From Haloferax larsenii JCM 13917 (lineage in GTDB: Archaea; Halobacteriota; Halobacteria; Halobacteriales; Haloferacaceae): a stretch of 49,031 bases of DNA. Positions within the stretch are counted from its first letter, which is position 1. Every line of letters starts with the position of its first letter. The notes below the pieces were generated by a model, which ran no database searches, was not told where the DNA came from, and was given only the letters and a program-made list of their open reading frames with translations. The stretch is taken from NCBI RefSeq assembly GCF_000336955.1, contig NZ_AOLI01000017.1:126819-175849 (forward strand). The letters are read 5' to 3'. The position numbers and the translations under genes are program-made. Positions 1 through 49,031 of this stretch are shown piece by piece.

Positions 1-651
1 ACCGGGAAGACGATGCTCGCGAAGGCCGTCGCCAACGAGACCAACGCCTCGTTCATCAAGATGGCCGGGTCCGAACTCGTCCAGAAGTTCATCGGCGAGG
101 GCGCTCGTCTCGTCCGCGACCTGTTCAAACTCGCCGCCGAGCGCGAACCAGTAATCATCTTCATCGACGAAATCGACGCCGTTGCATCCAAGCGCACCGA
201 CTCGAAGACCTCCGGCGACGCCGAGGTCCAGCGGACCATGATGCAACTGCTCTCGGAGATGGACGGCTTCGACGACCGCGGCGAGATTCGCATCATCGCG
301 GCGACCAACCGCTTCGACATGCTGGACGAGGCGATTCTCCGTCCCGGTCGGTTCGACCGCCTCATCGAGGTTCCCAAGCCAGACGTCGAAGGTCGCCGTC
401 GCATCCTCGACATCCACACGCGCGACATGAACGTCGCCGACGGCGTGGACTTCGACGCCCTCGCCGAGGAACTGGACGACTACTCCGGTGCCGACGTCGC
501 CTCGCTCGCCACCGAGGCTGGCATGTTCGCCATCCGCGACGAGCGCACCGAAGTGACGGAAGCCGACTTCCACGCGGCCCACGAGAAGCTCGAAGAAGTC
601 GAAGAGTCCGGCACCGGCCCCATCTCCGGATTCACCGACTACCAGTACTGA
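1..651 (+). CDS. panB: Proteasome-activating nucleotidase, C-terminal part (5' truncated by window edge)
   Basis: This is the C-terminal 216 residues of an AAA ATPase that unfolds substrates and feeds them into the archaeal 20S proteasome. The reading frame is open from base 1 and begins inside the Walker A motif (TGKT), so the N-terminal coiled coil and OB domain lie outside the window. Visible are the pore loop KFIGEGA (residues 29-35), Walker B with FIDEID (about 54-59) and the second region of homology ending in RPGRFDR. Haloarchaea usually carry two PAN paralogues; the neighbouring genes suggest panB, but the paralogue is an inference. The C terminus reads DYQY, so the penultimate residue is Gln and not the Tyr of the canonical HbYX gate-opening tail. 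Family assignment is very secure. Confidence 0.93.
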
Positions 652-846
652 GCAGACCCGAACTGGTGCCTTCGATACGGAGTCAGAACTAATTCGGGCG
701 TCCGATACGGAGTCGGCACCAAATCGGAGTCGAACTACGGAGCCGTCTCCGACTTCGGCACCCAGTATTGAGACCATCCCGGCTTTACTTCCGATTTGTC
801 CGTTCGCATCCGTAACCCCCTTTTTAGCTGGCGCGTTCGTTCAGAC
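652..846. repeat. Intergenic repeats downstream of the PAN gene
   Basis: The spacer holds two exact 12-base direct repeats (CGATACGGAGTC at 673-684 and 703-714, 30 bases apart) and a partial third copy near 724-731. A small inverted repeat (CGGAG, 738-742, and CTCCG, 747-751) follows. I see no coding potential. It may be part of the 3' untranslated region or a decayed duplication. Confidence 0.5.
820..827 (+). promoter_or_regulatory. TATA-like box of the arginine decarboxylase gene
   Basis: A T-rich run (CTTTTTAG) ends 20 bases before the ATG at 847, in otherwise G+C-rich sequence. This is the usual spacing for a haloarchaeal TATA box serving a leaderless or very short-leader transcript, and it supports the ATG at 847 over an upstream TTG. 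Confidence 0.5.
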
Positions 847-1320
847 ATGAGCATCATCCGCGTCGTCCGCGGGGTCGGTACGGCCCCGACGGAGATGGCG
901 TCCTACGACGCCGCCCTCGCCGCCGCCAATATTCACAACTACAACCTCGTCGCCGTCTCGTCTGTCGTTCCCGCGGACGCGACGGTCGAAGAAGTCGACG
1001 TCGCGCCCGACCTCGGTCCGGCAGGTAACCGCTTGACGGTCGTCGAAGCCCGCGAGACGACATCCACGCCCGGTGAGACGGTCGTCGCCGGCCTCGGGTG
1101 GGCGACTGGGTCCGGTCCCGGTCTGTTCTACGAGGCCTCGGGAACCGACGAAGACGCCGTCCACACAGCCGTCATCGAGGGTCTCGATGCCGGTCGCGGG
1201 CTTCGAGAGTGGGAGTTCGACGACGAACAGGTCGCGCTCACTGCGGCGGAACACGAGGGCGACGGCTACACGACCGTCGTCACGGTTGCGGCGTACGGCG
1301 ATAGCGAATCTATCTTCTGA
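847..1320 (+). CDS. pdaD: Pyruvoyl-dependent arginine decarboxylase
   Basis: The 157-residue protein belongs to the archaeal PvlArgDC family, which converts arginine to agmatine and CO2 using a pyruvoyl group made by self-cleavage. The Ser38-Ser39 pair in NLVAVSSVVP matches the family's cleavage site between two serines, so an alpha chain starting with pyruvoyl-39 is expected. The length fits the family. In archaea agmatine feeds polyamine synthesis and, through TiaS, makes agmatidine in the wobble position of tRNA-Ile2; the latter is likely the essential role in halophiles (knowledge, not visible here). The start at 847 is chosen for the TATA-like box and for the conserved N-terminal beta strand. 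Confidence 0.92.
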   Translation: MSIIRVVRGVGTAPTEMASYDAALAAANIHNYNLVAVSSVVPADATVEEVDVAPDLGPAGNRLTVVEARETTSTPGETVVAGLGWATGSGPGLFYEASGTDEDAVHTAVIEGLDAGRGLREWEFDDEQVALTAAEHEGDGYTTVVTVAAYGDSESIF

Positions 1321-1403
1321 GGCGTCACCACCGTCGAGACCCCCCTGTTCCTGTCTGACGTGTGACCGACGCACTAATCAGGGGTGGTGACAATCCACTG
1401 CTG

Positions 1404-2333
1404 ATGAAGGGGGAGGAAGCGTTCGACTACTCACCCGGGCGAATCGCGGCGGTCTACGCTGTCTTCGGGTTCGTCTGGGTCCTCGTGAGCGACTACTTCG
1501 TCGAACACCTTCCGAACCACGCGCTCCTCCAGACCTCGAAGGGATTGGTGTTTGTCGCTCTCTCTGCGGGACTCGTGTACGTCCTCGTCAATCGCAGTCA
1601 CACCGAACTCGCCGAGACGACCGCCCGCCTCGAAACGACGCTGACGCAGACGAGCGTCCTGCATCGAGTCCTTCGGCACGACATCCGAAACGCCTGTACG
1701 GCGATTTTGGGGTACACGGAACTCGTCGAACCGCGCTCGGACGCCCCTGACGACATCGACCCCGTGGTGTCGATTCAGGCGCGCGCACAACGGCTCGTCG
1801 AAGTGAGCGACGAGGTATCGCTGCTTCGCTCGGTCGAAAAAGCGGAGGGAATCGAGGTCGAAATCGACCTCGTTCGCGCCGTCACCGACGCGGTCGAAGA
1901 CACGAAGCTCGAACATCCGGACGCGGCGGTGTCTGTCGATATTCCACCGGCGGTCGTCGTCGAAGCACACCCGGCATTGCCGCGAGGAATCGCCGAACTC
2001 CTCGACAACGCCGCCGTCCACGGTAACGACGACCCAGCCATCGAGATTTCAGTGACGCGGACCGGCGAGGAAGTCTGTGTTACCGTCGCCGACGACGGTC
2101 CCGGAATCCCGAAAGTCGAGCGCGACGCCATCATCAACGGGGCTGAGACGCCGCTAACGCACACGACCGGCATCGGGTTGTGGCTCGTCTGGGCCGCGGT
2201 CGAGGCCTCAGGTGGCTCGCTCGACGTCGAGACGCGCTCGCCTCACGGGACTGTCGTCTCTATTTCCATCCCGATAACGGCTGACGAGTCGGCTGTGGGA
2301 CTCGGGACGATACCGACCGCGTGGTCTCTTTGA
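1404..2333 (+). CDS. Membrane-bound sensor histidine kinase (orphan)
   Basis: This is a 309-residue two-component sensor kinase with two predicted membrane helices (about 13-30 and 45-63) and almost no extracellular loop. A dimerisation helix carries the phospho-acceptor His92 in RHDIRN, a haloarchaeal form of the H box. The catalytic domain shows the N box (ELLDNAAVHG, Asn202), G1 (DDGPGIP, 230-236) and G2 (TGIGLW, 255-260). No PAS or GAF sensor is present, so sensing would have to occur in the membrane or through a partner. No response regulator is nearby. A GTG at 1362 would add 14 residues; the ATG at 1404 is preferred because it precedes the conserved region closely. Confidence 0.88.
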   Translation: MKGEEAFDYSPGRIAAVYAVFGFVWVLVSDYFVEHLPNHALLQTSKGLVFVALSAGLVYVLVNRSHTELAETTARLETTLTQTSVLHRVLRHDIRNACTAILGYTELVEPRSDAPDDIDPVVSIQARAQRLVEVSDEVSLLRSVEKAEGIEVEIDLVRAVTDAVEDTKLEHPDAAVSVDIPPAVVVEAHPALPRGIAELLDNAAVHGNDDPAIEISVTRTGEEVCVTVADDGPGIPKVERDAIINGAETPLTHTTGIGLWLVWAAVEASGGSLDVETRSPHGTVVSISIPITADESAVGLGTIPTAWSL

Positions 2334-2400
2334 CCAGTGGTACCCTGACTCATGGATGACGACGGGTTTTTACACGTCCTCCCCGTAGCCATGACGACTG

Positions 2401-2784
2401 ATGAACGGGAACAACCCATATGCGGGCGCTCCCGGCGTCCCTGGTGCCGGCCGGACGTCTGATGCTGTCGAACTGACCCCGGAGCAGATGGATTCGCTCC
2501 GGCGGGCTGTCGCCGGCATCGTCTCACGCACCGAGTCGTATCTCCCCGAGGGGTTCGCCGTCGGGTCCGAACTCTCGACGACCACCGGGGGGCCGATGGC
2601 CACGGTGGCCGTTCACCCGCCTATCGGCCACCCGGTCAGCGCTGGCTTCTCTCCCGACACTGAGGACCTCGACACCGGTCTCACCGACGAGGACCGCGAC
2701 GAGGTCGCCCGGGGTCTCGCCGCGAGCGCCGCCTTTCAGGTGATGAGCGCCGTCGGCGACGACATGACCCCGGCGGCTCGATAA
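2401..2784 (+). CDS. Conserved haloarchaeal protein, DUF5811-like
   Basis: A soluble acidic protein of 127 residues without membrane helix or known catalytic motif. The N terminus is Gly/Pro/Ala-rich, followed by a folded part that alternates strands and helices. I recall it as similar to a haloarchaeal family labelled DUF5811, but that is from memory. A T-rich box (GTTTTTAC, around 2367-2374) lies about 27-34 bases upstream of the ATG and fits a leaderless promoter. No function can be given. Confidence 0.75.
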   Translation: MNGNNPYAGAPGVPGAGRTSDAVELTPEQMDSLRRAVAGIVSRTESYLPEGFAVGSELSTTTGGPMATVAVHPPIGHPVSAGFSPDTEDLDTGLTDEDRDEVARGLAASAAFQVMSAVGDDMTPAAR

Positions 2785-2909
2785 CGGCCGTCTCTCACTG
2801 TTTCGACCTGCGTCCGTCTTCCGACACACGTCCGAGACTACTCTGTCGGTCGCTCTTTACTCGTCGGAATCGCAACAACTCACTTCACCCGGAAGCGCGT
2901 AGGTGACGT

Positions 2910-3071
2910 ATGGACCCACTCAAGCAATACCCAGACGAGATTGGGCCGACCGCGATTATTCTCATCGGGTTGATTCTGGTCATTATCCCCGAACCCGCAA
3001 CATCGGCCTTCGGCGTCGGGTTGATGTTGTTCGGCGCGGCCTACTGGGTTTGGGAGTGGAACCGACCGTGA
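2910..3071 (+). CDS. Small membrane protein, 53 residues
   Basis: An open frame of 53 codons starts at the ATG at 2910 and ends with TGA at 3071. The product has a short polar N terminus (MDPLKQYPDE) and two hydrophobic stretches, about residues 14-27 and 34-47, split by a Pro-containing turn (PEPATS), then a Trp-rich polar end (WVWEWNRP). The third-codon-position G+C bias and the membrane pattern both suggest a real gene. Function unknown. It lies head-on with the minus-strand gene at 3085. Confidence 0.65.
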   Translation: MDPLKQYPDEIGPTAIILIGLILVIIPEPATSAFGVGLMLFGAAYWVWEWNRP

Positions 3072-3084
3072 GGAAGACTGCCCG

Positions 3085-3429
3085 TTAGATACCGCGGTAG
3101 CGACGCCCTGCGGTCGTGGGTTCGTCTCTGTCCGATTCGCGTGTCGCGTCGAGGCCCACGTTGTTGGCGTCGAGACTCACATTGTTGGCGTCGAGACTGA
3201 CATCGGGAGTGGACGACCGCACCGCGTCGGTCGGTGCGGCGACGAACAGCCCATAGGCGAGGACGAGCGCTGAGACGAACCCTCCTGCACCAGTCGTCAA
3301 TGAGAGTGGTTGGCCGGTCAATGCCCCCACGGTGACTCCCAGGAAGAGCGGAACCGGGAGCGCCGCGAGGATAACGTCGTAGCGTGTCTCTGAGACGATG
3401 CTGTCGCTATGGGATGTTCGTTTGCGCAT
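3085..3429 (-). CDS. Small two-helix membrane protein with repeated C-terminal tail
   Basis: A 114-residue protein with two predicted membrane helices (about 19-38 and 48-65). The C-terminal tail is polar and contains a seven-residue repeat, VSLDANN, present twice and then as VGLDATR. In DNA the repeat is a 21-base unit in two near-identical copies (3157-3177 and 3178-3198, one difference) plus a degenerate third. The repeat keeps the frame, so copy number could vary without breaking the gene. Function unknown. Confidence 0.7.
   Translation of the reverse strand: MRKRTSHSDSIVSETRYDVILAALPVPLFLGVTVGALTGQPLSLTTGAGGFVSALVLAYGLFVAAPTDAVRSSTPDVSLDANNVSLDANNVGLDATRESDRDEPTTAGRRYRGI
3157..3198 (-). 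repeat. 21-base tandem repeat inside a coding region
   Basis: Two adjacent copies of a 21-base unit differ at one base and encode VSLDANN. A more degenerate copy seems to precede them at about 3136-3156. In-frame units of this sort usually arise by slippage. Confidence 0.8.
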
Positions 3430-3533
3430 GATTCCACCTCACTGTACCCTATTGGATAATAGAACAAATTTGTTACGGCGCGGGCGTGCGATTCGGGGTG
3501 GTTTTGGGGCGGTCGGTCGGCTTCGAGCGAGCC

Positions 3534-5336
3534 CTATTTCCCCCAGAAGGGGTCACGCCGCCGATGCTTGTCGAGGTAGCCCGAAAGCGCCTCCAGTTCG
3601 TCCACCGGGATGTCGTCGCGGAGTTCCTGTTCGAGAATCTTCGCGTGCTTCTCGGGGACTTCGATCCAGAGTTCGTCGCCCTCGTCGATTTGGCGGCCGA
3701 CGGTCGGGCCGTCGATGGCGACGCTGACGCGGGAGCCGGCACGGGCGCTCGATACGTCCTCGCCCTGTTCTTGAATCCCGGAGAGTTGGCCGACCCGGTT
3801 CGGCTCGCCGTCTTCCCACTTGACGACGTTCATGTTGTTCTTGATGGTCCCGGACATGATTTCGACGCCGACGACGGCGGGGTTGTTCTGCCGGAAGACG
3901 TGGTCTTCGAGGATGCGGAAGCGACACGGCCGGACGATTTTGTCGAGAATCGTCTCCTGCTGTGCGCGCTTCATCTCGTCGACGTACTCCTCGTACTCCT
4001 CGATGAGTTGGTAGATGACGTCGTCGTCGAAGAGTTTCACGTCGCTCGTGTCGAGTTCGTCCTGCGCGTTCGAGAGCACGTCCACGTTGAATCCGAGGAT
4101 GACTTCGTGTTCGGGTTCGCGGGCGGTCGAAGCGACGGCCACGTCACGCGGGGCGATGTCGCCGACTTCGGCGCGGAGGATGGGCACTTCGGCCTCTTGG
4201 AGGGCGTTCGCCATGGCTTCGAGGCTGCCGAGTGTGTCGGCCTTGACGACGACGCCCTCCTCTTCGGTCGTGACTTCGATGTCGGCGAGTTCCGCTTCGA
4301 CTTCGCGGATGACCTCGTCCACGTCGCGGTCGCCGACGACGCGCACCGGCGCGCCAGCCATCGCGTCTTCGAGGTCCGGGGCGGCAATCTTGACACCGGC
4401 CGCGGCACCGACTTCGTCCACCTTGTCGAAGCGCTTCTCGGTGCGAATCTCGGCGTTCGGCCGGGGTTGCAGCAGGGCGCGAACTTCCGTCACGATGGGT
4501 TCGTTTGCCCCGCCGACGACGATGGTATCGCCCGCGTGGATGTTCCCGTCGTAAAGGACGACGTCGAGCGTGGCACCGAAGCCGCGTTCTTCCTTGACTT
4601 CGAGGACGGTCCCGTAGCCGGGACCGGCCACGTCGATGGCCATCTCGTCTTTCATGTAGCGCTGCGAGAGACCCATGAGGACGCCGAGGAGGTCCGGAAT
4701 CCCCTCGCCGGTCATCGCGGAGACGGGGACGACGCCGATGTTCTTCTGGAAGTTCTGGACGCGCCAGTAGAAGTCCGACGAGAAGCCTCTGTCGGAGAGT
4801 TGGCCGATGAGTTCGTAGAGGCTCTCGTCGAGTTTGGATTTCGCGCGAGAGGACTGCGCCTCCAGCGATTTCTGGATTGGTTCACCCTGTTGTGGGTTCC
4901 ATCCTGGCGTCGTGTCGACCTTGTTGGCGGCCACGATGAACGGCGTCCCCGTTCGTTTGAGGATGTCGATGGCCTCCTCGGTCTGTGGTTGGAACCCGTC
5001 GTTCACGTCGACGACGAGGATGGCGATGTCGGCCAGCGCGCCCCCGCGGGAGCGGAGGGTGCTGAACGAGTGGTGCCCCGGCGTGTCGATGAAGAGCAGT
5101 CCCGGCAGGTCGAAGTCGTCGGGGTTGACCAGGCTACCGGCCATCTGCGAGACCGTGTCTAACGGGACCGCGGTCGCGCCGATGTGCTGGGTGATAGCAC
5201 CGGCTTCCCCCTCGCTCACGGCCGACCCGCGAACCTTGTCGAGGAGACTGGTCTTCCCGTGGTCGACGTGGCCCAGGACCGCCACGATGGGTGTGCGAAG
5301 CGTATCGGATTGTGACGTCGAATCAGTATCGGACAT
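3534..5336 (-). CDS. infB: Translation initiation factor aIF5B (IF-2 homologue)
   Basis: This 600-residue GTPase places initiator tRNA and promotes ribosomal subunit joining. The GTP-binding motifs are complete: G1 GHVDHGKT (22-29), switch II DTPGHHSF (84-91) and G4 NKVD (138-141). The remaining length holds the beta-barrel domain II, domain III and the C-terminal domain IV, ending in DKHRRRDPFWGK, as expected for the short archaeal form. The ATG at 5336 is chosen because the preceding frame has no family-like sequence and G1 lies at its usual distance from the N terminus. It is divergent from the PRC-barrel/nob1 pair. Confidence 0.97.
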   Translation of the reverse strand: MSDTDSTSQSDTLRTPIVAVLGHVDHGKTSLLDKVRGSAVSEGEAGAITQHIGATAVPLDTVSQMAGSLVNPDDFDLPGLLFIDTPGHHSFSTLRSRGGALADIAILVVDVNDGFQPQTEEAIDILKRTGTPFIVAANKVDTTPGWNPQQGEPIQKSLEAQSSRAKSKLDESLYELIGQLSDRGFSSDFYWRVQNFQKNIGVVPVSAMTGEGIPDLLGVLMGLSQRYMKDEMAIDVAGPGYGTVLEVKEERGFGATLDVVLYDGNIHAGDTIVVGGANEPIVTEVRALLQPRPNAEIRTEKRFDKVDEVGAAAGVKIAAPDLEDAMAGAPVRVVGDRDVDEVIREVEAELADIEVTTEEEGVVVKADTLGSLEAMANALQEAEVPILRAEVGDIAPRDVAVASTAREPEHEVILGFNVDVLSNAQDELDTSDVKLFDDDVIYQLIEEYEEYVDEMKRAQQETILDKIVRPCRFRILEDHVFRQNNPAVVGVEIMSGTIKNNMNVVKWEDGEPNRVGQLSGIQEQGEDVSSARAGSRVSVAIDGPTVGRQIDEGDELWIEVPEKHAKILEQELRDDIPVDELEALSGYLDKHRRRDPFWGK

Positions 5337-5563
5337 GGAGAATCGCCCCGGAGAAAGTTCCTTACGGGAATCGAGTCGGTGACTCAAGTTAAGTCCATCG
5401 TCACGCACGCCCGTAAACCATGCTGCGTGAGAGCACAGAACGTCACCGAGGACCGCAGACGGAGCCTCGTTCCCCCGATTGTTCGACAATACGGAGATTC
5501 CCCGTCGGTCACTCGTCAGACGCCCCCGTGGCGTTTATGTGAGGGGACGAGGTAGGTCCGTGC

Positions 5564-5809
5564 ATGGCCGACATACTCGCCGAGAACCTCTCTGGAAAGG
5601 CCGTCATGGGGTCTGATGGGACGGAACTCGGGATGCTGTACAACATTACGATGAATCTCAAGTCGGGTGAGCTACACAACTTACTCGTCGAGCCGAACGA
5701 GCAAATCGCGCCGAGCCGCGTCGGATTCGACCGCGACGACCACGGTCGGTTCCTCATTCCGGTCAACCGCGTGCAGGCTGTGAAAGATTACATCGTCGTC
5801 CAACGCTAG
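5564..5809 (+). CDS. PRC-barrel domain protein
   Basis: The 81-residue protein is a single PRC-barrel domain. Characteristic are the N-terminal LSGKAVMGSDGTELGMLYNI strand pair and the hydrophobic C-terminal strands ending in VNRVQAVKDYIVV. PRC-barrel domains occur in RimM and photosynthetic reaction centre subunit H; free-standing archaeal copies are common but their role is not settled. It is separated by four bases from nob1 and is probably cotranscribed with it, and it is divergent from infB, so a role near ribosome maturation is a context-based guess. Confidence 0.88.
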   Translation: MADILAENLSGKAVMGSDGTELGMLYNITMNLKSGELHNLLVEPNEQIAPSRVGFDRDDHGRFLIPVNRVQAVKDYIVVQR

Positions 5810-5813
5810 GCAG

Positions 5814-6272
5814 ATGCGAATTCTCGACACGTCTGCGTTCATTCACGAGTATCACACCGACGACGAGACGGCTTCTATCCCGCTCGTCAAAGAAGAACTC
5901 ACCGGCGAGCACGCCTTCCGATTCGACGCGCTCGAAGGTGCGGGCATGTACGTCCACATCCCCGGACAGGGCACCGTCGACAAGGTCCTCCGCGCCGGCG
6001 GCGAAACCGGCGACAAGGGCGTTCTCTCCGAGACCGACGCGCGCCTCATCGCCGCCGCGTTCGAACTCGACGCCATCCTCGTCACCGACGACTACGCGAT
6101 GCAGAACGTCGCCGAACACCTCGGCGTCGAAGTCGAAGTCATCGCACAGGACGGCATCGCAGAGCAGCGCGACTGGAAGTTCCAGTGTCAGGGCTGTGGC
6201 CGCGAGTTCGACGAAGACAAAGAGCGCTGCCCAATCTGTGGGATGGGCCTCTCGCGCAAGAATCCGGCGTAA
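5814..6272 (+). CDS. nob1: rRNA maturation endonuclease Nob1
   Basis: A 152-residue PIN-domain nuclease followed by a zinc ribbon, the archaeal Nob1 layout. It cuts the 3' end of 16S rRNA during small-subunit maturation. Acidic PIN residues are visible at Asp5, Glu28, Asp75 and Asp92/93, and the ribbon cysteines are Cys125, Cys128, Cys139 and Cys142. The length matches archaeal family members. It follows the PRC-barrel gene by four bases, consistent with one transcript. Confidence 0.93.
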   Translation: MRILDTSAFIHEYHTDDETASIPLVKEELTGEHAFRFDALEGAGMYVHIPGQGTVDKVLRAGGETGDKGVLSETDARLIAAAFELDAILVTDDYAMQNVAEHLGVEVEVIAQDGIAEQRDWKFQCQGCGREFDEDKERCPICGMGLSRKNPA

Positions 6273-6351
6273 GACGGCGCGAGCGTTTTTCCTTCGAACT
6301 CAGCACCTACCGGGAGCCGGGCGTCTAGGCCGACGCCGACTCGGATTCGGT

Positions 6352-6395
6352 CCCTCGAACGGCTCTCGAACAACCCTCGAACAACCCTCGAACAG
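6352..6395. repeat. 11-base tandem repeat, four copies
   Basis: Four adjacent 11-base units of the form CYCTCGAACRR lie between the converging nob1 and CPBP genes. The two middle junctions are nearly perfect and the outer units vary by one or two bases. The unit length is close to one helical turn. No coding frame uses it. Confidence 0.75.
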
Positions 6396-6407
6396 CCCGC
6401 AACCGAA

Positions 6408-7145
6408 CTACACCAACCCGGTCGTCTGCGCGTAACTCACGACGAACTGCACTGCGTTGAACAGGCCGTGGACGACGGCCGCGACGGCGAGGTTGCCGCT
6501 TTTCTCGTAAATCGCCGCGAGGACGCCGCCGAGGACGAACACCATCCCGAGTGAGACGAGCGCGCCCGCCCCCGTGAAGGACCACACGTGAATCGAAGCG
6601 AAGACGGCGCTCGACAGCACGATGGCCGGAAGCGGCCCCCAGAGCCGCCGGAGTTCACCGAAGACGACGCCGCGGAAGATGAGTTCCTCTGCTGGACCGA
6701 CGAGCACGATGGTGACGACGGTCAGATAGAGGAAGTACATCGGATTCTGCGCGCCCTGCTGTGCGATGACGCTGTCGCCACTCTGGACGTTGAGGGCGCT
6801 CATGAGCGCCGACCCACCGAGATAGACGCCGAAGAGCGCGACGAGACCACCGGCAATCCACAGGAGGTCGCGTTTCGACGGCGATTCGAGTCGGATGAGT
6901 TCCCAATCGTCGCGGGCGGCGAGATAGCCGAGGCCGACAGCGCCGAAGCCGACGAAAGTGCCAGCGCTCTGGAGTGCTTCGAGAAGCGGGTCCGAGGAGT
7001 CGAGAAATCCGCTGGCGAGTCCGTGCGCGACGGACCCGAAGACCGCGCCGACGATGAGGGTGAGGGCGACGACGATGATGATGCCCCCGTACGCCTGCAG
7101 GTGGTCGGCCGGGGTCGCCGACGAGCGGGCGGTATCGTGTGCCAT
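6408..7145 (-). CDS. CPBP family intramembrane glutamic protease-like protein
   Basis: The 245-residue multi-pass membrane protein carries the CPBP (Abi/CAAX protease Rce1-like) motifs: EE at 153-154 with Arg158 (EELIFRG), His186 in the second motif and HGLFN (226-230) near the C terminus. These residues form the catalytic site in Rce1. About seven hydrophobic segments are visible. Haloarchaea carry many paralogues; possible roles are cleavage of prenylated proteins or immunity to self-made peptides, but none can be assigned here. A second paralogue is present at 39,450. Confidence 0.88.
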   Translation of the reverse strand: MAHDTARSSATPADHLQAYGGIIIVVALTLIVGAVFGSVAHGLASGFLDSSDPLLEALQSAGTFVGFGAVGLGYLAARDDWELIRLESPSKRDLLWIAGGLVALFGVYLGGSALMSALNVQSGDSVIAQQGAQNPMYFLYLTVVTIVLVGPAEELIFRGVVFGELRRLWGPLPAIVLSSAVFASIHVWSFTGAGALVSLGMVFVLGGVLAAIYEKSGNLAVAAVVHGLFNAVQFVVSYAQTTGLV

Positions 7146-7289
7146 TGGAACCCCTTGGTAAGCGCGTCAGATAACCGGTTCGGCTCTGTGCGCCGAGCGC
7201 ACGGTCGCCGTCCGCTCGACAGCGGCGTCGATTGGTATTTGGTCTCACTGGTCACATCACCTAACACGCTCGGCGTCCAATATACACAG

Positions 7290-8309
7290 ATGAGCGCGGC
7301 ACGACAGCTCTCGGACCTCCTCGCGACCGGCAGTGAGTTGTATATCGTCTGCCACAACAACCCTGACCCGGACTGTCTCGCCAGCGCGCTCGCGCTGGGT
7401 CGAATCGCGGTGGCCGCGGGTATCGAAGAGACCCACATCTTCTACAACGGAGAGATATCTCACCAGCAGAACCGCGCGTTCGTCAACCTCCTCGACGTCG
7501 ACCTCAGAAAGCTCGACCCGGAGACGGTGACCGACCGGCCACCAGAGTCGTTGCTCGCGTTCGTCGACCACTCGACGCCCGGTGCCAACAACCGGGTTCC
7601 GGTGGGAACGCCACTGGATATCGTCATCGACCATCACCCCGCAGACGACGTCGAGGCCCGGTTCGTCGACCACCGCGAAGAGGCTGGCTCTGCGGCGACG
7701 ATTCTCACGGAGTATCTCAGCGAACTCGACGTCGAGGTCAGCGAGCGCCTCGCAACGGCGCTCATGTTTGCAATCCGCCGCGAGACGCTCAACTTCCTCC
7801 GAGGAGTCACCCGCGCCGAGTACGAAGCGGCGGCGTACCTCCACGACGCCGTCGATACCGAGTTAATCCGCCGGTTGTCGTCGCCGTCGGTCACCGGGGC
7901 GACCCTCGACGCCATCGCGATGGCCATCGAAAACCGGACGATTCGACGCGCCGTGCTCGTCTCGAACGTCGGGCGGACCACAGAACGGGATTCGCTTCCG
8001 CAGGCGGCCGATTACCTCGCAACCTTGGAGGGCGTCGAGACGGCTATCGTCTTCGGCATCATCCGCGACGCGATTCACCTTAGCGCGCGGTCTCCAGATC
8101 CGCGTGTTCACGTGGGAAGCGCGCTCAAGACAGCTTTCGAGGACGTCGGAAGCGCCGGCGGACACCACGATGTCGCGGGCGGGGAAATCCCACTCGGCAT
8201 CTTCGCCGACTACACGAGCGACGACGCGACGCTGGTCGACATCGTCGAATCGGTCGTCACGACGCGACTCTTCGACGCGCTCGACCTCGACGGCGATTCG
8301 GAAGGGTAG
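7290..8309 (+). CDS. DHH family phosphoesterase (NrnA/RecJ-like)
   Basis: A 339-residue DHH-DHHA1 protein. The metal-binding motifs are HNNPDPD (22-28), DH at 93-94, the signature DHH (114-116) and the C-terminal GGHHDVAGG. This arrangement is that of the short oligoribonuclease/pAp or cyclic-dinucleotide phosphodiesterases and not of full-length RecJ. The exact substrate (nanoRNA, pAp or a cyclic dinucleotide) cannot be read from sequence alone. The ATG at 7290 is preferred because the far upstream open frame is antisense to the CPBP gene. Confidence 0.88.
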   Translation: MSAARQLSDLLATGSELYIVCHNNPDPDCLASALALGRIAVAAGIEETHIFYNGEISHQQNRAFVNLLDVDLRKLDPETVTDRPPESLLAFVDHSTPGANNRVPVGTPLDIVIDHHPADDVEARFVDHREEAGSAATILTEYLSELDVEVSERLATALMFAIRRETLNFLRGVTRAEYEAAAYLHDAVDTELIRRLSSPSVTGATLDAIAMAIENRTIRRAVLVSNVGRTTERDSLPQAADYLATLEGVETAIVFGIIRDAIHLSARSPDPRVHVGSALKTAFEDVGSAGGHHDVAGGEIPLGIFADYTSDDATLVDIVESVVTTRLFDALDLDGDSEG

Positions 8310-8319
8310 TCCCCGACCG

Positions 8320-8382
8320 TACCCGCCGAGCGGTTCGTCCTACCCGCCGAGCGGTTCGTCCTACCCGCCGAGCAATTCGTCT
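8320..8382. repeat. 21-base tandem repeat, three copies
   Basis: Units at 8320-8340, 8341-8361 and 8362-8382 share the core TACCCGCCGAGCGGTTCGTC; the third copy has two changes (AATT for GGTT) and ends in the first base of the pgi stop codon. The array fills nearly all of the gap between the converging DHH and pgi genes and may affect how the two transcripts end. Confidence 0.85.
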
Positions 8383-9674
8383 TACTCGACGACCAGTTCT
8401 TCCTTGTCGGCGACTGCGTCTGCCTCTTCGAAGTCGCCGCCACCGAGCAGGCCGCGAGCGGCGCGTTTGCCCCACTCGACCGCTGGCTGGACGAAGGTGT
8501 CCACGCTCGCGAGCTCGCCGTACATGACACAGGCAGCCTCCATCGCGTAGAGGAGTTCACCCAGTCCGTACTCGTCCACGCGGTCGATTTCGATGCGGAC
8601 GTTCGGGCGACCGGCCGCGACGAGGCTGGCTTCGGTCGCCTCGAACTCGGCGTCGAGGAGGTCGCCGAGCGACGACCCGCCGAGGTACGCGAGGCCGTCG
8701 AGGTCGGTCTCCGGGATGGCCACGTCGTCGCGCTCGGTGGCGCGGACGAGCGTCACGAGTTTGTCGTTCGGACCGGCGCGGTACAGTTGGAGTTGGGAGT
8801 GCTGGTCCGTCGCGCCGAGTGCGCGAAGCGGCGTCTGGCCGAGACCGTCCTTGCCGAGGGATTCGGCCCACAGTTGCGCGAACCACTCGGAGAACGTTTC
8901 GAGGGATTCCGCGTAGGGCATCATCGCGTTCGCGGACATCCCGCGCTCGGCGAGGGCGTAGGAGACCGCTCCGTAGGCGTAGGCGGGCGAGTCGAAAAGC
9001 GAGTCCGAGAGGCGCGCTTCCTGTGCGGCCGCGCCCGAAAGGATTGCTTCGATATCGTGGCCGCAGATTGCTGCAGCGGCGAGACCGACCGTCGAGAGAA
9101 CCGAGAAGCGACCGGGAACGCCGTCCGGAACCGGAAGCGACGGGAGGTCGTGTTTCTCCGCGAGGTCGCGGAGGTTGCCTTCCTCGCCGGTCGTGACGAA
9201 GGTGCGGTCGGCCCAATCGACGCCCGCGTCGGCCATCGCCTCGCGGACGACGAGGAAGTTCGCCAGCGTCTCGGCGGTCGTGCCGGAGCGAGAGACGACG
9301 TTGACGACCGTCTTCGAGAGGTCGAGGTCGTCGAGGAGCGACTCGACAGCCTCGGGGTCGACGTTGTCGAGGTAGTAGGCGTCGACGTCGCTGTCGAGCG
9401 CGTCGGTGAGTGTGGCCGCGCCGAGCGCGCTTCCGCCGATGCCGACAGTGACGATTGCCTCGGGGTCGTCGAACCGGGAGACGGCGTCGCGAATCGCGGC
9501 GGGGTCGGTGCGACTCGGGAGGTTCAGCGCTTCGTAACCGTGTTCGCTGTCGGCGCGGCCCTGTTGGATGCGGTCGTGGGCGGCGGCGACGCGCTCGTCG
9601 AGGCGTTCGAGCGACTCGCGAGAGAGGCCGTGGACCGATGCCGTGTCGAGGACGTTGCCGAGGTCGACGTGCAT
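8382..9674 (-). CDS. pgi: Glucose-6-phosphate isomerase
   Basis: A 430-residue enzyme of the bacterial-type PGI superfamily that interconverts glucose-6-phosphate and fructose-6-phosphate, used in gluconeogenesis and the semi-phosphorylated sugar pathways of halophiles. The SIS-type phosphate-binding loop GIGGSALGA (78-86) and the SRSGTTAETL motif are clear, as is the conserved DQHSQLQLYRAG stretch near the active-site histidine. The ATG at 9674 gives the family length; the long upstream extension of the frame is antisense to the next gene. It is not the cupin-type archaeal PGI. Confidence 0.94.
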   Translation of the reverse strand: MHVDLGNVLDTASVHGLSRESLERLDERVAAAHDRIQQGRADSEHGYEALNLPSRTDPAAIRDAVSRFDDPEAIVTVGIGGSALGAATLTDALDSDVDAYYLDNVDPEAVESLLDDLDLSKTVVNVVSRSGTTAETLANFLVVREAMADAGVDWADRTFVTTGEEGNLRDLAEKHDLPSLPVPDGVPGRFSVLSTVGLAAAAICGHDIEAILSGAAAQEARLSDSLFDSPAYAYGAVSYALAERGMSANAMMPYAESLETFSEWFAQLWAESLGKDGLGQTPLRALGATDQHSQLQLYRAGPNDKLVTLVRATERDDVAIPETDLDGLAYLGGSSLGDLLDAEFEATEASLVAAGRPNVRIEIDRVDEYGLGELLYAMEAACVMYGELASVDTFVQPAVEWGKRAARGLLGGGDFEEADAVADKEELVVE

Positions 9675-9746
9675 GCGAACACGCGCGTCGGCCGGCGTGA
9701 AAACGACACCGGTCGCTTTAATCGCGGCCGCTGCCAAGGGCGACCA

Positions 9747-10280
9747 ATGGCAGACGACTACGGCGGCGTCTTCGGGGCGTTCCCATACGCGTTCCGGCAC
9801 AGCGAGTCGTTGGTGTTCAAACTCTACGTCCTCGTGGGTGCGCTCGCGTCGGTCATCGTCTCGTTGTTCGTCGCCTTCGGACTGGTCGTGCTCATCGGAC
9901 AGACGGCCGCCGTCCCCGGTGGTTCGCTCACCCTCTCGCGGTCGTTCTACGTGCTCGTCGGGCTGTTCCTCGTCGCCCCGCTCGTCGCTCCGGTACTGTT
10001 CGTCGCGCGCCGTCACCGCCGAAGCGGGTCGGACAGTCGCTACGACCTGAGCCTCGCGCTCGCCGGGTTCGTGTTCATGGTGTCAATCTACGTCGGCCTC
10101 GTCATCTCGGTGCCGACCGACCTTCAGACCGCGCCTCAGCCCTTCACGCTCGGTCCAGTCACCATCTCCGCGCTCGTCCCGGTCGTCGAACTGCTCTACG
10201 ACCTCCCGCCGCTGTACGGTCTCGTTCCACCGACCGCGTGCGCCCTGCTGGTTTACGGCGTCCACCGGATTCTTCGCTAA
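9747..10280 (+). CDS. Four-helix membrane protein of unknown function
   Basis: The 177-residue product has four predicted membrane helices (about residues 25-52, 67-87, 102-121 and 138-172, the last partly amphipathic) and an N terminus of the form MADDYGGVFGAFPYAFRHSE. It looks like a conserved haloarchaeal family, but I do not recognise a named domain. It is divergent from pgi with 72 bases between the starts. A TATA-like CTTTAATC (9715-9722) lies about 26 bases upstream of the ATG. Confidence 0.75.
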   Translation: MADDYGGVFGAFPYAFRHSESLVFKLYVLVGALASVIVSLFVAFGLVVLIGQTAAVPGGSLTLSRSFYVLVGLFLVAPLVAPVLFVARRHRRSGSDSRYDLSLALAGFVFMVSIYVGLVISVPTDLQTAPQPFTLGPVTISALVPVVELLYDLPPLYGLVPPTACALLVYGVHRILR

Positions 10281-10292
10281 GGAGACGCCTGT

Positions 10293-10976
10293 TCAGCCAC
10301 CGATAGCTGCGAGGTCGTCGCGGTAGACGTACACGAGTCCCGAACCGACGAGCGCCGCGGCGACGAGCGCAGCGACGGTCGCGTAGTTGGCGCTAGCGGC
10401 CTGTTCTCCGGCGACAGCGGCGAGCGCGAACGTCGGCAGTCGCCCGACGGCGACGAGGACGAGAAGCGTGCGCAGTCGAATCGGCGAGAGACCGGCGATA
10501 GCGCACAACGCGTCGTCCGGGAACGTCGGCAGGAAAAACAGGACGAAGAGGCCGACGACGCCCTGCCGCTGTGCGAAGTCGTCGAAGCGAGAGAGGACGT
10601 CGGCGGCGACGACGCGCTCGACGAAGGGGCGGCCGAACCGGCGTGCGACGAGAAACACCACCGCGCTTCCGAGGACGACGCCAGTCATGCTGTAGACCGT
10701 GCCAGCGACACCGCCGAAGAGGTAACCGCCGACGGAGGCCAGTACTTGCCCCGGAATCGGCGCGAGAATCACCTGTGTGGTCTGGATGCCGATGAAGACG
10801 ACCGGTGCGAACGGTCCCGTCGCGGCGATGGCGTCTCGAACCCACGCCGGGTCCGTGAGTGATGGGACGAATTCGGCGATGGCGAGCGTTCCCACGACGA
10901 GCGCGAGCGCGAGCGCAGACAGGCGAACGATGGCTTCGTTCCTGTCCTCGCGGGAGTCGAAGACGCGGCGAGTCAC
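10293..10976 (-). CDS. TVP38/TMEM64 (DedA-like) membrane protein
   Basis: A 227-residue integral membrane protein of the SNARE-associated/VTT superfamily. The diagnostic re-entrant region PIPGQVLASVGGYLFGG followed by a helix and the Arg-containing FLPTFPDDALCAIAGL segment are both present. Characterised relatives include DedA, TMEM41B and TMEM64, several of which scramble or flip lipids. Its start overlaps the stop of the PHP gene by four bases (ATGA), which places it as the last gene of a three-gene operon that begins with a lipid head-group transferase, so a lipid-handling role is plausible. Confidence 0.87.
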   Translation of the reverse strand: MTRRVFDSREDRNEAIVRLSALALALVVGTLAIAEFVPSLTDPAWVRDAIAATGPFAPVVFIGIQTTQVILAPIPGQVLASVGGYLFGGVAGTVYSMTGVVLGSAVVFLVARRFGRPFVERVVAADVLSRFDDFAQRQGVVGLFVLFFLPTFPDDALCAIAGLSPIRLRTLLVLVAVGRLPTFALAAVAGEQAASANYATVAALVAAALVGSGLVYVYRDDLAAIGG

Positions 10977-11671
10977 AGGAACGACGCGGTCTTGACGCGG
11001 GCGTTCATCGCGTACTTCTTCACGTACTGCTTCGCCGACGTGCGCGTCCCGTTGGCGACGGTTCGACCGGCGCGAATCGCGTCGAGAATCCCCCCGGTCG
11101 TGAGGTCGTCACCCTTCGGAAGCGACACCGTCGTGGACGCGCGGCCGACCAGCGAGGCTTTGTGGGCGTCGCTTCCCCCCGTCCCCGGAAGCTCGTGTCG
11201 CCGAGCATACCGCCGTGCCTGCCCGTTTCTGAACCCCGTGAGCGTGTGGGCGTTGTACACTTCGATGGCGTCAACGTCGGCCGTTCGGATGGCCCGTCGG
11301 GACGCGCCGTGTCGGAACTTCTGGAATGGATGCGGGACGACTGCGAGACCGCCGCGGTCGTGAATCTCGCGTGTCGTCTCCGCGAGTGGTCGTCCGGGTG
11401 ACAGCAACTGGTCGATACCGAGCGCGAGCAGGTGCCCGTCGGCGGTCGACACCTCGACGCCGGGGACGACGTGGACGCCGTACTCGTGGGCGATTTCGAA
11501 CGCCCGCGCGAGGGAGGCCACCGAATCGTGGTCGGTGATGGCGATGGCGTCGAGACCGGCCGCAGCAGCCCGGTCGAGGACCGCTTCGACCGACGTGTGG
11601 CAGTCGTACGACGCCTCCGTGTGTACGTGGAGGTCGACCGAGACGGTCGTCCCGTGGTCGCCCATACTCAT
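10973..11671 (-). CDS. PHP domain metal-dependent phosphoesterase
   Basis: The 232-residue protein shows the PHP motifs DLHVHT (13-18), TDHDS (about 45-49), the central PGVEVS and the late GGSDAHK. These histidines and acids hold a trinuclear metal site in hydrolases such as nucleoside 3',5'-bisphosphate phosphatase and RNase AM; the substrate here is unknown. A Met at codon 3 is an alternative start. It overlaps the genes on both sides by four bases and is the middle gene of the CDP-alcohol transferase, PHP, TVP38 operon. Confidence 0.88.
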   Translation of the reverse strand: MSMGDHGTTVSVDLHVHTEASYDCHTSVEAVLDRAAAAGLDAIAITDHDSVASLARAFEIAHEYGVHVVPGVEVSTADGHLLALGIDQLLSPGRPLAETTREIHDRGGLAVVPHPFQKFRHGASRRAIRTADVDAIEVYNAHTLTGFRNGQARRYARRHELPGTGGSDAHKASLVGRASTTVSLPKGDDLTTGGILDAIRAGRTVANGTRTSAKQYVKKYAMNARVKTASFL

Positions 11672-12366
11672 ACGAGGCCGAACTCCAGCGCGAGACAGAG
11701 GGCGACGGTTATCGCGCCGGCGACGCCCACGATGAGGTGCCCGGCGTCAGTCTTGTACGCCTTGTAATCGGACGTCATGAGCGGGCAGACGGCGATGATG
11801 GTCGCACCGGCGACCCAGCCGTTCCACAGGGGAACGAACTGGAACAGGAAGTAGTTCGCCAGCACGACGAGGTGGGTGTGGACCACGGTCGTCCCGTGGT
11901 AGTACGAGGTGCCCGAGTCGTCGCCGAAGCCTTCGCTGTTGTGGCGAATGAGACGCAGGCCGCCGAACGCGAGAACGACGAACCCGACGACGGAACTCAC
12001 GATGGCGTTCGGTGCCAACGTGACGTGGTACAGGAGTGCGCCCGAGACGAGGTAGGTGAAGATGTCGATAAAGGAGTCTATCTGTCGGCCGAACGCCGAC
12101 GTGCTCCCGGTCTTTCGGGCGTAGTAGCCGTCGGCTTTGTCGAAGGCGAAGCCGACGAGGACGGCGAGGATGGCCCAGTTCGGTTCGCTCGACACGAACA
12201 AAATCGCGCCGACCCACGCCCAGAAGAGCGCGCCGAGGCTCAACCAATCGGCGGTCCCGAGCCGAGAAATCATGTTGTCTCCTGTCGACGACCGCACGAC
12301 CTCGTTCGCGCGTGCGTCGAGTGTGTCCAGTCCCCCGCGGAGCGCTGACCTGAGTTCGTCCGTCAT
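11668..12366 (-). CDS. CDP-alcohol phosphatidyltransferase family protein
   Basis: The 232-residue membrane protein contains the complete CDP-OH-P signature, D-x2-DG-x2-AR-x8-G-x3-D-x3-D, at residues 76-101 (starting DKADGYYARK). Enzymes of this family move a head group or alcohol onto or from a CDP-activated lipid, for example archaetidylglycerol-phosphate, archaetidylserine or archaetidylinositol-phosphate synthases. The exact alcohol cannot be told. Six hydrophobic segments are visible. It is the first gene of a three-gene operon with four-base overlaps. Confidence 0.88.
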   Translation of the reverse strand: MTDELRSALRGGLDTLDARANEVVRSSTGDNMISRLGTADWLSLGALFWAWVGAILFVSSEPNWAILAVLVGFAFDKADGYYARKTGSTSAFGRQIDSFIDIFTYLVSGALLYHVTLAPNAIVSSVVGFVVLAFGGLRLIRHNSEGFGDDSGTSYYHGTTVVHTHLVVLANYFLFQFVPLWNGWVAGATIIAVCPLMTSDYKAYKTDAGHLIVGVAGAITVALCLALEFGLV

Positions 12367-12398
12367 GCCTCTCTACGCGACTCTCTCGACCGATTCAG

Positions 12399-12405
12399 TA
12401 TAAAT
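12399..12405 (-). promoter_or_regulatory. TATA box of the CDP-alcohol transferase operon
   Basis: On the minus strand the sequence reads TTTATAC, 33-39 bases before the start codon at 12366, in a strongly AT-rich stretch. This would put the transcription start about 10 bases upstream of the ATG. Confidence 0.5.
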
Positions 12406-12416
12406 TTAATCTCTAT

Positions 12417-12445
12417 AGTATATATTATTATAAGAAATATATACT
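12417..12445. promoter_or_regulatory. Perfect 10-base inverted repeat in an AT-rich spacer
   Basis: The arms AGTATATATT (12417-12426) and AATATATACT (12436-12445) are exact reverse complements around a 9-base spacer. The element sits just upstream of the TATA box of the CDP-alcohol transferase operon and 28 bases past the end of the GNAT gene. An operator for a dimeric regulator is the best guess; a transcript end for the GNAT gene is the alternative. Confidence 0.6.
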
Positions 12446-12472
12446 AACGTTCCCGAATAGAGCGCTCAATAG

Positions 12473-13057
12473 CTATGGGCTCTCTGAGACGGACCGCCGG
12501 TTCCACGGGCCGATTCGGTAGTACGACCGCGTGCGCTCGACGCGGAACCCGTTCGCCTCGAACGTCCACTGCGACGGGCGGTTGTCGCGGGCGACGAGCG
12601 CGTGGACGGTGTCTGCACCCCGGTTCTCGGCTTCGGCGACGGCGCGTGAGACGAGTGCCGTGGCGATTCCCCGGTTCCGTGCAGCGGGGTCGACGAACAC
12701 CCGGCGGATGTAGCCACCCGGAATGTGAAGCCGTTTTTCCAGCGGTTTGACGTGGTACGTCAGCCCGGGGTCCCCGAGAAAGAGGTACCCAACAAGGTCG
12801 TTTCCGTCGAACGCACAGATTGCCTGTTCGTCGTCTCGGAGTTCGGAGAACGCCTCGTACGTTTGCTCGTGCGGTCGGGCGTCGTCGGGCGCGAGCGCGC
12901 GAATGCCGATAGCGGCGTCCGGTTCGCGACTCGGGCGGTCGTCAGCCGTCTCGGTGACGTACTCGTCCATCTGCGTCCCCGTGATACCGAGGGATTTCAG
13001 CGTCTCGTAGACTCTGCGCGCCGTTTCGGTCCGAGTCAACCGCCAGAGCGCGGGCAT
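12473..13057 (-). CDS. GNAT family N-acetyltransferase
   Basis: A 194-residue acetyltransferase. The acetyl-CoA binding motif A is visible as VFVDPAARNRGIATALV, with the R-G-x-A signature, followed by motif B ending in FEANGFRVERTRSYYRI. About 50 N-terminal residues precede the GNAT fold. The ATG at 13057 is preferred to a GTG at 13093 because a T-rich box (CTTTTC, about 13082-13088) lies 25-31 bases upstream. Substrate unknown. Confidence 0.85.
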   Translation of the reverse strand: MPALWRLTRTETARRVYETLKSLGITGTQMDEYVTETADDRPSREPDAAIGIRALAPDDARPHEQTYEAFSELRDDEQAICAFDGNDLVGYLFLGDPGLTYHVKPLEKRLHIPGGYIRRVFVDPAARNRGIATALVSRAVAEAENRGADTVHALVARDNRPSQWTFEANGFRVERTRSYYRIGPWNRRSVSESP

Positions 13058-13171
13058 CGTCTGTCGGGTCAGCGTCGCGGGAGAAAAGCCCACCGCCGGA
13101 GTGGGTACATGTCACAAACCACGTCGACAGCGCCCGAAACGGGGAAAAGGCGCGATTGCATAGGGCGGGTA

Positions 13172-13645
13172 ATGACCGAGTCCGAACGAGAAGGGACGTT
13201 CCTCGTGACCGCAGCAGACGACCAATCGGCGGTACTGAAAGACGTCCACTCCGGGCAAGTACACACGCTCTCGTCTAATCCCGGGGTCTCCGAGGACGAA
13301 GCCGTCCGCGGAACCGTCGCGCCCGACCCGCCGATGAACGTCTCGTGGCAACTCGTCGACGTCGAGACGCGCTGGACCGTCTCTGTCGAGCGCTCGTCGG
13401 AGTCGCCGACGGCGAACTCGAAAGACATCGCCAGCGACAACCCAGACGGTGAACTCGTCAAACAAGAGCGCGCCGGGACGGGCGAGATTCACGTCCTCTC
13501 GGTCCCCGACGACATGACCGACCAGGCTGTCGACGACATCCTCGACGACCGCGAAGGCCTGCTCTCGCGGGCCGCCCGGCTCGACGTGAACCGAGTCGAA
13601 GTCCGCTCTGCACCGGGCGTCGTGGCCGTCCGCTACATGCCCTGA
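13172..13645 (+). CDS. Conserved haloarchaeal protein, DUF5812-like
   Basis: The 157-residue soluble protein starts MTESEREGTFLVTAADD and has an acidic, Ser-rich middle part and a C-terminal strand region ending VVAVRYMP. I recall similar haloarchaeal proteins under DUF5812, from memory only. The first half (SAVLKDVHSGQVHTL to RGTVAPDPP) looks like a small beta barrel, which could bind nucleic acid, but no catalytic residue stands out. An ATG at 13109 in the same frame is possible; the start at 13172 is chosen because the similarity seems to begin there. Confidence 0.72.
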   Translation: MTESEREGTFLVTAADDQSAVLKDVHSGQVHTLSSNPGVSEDEAVRGTVAPDPPMNVSWQLVDVETRWTVSVERSSESPTANSKDIASDNPDGELVKQERAGTGEIHVLSVPDDMTDQAVDDILDDREGLLSRAARLDVNRVEVRSAPGVVAVRYMP

Positions 13646-13676
13646 GAACGGGCGCTACTGGCCCGAAAGACAGCGA

Positions 13677-14036
13677 CTACTGTTTTCGCTGCGTTCCGGT
13701 GGACGAGGCTGGACCGTCTTTGCTCTGGACGCACCAGCCACCGTTGACGCTGCCTTCGCGTTCGACGAATTCGAGGTCCGTTTCCGAGGTGAGGACTGTC
13801 GCGCCGATTGGTTCGAGGTCCTCGACGCGGAGCGTCAGCGTCAGGGAGTCGCCGCAGCACCCGACGTCGAGGAACTCCTCCCACTCGTCGCCGACGGCGA
13901 CCTCGTCGTGGACGCGTTTGAGATAGTTCACGAACCGGTCGGCGGTCAACTGGTCGTGGCCCCACGCGCTCAATTCGTCGGGAAAGGAGACGACGATAGT
14001 GCTCGCGACCGATTCAGTCGTCGTTTCGAGAGACAT
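13677..14036 (-). CDS. Small haloarchaeal protein with a Cys-Cys motif, unknown function
   Basis: The 119-residue protein has mixed strand and helix propensity, no membrane helix and a distinctive GCCGDS at about residues 59-64, plus one later Cys in GGWCVQ. The C terminus is a polar tail. Adjacent cysteines could bind metal or form a redox pair, but this is only a possibility. It is divergent from secF. Confidence 0.68.
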   Translation of the reverse strand: MSLETTTESVASTIVVSFPDELSAWGHDQLTADRFVNYLKRVHDEVAVGDEWEEFLDVGCCGDSLTLTLRVEDLEPIGATVLTSETDLEFVEREGSVNGGWCVQSKDGPASSTGTQRKQ

Positions 14037-14143
14037 GTGTCACGATTATCGGTCAAAGAGCATGGGTCTATCGCGGGTTCGCTGGGTGTGCGTCAGACCG
14101 CGGGATAAGAAGCCTTATTCAGCATCGCTCTGGACCGGAACCC

Positions 14144-15022
14144 ATGGTCGAGTTTACGGTACCGGAGGTAGATTTCACCCGGTACACGAATCGCCAACTC
14201 GCGGCCGTGCCGCTTACGGTCCTCGCGGTGGCCCTGTTGGTCATCGCCGGGTGGTACGCCATGACCGGCGCGCCGGTCACACCCGGTGTCGATTTCACCG
14301 GTGGCACAGAACTCCGAATCGCGACGGACGCCTCACAAGACGAAGTGAGTGCGGCCTTCGAGGCGACTCCCGAGTCGGTTCGGTCAGTCGCCGCCGGTGG
14401 GAGCGCCGACAGCAACACCTACGTCGTAACGTTCCAGTCGGGAGCTGCGACGACGGCGGATATCGAAGCGCAAGCCGAAGCTGCGGGCTTCGAAGTTCGC
14501 TCTATCGACGCCGTCTCCGCTAGCTTCGGAGCCGACACGCAACTGCTCGCACTCGGTGGTGTCGGCGTCGCCTTCCTCGGTATGAGCATCCTCGTGTTCC
14601 TGATGTTCCGCACGTTCGTCCCCTCCATCGCCGTGGTCATCTCGGCGTTCTCCGACATCGTCATTCCGGTGGCGCTGATGAACCTCCTCGGCATCGAACT
14701 GTCGCTCGGAACCGTCGCTGCCCTCCTCATGCTTATCGGGTACTCTGTGGACTCTGACATCCTCCTGAACAACCACGTCCTCCGGCGCTCGGGTGACTTC
14801 TACGAATCCACCTACCGCGCGATGCGAACCGGTGTGACCATGACGCTCACCTCCATCGCCGCGATGATTGTCATGACGATTACGGCGACGCTGTTCGGCA
14901 TTCAACTGCTCGCCGCCATCGGCACGGTGCTCGTCTTCGGTCTCGCGGCCGACCTGATGAACACCTACATGCTGAACGTGACCCTCCTTCGCTGGTGGAA
15001 GTTCGAGGGGGTGGCCCGATGA
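14144..15022 (+). CDS. secF: Protein translocase subunit SecF
   Basis: A 292-residue RND-type Sec accessory protein. It has an N-terminal membrane helix (about 24-43), an extracellular domain that starts with the conserved GVDFTGGTELRI, and five further helices including GYSVDSDILLNNHVLRRSG, the charged SecF signature in helix 4. SecDF uses the ion gradient to pull exported proteins. The gene precedes secD, the reverse of the usual bacterial order, with a four-base overlap. A TATA-like GCCTTATTC lies about 29-37 bases upstream of the ATG. Confidence 0.97.
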   Translation: MVEFTVPEVDFTRYTNRQLAAVPLTVLAVALLVIAGWYAMTGAPVTPGVDFTGGTELRIATDASQDEVSAAFEATPESVRSVAAGGSADSNTYVVTFQSGAATTADIEAQAEAAGFEVRSIDAVSASFGADTQLLALGGVGVAFLGMSILVFLMFRTFVPSIAVVISAFSDIVIPVALMNLLGIELSLGTVAALLMLIGYSVDSDILLNNHVLRRSGDFYESTYRAMRTGVTMTLTSIAAMIVMTITATLFGIQLLAAIGTVLVFGLAADLMNTYMLNVTLLRWWKFEGVAR

Positions 15023-16584
15023 GCACGCTCCGCGACAACTGGCGTGTCATCCTGCTCGTCGTTGCAGTCGTTGCATCGACGTTCGCCCTGTTTTCGCCCA
15101 CTGTCGGTGGTCAGCCCGCAGTCGGCGAAGAGAACTCCCTGACGAACGTCAAGTACGGACTGCAGCTCAACGGCGGGACGCGTATTCGCGCACCGCTCGT
15201 GGGCATCACGGCCGAAGACGTCGAGTTCGAAAACGAAACCGACCGCGTCGTCGAACAGCAGGTCGCCGCCGAGTTGTCGGGCGCTGACGCTGCGGACGTT
15301 ATCGCCCGACGCGGGGCCGAGTCCAGCACGGTCGAAGTGACCATCGAGAACGTCACGACCGACCAGTTGGCGGCCGCCCTCGACGCAGCGGGGTACGCTC
15401 ACGGTGAGGTTCGAGACGGCGTCACCGAGACGACCCGACAGGAGACGGTCCGTGTCCTGCAATCGAAGATTAACGAAGCTGGCCTCTCTGGCGGGAGCGT
15501 CCAACAGGTGACGACCGCGACAGGTGAGCACTTCATCCTCATCGAAGTGCCGAACCGCGACCCCTCGTCTGTTCGCGAACTCGTCGGTGAGCGCGGGACG
15601 GTCCAAATCGACATCTACTACCCGACCACGCAGAACGGTTCGCGCGTCTACGAGACGCGAGAGGCCGTCCTGACGCAAGCGGACTTCACCTCCATCGGGA
15701 CCGCCCAAGAACCCCAGACGGGTGGCGGCTCGTTCGTCCCGGTCTCGGTCAAAGACGACCCGGCACCGGACTTCCAGCAGGCTGTCAAGGAGACCGGTCT
15801 CGCCCAACCCGGCGGGACGCGGTGTACCTACAACGACGACCCCAACACGACCGAGGGCTGTCTGCTCCTCGTCGTCAACGGTGAGGTCGTCAACGCCTTC
15901 GGGATGAGTCCAAGTCTGGCCGACTCCATGCGTAACGAGGAGTGGGCCGAAGCACCGAGCTTCCAGCTTCAGACGCGCAACACCACGGAGGCTCAGCAGG
16001 TCGCTATCAACCTCCGCGCTGGTGCGCTTCCGGCGAAGCTCGACCTCTCGGGCGACGACGGGGGAACGACCTCGTTCATCTCGCCGACGCAAGGTGAGAG
16101 CTTCAAGAGCGATTCGCTCTTGACCGGTATCGTCGCCGTGTTAGCCGTCGCAGGTGTCGTCTTCGTCCGCTACGGCAAGCCTGAGGTCGCGCTTCCGATG
16201 ATTGTCACGGGGCTCTCTGAGGTGTACGTCCTCCTCGGATTCGCCGCGGCAATCGGCTATCCGCTCGACCTCTCGGTCATCGCCGGCTTCATCGCCGTCA
16301 TCGGTACCGGTGTGGACGACCTCATCATCATCGCCGACGAGGTGATGGCCGAAGGCTCCGTGACGTCGCGGAAGGTCTTCCAGTCGCGCTTCCGCCGCGC
16401 CTTCTGGGTTATCGGTGCGGCCGCCGCGACGACCATCATCGCGATGAGCCCGCTCGCCGTGCTCTCGCTCGGCGACCTCCAGGGCTTCGCTATCTTCACC
16501 ATCCTCGGTGTCATCGTCGGCGTGCTCGTCACTCGCCCCGCGTACGGTGACATCCTGCGCCTGCTCCTGACCGAGGACAGATAA
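15019..16584 (+). CDS. secD: Protein translocase subunit SecD
   Basis: The 521-residue partner of SecF. An N-terminal membrane helix (about 10-29) leads into the large extracellular domain, which contains the SecD signature GLQLNGGTRI, and five C-terminal helices follow, with the GTGVDDLIIIADE element in the conserved helix-4 position. The start ATG overlaps the secF stop in ATGA. The ion-coupled export function is known for the bacterial complex and inferred for this one. Confidence 0.97.
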   Translation: MSTLRDNWRVILLVVAVVASTFALFSPTVGGQPAVGEENSLTNVKYGLQLNGGTRIRAPLVGITAEDVEFENETDRVVEQQVAAELSGADAADVIARRGAESSTVEVTIENVTTDQLAAALDAAGYAHGEVRDGVTETTRQETVRVLQSKINEAGLSGGSVQQVTTATGEHFILIEVPNRDPSSVRELVGERGTVQIDIYYPTTQNGSRVYETREAVLTQADFTSIGTAQEPQTGGGSFVPVSVKDDPAPDFQQAVKETGLAQPGGTRCTYNDDPNTTEGCLLLVVNGEVVNAFGMSPSLADSMRNEEWAEAPSFQLQTRNTTEAQQVAINLRAGALPAKLDLSGDDGGTTSFISPTQGESFKSDSLLTGIVAVLAVAGVVFVRYGKPEVALPMIVTGLSEVYVLLGFAAAIGYPLDLSVIAGFIAVIGTGVDDLIIIADEVMAEGSVTSRKVFQSRFRRAFWVIGAAAATTIIAMSPLAVLSLGDLQGFAIFTILGVIVGVLVTRPAYGDILRLLLTEDR

Positions 16585-16592
16585 CCCACATT

Positions 16593-16616
16593 CACTGACG
16601 GCATCGCCCGTCAGTG
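16593..16616 (+). terminator. Hairpin after secD
   Basis: Arms CACTGACGG (16593-16601) and CCGTCAGTG (16608-16616) pair perfectly around a six-base loop, nine bases after the secD stop codon. A T-run (TTTTT, around 16651) follows 30 bases later, so this is a candidate 3' end or RNA-stabilising stem for the secFD transcript. Confidence 0.55.
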
Positions 16617-16821
16617 GCTGCCCGATACTGATTCTATTTCGACGCCGTTTTTCTGAACTATCTCCCAAAATTCATCCTTGTTTTGCATCAGTATCCGATG
16701 TTGATTATTCTAACATCCGTATAGCGTTCGACAGAATAATATAGAGCCGACCTAAACTATTGATCGAAGAGATACCCCAAAAACCGCCGCCCGTCGGTAA
16801 TCACGGTGCGATACTCGAACC

Positions 16822-17058
16822 ATGGACGATACTCCTCTCCAACACGACGACACGGACGCGAAAACGACGACGCAGAAGGAGCTGTCGCGACTCGGACTTC
16901 CGACAGACAACGTGGAGTACGAGGCAATCGTCGCACCATACGACGACGCGCCCGACGAGTGTACGATCTTCCCCGCCGGGATCTCCGAGGAAGAACTACT
17001 GACGACGTGGATTTCCGCACAGGAAGGCTCGTACGTCTCGCTCGACGAGATGGCGTAA
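16822..17058 (+). CDS. Small acidic haloarchaeal protein, DUF7511-like
   Basis: A 78-residue soluble, acidic protein. The conserved-looking core is ECTIFPAGISEEELLTTWISA, followed by a short tail YVSLDEMA. I recall this pattern from a haloarchaeal family labelled DUF7511. The gene has its own AT-rich upstream region and ends 46 bases before the stop of the converging rnhB. No function can be given. Confidence 0.72.
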   Translation: MDDTPLQHDDTDAKTTTQKELSRLGLPTDNVEYEAIVAPYDDAPDECTIFPAGISEEELLTTWISAQEGSYVSLDEMA

Positions 17059-17104
17059 GCCGTCCGGACGCCCCCACTCGATTTTCGACTCTTTTGTTCA
17101 GGAT

Positions 17105-17752
17105 TCAGAAGTCCCCGAGCGACGCCTGTTCGTGCGCCGCCAACAGGTCGGCACAGGTCGACCACGACTTGCGTGCGCAGTCCGGGAGAATACCGTGTTC
17201 GCGGACGAACTCACGTAAGAAGTCGCGGGTCGTCTGGTCGCTCGGATAGCCGCTTCCGACCTCGCCGTACTCCTCGGCGATGGCTTCGACGCGCCGGTCG
17301 CGTTCGACTTTGGCGACGATGCTCGCCGCCCCCACGATAGCGTGTTCGTCGTCGGCGCGGTGCTGGGCGTGAACCTCGACGGACGCGCCCGCCTCGGCGA
17401 CGCCGTCGCGGACGCGACGCCCGAACCGGGATTCGCTCACGTCCCCCGCGTCACAGACGAGTTCGTCGGCATCGACCGCGACTGCGGCGGCCGCCTCGAC
17501 CTGCGCCCGAACGGTGAGCAGGTTCATGTCCGTCTCGGGGTCGTCGATGGTCTCGGGTTCGACGAACGCGACGCCGACCGAGATGTCGTCTCGCTCTCGC
17601 AACTCTGCGGCGAGTTCCTCGCGCCGGGCGGGAGTGAGACGCTTCGAGTCGGCGATTCCCTCGGGCAGCGTCTCCGGGTCGGCCCGGACCGCCGCGGCGA
17701 CCATCGGACCGAGTACGGGTCCCTTTCCGGCCTCGTCGACGCCGATTTGCAT
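17105..17752 (-). CDS. rnhB: Ribonuclease HII
   Basis: The 215-residue enzyme removes RNA from RNA-DNA hybrids and single ribonucleotides from DNA. The N-terminal GVDEAGKGPVLGP carries the first two catalytic acids (DE) and the GxG motif; the remaining acids lie in CDAGD and in the DDEHAIVGAASIVAKVERDR region, which is the HII signature. The start at 17752 gives MQIGVDEAGKG, the normal family N terminus, so the 20-residue upstream extension is rejected. Confidence 0.95.
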   Translation of the reverse strand: MQIGVDEAGKGPVLGPMVAAAVRADPETLPEGIADSKRLTPARREELAAELRERDDISVGVAFVEPETIDDPETDMNLLTVRAQVEAAAAVAVDADELVCDAGDVSESRFGRRVRDGVAEAGASVEVHAQHRADDEHAIVGAASIVAKVERDRRVEAIAEEYGEVGSGYPSDQTTRDFLREFVREHGILPDCARKSWSTCADLLAAHEQASLGDF

Positions 17753-17778
17753 ATCTGGTCGGGTCTTGGGGTGGAGAA

Positions 17779-17886
17779 TTAGAGGTTGCGGTCTGCGACG
17801 ATTCCACCCCATCCAGCGAGTGTCGGTACGCAGACGACGAGGATGACTGCGAACGCGAGGCGAGCCACATCGAGAGCGGGGGGCAT
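17779..17886 (-). CDS. Possible 35-residue membrane microprotein
   Basis: An open frame with ATG at 17886 and TAA ending at 17779 encodes a protein with one hydrophobic stretch (about residues 8-24, ARLAFAVILVVCVPTLAGW) and a short charged end (ADRNL). It fills the gap between rnhB and pus10, both on the same strand, and codon use is like that of neighbours. Short length makes this uncertain, and no homologue is known to me. Confidence 0.42.
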   Translation of the reverse strand: MPPALDVARLAFAVILVVCVPTLAGWGGIVADRNL

Positions 17887-17925
17887 CGCCTTCGAAGAAT
17901 CAACTTGTCAACAAATTCCTCCTGT

Positions 17926-19209
17926 TCAGTTCTTGAAGAACTCGTCGTCCTCGAAAGGTTCGTCTTCGCCTTCCACCGCAATCACGTCGAGCGCGGTGAC
18001 GACCGCGTCCGTGTCGAGGATGCCAGCGAGACTCGGGTTCGTCCGGCCTTCGTCGCCTGAGACGAGTTCCTTGATGTAGAGGCCGCCCTCGCCGTGGATT
18101 TCGACGGTCGCGTGGCGGGCGTCTTCGAGTTCACCGGTCGCGTCGTAGACCTGTCGCGTGCGCGTGAGACTGGCGCGGCGGTGGTCGACGCGGTGTGGCG
18201 TGTACTGCTCGATGGTCGCGCCCGTGAGTTCCTCCAGTGCGGCCTGCAAGTCCTCGGCGGTCACGTCGTCGTCGAACTCGACGGCGGCGCGGTACTCCTT
18301 CGAGGCGTCGAGTTTCTTGACGCGCTCGACCATGTCGTAGGTGGCGAGTCGAAGCCCCTCGACTTCGATTTCGCCGTCGGCCATCGCGTTCACGTCGCCT
18401 TCGAGTCGTTCTACGTCGATGTTGCGGCGGCGGGGTTCCATGATTTCGACGACGAAGGGACGGCCCGTTCCGAGCATCAGGGCGTCTACGTCCTCCCGGC
18501 CCGCGCCGTGGAACTTCGCGTCCACGCCGTCCATCACGTCCATCGCGACGGGGGCGACGAAGCCCTCGACGCTGTGTTCGTAGAGGTAGCCGGAGCCACC
18601 GCAGTAGTCACACGGCTCTTTTCCTTGGTATCCCGACCCGTCGCACTCGCGGCAGGGCCACTCAGTCTGCGGGATGTCGCGTTCGAGTTTGCGGTAGCGG
18701 CCGTAGACGAACGCGGAGTTGATTTGCGTCTCGACGGTGTCGGCTTCGAGGTCGAGGAGGAACTGCACGTCCGGGCGGGTGAAGTCCACCTCGGTGCCGG
18801 TGAGTCGGCCGACGCGCTTTCCGACCTCGCGGTTGAACTCGGATTTGAACAGTTCGCCCGCATCGTCGGGGAGTCCAGCCCCCTCCCGCAGGAGAATCTC
18901 GTTTTCTTCGACCAGCGGCGGGGCGCGCGTGCCGACCTGATAGGTGTCGACTTCCACGTCTTCGATGGCTTCGGCACAGCGTTCGGCCCAGTCGTCGAAC
19001 TCGGCGCACATGCCTTCGCAGACCCAGCAGGTCTCGGTTTCGACTGCCTCGTACGGTTCGTCGTCGTCGAGGGCGGCGGCGATTCGGAGCGACTGCCCGC
19101 GTTCGGCGTTCGTCAACCCGAAACTTCGGTCGGCGAAAGCCCTGCCGAGACAGGCGTCGCAGACCGGCCCACTCTCGGCGAGTGCTCGGGTTTCCTCAAG
19201 GATGCTCAT
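17926..19209 (-). CDS. pus10: tRNA pseudouridine synthase Pus10
   Basis: The 427-residue enzyme makes pseudouridine 54 and 55 in archaeal tRNAs. The N-terminal zinc-binding/THUMP part has CDACLGR (around 18-24), CWVCEGMC and a second CRECDGSGY/CDYCGGSGY knuckle in the middle. The catalytic domain holds the Asp-containing FHGAGREDVDALML motif. The ATG at 19209 is preferred to one four codons upstream because families begin close to the first Cys pair. TrmY, encoded at 31,341, methylates the pseudouridine 54 that this enzyme makes. Confidence 0.93.
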   Translation of the reverse strand: MSILEETRALAESGPVCDACLGRAFADRSFGLTNAERGQSLRIAAALDDDEPYEAVETETCWVCEGMCAEFDDWAERCAEAIEDVEVDTYQVGTRAPPLVEENEILLREGAGLPDDAGELFKSEFNREVGKRVGRLTGTEVDFTRPDVQFLLDLEADTVETQINSAFVYGRYRKLERDIPQTEWPCRECDGSGYQGKEPCDYCGGSGYLYEHSVEGFVAPVAMDVMDGVDAKFHGAGREDVDALMLGTGRPFVVEIMEPRRRNIDVERLEGDVNAMADGEIEVEGLRLATYDMVERVKKLDASKEYRAAVEFDDDVTAEDLQAALEELTGATIEQYTPHRVDHRRASLTRTRQVYDATGELEDARHATVEIHGEGGLYIKELVSGDEGRTNPSLAGILDTDAVVTALDVIAVEGEDEPFEDDEFFKN

Positions 19210-19390
19210 ATCCCGACTCACTCGTGGGGGCCGTAACTACCTTACTTTGTGTCCCGGTGGCGGGCCGATTACTCTCGTATCTGAGATGTGTGCCAACACG
19301 TATCGCGAGAGGTGTTATCTCCGGTCCGAGAAAATTCATGTACGCCGAGATGGTAGCCCGTGCAACACCTGGGTCGAAGGTAGATATCTC

Positions 19391-20368
19391 GTGTCTGTAG
19401 GAAATCAAACACATCGGAACGTCGGATTGTTCGCGCTGCTCGCCGTACTGTGGGGGACGTCGTTCATGGCTATCGAAGTCGGGCTGGAAGTACTGCCGCC
19501 CGCGCTCTTTGCCGCCCTTCGCTACGACATCGCCGGTCTCGTCTTGTTCGGCTACGCTCTCGTCGCCGCCGAAGACTGGCGTCCTCGCGGCCGCGACGAG
19601 TGGGTCGTGGTCTTCGTCGGAGGGGCGCTTCTCATCGGTGTCCACTTCACGCTCCTGTTCTCCGGGCAGCGGTACGTGACGAGCGGCGTCGCGGCTATCG
19701 TCCTCAGTCTCTCGCCAGTCTTGACGCCGCTTTTCGCGTGGACGATGCTCCCCGAGGAGCGACTGGACTTCTTCGGCTTCCTCGGCGTCTTCCTCGGCCT
19801 CGTCGGAACCGTCGTCATCGCCGTCTCGTCGGGGTCGGTCGGCGGTCAACTGCTCGGCGTGGTACTCCTCTTCCTCGCCGCCGCGAGTTGGGCGTTCGGC
19901 TCCGTGCTCGTCAAGCGCCTGCCGGGCAACCCGCCGGTCGCACCGATGCAGGCGTGGATGATGCTTCTCGGGTCGGGTATGCTCCACGCCGTCAGCCCAC
20001 TGCTCGGCGAACCCGGACTGGCACAGGTCGCGTGGTCCCCGCTTGTCGTGGGGGCGCTCCTGTTCCTCGCGGTGCTGTGCAGTGCCGTCGGCTTCATCAT
20101 CTACTTCGTGCTTCTCGACCGCATCGGGGCTGTCGAGATTAGCCTCGTCAGCTACGCCGTCCCCGTCGTCGCCGCAGTCAGCGGGTGGGCCGTCCTCGGT
20201 GAGAATATCGGTCCTGCGACGATTACCGGCTTCCTCTTTATTCTCGCCGGGTTCGCGTTCATGAAACACAACGCACTCGCCCCGGTGGTCCGCGATATCG
20301 GCGTCCGCGCTGGCCTCGTCGCTCCGAAGCATGTGCCGGACCGCGACCCCGTTCCCGCAGACGACTGA
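19391..20368 (+). CDS. EamA/DMT family transporter
   Basis: A 325-residue protein with ten predicted membrane helices in two EamA repeats; each repeat begins with a WGTSF- or WAFGS-like segment (about residues 18 and 163). Family members export or import small metabolites such as amino acids, nucleotides or drugs, and the substrate is not predictable. The start is a GTG at 19391 which gives MSVGNQTHRNVGLFALL; no ATG is available before the first helix. The C-terminal tail is polar. Confidence 0.85.
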   Translation: MSVGNQTHRNVGLFALLAVLWGTSFMAIEVGLEVLPPALFAALRYDIAGLVLFGYALVAAEDWRPRGRDEWVVVFVGGALLIGVHFTLLFSGQRYVTSGVAAIVLSLSPVLTPLFAWTMLPEERLDFFGFLGVFLGLVGTVVIAVSSGSVGGQLLGVVLLFLAAASWAFGSVLVKRLPGNPPVAPMQAWMMLLGSGMLHAVSPLLGEPGLAQVAWSPLVVGALLFLAVLCSAVGFIIYFVLLDRIGAVEISLVSYAVPVVAAVSGWAVLGENIGPATITGFLFILAGFAFMKHNALAPVVRDIGVRAGLVAPKHVPDRDPVPADD

Positions 20369-20451
20369 CGCTCTGGTTCCGGCTGTTTCTGTTCGAGTTC
20401 GCGTCTGCTGATGAGACTCTGGTATTGGTGTCGCGTATAACGAAAAGAGTC

Positions 20452-20477
20452 GCCGACGGCGGGCCACCGCTGTCGGC
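20452..20477 (-). terminator. Strong hairpin between converging genes
   Basis: Arms at 20452-20462 (GCCGACGGCGG) and 20467-20477 (CCGCTGTCGGC) pair over eleven positions with one G-U, around a four-base loop. Read on the minus strand the hairpin is followed by CTCTTTTCG, so it could end the lipoprotein transcript that starts at 21,142. Confidence 0.55.
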
Positions 20478-20509
20478 AGGGTTGATACTGAAATCGACTG
20501 CAGTCGACG

Positions 20510-21142
20510 TTAGTTGTCGGTGGTCGTCGTCGACTCGTTCGTCGCAGTCGTCGTGGTGTTGCTCGTCGTCGTCGCCGTCGTGTTGGTCGACGTCGTCGTC
20601 GTCTCGTTGACCGCGGTCGTCTCGGTCGAGGTGACAGTCTCGTTCGTCGCGGTTTCGGTCGCCGTCTCGTTGGCGGCCGTCGTCGTCTCGTTCGTGGCAG
20701 TCGTCGTCGCCTCGGGCGTCGAGGTGTCGAACTCGTGCGTGGCGAGGACTTCTTCGGTTCCGGCGCGGCCGACCCAGACGACCTCGACGGTCGACCCGGA
20801 CTCGGCAGATTCGATTTCGACGAAGTTACCGACAGAGAGGGGGTACGGCTGGGTCTCTTTCTCGTCTGCGACCCACGTCGTCGCACGCTCGCCGTCGACG
20901 GTCACGTACACTTCGGAGGTGTGCTTGTCTTCGATTTCCCCGCCACCCATGTGGACGGCGCGGAGGACGCCACTTTTGACCCGGAAGGTGATGTTCGATT
21001 CGGGAACCGGGGCCGGTTCGGCGGTCGTCGTTTCGCTCGTCTCGGTCTTCTCAGAGCCGGACGGCGAGGAACCGCCGAGACAACCGGCGGTGAGGAGAGC
21101 TCCAACGCTTGTGGCGCTTGCGAGGAATCTTCGTCGTTCCAT
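20510..21142 (-). CDS. Tat-type lipoprotein with Thr/Asn-rich glycosylation-prone tail
   Basis: The 210-residue protein starts with a twin-arginine-like RRR, a short hydrophobic segment and a lipobox (LLTAGC, Cys20). A beta-rich domain follows (about 48-140); its pattern of short strands and VTVDGE recalls the C-terminal domain of archaeal pilins, which is only a resemblance. From about residue 141 the protein is almost only Thr, Asn, Glu and Ala, with seven N-x-S/T sequons, a typical surface spacer for N- and O-glycans. The promoter has a TATA box (ATTTATAC, about 21163-21170) 21-28 bases upstream of the ATG. Confidence 0.82.
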   Translation of the reverse strand: MERRRFLASATSVGALLTAGCLGGSSPSGSEKTETSETTTAEPAPVPESNITFRVKSGVLRAVHMGGGEIEDKHTSEVYVTVDGERATTWVADEKETQPYPLSVGNFVEIESAESGSTVEVVWVGRAGTEEVLATHEFDTSTPEATTTATNETTTAANETATETATNETVTSTETTAVNETTTTSTNTTATTTSNTTTTATNESTTTTDN

Positions 21143-21243
21143 ACGCCGGATTTTGTGAGGGAGTATAAATGTCTTCTATTTTATATTTTGTGGGTCGATA
21201 CCCTTCCCCAAGGCCGTGAGTACCAATGTCGTGATATAGACAG

Positions 21244-21936
21244 TTAGAGAAGTCCGAGCCGTCCGAGTACCCAGAGCGCCGCGAGCGTGGTGGCGACGCC
21301 GAGTGCGACGAGAAGGAGGGTCACGACGAGGACTGCACCGAGGAGGAACCGGCGGTCTGCCTCGCGTGCTTCGGGTGTCTCGTATCGGGATTCGAGGAGG
21401 CGGACGTTCCGGGCGTTGGCCTTCCAGGCTGCGTCGAACACGTCGCCGACGAGGGGAAGCGACCCGACGGTCGCATCGAGGAGGACGTTTCCGAACATAC
21501 GGGCGAGCGTCTCCCGGGGCACACCGATGAGCGCCGCCTCGACGAGGATGTACGCCGACAGTGCCGCCCCGGTTGCATCGCCGACGCCCGGAACGAGACC
21601 CAAGAAGGGGTCGAGGCCGACCCGGTAGTTCGTTCCCGGAATCTCGAACGCCTCGTCGAGGTAGTAACTCACCGTCCGGAGGCGCTCCATGGTCGCTTCC
21701 ACGTCCTCGTCGGCACTGTCGACGATTGCGTCGGCGTCACCGAGGTGTCGGCGGTCGTCGGGTTGTGTCGAGTTCACGGGGTCGTCCACAGGACGCGAGT
21801 CGCGCGGCGCGAACTTGAGCGTGGTGTCGGGTGCGGTCGCAATCGGTGTCGCGTCGGAAACGGTCGAACTGAGCGTGGCGTCGAGAACAGTAAGAATGAG
21901 CGTGGCGCGCCGCCCCCCACGGTATTGGGCGGTCAC
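21244..21936 (-). CDS. DUF4112 domain membrane protein
   Basis: The 230-residue protein ends in a DUF4112 domain: FEIPGTNYRVGLDPFLGLVPGVGDATGAALSAYIL followed by an amphipathic section (GVPRETLARMFGNVLLDATVGSLPLVGDVFDAAWKAN) and a C-terminal membrane helix (about 202-226). The first 80 residues are polar and Thr/Asp-rich and are probably not part of the domain; an internal ATG at 21690 (MERLRTVSYYLDE) is therefore a serious alternative start. Function unknown. Confidence 0.78.
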   Translation of the reverse strand: MTAQYRGGRRATLILTVLDATLSSTVSDATPIATAPDTTLKFAPRDSRPVDDPVNSTQPDDRRHLGDADAIVDSADEDVEATMERLRTVSYYLDEAFEIPGTNYRVGLDPFLGLVPGVGDATGAALSAYILVEAALIGVPRETLARMFGNVLLDATVGSLPLVGDVFDAAWKANARNVRLLESRYETPEAREADRRFLLGAVLVVTLLLVALGVATTLAALWVLGRLGLL

Positions 21937-22015
21937 GCCGAGTAGACCAGCGAGGAATCAGGCAGCCGTGTCCGGCAGCGCGGTCGATACCGACCACGTG
22001 CCGGGACGCGAGGAG

Positions 22016-23317
22016 TTAGAGACCGACCTCCATGGCGCGCTCGACGACGCCCTCGCCGTACATCTCGACCAGTTCCTCGTGTTGGTCCGGCCGGTTCTCG
22101 TACACGTCTTGGAACAGGCTGATGGGAGTCATCGCGGCCTGATAGGTCGCTTCGTCCCACATGCGGTCGGTGGCGATGTCGACTTCCGTGTCGCCGATGC
22201 GGAGCGTCGTCGACCGCTCCATGGCGATTGCGCCGCGACCGGCCGCTTTGGCCGCCTCGAACTCCTCCATGGAGTCGACGATGTCGTCCATGCTCGGAAT
22301 GTAGGCGGTCATGTTCAGCAGTTCCTCGTGTAACTCGTCGCTGTCGAGCACCTGCGTGGACCCGCCGACGGTGAGTTCGTAGCCGTCGGTGGTCTCCGAG
22401 AGCGACACGCGGTCGCCTTCGTACACTTCCACGCCGTCTTCGGAGTCGAGTTCGACTTCACCATCGCCGGTGTCGAGGAGCCAACTGCCGGTCTTCGGCG
22501 GCAGCGGCGACTGATTCGCCTCGACGACCTGTCCGGGCGTCAGCGACCAGATGCCGAGCATCCCCTTCGCCTGATTGTCCTGCATGCGCTCGTGGTAGCC
22601 CTCGATGTCGCGGATGTCGTCGTAGGGGCCATCGACTGCGATGAGGCCGGCGGCACTCGCACCACGCGAGGTGTTGTGCCGGAGTTCGGGCCACTCGGGG
22701 AGTGCGCCCGTCGGCGTGATAGCGCGCATGTCCTTCGTGTAGTCGACTTCGCCGTCGACGAGGAGGAACAGGCGTTCGAGGTTGTTCGTCGGCTTGCCCA
22801 TCTCCTCGCGGAGGGTGCCCATGGCGAGTTCGGCCTGTCCGCTCTCGATGATGACGGACATCTTGAGGCTCCCCTCTTCGAGACCGTGCTCGTTTTCGAC
22901 GATGGTGAAGAACTCGTCGGCCTTCTTCCAGTCGTCGATGTCGCCGACTTCGGGGATGACGAAGCCGTCGATGTGCTCGATTGCGCCTCGTTCGGGGTCG
23001 GCGACGTCGAGCATGTGCTGGAAGCCCTGATAGCGAGTGGTCGGACTGTCGCGGTGCCAGACCATGCGCGGGTGAATCTCGCCGGGGAAGTCGGCTCCGT
23101 GTTCGGAGACGACGTCGATGATGTTCTCGACGCCTTCGTCGCGCATCGAGGGCGCGGTGGCGTCTTCGTTGTCCGGCACCCACACGTCTGGGGCCTGCAT
23201 CCCGCGGAGTTGGGCCGCGCGGCGGAGCATCTTAGCGGAGTCCTCCTCGCCTTCGACCGCCGTGGGCGAAGTGAAGAACGTCCGCACGAAGTCGCGCTCG
23301 TGTCGTCGCTCAGTCAT
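22016..23317 (-). CDS. aceB: Malate synthase, haloarchaeal type
   Basis: The 433-residue enzyme condenses glyoxylate with acetyl-CoA to malate, the second step of the glyoxylate shunt used for growth on acetate. It is the short haloarchaeal isoform, only distantly related to bacterial MSA and MSG. Features that fit include [18 protein letters not shown] near the N terminus, [11 protein letters not shown], and [15 protein letters not shown] in the TIM barrel. Its start overlaps the aceA stop by eight bases, so both are translated from one mRNA and expressed in equal amounts. Confidence 0.94.
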
Positions 23318-24347
23318 CGTCGTTCGTGGTGATGGGGTCGGCTTGTTCCTCGCTGAATCCCTCCGAGGATTCGATGCGGCGGCGCGCCTCGGGGTCGAAC
23401 TGCGTCTCGATGTCCTGATACCGCGAGACGAACGACAGTTCGTGGTGGCTCTCGGTCGGGTGGCCGAGGTAGCGCTGTTCGAGGTCGAACTGACCTTCTT
23501 CGTCCTGTTCGGCGAGCTTCTTGAAGTCCTCGTAGACGGCGTGTGCGCCGGAGTGGAGACCGAACAGCGTGATGAAGATGTACTTGTAGCCGAGGTCGCC
23601 CAGCTCTTGGAACGTGAGCGGGTCTTCCTCTTCGGACCACGCGAACGACGACGAGTAGTTGAACGCGAGCTTCAGGTCCGGGTGCGTCTCGTGGATGGTC
23701 TCGGCGTAGTTGACCGCGTCTTCGCGCGACGGGTTCGGCATCTCGGGCCAGACGAGGTCGACGCCCGCGTCGGCGTAGATACGACCGCGTTCGAGGTGTT
23801 CTTCCCAGTCGCCGTTGGCGGAGCCGTAGGCGTCCGTGCGGGCGATGATGACCGTGTCGTCGCTCTGCTTCGCATCGACAGCGGCCTCGAAGCGGGCGCG
23901 AGCCTTCTCGCGGGAGACGATTTGCTTGCCCGCGATGTGACCGCAGCGCTTGGGCGTCGTCTGGTCTTCGATGTGGATGGCGGCGACGCCGGCCTTCTCG
24001 TACTCGCGGACGGCGCGTCGGACGTTGTGGATGCCGCCGTAGCCGGTGTCACAGTCGGCGATGACCGGGAGGTTCGTCGCTTCGACCATGCGCTTGGCGT
24101 TTTCGACCATCTCGGTCATCGTGACCATCTCCAGGTCCGGGAAGCCGAACTGCCCGAGGACGGTCGAGTAGCCGGACATGTACGCGGCGTCGTGGCCGGT
24201 CATCTCGGCCAGTCGCGCGTCGAGGGCGTGGTACATGCCGGGTGCGAACACGAAGTCCTGCGTGTTCAGCATCTCGCGGAGTTCGCGGCCTTTCTGGTTG
24301 TCAACATCCTGTGCGAAGACGTCGTCGTCGAGTTCTGTCGGGTTCAT
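23310..24347 (-). CDS. aceA: Isocitrate lyase
   Basis: The 345-residue enzyme splits isocitrate into glyoxylate and succinate. The catalytic cysteine motif KRCGH occupies residues 133-137 (Cys135), as in the family's K-K/R-C-G-H. The metal-binding DCDTGYGG (98-105) and [13 protein letters not shown] context are typical. The enzyme is short compared with bacterial AceA, as is normal in haloarchaea. It is followed by aceB with an eight-base overlap and preceded by a small coiled-coil gene 12 bases upstream. Confidence 0.95.
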
Positions 24348-24359
24348 TGGGTGAGGGGA

Positions 24360-24605
24360 TTACTGCGTGTCGGTCGGGTTCTGCATCGCTCGCTCGATAC
24401 GGTTCAGTTGCGTACGGAGCGCGGCGAGTTCGCGCCGGATATCCGTCATCTCGTCTTCCTCACCCGGCTCTTGGATGAAGGGGACGAGCGGCGCGTCCAT
24501 GTTCTCCTCGTTGTTGGGGTAGCGCCGCGAGGGACGGGTCGTGCGAGTAGTAGTCGTCTGGCGGGTCGGCGTGTCGGTTCGGGTCGTGTTTCGTGGATTC
24601 GTCAT
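24360..24605 (-). CDS. Small coiled-coil protein leading the aceA-aceB operon
   Basis: The 81-residue product has a Thr/Arg-rich disordered N-terminal half and a C-terminal amphipathic helix (DIRRELAALRTQLNRIERAM, about 54-73) with heptad-spaced hydrophobics, likely a coiled coil that could form a dimer or bind a partner. The stop lies 12 bases before the aceA start, so it is almost surely cotranscribed. An in-frame stop two codons upstream of the ATG fixes 24605 as the earliest start; an internal ATG before DAPLVPFIQEP is an alternative. No known domain. Confidence 0.68.
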   Translation of the reverse strand: MTNPRNTTRTDTPTRQTTTTRTTRPSRRYPNNEENMDAPLVPFIQEPGEEDEMTDIRRELAALRTQLNRIERAMQNPTDTQ

Positions 24606-24946
24606 CGGTTACGTCGGTGGTGTCGGCGGTCGGTAGCGGGCGATTCTCTGCGTGGTCGAACTGCGGTGAGATGCTGCGGAGCGTACGGATACTGCCATTG
24701 TTCGTTGCCTCGCTTGGTGGGAGTCGGGAGCAATACTAAAAGTTAATGATTTATAATGATAATATTCGTTAATGACTTTATTCTGTGCAGTCGAATTTTA
24801 GGCCTTAATTTGGTACTTCATGGCACACTAGACACTCCGGAGTGATGGCAGGACACACCCCAAGTGCACGCGGGACTGCAACGGCGACCCACAGGTTCCG
24901 CGTCCACACTGCTTAATCGGGTCCACGTCAGACACCCCAGCAACGA
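24606..24946. promoter_or_regulatory. Divergent regulatory region between the aceA operon and the ABC transporter
   Basis: This 341-base stretch has no convincing gene. On the minus strand a TATA-like TTATAAA (around 24750-24756) would start the aceA operon near 24725, leaving an untranslated leader of roughly 120 bases. Two direct repeats GTTAATGA (24742-24749 and 24768-24775) bracket this box. A perfect 12-base palindrome CACTCCGGAGTG lies at 24833-24844. A second TATA-like box (GCTTAATC, about 24911-24918) lies 29-36 bases before the ABC gene start. Confidence 0.55.
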
Positions 24947-25900
24947 ATGCAATCGGCGATAGAGATACGCGACTTGACGAAATCCTACGGAGATGTCAGG
25001 GCGCTCGACGGCGTCGACCTCGACATCCCCGAGGGCTCGTTTTTCGGCTTGTTGGGACCGAACGGTGCGGGAAAGACGACGTTCATCAACATCCTCGTCG
25101 GTCTCGTCCGAAAGTCGGGCGGCGAGGCGCGCGTGTTCGGCCACGACGTCGAAGCCGACTACCGCGAGGCACGCGACTGCATCGGCCTCGCGCCACAGGA
25201 GTTCAACGTCGACCGCTTCTTCCCGATTCGGGAGGTGCTCGAACACAAAGCCGGCTATCACGGCATCTCACAGGCCGACGCCAAAGAGCGGGCCGACGAG
25301 GTCCTCAAGCGCGTCGGCATCTACGACAAGCGAGACACACGATTCGACTGGCTCTCCGGTGGGATGAAACGCCGGTTCATGCTCGCGCGGGCGCTCATCA
25401 CCGACCCCGACTTGCTCATCCTCGACGAACCGACCGCCGGAGTGGACGTGCAACTCCGCCACGAACTCTGGGAGACGATTACGGACCTCAACGACCGCGG
25501 GACGACCATCTTGCTCACGACCCACTACATCGAGGAGGCAGAGCGTCTCTGTGACGAGGTCGCCATCCTCGATTCGGGGCGCGTCCTCGAAGTCGCCAGC
25601 CCCGACGAACTGATGGACCGCGGCACCGACGACATCGTGGTTCAACTCCGAGACCCGCCGACGGCGGTCCCCGACTTCGCGGCCGACGACGACCGGGTCG
25701 ATGCCGTCGAACTCGATGGGTCGCGTCTCGTCGTGACGGCCCAACAGGGCGGCCTCGTGGCTCCTGACGTGGTGCAGGCGCTCGACCGCGACGGCCACGA
25801 AATCGTCGACCTCGAAATCTCCCGCACGTCGCTCGAAGAGGTGTTCGTCGAGATGACGAGACAGGGCGAGGGCCGCGCCACCGCGGAGGTCCAGCAATGA
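24947..25900 (+). CDS. ABC-2 type transporter, ATP-binding protein
   Basis: A 317-residue ATPase with Walker A GPNGAGKTT (about 38-46), the Q loop, an ABC signature LSGGM, Walker B LLILDEPTAGVD and the H-loop LTTHY. About 90 residues after the nucleotide-binding domain form the extra C-terminal domain typical of CcmA/DrrA-type exporters. It overlaps the permease gene by four bases. Substrate unknown; drug, lipid or polysaccharide export are the usual roles. Confidence 0.93.
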   Translation: MQSAIEIRDLTKSYGDVRALDGVDLDIPEGSFFGLLGPNGAGKTTFINILVGLVRKSGGEARVFGHDVEADYREARDCIGLAPQEFNVDRFFPIREVLEHKAGYHGISQADAKERADEVLKRVGIYDKRDTRFDWLSGGMKRRFMLARALITDPDLLILDEPTAGVDVQLRHELWETITDLNDRGTTILLTTHYIEEAERLCDEVAILDSGRVLEVASPDELMDRGTDDIVVQLRDPPTAVPDFAADDDRVDAVELDGSRLVVTAQQGGLVAPDVVQALDRDGHEIVDLEISRTSLEEVFVEMTRQGEGRATAEVQQ

Positions 25901-26673
25901 GCCTCACGAGTCTCGACGTGACCGGCTTCTACGCCCTCCTCCGGCGCGAAGTCCTCCGATTCGTCCGCCGACCCCGAAACACGTTCGTCCCGCCGTTCAT
26001 CACCAACGTGCTGTACTTCTCGGTGTTCGGCGTCATCCTCGGCGAGCGCATCGACCAGATTGCGGGCGTCCCGTACATCCTGTTTATCCTGCCCGGCCTC
26101 ATCGTGCTCGGCGCCGTCTCGAACGCCTTCGAGAACGCGTCGTTTTCCATCTTCCACGGCCGCTGGAACCGCTACATCGAAGAGGCACTCACGTCGCCGC
26201 TGTCGTACACCTCGATGGTCGGTGCGTACGTCCTCTCCAGTGCGACTCGCGGGATTCTCGTCGGCGTGCTCGTCGCTCTCATCGGCGTGTTCTTCACGGC
26301 TGTCGGGGTGGCGCAACCGTTCTATCTCGTCGCCTTCATGCTCGTCATCACGCTTCTGTTCGCGGGTCTCGGCGTCATCGGCGGTCTCTGGGCCGACGAC
26401 TTCGACGACCTGACGATGATGAACCAGTTCATCCTCCGGCCGCTGGTCTTCTTCGGCGGCGTCTTCTACTCGCTCAACGAGATTCCCGAGATGTTTCGGC
26501 AGGCGTCGCTCCTCAATCCGATGATTTACATGGTCAACGGCGTCCGCTACGGCTTCCTCGGCGTCACCGAAGTGGACCCGAACCTCTCGTTGGGAGTCCT
26601 CTCCGCACTCACGTTCGTCGTCGTCGCGGTGAACGTCGCTCTGTTCCGGCGTGGGTACGGTCTAACCGACTAA
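25897..26673 (+). CDS. ABC-2 type transporter, permease
   Basis: The 258-residue partner of the preceding ATPase has six predicted membrane helices and the ABC-2 signature region near the C terminus (FGGVFYSLNEIPEMFRQASLLNPMIYMVNGVRYG), which corresponds to the conserved motif of DrrB/NodJ-type permeases. The two genes overlap in ATGA, so translation is coupled. As a homodimer with two ATPases it would form a small exporter. Confidence 0.92.
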   Translation: MSLTSLDVTGFYALLRREVLRFVRRPRNTFVPPFITNVLYFSVFGVILGERIDQIAGVPYILFILPGLIVLGAVSNAFENASFSIFHGRWNRYIEEALTSPLSYTSMVGAYVLSSATRGILVGVLVALIGVFFTAVGVAQPFYLVAFMLVITLLFAGLGVIGGLWADDFDDLTMMNQFILRPLVFFGGVFYSLNEIPEMFRQASLLNPMIYMVNGVRYGFLGVTEVDPNLSLGVLSALTFVVVAVNVALFRRGYGLTD

Positions 26674-26793
26674 TACTGTCGCGAGATTCCTACTTTACCA
26701 CTCGGAGACCACCAGTATCCAGTTTATTTCTACAATTTTGTTTTTACAAATGACAAGTATTTTGACAGTCGGTTTGGTAGTTTGGGTCGCTGT

Positions 26794-27693
26794 ATGGTAT
26801 CCAAACCCTCCAACGCGACGACGAGGAAGACGGTATACATCCTCGCTCTCGTCGCGGCCGTCCTAGTTGGAGCATTCCTCGCCCCCATCGTTTCCGATGC
26901 GGTCGCCCCTGAACCCGACAGGGTTGCGGTCATCTCGGTCGATGGGTACATCTCCTCTAACACAGCTGACCAGCTGGAAGAGGACCTCGAAGAAGTGCGA
27001 GAGAACGAATCCATCAAGGCCGTCGTCCTAAAGGTCGACAGTCCTGGTGGCTCAGCATCCGCCTCTGAGCGGATGTACCTCGCGGTGAACCGGACTGCAA
27101 AGGAGATGCCGGTCGTCTCCAGCGTCCAAGGAATGGGCGCGTCCGGTGCGTACTACACGATGCTGCCGTCGGAGCACATCTACGCGACCCCATCGTCCAT
27201 GGTCGGGAGCGTCGGTGTCCGCGGGTCGAAACCAATGCCATCTGGCGGGAACGAGATTCGAACGGGCCCGGACAAGGCATCCACGACGATGGACCAGCGT
27301 GAGGCTCAAATCGAGACGCTCAAGCGAGGCTTCGTCGGCAGTGTGATGAAACACCGCAGCGACGAACTCACGATGTCTCGCCAGGAAGTCGCCTACGCGA
27401 AGGTCTACACTGGTGCTCGCGCGTCCCAGAACGGGTACGTCGACGACATCGGCACGCTGCAGAAGGCCATCGACCACGCGGCCAACGAAGCTGGTCTCGA
27501 CAGCTACGAAGTCGTCGAGAAGGAGCCAGCAAACCGCTTCGGAATCTTCCTGTTCAGTGAGCGGAACGGCAACGCGACCGTTGTCGTCGAGAAGAGTCCC
27601 GTCGGATACGATGGCGTTCGAACGTCGGAGTTCCTGATGGTGTACGGTCAGGTTCAGTACGAAGATGAGGTGATTGGAAATGTCTCAGCGTAA
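26794..27693 (+). CDS. sppA: Signal peptide peptidase SppA, S49 family
   Basis: The 299-residue serine protease degrades cleaved signal peptides in the membrane. One N-terminal membrane helix (about 13-36) is followed by the ClpP-like core: KVDSPGGS (80-87) and the nucleophile Ser117 in GMGASGAYY. By alignment with short SppA enzymes the general base is probably Lys161 in TGPDKAS; this is inferred from spacing. The ATG at 26794 is chosen over a TTG four codons upstream. A TATA-like TATTTTGAC (about 26758-26766) lies roughly 28-36 bases upstream. It overlaps the next gene by 14 bases. Confidence 0.92.
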   Translation: MVSKPSNATTRKTVYILALVAAVLVGAFLAPIVSDAVAPEPDRVAVISVDGYISSNTADQLEEDLEEVRENESIKAVVLKVDSPGGSASASERMYLAVNRTAKEMPVVSSVQGMGASGAYYTMLPSEHIYATPSSMVGSVGVRGSKPMPSGGNEIRTGPDKASTTMDQREAQIETLKRGFVGSVMKHRSDELTMSRQEVAYAKVYTGARASQNGYVDDIGTLQKAIDHAANEAGLDSYEVVEKEPANRFGIFLFSERNGNATVVVEKSPVGYDGVRTSEFLMVYGQVQYEDEVIGNVSA

Positions 27694-28672
27694 CCTCCTC
27701 GGCGGTGTGGCCGTCTTCGTGGTTGTCGTCGCCCTCATCGTGGTCGGCGCAGCCATCGTGCCGTACGCACAGGCGTTCACGAGTAGCGAACAGACGAATA
27801 CGACTAACGTTGCGAAACAGCAGTACGACGCGAGCGAACTCGTCGTCACGCCCGCGCCCGACGCCGGGACGGTGAAGATGGACGCCAACACGGAGTCTAA
27901 GACGGTCGTCATCGACGTCGCTCACGAAAACGACGTGAGTGAGAAGGGCATCCAACCCCTCGTCGATGCGCTCGTCGCCAACGGACACAACGTGAAGTAT
28001 CTGACCCGCGACGACGCGCGGCAGAACTTCAACTCCACGCTCCGTAAGGCCGACGCGTTCGTGGTCGTCAACCCCGAACGGACCTACAAGACCAAGCAGC
28101 TCGACGCGCTTCGGAAGTTCGAAGACGCCGGCGGCCGAGTCGCCCTTATCGGTGACCCGCAGTCCGCACAGGGCATGAGCCTCTTTGGTCTCTTCGCACC
28201 CATGCCGCGCGGTGGGTCCGGCGGTGACGCTGGACTGACCTCCGATTACGGTATCACGTTCGGGTCGTCGTCGCTGTACAACATGCACGACTACTACCTG
28301 AACCACCAGAACGTCTACGCCACGCCGCAGAGCAACAGCTCGCTGACGGAAGGCGTCGACAAGGTCGTCTTCCGCGACGCTGCACCGGTCTCCCTCTCGT
28401 CTGACGCCGGTTCGGCTGTCCTCGCCACGGGCGACCAGACGAGAATCGAGACTTCGCGTCAGTCGGGGCCGTTCACCGTCGCCGTGCAGGGTGACAACGT
28501 CGTCGCCATCGGTGACTCCGACTTCATGTCCACCCAATCGGCCTACGAGGCCGACAACGAGGTCCTCGTCGGCAACCTCGCCGACTTCCTCGTCACTGGT
28601 GACAAGACCGAAGGCGCTCCGGAACCGGTCTCGACCGGCCAGAACTCCGGTCCGCCGCGCGCCCCCGCGTAA
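27680..28672 (+). CDS. Membrane-anchored DUF4350-like protein
   Basis: The 330-residue protein has one N-terminal membrane helix (about 6-30) and an extracellular or periplasm-side domain with a GATase-like Rossmann pattern: a strand VVIDVAHEN, later ADAFVVVNPERTY, GGRVALIGDP and, near the end, VVAIGDSDFMSTQSAYEADNE, the layout of DUF4350/GldG-like domains. The C terminus is Pro/Gly-rich and disordered. The start lies inside the end of sppA, so the two are translationally coupled and probably act together at the membrane surface. Catalysis is not apparent. Confidence 0.78.
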   Translation: MSQRNLLGGVAVFVVVVALIVVGAAIVPYAQAFTSSEQTNTTNVAKQQYDASELVVTPAPDAGTVKMDANTESKTVVIDVAHENDVSEKGIQPLVDALVANGHNVKYLTRDDARQNFNSTLRKADAFVVVNPERTYKTKQLDALRKFEDAGGRVALIGDPQSAQGMSLFGLFAPMPRGGSGGDAGLTSDYGITFGSSSLYNMHDYYLNHQNVYATPQSNSSLTEGVDKVVFRDAAPVSLSSDAGSAVLATGDQTRIETSRQSGPFTVAVQGDNVVAIGDSDFMSTQSAYEADNEVLVGNLADFLVTGDKTEGAPEPVSTGQNSGPPRAPA

Positions 28673-28765
28673 GCTCGCTCTCTGAACACGCGCAGCCATC
28701 ATTTTTCATTTTCTCGACCGCAGAGCGGACGCTCACGTCGGACGCTGCGACGTAGGGACAGCATC

Positions 28766-30682
28766 TCACTCCTCGTCGCCGCCGTCTGTCGTCGCCGCTG
28801 ATTCGAATCCGTCGCTCGCCTTGAGACGGTCGACGAGGCGGTCGAGCGCCTCGGGCGGAATCGCCTCCACGTCACCCGATTGGACGCCCCAGAGCGTCGC
28901 GTACAGCCCGCCTCGTGCGACCAGTTCGTCGTGCGTGCCGGATTCGACGACTCGCCCGTCGTCGAGGACGACGATGCGGTCGGCGTGTCGAATCGTCGAG
29001 AGGCGGTGGGCGATGACGAGCGTCGTTCGCCCTGCGGTCAATCGGTCGAGCGCGCGCTGAATGAGTAGCTCAGTCTCGGTGTCGACGGCGCTCGTCGCCT
29101 CGTCGAGGACGAGAATCCGCGGGTCCTGAAGCATCGCGCGGGCGATAGACAGACGCTGGCGCTGGCCGCCCGAGAGTTTCACGCCGCGCTCGCCGATTCG
29201 GGTGTCGTAGCCGTTCGGAAGCCGCGAGACGAAGTCGTGGGCTTCGGCCGCTGTCGCGGCCGCGACCATCTTGGACTCGCTCGTAGCGTCGAACGTCCCG
29301 TACAGGAGGTTCTCGCGGACCGTCCCGTCGAAAAGATACACGTCTTGGCTGACGTAGCCCACTGCCGACCTGAGGTCCCGTATCGGGATGGTCCGAACGT
29401 CGCGTCTATCGACTCGGACCGCACCGTCTGTCACCTCGTACAAGCGCAAGAGGAGTTTTGCGGCGGTCGACTTTCCCGCGCCGGTGGGGCCGACGAGTGC
29501 GACTGTCTCACCGGGTGCGGCCGCGAACGACACGTCTTCGAGCACCTCGCGTCCGTCGGCGTAGGCGAACGAGACGCGGTCGAATTCGATGTGCCCTTCG
29601 ATGTGGTCGAGAGCCGCGGCGTCGGGGTCGTCGGCGACGACGACCTCGCGGTCTGCGAGGTCGAAGATTCGCTCACCCGACGCACGGGCGTTCTCGTAGG
29701 CGTTGACGATTCGCCCGGCTCCCGAGAGGGGGTCGATGAATCGCTGGGTCATAAAGAGGAACGTGACGAACTCGCCGACGAGGAGGTCACCGGTAAAAGG
29801 CGCTGGCGGGCCGAAGATGAGCCAGACGCCGCCGATTGCGAAGGTGGCTGCAAAGGCGACGCCCGCGAGGAGTTCCATCGACGGCTGGTAGAGGTAGTCG
29901 AGTCTGACCACGGCGAGCGCGCGCTCGTAGTAGTCCATCGACGCCTCGGCGACGCGTTCGGTCTCGTAGGGTTCGGTGGTCGAGGCTTTGATGACCTCGA
30001 TTCCGGCGACGTTGTTCTCGATGCGGGTGTTGAGCGCGCCGACGCTCTCGCGGAGCGACCGGTACATCGGCCGAATCGTCTGCATGAACCAGACGGTGAA
30101 GACGGCGAGAAGCGGGACGGCCACGAGCGTCACCACTGCGAGTTGGGCGTTCAGGTAGAACAGCACGCCCGCGATACCGACAACCGCAACCACGAGTTGC
30201 AGGCCGCCGGAGAGCGTGCTGTCGAGGAACGTCCGGAGGTTGCGCACGTCGCTGTTGAGAATCGACAGGAGTTCGCCGGTCTGCTTGTCGTCGAAGAACG
30301 CCATGTCGAGCCGCTGGAGCGCGTCGTAGGTGTCGACGCGAACGGCGTGCTGGACGCGATTCGAGTAGACTGCGAGGCCGAGGCCCTGCACCCACGAGAG
30401 GCCGACACCGGCGGCAAACGCCCCGATGACGAGCCAAAAACTCAGCCAGAACTGCCCGGCGACAGTCGATGGAATCCACTCTCCCGGAACGAACGGGAGT
30501 CGATACGGCGCGTTCTGGAAGAACACCGCGTCGATGGCGACGCCCAGCACCAGTGCCGGAACGACGCCGACCAGCCGACCGAAGACGCTCGCTATCAGCC
30601 CGGCGACGAACCACGGGAGGTTTTCCCGACCGTATTCCCTGAACAGACGGACCATCGGGTCGCGTCCGGATTGGTGGCTCAC
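28766..30682 (-). CDS. Fused ABC exporter (membrane and ATPase domains)
   Basis: A 638-residue half transporter of the MsbA/MDR type. Six membrane helices occupy about residues 12-320, followed by a nucleotide-binding domain with Walker A GPTGAGKST, Q loop SQDVYLFDG, signature LSGGQRQRLSIARA, Walker B ILVLDEATSAVD and the H-loop IAHRLST. It should work as a homodimer and export lipids or hydrophobic compounds. The C-terminal 40 residues form an acidic tail. It is divergent from a lipoprotein gene. Confidence 0.94.
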   Translation of the reverse strand: MSHQSGRDPMVRLFREYGRENLPWFVAGLIASVFGRLVGVVPALVLGVAIDAVFFQNAPYRLPFVPGEWIPSTVAGQFWLSFWLVIGAFAAGVGLSWVQGLGLAVYSNRVQHAVRVDTYDALQRLDMAFFDDKQTGELLSILNSDVRNLRTFLDSTLSGGLQLVVAVVGIAGVLFYLNAQLAVVTLVAVPLLAVFTVWFMQTIRPMYRSLRESVGALNTRIENNVAGIEVIKASTTEPYETERVAEASMDYYERALAVVRLDYLYQPSMELLAGVAFAATFAIGGVWLIFGPPAPFTGDLLVGEFVTFLFMTQRFIDPLSGAGRIVNAYENARASGERIFDLADREVVVADDPDAAALDHIEGHIEFDRVSFAYADGREVLEDVSFAAAPGETVALVGPTGAGKSTAAKLLLRLYEVTDGAVRVDRRDVRTIPIRDLRSAVGYVSQDVYLFDGTVRENLLYGTFDATSESKMVAAATAAEAHDFVSRLPNGYDTRIGERGVKLSGGQRQRLSIARAMLQDPRILVLDEATSAVDTETELLIQRALDRLTAGRTTLVIAHRLSTIRHADRIVVLDDGRVVESGTHDELVARGGLYATLWGVQSGDVEAIPPEALDRLVDRLKASDGFESAATTDGGDEE

Positions 30683-30796
30683 TTACTGGAGGTTAGCGTC
30701 CAGCAGATATGACGTGCGCGGTGGGGGTTCTCTACGCCCACTTTGCAACGATATAACTCCACAATCGATTTCACACCGCCCTCAAGAACGGATGTA

Positions 30797-31276
30797 ATGA
30801 ACCGCCGGTCCCTCCTCGCTTCGATTGGCGCGACGACCACGGCACTCACTGCAGGGTGCATCTCGTCGCTCGAAGAGACGCTCGGCCCCTCGGTTCGTCT
30901 CGGGTGGTTCGGCGTCCACAACATCGACACCGAACCCCACGAGTTCGACCTGCTGGTGATTCGAGACGGAACAGAAGTCCACTACTCGTCTCACGACGTT
31001 CGGGGGCGAACAGGCAGTTTCAACGACGGCGCAGTCGCGGATTGCGATTGGGGCGACGTCCCCGGCGATTACGAGGTGGCCGTTCGTGTCGACGACGGAG
31101 ATTGGAACGAACGGTCAGTCACGTCGCGCGACGCGGACTGCGTCGTCGCGAACGCCCAGTATCTCGACGACTCCGAGCCCTCGAAATACCGCGACGGACA
31201 CAGCCTCACGATTTCCGTCATCGAGGAGTGCAATCCCGACCACTACGACCGGATGTGTTCCTTCGTGACTCGATAG
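30797..31276 (+). CDS. Small Tat-type lipoprotein with four extra cysteines
   Basis: The 159-residue protein begins MNRRSLLASIG, a twin-arginine signal, and has a lipobox ALTAGC (Cys21). The mature part is a beta-rich domain with four cysteines (in ADCDWGD, DADCVVA, EECNPD and RMCSFV) that could form two disulfides. The gene is divergent from the ABC exporter with 114 bases between starts. A TATA-like GATATAAC lies about 40-48 bases upstream of the ATG. Function unknown. Confidence 0.78.
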   Translation: MNRRSLLASIGATTTALTAGCISSLEETLGPSVRLGWFGVHNIDTEPHEFDLLVIRDGTEVHYSSHDVRGRTGSFNDGAVADCDWGDVPGDYEVAVRVDDGDWNERSVTSRDADCVVANAQYLDDSEPSKYRDGHSLTISVIEECNPDHYDRMCSFVTR

Positions 31277-31340
31277 CCGGGGTACTACTCTCGCCGCCAT
31301 GAGTGGACAGTCCTAAGACGCTCTCGGGCGGACTCCGTCT

Positions 31341-31937
31341 ATGCGCCAATTCATCGTCCTCGGCCACGACGCCCCGACGACGCCCGACTTCTCGCTCGAC
31401 GACATCGCGGGCGGTGCGGGTCGCCTCGACGTGCTCTGTCGCTGTGTCAACTCCGCGTTCTTCCTCTCGCACGCGATTCGCGAGGACGTGCGCGTCCACC
31501 TCGTCCTCGGCGACGAGTACACCGTCCGCTTCGAAGGCTCCGAGTTGCGGCGGCTCAACCCCGACGAGCGCTCGACGGCCGCCCTGATTCGCAAGGCGCT
31601 GGAGAAACGCGACGAAGCGATTGGCCACATGCCCGCGGAGTCGTCGCCGGGGGTCTCGATTCGCCGGATGGGCTTCGAGACCACGCTGGAGGACGCCGCG
31701 CGCGACGCGACCGTGGTGGAGTTGCACGAAGACGGCGACCCGGTCGTGGATGTCGAACCCCCGGAGAATCCGCTGTTCGTGCTCTCGGACCACAACGACT
31801 TCACCGAGGCTGAGGCCGAGTTGTTGACCGAGGCGTCGGACCAGCGGGTTCGACTCGGCCCCGAGGTGCTGCACGCCGACCACTCGATTACGGTGGCGCA
31901 CAACTACCTCGACACGGCGGGCTATTCGCAGTACTGA
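31341..31937 (+). CDS. trmY: tRNA (pseudouridine54-N1)-methyltransferase TrmY
   Basis: The 198-residue SPOUT methyltransferase turns pseudouridine 54 of archaeal tRNAs into N1-methylpseudouridine, the archaeal stand-in for ribothymidine. The N-terminal [21 protein letters not shown], the [17 protein letters not shown] block and the C-terminal knot region with [12 protein letters not shown] and [14 protein letters not shown] match the family closely. The substrate base is made by Pus10, also in this window. Confidence 0.95.
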
Positions 31938-31958
31938 GTCGTATGCTACACGGTCTGT

Positions 31959-31980
31959 CAGTTGTAGCTAATCACAACTG
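31959..31980. terminator. Inverted repeat between trmY and tRNA-Pro
   Basis: Arms CAGTTGT (31959-31965) and ACAACTG (31974-31980) pair perfectly around eight bases. It lies 22 bases after the trmY stop and directly before the TATA-like box of the tRNA, so it could end the trmY message or mark a regulatory site. Confidence 0.45.
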
Positions 31981-31986
31981 TTAAAG
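31981..31986 (+). promoter_or_regulatory. TATA-like box of tRNA-Pro
   Basis: The sequence TTAAAG lies 26-31 bases before the first base of the tRNA, the normal archaeal promoter spacing. Confidence 0.5.
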
Positions 31987-32011
31987 CCGACCGTGGCTTG
32001 CGTCAGAATGC

Positions 32012-32084
32012 GGGCCGGTGGGGTAGCTTGGTATCCTTCGGCCTTCGGGTGGCCGTAACCTCAGTTCGAATCTGAGCCGGCCCA
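32012..32084 (+). tRNA. tRNA-Pro, anticodon CGG
   Basis: All cloverleaf arms can be drawn. The acceptor arms GGGCCGG and CCGGCCC pair fully, with A73 as discriminator. The anticodon stem CGGCC/GGCCG encloses the loop TTCGGGT, giving anticodon CGG (proline codon CCG). The T arm is CTCAG-TTCGAAT-CTGAG. There is no intron and no encoded CCA. Confidence 0.95.
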
Positions 32085-32437
32085 TATTCTCCCCACCTCT
32101 CACAGACCACGAGCGACAGCGAGTGGTCCGAGAGGTGGTGGAGATCTCACCCGGTGAAGATTCGAATCAGGGAACGAACGAAGTGAGTGACCGTGGTTCA
32201 CGCGAGCATAGCGAGCGTGAAGATGCGAGACGGAGTCTCGCTGGATTCGAACCTGAGCCGTTCCTGCGACCGGAGTGAGCGGGTGCTTGTGACGAGCGAA
32301 GCGAGTCACAGTGGCCCATTTCCACCCCACCTGTCGTAGCGTCGTTTCGTCGCCAAATTCCCCGAAATAGACGCTGGAAACCACCGCTGCTCTCGACAAG
32401 ATACTCCAGAATTCTCTCGTCTCAAATCGTCATCCAG
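32085..32437. repeat. Palindrome-rich region with split copies of the tRNA-Pro 3' end
   Basis: No gene is seen in this 353-base gap. It contains at least four inverted repeats: GACCAC/GTGGTC (32105-32128), TCACGC/GCGTGA (32198-32220), GCGAGAC/GTCTCGC (32225-32241) and GTGAC/GTCAC (32289-32309); most loops carry a GAGCGA..GCGAG core. A sequence at 32245-32260 repeats the T arm of the tRNA (14 of 16 bases) and 32313-32332 repeats its 3' end and flank (17 of 20 bases), the two parts being separated by about 50 bases of palindromic sequence. A further TTCGAATC lies at 32161. Such repeats suggest an old attachment site. Confidence 0.6.
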
Positions 32438-32737
32438 TCACCCGATAACAGATTCCGGAGTGATGAGCGTGGCACCAAGAAATCCGGCCAGTAAGAGCAT
32501 TGTTGTGAGGCGAAGCACACCAGCCGTCTTCCGTCGGTGTTTTGGAAGGGATTCAGCCACCCCCGACAAGGTGAACCCGGCGACCAGGACGAGTAGCCAA
32601 CTGCTCGATGTGGAATTCCGGGGCAGACTGAAATACAGGTACGTGAGCAAGAAGACGACTGCTCCGGAGAACTGAATGAGCGCATTTGGACGGCCGGAGG
32701 GTTCACTGAACAAAACGTCAGTGATTATGGAGGGCAT
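32438..32737 (-). CDS. Three-helix membrane protein, orphan
   Basis: The 99-residue product starts MPSIITDVLFSEPSG and has three predicted membrane helices (about 20-40, 45-62 and 77-95). No family is recognised. A Met 29 codons upstream is possible, but a TATA-like CTATTTATG (about 32762-32770) lies 25-33 bases before the ATG at 32737, which supports the shorter form. Codon use is visibly less G+C-rich than in flanking core genes, which suggests acquisition. Confidence 0.6.
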   Translation of the reverse strand: MPSIITDVLFSEPSGRPNALIQFSGAVVFLLTYLYFSLPRNSTSSSWLLVLVAGFTLSGVAESLPKHRRKTAGVLRLTTMLLLAGFLGATLITPESVIG

Positions 32738-32761
32738 CAAACAGGTACTCAAATTCGAGGC

Positions 32762-32770
32762 ATAAATAGT
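32762..32770 (-). promoter_or_regulatory. TATA-like box for the orphan membrane protein
   Basis: The minus-strand sequence CTATTTATG ends 24 bases before the proposed ATG at 32737, the spacing of a leaderless haloarchaeal promoter. Confidence 0.45.
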
Positions 32771-32891
32771 AGGTGTGTTGACTTCTTCTTCACCACAGGA
32801 CTCGACAGTTGCAACAGTGTACATCCACTTTTCTCCACGATGAAATGACGGCTACCAATAAGATTATGACACTCATTTCACACCTTTTCGT

Positions 32892-33602
32892 ATGGATAGG
32901 CGGTCTCTGATTAAGGCTCTCCCACTCGGTTTGATTTCACTTTTGTCTGGGTGTAGTGGGCATCCGCTTCCGCCCCCACGAGGGACGGTAATTGGTCGAA
33001 CCGTCGTTGGTCAGCGTGAGGGGCGCAGCGTTCGCATCGGGAGTGTGAACCAGAGTCCCCGAAGCAACTCGGATAGTCCAGAAACGACCGGCGCACCTAT
33101 CGGATTCGTTCTGAACGATTCGACGTACGAGGACGTGTCTGAGGCGTACGACGACGTGAGATGCTACGTTTCGATTCGCCACGAAGGGTACGATGGACTC
33201 CGAAACGCTCCCGCAACGAGCGACGTCATCCACTACGCTACTGACAGAACGCTGTTCAACGCGGCCCAATTTGGCGACTTTGTCGTCATCACGACAGGCC
33301 TCGATAATTCACTCACGGGATTCCATCGTATCGTCAGAAGCGGCCGGGTCGTTCGCAAACCTACACAAGTGAGTGACACTGACGCCGATGTTGCCTCCGA
33401 GTATCCGGGGTACATCGTCTTGAGCCACAACTTCGAGAGTGGCGCTTCACGAAAACGATATCCGGCGACTCGAAACGTGTACTCGAACGTCGAACGCGGC
33501 CAGACGAGTACATTCGGACTCCAGCGCGAGTCGACCCCCTCTGGAACACACTACCTCTATCTGGACGCTCTCGACCCATCTCGGTCGTGGACCATCTTAT
33601 AG
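32892..33602 (+). CDS. Tat-type lipoprotein, orphan
   Basis: The 236-residue protein starts MDRRSLIKALPLGLISLLSGCSG, with a twin-arginine motif and a lipobox (LLSGC, Cys21). The mature part is rich in Ser, Arg and Tyr and looks beta-rich, without a domain that I can name. The G+C content of third positions is lower than in neighbouring core genes. It lies between two small membrane-protein genes in the accessory-looking segment after the tRNA. Confidence 0.68.
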   Translation: MDRRSLIKALPLGLISLLSGCSGHPLPPPRGTVIGRTVVGQREGRSVRIGSVNQSPRSNSDSPETTGAPIGFVLNDSTYEDVSEAYDDVRCYVSIRHEGYDGLRNAPATSDVIHYATDRTLFNAAQFGDFVVITTGLDNSLTGFHRIVRSGRVVRKPTQVSDTDADVASEYPGYIVLSHNFESGASRKRYPATRNVYSNVERGQTSTFGLQRESTPSGTHYLYLDALDPSRSWTIL

Positions 33603-33607
33603 CTCGA

Positions 33608-33615
33608 TTTATTTT
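33608..33615 (+). promoter_or_regulatory. TATA-like box of the four-helix protein gene
   Basis: TTTATTTT lies 23-30 bases upstream of the GTG at 33638 and immediately after the lipoprotein stop codon, which favours GTG over an upstream ATG that overlaps the lipoprotein gene. Confidence 0.45.
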
Positions 33616-33637
33616 CTCGCCTCCACACTCCCGAGTC

Positions 33638-34147
33638 GTGAACACGAACGAGCGAACCGTCTCTCGTTTTTTCGTCCTCCTCGGCGCAGTCGTCGCAGCC
33701 GTGTTGCTCCTGCGAGTCTACTATCTGCTCATCGACCACCTCGGACACGAGGGCATCGTGGACAACGTGCTCTCGCTGCAAGTCCAGTTCATCGTCGCCG
33801 CGGCCGTGTCTATCGTCCTGTCGCAACTGCTTCGCATCTCTCGTTTCGTCGCCGACCAACTCGAACACAGAACGAGGCTCGTCACGGAGCCGAACGAGAA
33901 AGTGTTCTACGCCGGATTCGTGCTCGTGTTCTGTCTGTTCCAACTCGTCGGGGCGATACAGGCGATATTCCGCCCGGCCGTGTACACCATCGTTCTCGAA
34001 TCCCTCTTCGATTGGTCGCTCAACGTCGAACTACGGCCGAACAACACGGTCGTGCTCGGAATCCTGTCGAGTCTCTCTATCGGTGCGTATTCACTGTTCA
34101 TGGACTGCTGGGCGTTGCTTTGGAGTGGCGAGTTGGACGACTTCTAG
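33638..34147 (+). CDS. Four-helix membrane protein of unknown function
   Basis: The 169-residue protein has four predicted membrane helices (about 12-33, 45-65, 85-107 and 137-158) with an amphipathic, charged section between helices 2 and 3. The start is taken as the GTG at 33638 because of the TATA-like box 23-30 bases upstream; an ATG at 33587 would overlap the previous gene by 16 bases. No family is recognised. Confidence 0.62.
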   Translation: MNTNERTVSRFFVLLGAVVAAVLLLRVYYLLIDHLGHEGIVDNVLSLQVQFIVAAAVSIVLSQLLRISRFVADQLEHRTRLVTEPNEKVFYAGFVLVFCLFQLVGAIQAIFRPAVYTIVLESLFDWSLNVELRPNNTVVLGILSSLSIGAYSLFMDCWALLWSGELDDF

Positions 34148-34322
34148 ACGCACGCGTGCCGACGCAGCCCTCGATAACGACTGACTGACCGCCTCCGTGG
34201 GCACAAGAGCTATGGGTTGCCCTCGGTTGCACCTCGTATAGCATGCCCCTTCGGAACTCACATGCGCTCCGGGTCCACCACGCAGCCGAGTGGTGCGACG
34301 ACGAGCGCTCGGCGGTGAGACG

Positions 34323-36542
34323 ATGAGAGACCGGACGGGCCTTCATCGACGGACGCTCCTCGGCACACTCGCGACTGCCGGGCTTTCGTCGATTGCCGGT
34401 TGTTCCGCGTTCCAGCGTGGCGACGACCAGTCTACGTCCGGTGTCTCAGACGACTCCGCCCGCGACCTCGCGGTCCGGTTCGCACCGATGCTGTACTTCG
34501 ACGAGTACGAGACGTGGTTCCCGACAGACCCACGCCGATACACCAGCGAGCGAGACGGCGAGACGGTCGTCGATGGGTTCGACGCGTTCGACGGGTACCA
34601 CGCCCGAGTCGCCGACACCGGCGAGCAGGCACCCGACCCGACGGTGTTCTACAACGTCGTCCGATACGCCGAGTCGCCTCTCGTGGTCGTCCAGTACTGG
34701 CTGTACTCGGCGTTCGACCAGTTCACGACCAACTTCCACTGGCACGACTGGGAAGTCCTGCACGTCTTCGTGGACGTGGGCGACGGTGGCAGTGGTGGCG
34801 ACGGTGGCAGTGGTGGCGACGGTGGCAGTGGTGGTGACGGCGACAGCAACGACGACAACAGCGGGAGCGGCAGCATCGACCCCGAGTCCGCCGCCCCCCA
34901 GTTGTACGTCGCCAGTTCGCACTCGCGGAAGGTCCCCAACAACGAGTTCCTCGACCCGGACCCCGAGCGCGTGCCGCGTATCCTCTCGGAACTCGGGTCG
35001 CACTCCAGTACCCTCTCGCTCAACGACAGCCACGACCGATTCCAGCGGGTTCCGTCCGGGGACTCGTTCGCCGACATCACCAACCGCGCACTCGAACGCC
35101 TCGAAGACGTCGCGGAACTCCCTATCGCATATGGCCTGCCGCGGGACGAGGGCGCGGCGCTTCCGTACGTCGTCCCGGAGTTAGACGGCAAGCCGATTTA
35201 CGAGGACGACCGTCTTCCGTCGGTTGCGCGCGACGCCCTCGTCGACGAGTCGCTGACCGTCCGGTCGTTCGACGCGCTGTCGTCCCCGCCGACAGACCTC
35301 CCGAAGCGTGCCACCGGATTGGTGTTCGACCACGAAGCGCGCGACAGCGACGCCGACGTAGCGTACACGCTCGTTCCGACGAGCGAAGTCGAGTCCATCG
35401 CGGACTTCGTCGGCCCGCAACTGAGCTTCGAGTTCGCCGTCCCGCAGTTCGCCGAAGACGCCATCGCGGGCCACATCACGACGACGAGCGCGCCGTGGAG
35501 TCAGCCTCGATACGAGAATCCGGCCGAAGACATTAGCGAACCCATCCACCGGGCCGCGCTGGCCGAGCGATACGATGCCATCGGCGACCCGCCAGCCGTC
35601 AACACGCTCTTCGTCCAAATCACCGAGGCGGTCACGACCGATGACGCCCCCGAAAACGAGGGGCTGACGACGCAGCAGTCGGCCACCGAATCGGTCGTGC
35701 TGCTCGAAAGCGACCCCGAGGCGGTGCCGACGTTCGGCGGGACGGCGGTGCTTCGAGATGTGCCGTCCGGCGAGCACCGACTCACCGTCAACGGTGCGGG
35801 TCGCGCGCCTCACAGCGAGCAGGTGCGTATTGACGACGCCCTCGTAACCGGCGGCGTCGGAGGCGAGATTCCGCTCGTTGCGCGCGAGTCGGCGACCAAA
35901 CTCGAAGTCGATGCCGACGGAGCTGACAGCGACCTTTCGGACCTTGCGCTTGAAGACGACTTCGCGGGACGACTGTACGACGCACCTGTGGCTGGTCCCG
36001 ATGCCGTCTACGTCCACAGCGGCGGCGCGTACACGGTCGAAGTGCGCGATACAGACGACGAAATTGGTGCGTTCCGCGTCAACCCCGACCCGGACGCTGG
36101 CTCCGACGCCGAGTCGGCCGCTCCGCCGGGTGTTCGCATCGACGAGCCGAACACCGGCAAAGGGTCGCTCGCGTCGTTCCTCGCGGCCATCGCCGAAGAG
36201 ACACAGGCAGCCGTCGAAGCCGCCGGGAACCAATCCGAGGACGGAAGCGAAGCAAACGGCGGCCAGCAGGGCGGCGGTTCTTCGAACGCCGTTCAGGGAC
36301 TCGCACAAGCGCTCGCCGCCGTCGCGGAAGCGGCCCAGCGTGCCGCAACGCGCGCCGAGGCAGGCGACCGCGGGCAGGCCGACGCGAGCCTCGAAACTGT
36401 CGCGTCACGACTCGACCGGGTTGCTGAACGACTCGCTGAGGCTCGAAGCGACCTCCCGGGCGGTCTCTCGAAGGCGACCGAGCGCCGACTTCAGCAGGCG
36501 CGCCGCCGGAGCGAACAGGCGCGTGCCGCGAAGAAGCTCTAA
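34323..36542 (+). CDS. Large Tat-type lipoprotein with Vps62-like domain and helical C terminus
   Basis: The 739-residue protein begins with a Tat signal (HRRTLLGTLATAGL) and lipobox SIAGC. Residues about 50-300 recall Vps62/DUF946-type proteins: FAPMLYFDEYETWFP, then VQYWLYSAFDQFTTNFHWHDWEVLHVFVD and later LYVASSHSRKV. A Gly/Ser/Asp linker inside this domain is made by an 18-base tandem repeat. The middle (about 450-610) looks like carboxypeptidase-regulatory-type beta domains (VPSGEHRLTVNGAG). The last 120 residues are Ala/Arg/Gln-rich helices, probably coiled coil. Function unknown; Vps62-like proteins are linked to surface or lytic roles elsewhere. Confidence 0.75.
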   Translation: MRDRTGLHRRTLLGTLATAGLSSIAGCSAFQRGDDQSTSGVSDDSARDLAVRFAPMLYFDEYETWFPTDPRRYTSERDGETVVDGFDAFDGYHARVADTGEQAPDPTVFYNVVRYAESPLVVVQYWLYSAFDQFTTNFHWHDWEVLHVFVDVGDGGSGGDGGSGGDGGSGGDGDSNDDNSGSGSIDPESAAPQLYVASSHSRKVPNNEFLDPDPERVPRILSELGSHSSTLSLNDSHDRFQRVPSGDSFADITNRALERLEDVAELPIAYGLPRDEGAALPYVVPELDGKPIYEDDRLPSVARDALVDESLTVRSFDALSSPPTDLPKRATGLVFDHEARDSDADVAYTLVPTSEVESIADFVGPQLSFEFAVPQFAEDAIAGHITTTSAPWSQPRYENPAEDISEPIHRAALAERYDAIGDPPAVNTLFVQITEAVTTDDAPENEGLTTQQSATESVVLLESDPEAVPTFGGTAVLRDVPSGEHRLTVNGAGRAPHSEQVRIDDALVTGGVGGEIPLVARESATKLEVDADGADSDLSDLALEDDFAGRLYDAPVAGPDAVYVHSGGAYTVEVRDTDDEIGAFRVNPDPDAGSDAESAAPPGVRIDEPNTGKGSLASFLAAIAEETQAAVEAAGNQSEDGSEANGGQQGGGSSNAVQGLAQALAAVAEAAQRAATRAEAGDRGQADASLETVASRLDRVAERLAEARSDLPGGLSKATERRLQQARRRSEQARAAKKL
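34782..34835 (+). repeat. 18-base tandem repeat coding for a Gly-rich linker
   Basis: Three adjacent copies of GACGGTGGCAGTGGTGGC (the third with one change) encode DGGSGG units. They fall between two parts of the Vps62-like domain and do not break the frame. Confidence 0.85.
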
Positions 36543-36658
36543 TTCGGTGGTCGGCTCGTTTGATTCGGTGTTCAGGTAGTCCGACCCGGTGGTCGAACAG
36601 CGGGCGTCGATGCCGCCCGACCACCTCGTTTATCCCCACCTGTCCCCTCCATTCGACG

Positions 36659-37390
36659 ATGACTGACGCCCTCTCCTTCGACGTGACCAGCGTCGAGGAC
36701 GTCGCCGCCAACCGCGACGAAGTCGTCTCGGCGGTGCAAGCCCACGCCGGGACAATCGCGCGCGAACTCGCCATCCTCCAGGGCGGCGACTACGGACAGG
36801 AGACGTTCAAGACACGCCGTGGAACGTGGACGCTGAAGTACGAAGCCGGTGCCATCCAGTACCTTCGATTCAAGGGCAAATCCGGCGGCGAGACCTACGT
36901 CGTCTCGACCAAGCAACCCCCCGAGCCGAAGCCGTTGGCGACGGCGATGCAGGACTACCCGGCGTTCGTCGAGGCGTACAACGAGCACGTCGAATCGCTC
37001 GACGGCGTCCTCGACGACGTGCCGACCGAGTTCCCGTCGGTCACGACGACCGAAGAACTCGTCTCCGAGCGCGACCGTATCGTCTCGACCATTCGCGAGG
37101 TATCGAACACCATCGCGGGCGAACTGACGCGATTCGACGGCGAGTACGGGACCTTCGCACAGCGCGTCAACGGAACACGCTGGGAGCTGAAATGGGACGG
37201 CCCGCAGGCGTCGTACCTCCGGGTCGGCGGTGAAGGTGGCGTCTATCTGGTCTCGCAGTACCAGCCACCGTCGGCACCGGACGTGCGGGAACTCGCCGAG
37301 GGCTTTGTCGGATTCGTCGAAGCGTACAACGAGTACGTCGAAGAGTTAGAAGCTGACTTGGCGACGGTCTCGTTCGAAGACGCGACGTGA
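36659..37390 (+). CDS. Internally duplicated protein of unknown function
   Basis: The 243-residue soluble, acidic protein consists of two homologous halves (about residues 18-120 and 138-238). Each half runs: a long helix (RDEVVSAVQAHAGTIAREL / RDRIVSTIREVSNTIAGEL), a small beta sheet (GTWTLKYEAGAIQYLRFKG / TRWELKWDGPQASYLRVGG), a strand ending QPPxxP and a helix with FVEAYNEHVE / FVEAYNEYVE. The repeats are clear by eye but not identical, so the duplication is old. No known domain. The ATG at 36659 sits just before the first repeat. Confidence 0.78.
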   Translation: MTDALSFDVTSVEDVAANRDEVVSAVQAHAGTIARELAILQGGDYGQETFKTRRGTWTLKYEAGAIQYLRFKGKSGGETYVVSTKQPPEPKPLATAMQDYPAFVEAYNEHVESLDGVLDDVPTEFPSVTTTEELVSERDRIVSTIREVSNTIAGELTRFDGEYGTFAQRVNGTRWELKWDGPQASYLRVGGEGGVYLVSQYQPPSAPDVRELAEGFVGFVEAYNEYVEELEADLATVSFEDAT

Positions 37391-37498
37391 CGTAACGCAT
37401 TTTGTGGTCAGGGTGCGGCGGTGTCCAGGTCCTGCCGAACCCATCGCCTGCGCTGTATTTCCGAACGCTTATCGCGCTCGTTTCGCACATCAACACCG

Positions 37499-38767
37499 AT
37501 GGCGAGTCAATCGAATGGACGAGTGGGAATGACGCTCGTCCTCGTCGGAGTCGTGGCTGTCGTGGCGACACTCGGTCTGGGTGCAGCCTTCGCGCCCGAC
37601 ATCGGTGCCGCGACGAACAGCGACGACGCGCAGCAAGCCCGAACGACGCTTGTCGGGTCACAGGGTGGTGGGCCCGGACTCCACGAAGACGGGAGCGTCT
37701 ACCTCCTCAACGACACCTCCGTCTCGTGGCGCGTCGCCGACGCCGACAGCTACTTCGACGTGACGAAATTAGAAGACGGCCGCATCGCCGCGGGCTTCAT
37801 GCACAGCGGCTACGAGGAGTGTGGCCCGTACGAATCACCGTGTACCCACACCGGGTATCGAATCATCGACCCTGACGCAGAGGGCGGCGCACAGACCGTC
37901 GAGGAGTGGAGTTTCCCCGTTCGGTCGCGCGCGAACAGCGAGGTCCACGACGTGGAAGTCCTCGACTCGGGCGAGATACTCATGACCGACATGGACCGCG
38001 AGCGCGTCTTTACGGTCCGTGACGGCGAGGTGACGTGGCAGTGGAACGCCTCGTCGATGTACGACGCCCCCGCCGACCCGACCAAGACCGACTGGCTCCA
38101 CATCAACGACGTGGACGTCATCGGCGAGGACCGCTATCTCGTCTCGGTCCGGAACGCGAACCAGTTGGTCATCATCGAGCGCGGTTCGGGCGTCGTCGAC
38201 GTCATCAACGAAGACGACGACGGCGACGGCAAGGGCGACCCCGAGGTCATGCTCCGCCAGCACAACCCGCAGTGGTTGGGCGACGGTGCAGTTCTCGTCG
38301 CCGACAGCGAGAACAACCGCATCATCGAACTCCACGAGAACGACGCTGGCGACTGGGAAATCGCGTGGTCGGTTCGGAGCGCACAGGGCGTCTCCTTCCG
38401 GTGGCCCCGCGACGCCGACCGCCTGCCGAACGGCAACACGCTCATCACCGACTCGGCGAATCAGCGCATCGTCGAGGTAAACCGCACCGGGACAGTCGTC
38501 TGGAGCGTCAAGACCGACCTCATCCCGTACGAGGCAGAGCGCCTCCCAGTCGGTGAGACGGTCGGCGGCCCACAGTCCGATGCGGCACTGGATGACGAAC
38601 ACGAGTCCGAGGAGATTCCGGTCCTCTCGCCGCTCCTCACGGGCATTCGAGCGAGCTATCCGCTTCCGTACTGGCTCGCCGAGGGGCACCTCGCGGGCGT
38701 CCTCTTCGGACTGCTCTCGATGTGCGCCGGGTCGGGTATCGTCGTTCGGAATCGAATCGACTGGTAA
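37499..38767 (+). CDS. Membrane-anchored arylsulfotransferase-like propeller protein
   Basis: The 422-residue protein has an N-terminal membrane helix (about 12-33), a beta-propeller part and a C-terminal helix (about 395-415). The core resembles the arylsulfotransferase (ASST) family: VHDVEVLDSGEILMTDMDRERV, WLHINDVDVIGEDRYLVSVRN and RWPRDADRLPNGNTLITDSANQRIVEVN are the repeated propeller blades with the conserved His in HINDVD. Whether it transfers sulfate or only shares the fold is unclear. A CxxxxC pair (ECGPYESPC) could form a disulfide. Confidence 0.8.
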   Translation: MASQSNGRVGMTLVLVGVVAVVATLGLGAAFAPDIGAATNSDDAQQARTTLVGSQGGGPGLHEDGSVYLLNDTSVSWRVADADSYFDVTKLEDGRIAAGFMHSGYEECGPYESPCTHTGYRIIDPDAEGGAQTVEEWSFPVRSRANSEVHDVEVLDSGEILMTDMDRERVFTVRDGEVTWQWNASSMYDAPADPTKTDWLHINDVDVIGEDRYLVSVRNANQLVIIERGSGVVDVINEDDDGDGKGDPEVMLRQHNPQWLGDGAVLVADSENNRIIELHENDAGDWEIAWSVRSAQGVSFRWPRDADRLPNGNTLITDSANQRIVEVNRTGTVVWSVKTDLIPYEAERLPVGETVGGPQSDAALDDEHESEEIPVLSPLLTGIRASYPLPYWLAEGHLAGVLFGLLSMCAGSGIVVRNRIDW

Positions 38768-38790
38768 TTCGGAATCGAACCGACTGGTAA
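38745..38790 (+). repeat. 23-base tandem duplication spanning a stop codon
   Basis: The last seven codons of the propeller gene including its TAA (38745-38767) are repeated directly after the stop (38768-38790) with one base changed. The second copy is non-coding, so the duplication left the protein unchanged. Confidence 0.85.
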
Positions 38791-38860
38791 TCGCCACTCT
38801 GTCACCTCCTTCACGGGGGTGACCGCGACACTTTTGCACCCGCCGTGGCCACGTCCCCCC

Positions 38861-39409
38861 ATGGCAGACGACGACCTCGCGTGGGAGACGACCGACACGC
38901 GAATCGACTACACGTGTCCGGGGTTCGACATCCGGATGGACGACGTTCGGCTTCCCGACGGCACGGAGACTGATTTTCACTACGTCGACGAACCGCCCGC
39001 GGTGGTGATTCTTCCCTTCACCGCCGACGGCGACGTGGTCGTCATCGACGAGTGGCGGCAGGCGGTCGAGCGAACCAACCGGGGCCTCCCGGCCGGTGGA
39101 ACCGAGGCGGGTGACGACGACTACGAGGCCGCCGCACACCGCGAACTCACCGAGGAGACGGGCTACGTCGCCGAAACGATGGAACCGCTCGTAACCGTCG
39201 AACCCGCCAACGGCATCGCCAACTCGGTGTTTCACTACTTCGTCGCCCGCGGGTGTGAAAAACAGGAAGCCCAACGACTCGATTTCAACGAGAGCATCCG
39301 TCCGACGACCGTGGCGTACGACGAGTTGCTGCAGTCGGTCAGAGACGGTGACGTTCGAGACGGACGGACCGCGCTCGGGGTCCTCCACTACGAGTTGACA
39401 CAGGGGTAG
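38861..39409 (+). CDS. Nudix hydrolase, ADP-ribose pyrophosphatase-like
   Basis: The 182-residue protein carries a Nudix box centred on AAHRELTEETGYV (about 93-105) after LPAGGTEAGDDDYE, the Gly-rich lead typical of ADP-ribose/NDP-sugar hydrolases. The usual first Glu of the box is replaced by Asp in this reading. Enzymes of this kind split a nucleoside diphosphate linked to another group; the exact substrate is open. The ATG at 38861 follows a short leader. Confidence 0.88.
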   Translation: MADDDLAWETTDTRIDYTCPGFDIRMDDVRLPDGTETDFHYVDEPPAVVILPFTADGDVVVIDEWRQAVERTNRGLPAGGTEAGDDDYEAAAHRELTEETGYVAETMEPLVTVEPANGIANSVFHYFVARGCEKQEAQRLDFNESIRPTTVAYDELLQSVRDGDVRDGRTALGVLHYELTQG

Positions 39410-39449
39410 TCGCGGCCGCGACGGTGGGAGTCGGGTGACTCGTCGCCCA

Positions 39450-40265
39450 ATGCGGGAAGGATTTTCACGACAGGGGTCTTACCACTCGTTCGTGGTTACT
39501 ACGACGCGCCTCTTCGATTCGGTTTGGTCCCTCGCTGCGGCGCTCACCGTCGGTGGCGGTGGGCTCCTCGTTGGGACGATACTTGTCATCGTGACGCAAC
39601 TCACGATGGTCAGCGCTGGCATCGAACTGACTCCCTTCATGCTCATCGTGATGTCGCTCATCCTGTTGCAGGGCATCGCGTTCGGGGGCGTTGCGCTTCT
39701 CTACGCGCGCTTCCGCGGCTTCGGTATCGACCACTTCGGTGTCCGAGTCCCCTCGCTCCGTGAGGTCGCCGCTATCGTGCTCGGGTACGTCCTCGCACTC
39801 GGTGCGGCCTTCACTGGTGCCTTCCTGATTCAGACGATTGGCGTCGAAGCTGGGTCGAATCAGGTCACCGAAATCGCCACGCAAGACCCCGAAGTCCTCC
39901 TCCTTCTCGTCCCGGCGTCGTTCCTCCTCATCGGTCCGGGCGAGGAACTGCTGTTCCGCGGCGTCGTCCAGAACCGTATCCGCGAGTCGTTCGGCCCCGT
40001 GTCGGGTATCGCCCTCGCGAGCGCCATCTTCGCCGCGATTCACTTCGTCGCGTTGACCGGCGGCGCGAGTGCCCGCCTCGTCACTATCGGCATCCTCTTT
40101 TTCCCGAGTCTCGTCTTCGGGACGGCCTACGAACTGACCGATAACCTCGTGGTGCCCGCGCTCATCCACGGCACGTACAACGCGACGCTGTTCACCATCG
40201 CCTACATCGCGTTCAAGGTGATGGAGATGAATCCCGACGCGATGCCCTCCGTGCTGTTCTTCTGA
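39450..40265 (+). CDS. CPBP family intramembrane protease-like protein
   Basis: A 271-residue membrane protein with about eight hydrophobic segments and the CPBP motifs EELLFRGVVQ, FAAIHF and HGTYNA in order in the C-terminal half. It is a paralogue of the protein at 6408. Start sites are uncertain: an ATG lies at 39435, another at 39450 and a GTG at 39492; the latter begins just before the first membrane helix. Function is not predictable beyond a probable membrane protease or a protease-derived scaffold. Confidence 0.85.
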   Translation: MREGFSRQGSYHSFVVTTTRLFDSVWSLAAALTVGGGGLLVGTILVIVTQLTMVSAGIELTPFMLIVMSLILLQGIAFGGVALLYARFRGFGIDHFGVRVPSLREVAAIVLGYVLALGAAFTGAFLIQTIGVEAGSNQVTEIATQDPEVLLLLVPASFLLIGPGEELLFRGVVQNRIRESFGPVSGIALASAIFAAIHFVALTGGASARLVTIGILFFPSLVFGTAYELTDNLVVPALIHGTYNATLFTIAYIAFKVMEMNPDAMPSVLFF

Positions 40266-40281
40266 GTCTCGGAGTCCGAGG

Positions 40282-40761
40282 TTAGGGCTCTCCCGACTCG
40301 TATTCTGCATCGTCAGTGTCGAAAAAGCCGGAGTACGAACTGTCCTCGGTACTCCCCGGCGGCGACCCGACGTAGACGCCGACTTTGTCGATATCCGGGT
40401 GGAGCGTCACGTCCGGGTCGCACATCGTCGAGACGGCGAGATACCGAAGCGGTTCGTCGCCGTCGTTGACGACACAGTGTGCGCCGGATTCGTCGGCTGG
40501 ACAGGGGACGTAGTCGCCGTCGCGGAGCGTGTACGTCTCGCCGCCGAGGCGGAGCGTGCCGGTCCCCGAGAGGACGTACAGCGCCTCTTCGTTGGCCGCG
40601 TGGTAGTGGTACGACCACGGCTGACTACCGGGTGGGAGTTCGTAGAGGCTACACCCGAGTTGGTCGCTCCCGGCCGCGTCGCCTAGTTGTTTCTGCTTGA
40701 ACGTGCCTTCGACGCCCTCGTGTTCGACCCAGTCGAGGTCGGACTCGTTTCGGGGGTGCAT
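40282..40761 (-). CDS. Cupin domain protein
   Basis: The 159-residue protein is a single cupin. Motif 1 is WSYHYHAANEEALYVLSGTG (two His and a Glu as metal ligands) and motif 2 has PCPADESGAHCVVND with the third His. The C-terminal 45 residues are an extra acidic tail (YVGSPPGSTEDS...). Similar proteins act as sugar-phosphate isomerases or dioxygenases, or bind small ligands; nothing allows a choice here. Confidence 0.87.
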   Translation of the reverse strand: MHPRNESDLDWVEHEGVEGTFKQKQLGDAAGSDQLGCSLYELPPGSQPWSYHYHAANEEALYVLSGTGTLRLGGETYTLRDGDYVPCPADESGAHCVVNDGDEPLRYLAVSTMCDPDVTLHPDIDKVGVYVGSPPGSTEDSSYSGFFDTDDAEYESGEP

Positions 40762-40875
40762 ACGGGGTGTCCCACGGCGTCGAGAAAAAGTGTTTGTGGG
40801 CTGTCGGAGCAGGGACCGTGTGGTCGCTGGCTGCGGGATTCCGGGTCAGTTCGGGTGCCCTCGCCCGAGGTCAGT

Positions 40876-42474
40876 TCAGTTGTTCAGCGTGACCTCTCCG
40901 TTAGCCGCCGAGCCGTCGTGTTCCGTCGTCGTGGACGTCGACTGTTGGCTGGTAGTGTCTCCCGACGCCGACTGCTGGCTGCTCACGTCGGTGCCAACTG
41001 ACTGTTGACCGAGGGTGACGTCGGATGCCGAGTCGCTGGAGTCGAACTGGCCGACGAGCGACTGGAGTCTCTGTGCGCGCTCCGAGAGCGCTTCCGACGC
41101 GGATGCAATCTCCTGGGTCGTCGCCGTCTGCTCTTCGGCCGCCGCCGAGACGTTCTGCGCCTCGGAGGCCGTCTTGTCGCTGAGGTTCGTAATCTCGTCC
41201 ATCGTCGTGACGACCTCTTGGGTCGACTGCGCCTGTTCGTCGGTGGCGCTGCTGATAGACTGGATGGCGTCGTTGCTCTCTTCGATTTTGCCGACGATTT
41301 CTTCGAGCACGTCGACGGTCTCGCCGACCGTCTCACGGCTGGATTCGACCTCGGCTCGGGTCTCGAAGGTGTCTTCGGCGACGTTTTCGGTGGACGTTTC
41401 GATGTCCTCGATGAGTGATTCGACTTCCTGGGTCGCGTCGGCGGTCTCTTCGGCGAGCGTCTTCACTTCGCTCGCGACGACGGCGAACCCTTCGCCCGCA
41501 TCGCCAGCGCCCGCCGCCTCGATAGAGGCGTTGAGCGCGAGGATGCTCGTCTTCTCGGCGATATCGTCGATTAGCTCGACGACTTCGCTAATCTCCGTGA
41601 CGGACTGCTGGAGGTCTTCGACTTCGGAGACGGTCTCGGCCGAACGCGACTCCAGTTGTTCCATCTTCTCGATGGTCGAACTGGCGGCTTGCCGGCTCTC
41701 TTTGGCGCGGTCGACGGTCCGCCGCGACTCGCGAGCAATCTCTTCGGAGGACGACGCAATCTCCTCGATGGTCGCAGAGAGGTTGCTCAGTTCGGATTCT
41801 GCGGCGTTGAGGTTCCGGTGTTGCGTCTCGTTGCTCGCGGAAATCTCTTCGATACTCTCGGCGACGTCGGCGCTGGTGACTTTCACCGCGTTCGCGCTCG
41901 CGGTGACGTCCGAACTCTCGTCGTCGACCTGCGCGGCGAACGTCTGTATCTGGGTGATGACCGAGTCGATGGAGTTCATCATCTCGTTGAAGCCCTCACC
42001 GATGCGCTGCATCGCGTCGTTTTGACTCTCCGCGTCGACGCGGACGGTGAGGTCGCCGGCTGCGGCGTTCTCCATCGCTTCACCGTACTCCTCGGCCTGC
42101 TGTTCGAGGTCGGTCGTGAGCGCGTCGAGTTGCGAGCGCTGTTCTTCGGCTTCTTGGCTCTTTGCCTCCGCGTCGGCGACGAGTTCTTTCATGTCCTCGA
42201 CGATAGCGAGCGTCGCGGTGCCGCCGATTGCGAACACGGCAACAGTCGCGGTCATAAGCGGCCCGGTCACGAGGTCAAACACCGCTGCGTAGATACCTGC
42301 TTTTTCGAGTGCGAGGCTGAACGTCCACATCACGCCCAGAATAGACCCGAACGAGAACGTGAGCCAGAATGGTGCTTCTGCGTCGCTGTCGCGGTAGTTG
42401 AGCCACCCCAGCGCTGCTGCACCGACGAAGCCGAGCATCCCGATGGCGTCGAAGATTGGAGCGATTCCGACCAT
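40876..42474 (-). CDS. Methyl-accepting transducer with three-helix membrane domain
   Basis: The 532-residue protein has three N-terminal membrane helices (about 5-25, 36-55 and 70-92) and no large ligand-binding domain, a HAMP-like segment (AGDLTVRVDAES, about 139-170), a long coiled coil and the signalling hairpin at about 308-335. The tip reads ALNASIEAAGAGDAGEGFAVVA; the usual Arg after EAA is Gly322 here. Gln/Ser-rich tail ends the protein. It should signal to CheA/CheW. The gene lies two bases after a small membrane-protein gene, so the two form an operon and maybe a complex. Confidence 0.9.
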   Translation of the reverse strand: MVGIAPIFDAIGMLGFVGAAALGWLNYRDSDAEAPFWLTFSFGSILGVMWTFSLALEKAGIYAAVFDLVTGPLMTATVAVFAIGGTATLAIVEDMKELVADAEAKSQEAEEQRSQLDALTTDLEQQAEEYGEAMENAAAGDLTVRVDAESQNDAMQRIGEGFNEMMNSIDSVITQIQTFAAQVDDESSDVTASANAVKVTSADVAESIEEISASNETQHRNLNAAESELSNLSATIEEIASSSEEIARESRRTVDRAKESRQAASSTIEKMEQLESRSAETVSEVEDLQQSVTEISEVVELIDDIAEKTSILALNASIEAAGAGDAGEGFAVVASEVKTLAEETADATQEVESLIEDIETSTENVAEDTFETRAEVESSRETVGETVDVLEEIVGKIEESNDAIQSISSATDEQAQSTQEVVTTMDEITNLSDKTASEAQNVSAAAEEQTATTQEIASASEALSERAQRLQSLVGQFDSSDSASDVTLGQQSVGTDVSSQQSASGDTTSQQSTSTTTEHDGSAANGEVTLNN

Positions 42475-42476
42475 CG

Positions 42477-42752
42477 TTATTCACCCGCCGTGATGACTTC
42501 TTTCCGACGGACGTACGCTGCTGCGAGGAACATGACGCCTGCTAAGCCGATTCCGACGCCGTGTTCGACGAGGTTCAACACTGGCTCGAGGGCGAACGTT
42601 TCGAGGTTCGTCGCCAGCATCCCGACGACGAGCAACACGTAGCCCGCGGTGAACAGTTTCGTCTCGCTCCTGTACTGCGTGACAACCGGTATGAGTCCCA
42701 CTAGGGACACGACCAGCCCAGTTACTTCGAGTGGTGATAATTCAGCCAACAT
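42477..42752 (-). CDS. Small three-helix membrane protein, partner of the transducer
   Basis: The 91-residue product has three predicted membrane helices (about 8-25, 33-50 and 58-80) and short loops. It is first in the operon, with its stop two bases before the transducer start, and uses the TATA-like box at 42776-42784. A sensory role, like that of a membrane receptor subunit beside its transducer (as for sensory rhodopsins with their Htr), is a hypothesis drawn from position only; it has no retinal-binding Lys in a rhodopsin-like context. Confidence 0.75.
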   Translation of the reverse strand: MLAELSPLEVTGLVVSLVGLIPVVTQYRSETKLFTAGYVLLVVGMLATNLETFALEPVLNLVEHGVGIGLAGVMFLAAAYVRRKEVITAGE

Positions 42753-42775
42753 TCGTCAGAACACTCGGAAGGGAG

Positions 42776-42784
42776 TATTTTAAA
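42776..42784 (-). promoter_or_regulatory. TATA box of the transducer operon
   Basis: The minus strand reads TTTAAAATA, 24-32 bases before the ATG at 42752. The AT-rich spacer continues to about 42860 and includes a palindrome AACATATGTT at 42833-42842. Confidence 0.55.
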
Positions 42785-42960
42785 TTAGTCGTCCAATTAT
42801 TCGATTTTGATAATGGTAATCGAGTAAAACAAAACATATGTTAACTTATCATTTCTAGTTGTCATCTATTGCCGGTTCCCAGTGGTATATATGTGGTCTC
42901 AGGTCGCCGCCTCTCGCACGCGAACGCAACCCTTACCGCCGCGCTCACGGAAGCACCTCC

Positions 42961-44526
42961 ATGCGCGACCACTTCGAAATCCGCGACGGGGACCTCGCCG
43001 GCCGTATCGGCCGTCTGGAAGTCCCTCGCGCGGGGGTCACTGTCGAGACGCCGGCCCTTCTGCCGGTCGTCAACCCGAATATCGATACGATTCCGCCCGC
43101 AAAACTCGAATCCGAGTTCGGCGCGGAGATTCTCATCACCAACTCCTACATCATCAAGAAGAACGACCACCTCCGCGAGGAGGCGCTCGACGTCGGTCTT
43201 CACGACATGCTGGACTTCCACGGAGCCATCATGACCGACTCGGGGTCGTTCCAACTCGCCGAGTACGGTGAAATCGACACGACGACCGAGGAGATTCTGC
43301 AGTTCCAACACGACATCGGCACGGACATCGCGACGCCCGTGGACATCCCGACGCCCCCGGACGTCGACCGCGAGCAGGCCGAAGAGGAACTCGAAGTCAC
43401 GAAACAGGCTATCGCCGACGCGGAAGCCACCGAGACGGGCGATATGCTTCTCAATGCCCCTGTTCAGGGGTCGACCTACCCGGACCTTCGCGAGGAAGCC
43501 GGCCGCCACGCCGCCGCCTCCGACCTCGACGTGTTCCCGGTCGGCGCAGTCGTTCCGATGATGAACGCCTACCGCTACGCCGACATGGTCGACGCCGTCG
43601 CGGCCGCCAAGCGCGGCCTCACCGTCGACGCTCCCGTCCACCTGTTCGGCGCGGGCCACCCGATGATGCTCGCACTCGCAGTCGCGCTCGGCTGTGACCT
43701 GTTCGACTCGGCGGCCTACGCGCTCTACGCCCGCGACGGGCGCTACCTCACGGTTCGCGGAACCGAACATCTCGAAGACCTCGACTACTTCCCGTGTACC
43801 TGTCCCATCTGTACGGAGTACTCCCCCGACGACCTGCGGGCGAAGGAGTCGAAACCACAGGAGAAACTCCTCGCCGAGCACAACCTGCACGTCACGTTCG
43901 CCGAACTCCGGCGCATCAAGCAGGCCATCCGCGACGGCGACCTGATGGAACTCGTCGAAGAGCGCGCTCGCTCGCACCCCGCGATGCTCGACGGCTACCG
44001 CGCGCTTCTGGACCACGTGGACCAACTCGAACGCGAGGACCCGGCCTCGAAAGGGGCGTTCTTCTACGCCTCCAACGAGAGTGCCCACCGCCCCGAGGTC
44101 GTGCGTCACCACGACCGACTGGACCGCCTGACCGCCGAGGGCGACGTGCTTCTCACCGAAGGCGGGACGCCGTCGAACGACGAGTACGATTCGGTCTGGC
44201 GGGTCGTTCCGCCGTTCGGTCCCTTCCCGCGGGCGCTCTCCGAGACCTACCCGCTTACGGCCGAAGTGCCAGACAGACTCGACCGCGACGCCTACGAACA
44301 GGCCGCTCGCGGCGTCGCCCGACTGGCCGACGTGAATCCCGACGCGTCGCTCACGCTCGCCCACGACGACTGGCCCGCGTCGGCGCTCGAACTTGTCCCC
44401 GAATCGGTGACGACGGAGTCGCTCGCGGCCGTTACCGAGCGACTGGCGACGGAAGCGATGGCCGACGGAAACGCTGTCGAATCACCGAACGACGCCGACG
44501 AAACCGCTGCTAATACCGACGAGTAA
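42961..44526 (+). CDS. tgtA: tRNA-guanine(15) transglycosylase (archaeosine pathway)
   Basis: The 521-residue enzyme replaces guanine 15 of tRNA by preQ0, the first tRNA-bound step of archaeosine synthesis. The catalytic Asp93 lies in MTDSGSFQ (91-98), the base-recognition loop and the second Asp region follow, and the zinc site is CTCPIC (about 280-285) with a later His. About 150 residues after the barrel form the archaeal C-terminal domain, but no PUA domain is evident; the protein ends in an acidic tail. The ATG at 42961 gives the family's N terminus [17 protein letters not shown]. Confidence 0.95.
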
Positions 44527-44621
44527 CCGGACACCCGTCGCCGCATGGTCGCGCCGCAGCGTCCCGGCGTCTTCGGAATCGGTCGATGGCCTTAGGTTCT
44601 CTCGACGTGTCACGAGAAACG

Positions 44622-44897
44622 ATGGAGGCTGTCCTCTGGTACGTCCTTACCGGCACGCGCGGTGGTGAGAACCGCGTGCGTATCCTCCGTACTATCGATT
44701 CACAGCCACAGAACGCGAACCAACTCGCCGAGGAACTCGACCTCGACTACAAGACCGTCAGACACCATCTCGACGTCCTCATGGACAACAACGTCGTCCA
44801 GCGCAGCGGCGACGACTACGGCGCGGTGTACCTCCCCTCGGGACGGTGCCGCGCGAACTGGGAAACGGTCGAGCAGATAATCGAGCAGGTGAACTGA
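44622..44897 (+). CDS. Winged-helix (ArsR-like) transcription regulator
   Basis: The 91-residue protein is one winged helix-turn-helix domain: NRVRILRTIDSQPQNANQLAEELDLDYKTVRHHLDVLMDNNVVQRSG, with the recognition helix at YKTVRHHLDVL. The ATG at 44622 is chosen because CCTTAGG, a haloarchaeal TATA-like box, lies about 28-35 bases upstream; an ATG at 44586 would add 12 residues. The next gene, a membrane protein, probably forms a functional pair with it. Confidence 0.85.
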   Translation: MEAVLWYVLTGTRGGENRVRILRTIDSQPQNANQLAEELDLDYKTVRHHLDVLMDNNVVQRSGDDYGAVYLPSGRCRANWETVEQIIEQVN

Positions 44898-44920
44898 ATA
44901 TGGAGAGATTTGGGAAAGTG

Positions 44921-44926
44921 TATATC
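44921..44926 (+). promoter_or_regulatory. TATA box of the three-helix membrane protein gene
   Basis: TATATC lies 27-32 bases before the ATG at 44953, so this gene can be transcribed apart from the upstream regulator gene. Confidence 0.5.
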
Positions 44927-44952
44927 TGGCTGACGGGGGAAGGAACGAACGA

Positions 44953-45258
44953 ATGAGTATCTGGGTTGACGTCGCGCGGGTCGCCGCCGCGGTCAACGTC
45001 GTCGTGCTCCTCGCACTGTCGACGATTTGGGCGCGGAACTACGTGACCTTCCGGTCGAAGCACGCCCTCGGTCTCCTCGTCTTCGGGGTGTTCCTCCTCG
45101 CAGAGAACGCACTGGCGCTCTACATGTACATCCTCGACCCCAATCTGTCGGGATGGTTCAGTACGGAGGTCCCCGTCATCGTCTGGCGGCTTATGCTGCT
45201 GCTTCACGTCTTCGAGACGATTGGACTCGCGTTCCTCGCGTGGATTACGCTCGACTGA
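44953..45258 (+). CDS. Three-helix membrane protein beside a winged-helix regulator
   Basis: The 101-residue product has three membrane helices (about 5-26, 37-60 and 74-98). It follows the winged-helix gene by 55 bases with its own TATA-like box. I recall that such regulator/membrane-protein pairs are common in haloarchaea, but the function is not known to me. Confidence 0.78.
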   Translation: MSIWVDVARVAAAVNVVVLLALSTIWARNYVTFRSKHALGLLVFGVFLLAENALALYMYILDPNLSGWFSTEVPVIVWRLMLLLHVFETIGLAFLAWITLD

Positions 45259-45302
45259 CGGGAGACCGTGACGAGCGGTGACGCGGAGCGACGCGCCGAA
45301 AT

Positions 45303-46205
45303 TCAGTCGTTCGACTTCCGCTCGTGGGTCGGGTGTTCCGAGATGAAGACGCTCGTGTGGTCCGGGATGTCCTCTGTGACCCACGAGTTCGCACCGATAC
45401 TCACGTGGTCGCCGATGGTGACTGCACCCAGTACTTTCGTTCCGGCGCCGATGACGACGCTGTCGCCGATATCCGGGTGGCGCTTGTAGCCTTTCTTCAG
45501 CATGTGCTGGTCGTTTTCTTCTTCCTCGAAGTGTAGCGCCCCGAGCGTCACGTCCTGATAGATTCGCGCCCAGTCGCCGATAGTGACCGTCTCGCCGATG
45601 ACGACGCCGGTTCCGTGGTCGATAAAGAAGTAGTCGCCAATCTCCGCGCCGGGGTGGATGTCGATACCGGACTCCATCTTCGCGTACTCGGTTAGTTCGC
45701 GGGCGTACTCCGGCGCGCCAGCCTCGTAGAGGACGTGCGCGACGCGCTGGACGATGATGGCCTGCATCCCGGGGTACGACCGGATTATCTCGACGTAACT
45801 CCGCGCCGCCGGGTCGCCTTTGTACGCCGCTTCGACGTCCTTTTTCAGGGTCGCGCGGAGGTCGGGAAGGCGGTCGAGGAGCGTCTCGACCATCTCCGCA
45901 GGGTCGCCTGCGCCGTCGGTCTCGGCGTCTTTCTCGCCCGACATCTCTTGGAGGTAGGGTGCGATACCGCGGTAGCAAAGCGATGCGAACTCTCCAATCG
46001 TGTCTTCGAGCGCGGACTCGTCTTCGACGAGGTCGCCGCCGTTCCACGCGCGGGGAAAGATGAGTCGCTTGAGCAGGTGGACGTCGTCGCGCATGTGGTC
46101 GCGTCGGGGAAACACGAGCGACGTATCGGTCGGGAAGGGGTCTGTGTCCGCGCGATAGGAGGCAAAGAGGGCGCGGTGGGCATCACCGGTGTAGGTGTAG
46201 GACAT
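45303..46205 (-). CDS. cysE: Serine O-acetyltransferase
   Basis: The 300-residue enzyme acetylates serine to O-acetylserine, the first step of cysteine synthesis. The N-terminal helical region is followed by the left-handed beta helix: ESGIDIHPGAEIGDYFFIDHGTGVVIGET, the CysE/EpsC signature with its catalytic Asp-His, and the hexapeptide repeats IGDSVVIGAGTKVLGAVTIGDHVSIGANSWV. The C terminus ends in polar SEHPTHERKSND. The ATG at 46205 is preceded by an AT-rich box (46234-46243) flanked by inverted repeats. Confidence 0.93.
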   Translation of the reverse strand: MSYTYTGDAHRALFASYRADTDPFPTDTSLVFPRRDHMRDDVHLLKRLIFPRAWNGGDLVEDESALEDTIGEFASLCYRGIAPYLQEMSGEKDAETDGAGDPAEMVETLLDRLPDLRATLKKDVEAAYKGDPAARSYVEIIRSYPGMQAIIVQRVAHVLYEAGAPEYARELTEYAKMESGIDIHPGAEIGDYFFIDHGTGVVIGETVTIGDWARIYQDVTLGALHFEEEENDQHMLKKGYKRHPDIGDSVVIGAGTKVLGAVTIGDHVSIGANSWVTEDIPDHTSVFISEHPTHERKSND

Positions 46206-46213
46206 TTGTTGGT

Positions 46214-46267
46214 CTCACTAGAGCGCTCTCCCGTATTTATTATCGGGATAGTAGCTCGCTTAGTGAG
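46214..46267. promoter_or_regulatory. Inverted repeat around the cysE TATA box
   Basis: Left arm CTCACTAGAGCG (46214-46225) pairs with right arm CGCTTAGTGAG (46257-46267) except for one extra base. Nested inside, CCCG (46230-46233) and CGGG (46244-46247) bracket the AT-rich box TATTTATTAT (46234-46243), which is 29-38 bases upstream of the cysE start codon. The layout suggests an operator that hides the promoter. Confidence 0.5.
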
Positions 46268-46411
46268 CCATATAACACGCACAACGGTGACTGTTGCGGA
46301 CGCTCCAGTTCCGTTCTACGGGTGGAAATCGCCGTACTGGGGCGACATCGGGGAGAGATTTGGGTGACAGTTCGGAAAATTACCTTTTACGTGTTCGCCC
46401 CCGATTCAGAC

Positions 46412-48445
46412 ATGCGACGCACACTCGCACTGTTGATGGCACTCGTCGTCGTCGCTGGGGGCGTCCCAGTGGCCACGGCGGCACAACAGGAGACTGCGAC
46501 GGTCTCCTTCGAAGACCAAACGACCGCTGGAACGACCGTAACAGTCGACACTGTCACCCTGCCCGAAGGCGGGTTCGTGACGATTCACGCCGCGTCGCTC
46601 TCCGATGGTGAAGTCCTCGGGAGCGTCGTCGGCTCGTCGACCTATCTCGAAGCAGGCACACACGAGAACGTGACCGTCCGCCTCGACGAACCGATAGCCG
46701 AGTCGGGAACCTTCGTCGCTATGCCGCACAAGGATACGGACGGTGACCGCGTCTACTCGTTCGTCGCCGACAACGGCGAGACTGACGGCCCGTACACCGC
46801 CGACGGCGGGGCAGTCGTCGACGACGCGATGGTGAACGCCAGCGCGTCCGTCTCGATGTCCGACCAGCCGACGACCGGTGACACCGTCGTCGTCGACCGC
46901 GTCGAACTCTCCCAGGGTGGCTTCGTGACGATTCACGACGCGACCGTGACCGACGGCGAGGTCTTCGAGAGCATCCGCGGCACCTCCGAGTACCTCTCTG
47001 CCGGTGTTCACGAGGACGTCCGCGTCGAGTTAGACACGCCCGTGACCGAGAACACGACGCTCGTCCCGATGGCACACAAAGACACCGACGGTGACGAAAT
47101 GTACACCTTCCCGGAGACGGACGGCGAAACCGACGGTCCGTACACGGCTGACGGAAGCGCCGTCGTCGACACGGCGATGGCGATGCCCTCGGACACGGCC
47201 ACCGTCGGGTACAGCGAGCAGGCTACCGGTGGCTACTCCATCGTCGTCGACTCCGCGTACCTCCCCGAAGGCGGGTTCGTGACGATTCACGACGGAACCG
47301 TCACCGATGGCGAAGTCTTCGAGAGCATCCGCGGGACGTCGATGTACCTCGACCCCGGCCTGCACCGCGACGTGCGGGTCACGCTCGACTCGCCGCTGAA
47401 CGAGACGACGACGGTCGTCCCGATGGCGCACAAGGATACCGATGGTGACGAGACGTACACCTTCCCCGAATCGGAGGGCGAGAACGACGGTCCGTACACC
47501 GCTGACGGGAGCGCAGTCATCGACAGCGGCAACGCGACTGTCTCCGCGAGCGTCTCGTACAGTCCCAAATCCTCCGACGGCATGACCGTCACCGTCGACC
47601 GCGCCGAACTCTCTGAGGGCGGCTTCGTCGTCATCCACGACCCCGAACTCTCCGGCGGCGCAGTCTTCGACAGCGTCATCGGAGCCTCCGAGTACCTCCC
47701 CGCTGGCGTCCACGAGGACGTGACGGTGACGCTCGACGAACCGATGCGCTCCTCGCAGGTCCTCACGCCCATGGCGCACAAGGACACTGACGGCGACGAG
47801 ATGTACACCTTCGACGAGTCTGAAGGCGAGGCCGACGGCCCCTACGTGGCGAACGGCGGCGCAGTGGTCGCCAGCGCGGACACCTCGGTGAATGCAGTGG
47901 TGTCTGCGGCTGACCAGTCCGGCGACGGCACGACCGTGATGGTCGATTCCGTCACGCTCCACAACGGCGGCTTCGTGACGATTCACGACGCGACCGTGAC
48001 CGACGGTGAGGTCTTCGAGAGCATCCGCGGGACCTCCGAGTACCTCGGCCCCGGGACGCACGAAAACGTCGAAATCACCCTCGACGAACCGCTCGAAGAA
48101 TCTGGCACGCTCGTCCCGATGGCGCACCGCGACACCGACGGTGACGAGACCTACGACTTCCCGGCCAGTGAAGGCGCAGACGACGGCCCGTACGTGGCTG
48201 CCGGGAGTGCAGTCGTCGATACGGCCGCCTACACGGTCGAGGGCATGGAGACCGAGATGGACTCCGACGAAGAGATGGACTCCGACGAGGAGATGACCAC
48301 GGAGACCATGGCGGACGACTCGACGACCGAATCGATGGACGATTCGGAGATGACCGACGAGTCCAACACCGACGTGCCCGGCTTCGGTATCGCCGTCGCG
48401 CTCGTGGCGCTCGTCGCCGCGGCGCTCCTGGCGCGTCGCCGCTAA
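46412..48445 (+). CDS. Surface protein with five DUF7282-like repeats and PGF-CTERM anchor
   Basis: The 677-residue protein has an N-terminal Sec signal (MRRTLALLMALVVVAGGVPVATA), then five tandem repeats of about 115-120 residues, each with VTVDxVxLxxGGFVTIHD, then EYLxxGxHEDVxVxLD and PMAHKDTDGDEMYTFxE motifs. I recall such repeats as DUF7282. The tail is Met/Asp/Glu/Thr-rich and ends PGFGIAVALVALVAAALLARRR, a PGF-CTERM signal for cleavage and lipid attachment by archaeosortase A. It is a cell-surface protein; the role of the repeats is unknown. The Asp-rich KDTDGD segments might bind divalent cations. Confidence 0.88.
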   Translation: MRRTLALLMALVVVAGGVPVATAAQQETATVSFEDQTTAGTTVTVDTVTLPEGGFVTIHAASLSDGEVLGSVVGSSTYLEAGTHENVTVRLDEPIAESGTFVAMPHKDTDGDRVYSFVADNGETDGPYTADGGAVVDDAMVNASASVSMSDQPTTGDTVVVDRVELSQGGFVTIHDATVTDGEVFESIRGTSEYLSAGVHEDVRVELDTPVTENTTLVPMAHKDTDGDEMYTFPETDGETDGPYTADGSAVVDTAMAMPSDTATVGYSEQATGGYSIVVDSAYLPEGGFVTIHDGTVTDGEVFESIRGTSMYLDPGLHRDVRVTLDSPLNETTTVVPMAHKDTDGDETYTFPESEGENDGPYTADGSAVIDSGNATVSASVSYSPKSSDGMTVTVDRAELSEGGFVVIHDPELSGGAVFDSVIGASEYLPAGVHEDVTVTLDEPMRSSQVLTPMAHKDTDGDEMYTFDESEGEADGPYVANGGAVVASADTSVNAVVSAADQSGDGTTVMVDSVTLHNGGFVTIHDATVTDGEVFESIRGTSEYLGPGTHENVEITLDEPLEESGTLVPMAHRDTDGDETYDFPASEGADDGPYVAAGSAVVDTAAYTVEGMETEMDSDEEMDSDEEMTTETMADDSTTESMDDSEMTDESNTDVPGFGIAVALVALVAAALLARRR

Positions 48446-48489
48446 CCCCGCTGACGAACCAAACTCCACGCCGCCCGATTTTTCGTACG

Positions 48490-48645
48490 CCGCGCGGGCG
48501 GCCACCCGTCACCACCCACGCCCACTTCGGACGGCGACTCCCCTTCCAGTCCGGGCAGTAGGCCCTTCCAACCTCGGGGACTCACCCTCCCCGGGAGCCA
48601 ACGCCCCTCCCCGCGCGGCACCAGCCCCGTTGGGGCTTTTTGTTT
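48490..48645 (+). ncRNA. Candidate C-rich structured RNA or 3' UTR
   Basis: The stretch can form GCCGC/GCGGC (about 48490-48503), CGGAC/GTCCG (about 48529-48555), CGGGGA/TCCCCG (about 48576-48600) and a final terminator stem, and it is unusually rich in C with runs such as CACCCTCCCC that could pair with G-rich mRNA sequences. A T-run (GATTTTTCG, about 48478-48486) could act as a promoter box. It may instead be the 3' end of the surface-protein mRNA. It matches neither the SRP RNA nor RNase P RNA that I know. Confidence 0.35.
48623..48641 (+). terminator. Intrinsic-type terminator
   Basis: AGCCCC (48623-48628) and GGGGCT (48632-48637) pair perfectly around a GTT loop and run straight into TTTTTGTTTTG. 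This is the clearest terminator-like signal in the window and fixes a transcript end on the plus strand near 48645. Confidence 0.75.
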
Positions 48646-48748
48646 TGTTGAAACGAGTAGCGCTATGATTGGTGCGCAGTATATCGAGTAAGACCACTCA
48701 CAGGTCTGACCAAAGATACTGCTAAGCCATTGCCGCCGTCATACTGAC

Positions 48749-48871
48749 ATGAGCCGCCTCACTGACCAAGCGATAGTCCTCGATATCTCCTTGCCCGATG
48801 TCCGTGACGCTGCATACTCGCTGGCACTCGGAACGGTCCTCTTTTTCGGTGGCGTTGCCGTCCTCGTCTAG
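48749..48871 (+). CDS. Possible 40-residue membrane microprotein
   Basis: A frame of 40 codons starts at ATG 48749 and stops at TAG (48869-48871). The product has an N-terminal polar part (MSRLTDQAIVLDISLPDVRD) and one C-terminal hydrophobic helix (AAYSLALGTVLFFGGVAVLV). A TATA-like GCTAAGC lies about 26 bases upstream, fitting a leaderless transcript. The short length leaves doubt. Confidence 0.5.
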   Translation: MSRLTDQAIVLDISLPDVRDAAYSLALGTVLFFGGVAVLV

Positions 48872-49031
48872 TTCATAAAGTTGAGTATAATAACCGAGAG
48901 GATGATACAGAATCCTATTTAGACGACCATGGATATGACGCCCCTACACACTATGTATGGATATCTGGCTGCCTGAAGTCATTCTCTGACCCTATAATGG
49001 GATTGAACCAAGAAAATAGAACACAAGCGTA
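48872..49031. other. AT-richer end of the window without visible gene
   Basis: I see no coding frame beyond a few codons, no tRNA and no clear repeat. The sharp fall in G+C compared with the preceding core genes hints at a promoter region or an accessory segment that continues past the window. Confidence 0.4.

Follow-up and report, generated by a model that had tools for sequence, protein, structure and literature searches.

The question raised by this locus is whether a chemotaxis transducer and the small membrane protein encoded two bases upstream of it work as separate proteins or as one receptor. The window, a stretch of 49,031 nucleotides from Haloferax larsenii JCM 13917, contains both genes, and the features of the locus are presented in Table 1. 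The reading we favour is that both genes together code for a single split membrane receptor with a chemotaxis output, and we regard it as probable. The first-pass annotation had already suggested a receptor/transducer complex; this proposal is strongly supported by identical phylogenetic profiles, by gene order and overlap, by co-evolution of the membrane domains and by the existence of alternative outputs.

Gene pair and conserved domains

Table 1. Features of the locus, with positions in the window
Feature	Position	Strand	Basis
Small three-helix membrane subunit, 91 aa	42477..42752	-	Translation, hydropathy
Chemotaxis transducer, 532 aa	40876..42474	-	MCPsignal, E 2.9e-41
Three-helix membrane domain of the transducer, residues 1-92	42199..42474	-	Co-evolves with the small subunit
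HAMP-like stretch, transducer residues 132-169	41968..42081	-	PF00672, 17.3 bits vs Pfam cut-off 25
MCP signalling domain, transducer residues 264-431	41182..41685	-	PF00015, E 2.9e-41
Gly322, hairpin tip of the transducer	41509..41511	-	Codon read; equivalent of Tsr R388 / NpHtrII R358
AT-rich TTTAAAATA, TATA-like	42776..42784	-	32 nt upstream of the ATG of the small gene; read from the sequence

The gene positions and the two-base distance between the stop of the 91-aa gene and the start of the transducer gene are as first described, as are the three helices of the small protein and the lack of a ligand domain, none being found in a Pfam scan of the transducer. The signalling domain of the transducer scores 141.6 bits against PF00015 (Pfam cut-off 34.6); the HAMP match is below its cut-off, and its length and position fit HAMP. 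Hydropathy gives three membrane segments for each protein. Of the two proteins described as mostly embedded in the membrane, only the small one fits; in the transducer the membrane part is limited to about the first 92 of 532 residues.

The 91-aa reading frame is a real gene, because its copies across Haloferax are 97-72% identical and evolve with a dN/dS of about 0.21. The corresponding Haloferax values are 0.23 for the membrane domain of the transducer and 0.10 for its MCP region. The closest named relative is H. elongans, with 95% identity across the transducer membrane domain. Given the distance of TTTAAAATA from the start codon of the small gene, the pair is probably transcribed as a single leaderless transcript. 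Invariant residues in the small protein, based on 45 relatives, are G19, Y38, T48, N49, E51, E63, H64, G67 and G72, which include one His and no Cys; those of the transducer membrane domain, based on 44 relatives, are D9, W37, W50, E57 and G60.

Two other loci of this genome are recorded here. The window also encodes, at 46322-48445 (+), a probable surface protein of 707 aa, which carries five DUF7282 repeats and a PGF-CTERM anchor. A tandem of two transducer genes is located elsewhere in the genome (C9:154849-156956; matches L015, L018 and L020).

Distribution of the pair in haloarchaea

We searched the same 391 haloarchaeal genomes with two separate profiles, one of the small protein and one of the first 105 residues of the transducer. 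Both profiles match the same 46 genomes, every copy is adjacent to its partner and the gene order is constant; this includes three genomes which carry two pairs each. The probability of obtaining identical genome sets by chance is about 10^-60, a figure which ignores shared ancestry. Within the family, the small protein is found in 27 of 148 genomes and the transducer lies downstream of it at every such locus. The intergenic gap, where the starts are clear, ranges from -20 to +6 nt with clusters at -4 and at +1 to +3; a 4-base overlap of the genes is present in 16 of 52 loci, and most of the others are within a few bases. No credible solo copy of either part was found in the 391 genomes. The co-occurrence expected by the first-pass annotation is thus borne out, and the finding it named as contrary, a small gene without the transducer, was not encountered in haloarchaea. 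The small gene and the three-helix domain of the transducer are inseparable in this class.

Two unpaired matches, in G067 and G222, were rejected as chance (E about 1e-3), the former lying in a 722-codon frame and the latter extending over 35 residues. A natural fusion of both subunits was also looked for among about 50 pairs and none was found; the long-ORF matches were either a chance match to a large permease-like protein with many helices (L048) or came from read-through of frames lying upstream. A search of plasmids with the small protein gave no match. In one Halorubrum ezzemoulense contig of 4949 bp (L174 / L133), the transducer frame is broken in the region of the membrane domain, with a TGA inside the match and ORFs reduced to pieces of 54 and 174 codons, whereas its small gene appears to be intact; this is possibly a decaying pair or an error of the draft assembly.

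Among 44 loci representing the genera, no further gene family is common across genera, and the cassette therefore consists of these two genes only. These neighbourhoods also have nothing in common between genera that points to a signal, and they contain no linked metabolic or transport gene. In Haloferax there is a constant neighbour, TGT, which adjoins the pair in 11 of 11 loci.

Co-evolution of the two membrane parts

Distance correlations were calculated for 25 pairs after the removal of close relatives. Small-protein divergence follows that of the transducer membrane domain (r 0.81) far more closely than that of the MCP domain (r 0.28); between the membrane domain and the MCP domain, which belong to the same chain, r is 0.35. 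None of 2000 Mantel permutations reached the observed value, and the main clades are common to the maximum-likelihood trees of both membrane parts. Since the small protein tracks the membrane domain and not the signalling domain, the two membrane parts behave as one unit. Origin of the two parts by duplication was considered and rejected: comparison of the small-protein profile with the transducer-domain profile by hhalign gave nothing, so that they are not detectably paralogous despite their similar layout.

Topology, conserved polar residues and structure models

The mean net charge along the small protein is -1.2, +1.4 (loop 1), -1.5 (loop 2) and +2.4 (C-terminus), and this pattern predicts an N-outside/C-inside orientation. 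The transducer must have its C-terminus inside, so its N-terminus is outside. The helix limits of the predicted structure model put T48, N49, E51, E63 and H64 in the small protein, as well as D9 and E57 in the transducer, on the outer side.

These positions bear on the alternative that the small protein serves the assembly or stability of the transducer as a chaperone-like subunit, and that the transducer senses alone, for example the membrane potential as MpcT does. Obligate pairing and co-evolution of the membrane domains would suit a scaffold equally well, and MpcT, the reported potential transducer of Halobacterium, has two predicted helices (PMC3579733). However, the best-conserved residues of the small protein are polar or charged and are predicted to be on the outer side, a pattern that resembles a functional site more than simple packing, and free-standing pairs exist without any transducer to assemble (see below). 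We consider this alternative unlikely.

Structure prediction was carried out with AlphaFold2. A natural in-frame read-through of one pair gave a model with pLDDT 82.8 and pTM 0.77, in which the linker is disordered and TM3 of the transducer runs on as one helix into the coiled coil. For the Haloferax mucosum pair, joined by a 12-residue linker, pTM was 0.44 and the interface was not reproduced; this linker is possibly too short to cross the membrane. The lower of these two values is what speaks for mere neighbourhood or translational coupling, with no physical complex, but joint retention of the genes in the class and co-evolution that goes beyond the output domain speak against it, and we regard this explanation as highly improbable.

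In a sequence search of solved structures, the small protein had no match and the transducer domain had chance-like matches only. When the read-through chain was scanned jointly against Pfam, no known sensor family of 6-7 helices exceeded the cut-off. The fold search with the model returned only 7-helix GPCR-like bundles (Z 12-14.5), the best of which is a designed GPCR-like fold. A GPCR-like fold is not claimed, since unrelated helical bundles reach Z 14 by arrangement alone and the best Foldseek E value is 0.048.

Remote relatives and other outputs

The pair is also found with other outputs. In another haloarchaeal family (L153), the same small gene is followed by the same three-helix domain, here joined to HisKA, HATPase_c and PAS in place of MCP. 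A phylum-wide search found remote pairs outside haloarchaea, where the small gene does occur without an MCP, again beside a three-helix partner. In two of them the small-protein homologue overlaps a second gene of 96-97 codons which is homologous to the transducer membrane domain and contains no output domain; the profile E values for the small part and the membrane-domain part are 1e-12 and 1e-8 in L195, and 2e-9 and 1e-12 in L197. More divergent versions of this free-standing pair, two proteins of ~95 residues, are L196 and L198. The genomes with free-standing pairs have no PF00015 match, one of them being only 82% complete. They (G487, G498 and G464) belong to archaea of a small class of the same phylum and are 1.0-1.4 Mb in size; their second subunit ends in LKP[IV].

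In L213 (G733) and L214 (G449), the small protein (E 3e-15 and 5e-8, respectively) overlaps the gene of a three-helix histidine kinase. The membrane domains of these kinases show weak homology to that of the transducer (hhalign E 0.017 and 0.0012, comparison of two profiles). Just upstream lie a PAS/histidine-kinase ORF and a response-regulator-like ORF in L213, and a PAS_10 protein in L214.

The remote pairs also differ at two of the conserved polar positions. H64 is lost together with E57 in L213 (Gln/Gln) and in L196 and L198 (Trp/Lys), whereas L195, L197 and L214 keep both. This amounts to two or three events of coupled loss, which is suggestive only.

The module can be separated from the chemotaxis output and, judged from its spread, is probably older. 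The fuller version of this history is more tentative, and we hold it somewhat less likely to be right than wrong: a split sensor module of 3+3 helices in two chains would predate haloarchaeal chemotaxis, occur as two free proteins in archaea without chemoreceptors and have been recruited separately by transducers and histidine kinases; its sensing centre would be a Glu/His site between the subunits. The two free small proteins in archaea without MCPs would also suit a pair which is primarily a small transporter, channel or enzyme, to which haloarchaea added a transducer to monitor its activity. This is improbable, as every attached output is a signalling domain (MCP or histidine kinase) and the neighbourhoods hold no metabolic or transport gene linked to the pair.

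Relation to known transducers

Exactly two copies of the pair are present in H. salinarum DSM 3754. The plus-strand pair is followed by an 810-aa HAMP-MCP protein, an OpuAC binding protein and a 237-aa rhodopsin; these neighbours are CosT, CosB and SRII, and the transducer of this pair is therefore Htr7 (OE3473F). The second copy is probably Htr17 (OE3436R), based on helix count and strand: Htr7 and Htr17 are the only Halobacterium transducers listed with 3 predicted helices (PMC3579733). The transducer of the window belongs to this Htr7/Htr17 group: its three-helix N-terminus is homologous to those of the Halobacterium copies (L136, L137/L175), and the small gene is adjacent. The same 2012 survey gives no assigned signal for 10 of the 18 Halobacterium transducers, and reports that Htr17 co-purified with CheA and CheY and not with CheW (PMC3579733). 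No pull-down in the published paper searched links the small protein to Htr7 or Htr17; mass spectrometry readily overlooks small membrane proteins. No description of the small partner genes of Htr7 and Htr17 was found in the literature searched.

The transducer of the window is, judged from gene neighbourhood, the orthologue of Haloferax Htr7; it is also related to Halobacterium Htr7. By locus-tag order, Haloferax volcanii Htr7 (HVO_1999) lies two genes from TGT (HVO_2001), the constant Haloferax neighbour of the pair; the same order would make HVO_2000 the small gene, of which no study was found in the literature search. Htr7 of Haloferax volcanii is more abundant in rods than in disks (PMC10869688), and its transcript is lower in a swarming-defective mutant (PMC10716476).

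The closest parallel is that of the sensory rhodopsins. As in SRII-HtrII and SRI-HtrI, a separate gene for a membrane protein, here the putative receptor subunit, lies beside the transducer gene, and the output is of the MCP type, here with a putative HAMP. The pair also combines obligate adjacency with co-evolving membrane parts, as would be expected of a receptor and its transducer. Helix-to-helix signalling within the membrane, established for NpSRII/NpHtrII, is here proposed by analogy. The differences are clear: a sensory rhodopsin has 7 helices and about 237 aa, whereas the small subunit has 3 helices, 91 aa and no retinal site; HtrII and HtrI have 2 helices, whereas this transducer has 3. 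The small protein has no Bac_rhodopsin (PF01036) match and is not a seven-helix opsin. MpcT (Htr14) is similar in being a membrane-bound transducer tied to a membrane signal (PMC3579733); apart from its helix number it differs in that no membrane partner of it is reported in the literature searched. 7TMR-DISM (PF07695) matches 35 of 45 small proteins weakly (best E 4.8e-6), and the match of the small protein in the window covers the last third of the model with 21 bits, under the curated cut-off of 29; in contrast, the transducer domain has no match, and the membrane part is here split over two genes.

We read the pair as analogous to sensory rhodopsin-Htr yet unrelated to rhodopsin, a putative split receptor feeding CheA. 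Receptor-transducer pairs are already known from the sensory rhodopsins, so this kind of system is known; a 3+3-helix, non-rhodopsin version which swaps outputs was not found in the literature searched, which omitted most subscription journals.

The signalling tip

Residue 322 of the transducer is Gly, in EAAGAGD, as had been noted. Based on published work (PMC8144572) and the E-A-A-x-A-G spacing, it aligns with Tsr R388 / NpHtrII R358. In the trimer of dimers, this Arg pairs with Tsr E385 / NpHtrII E355 to make an ionic lock between dimers (PMC8144572). Across the family of the pair, Gly is found in 11 of 11 Haloferax copies and in G027, Thr in two f4 copies and Arg in most others, including the Halobacterium copies. 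DNA-pattern counts in 98 relatives gave 16 for IEAAGAG (12 of them in the family of this pair) against about 398 for IEAARAG, a few of which may be chance; in the genome of the window the counts are 1 Gly and 17 Arg. The observation on the tip is upheld, but Gly is not a property of the module: because most relatives keep Arg, Gly322 is a lineage change, and it is real, fixed and specific to Haloferax. An effect on CheA/CheW coupling is plausible; as E319 is kept, one direction of the lock could still be available to mixed trimers.

Outside the pair family, further sites whose DNA would encode IEAAGAG are located at G112:C12:90057-90076, G015:C2:534921, G042:C10:218615 and G027:C1:80368. In the subclade of L137, L143 and L148, the tip loop is longer by several residues (EAARAGSGGGSNGDGF and similar).

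Proposed mechanism and implications

In the split receptor that we propose, the 91-aa protein would bind the transducer and pack its three helices against the three-helix domain, which would amount to about six helices for each transducer chain and twelve for a dimer. A signal may act at an outer-face site at the subunit interface, to which the small subunit would contribute T48-N49-x-E51 and E63-H64 and the transducer D9/E57; conservation by itself is no proof of a ligand site. Occupancy or protonation of this site would shift TM3 of the transducer, which is predicted to lead straight into the HAMP/coiled coil, so that the HAMP/MCP rod would move and CheA activity would be altered, in much the way that HtrII is driven by its sensory rhodopsin.

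The likeliest signal is a proton, a cation or a small membrane-partitioning molecule reached from outside. The pair may instead sense a property of the membrane itself (potential, quinone redox state or lipid state), which is compatible with a split receptor as a choice of signal. Both subunits lack an extracellular domain, and titration or quinone binding would be possible at the invariant His and at several acidic residues within the membrane or close to it; however, with one invariant His and no invariant Cys, the small protein shows no evident redox cofactor motif (paired heme ligands, for instance). We hold this choice of signal to be doubtful, although less so than a role in assembly.

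For the haloarchaea, Htr7, and probably Htr17, gain an obligate partner gene which is apparently undescribed; testing either transducer alone would therefore miss half of the receptor. For archaea more widely, the pair would represent a portable two-chain membrane input which serves both chemotaxis and two-component kinases, a non-rhodopsin counterpart of the sensory rhodopsin-Htr system.
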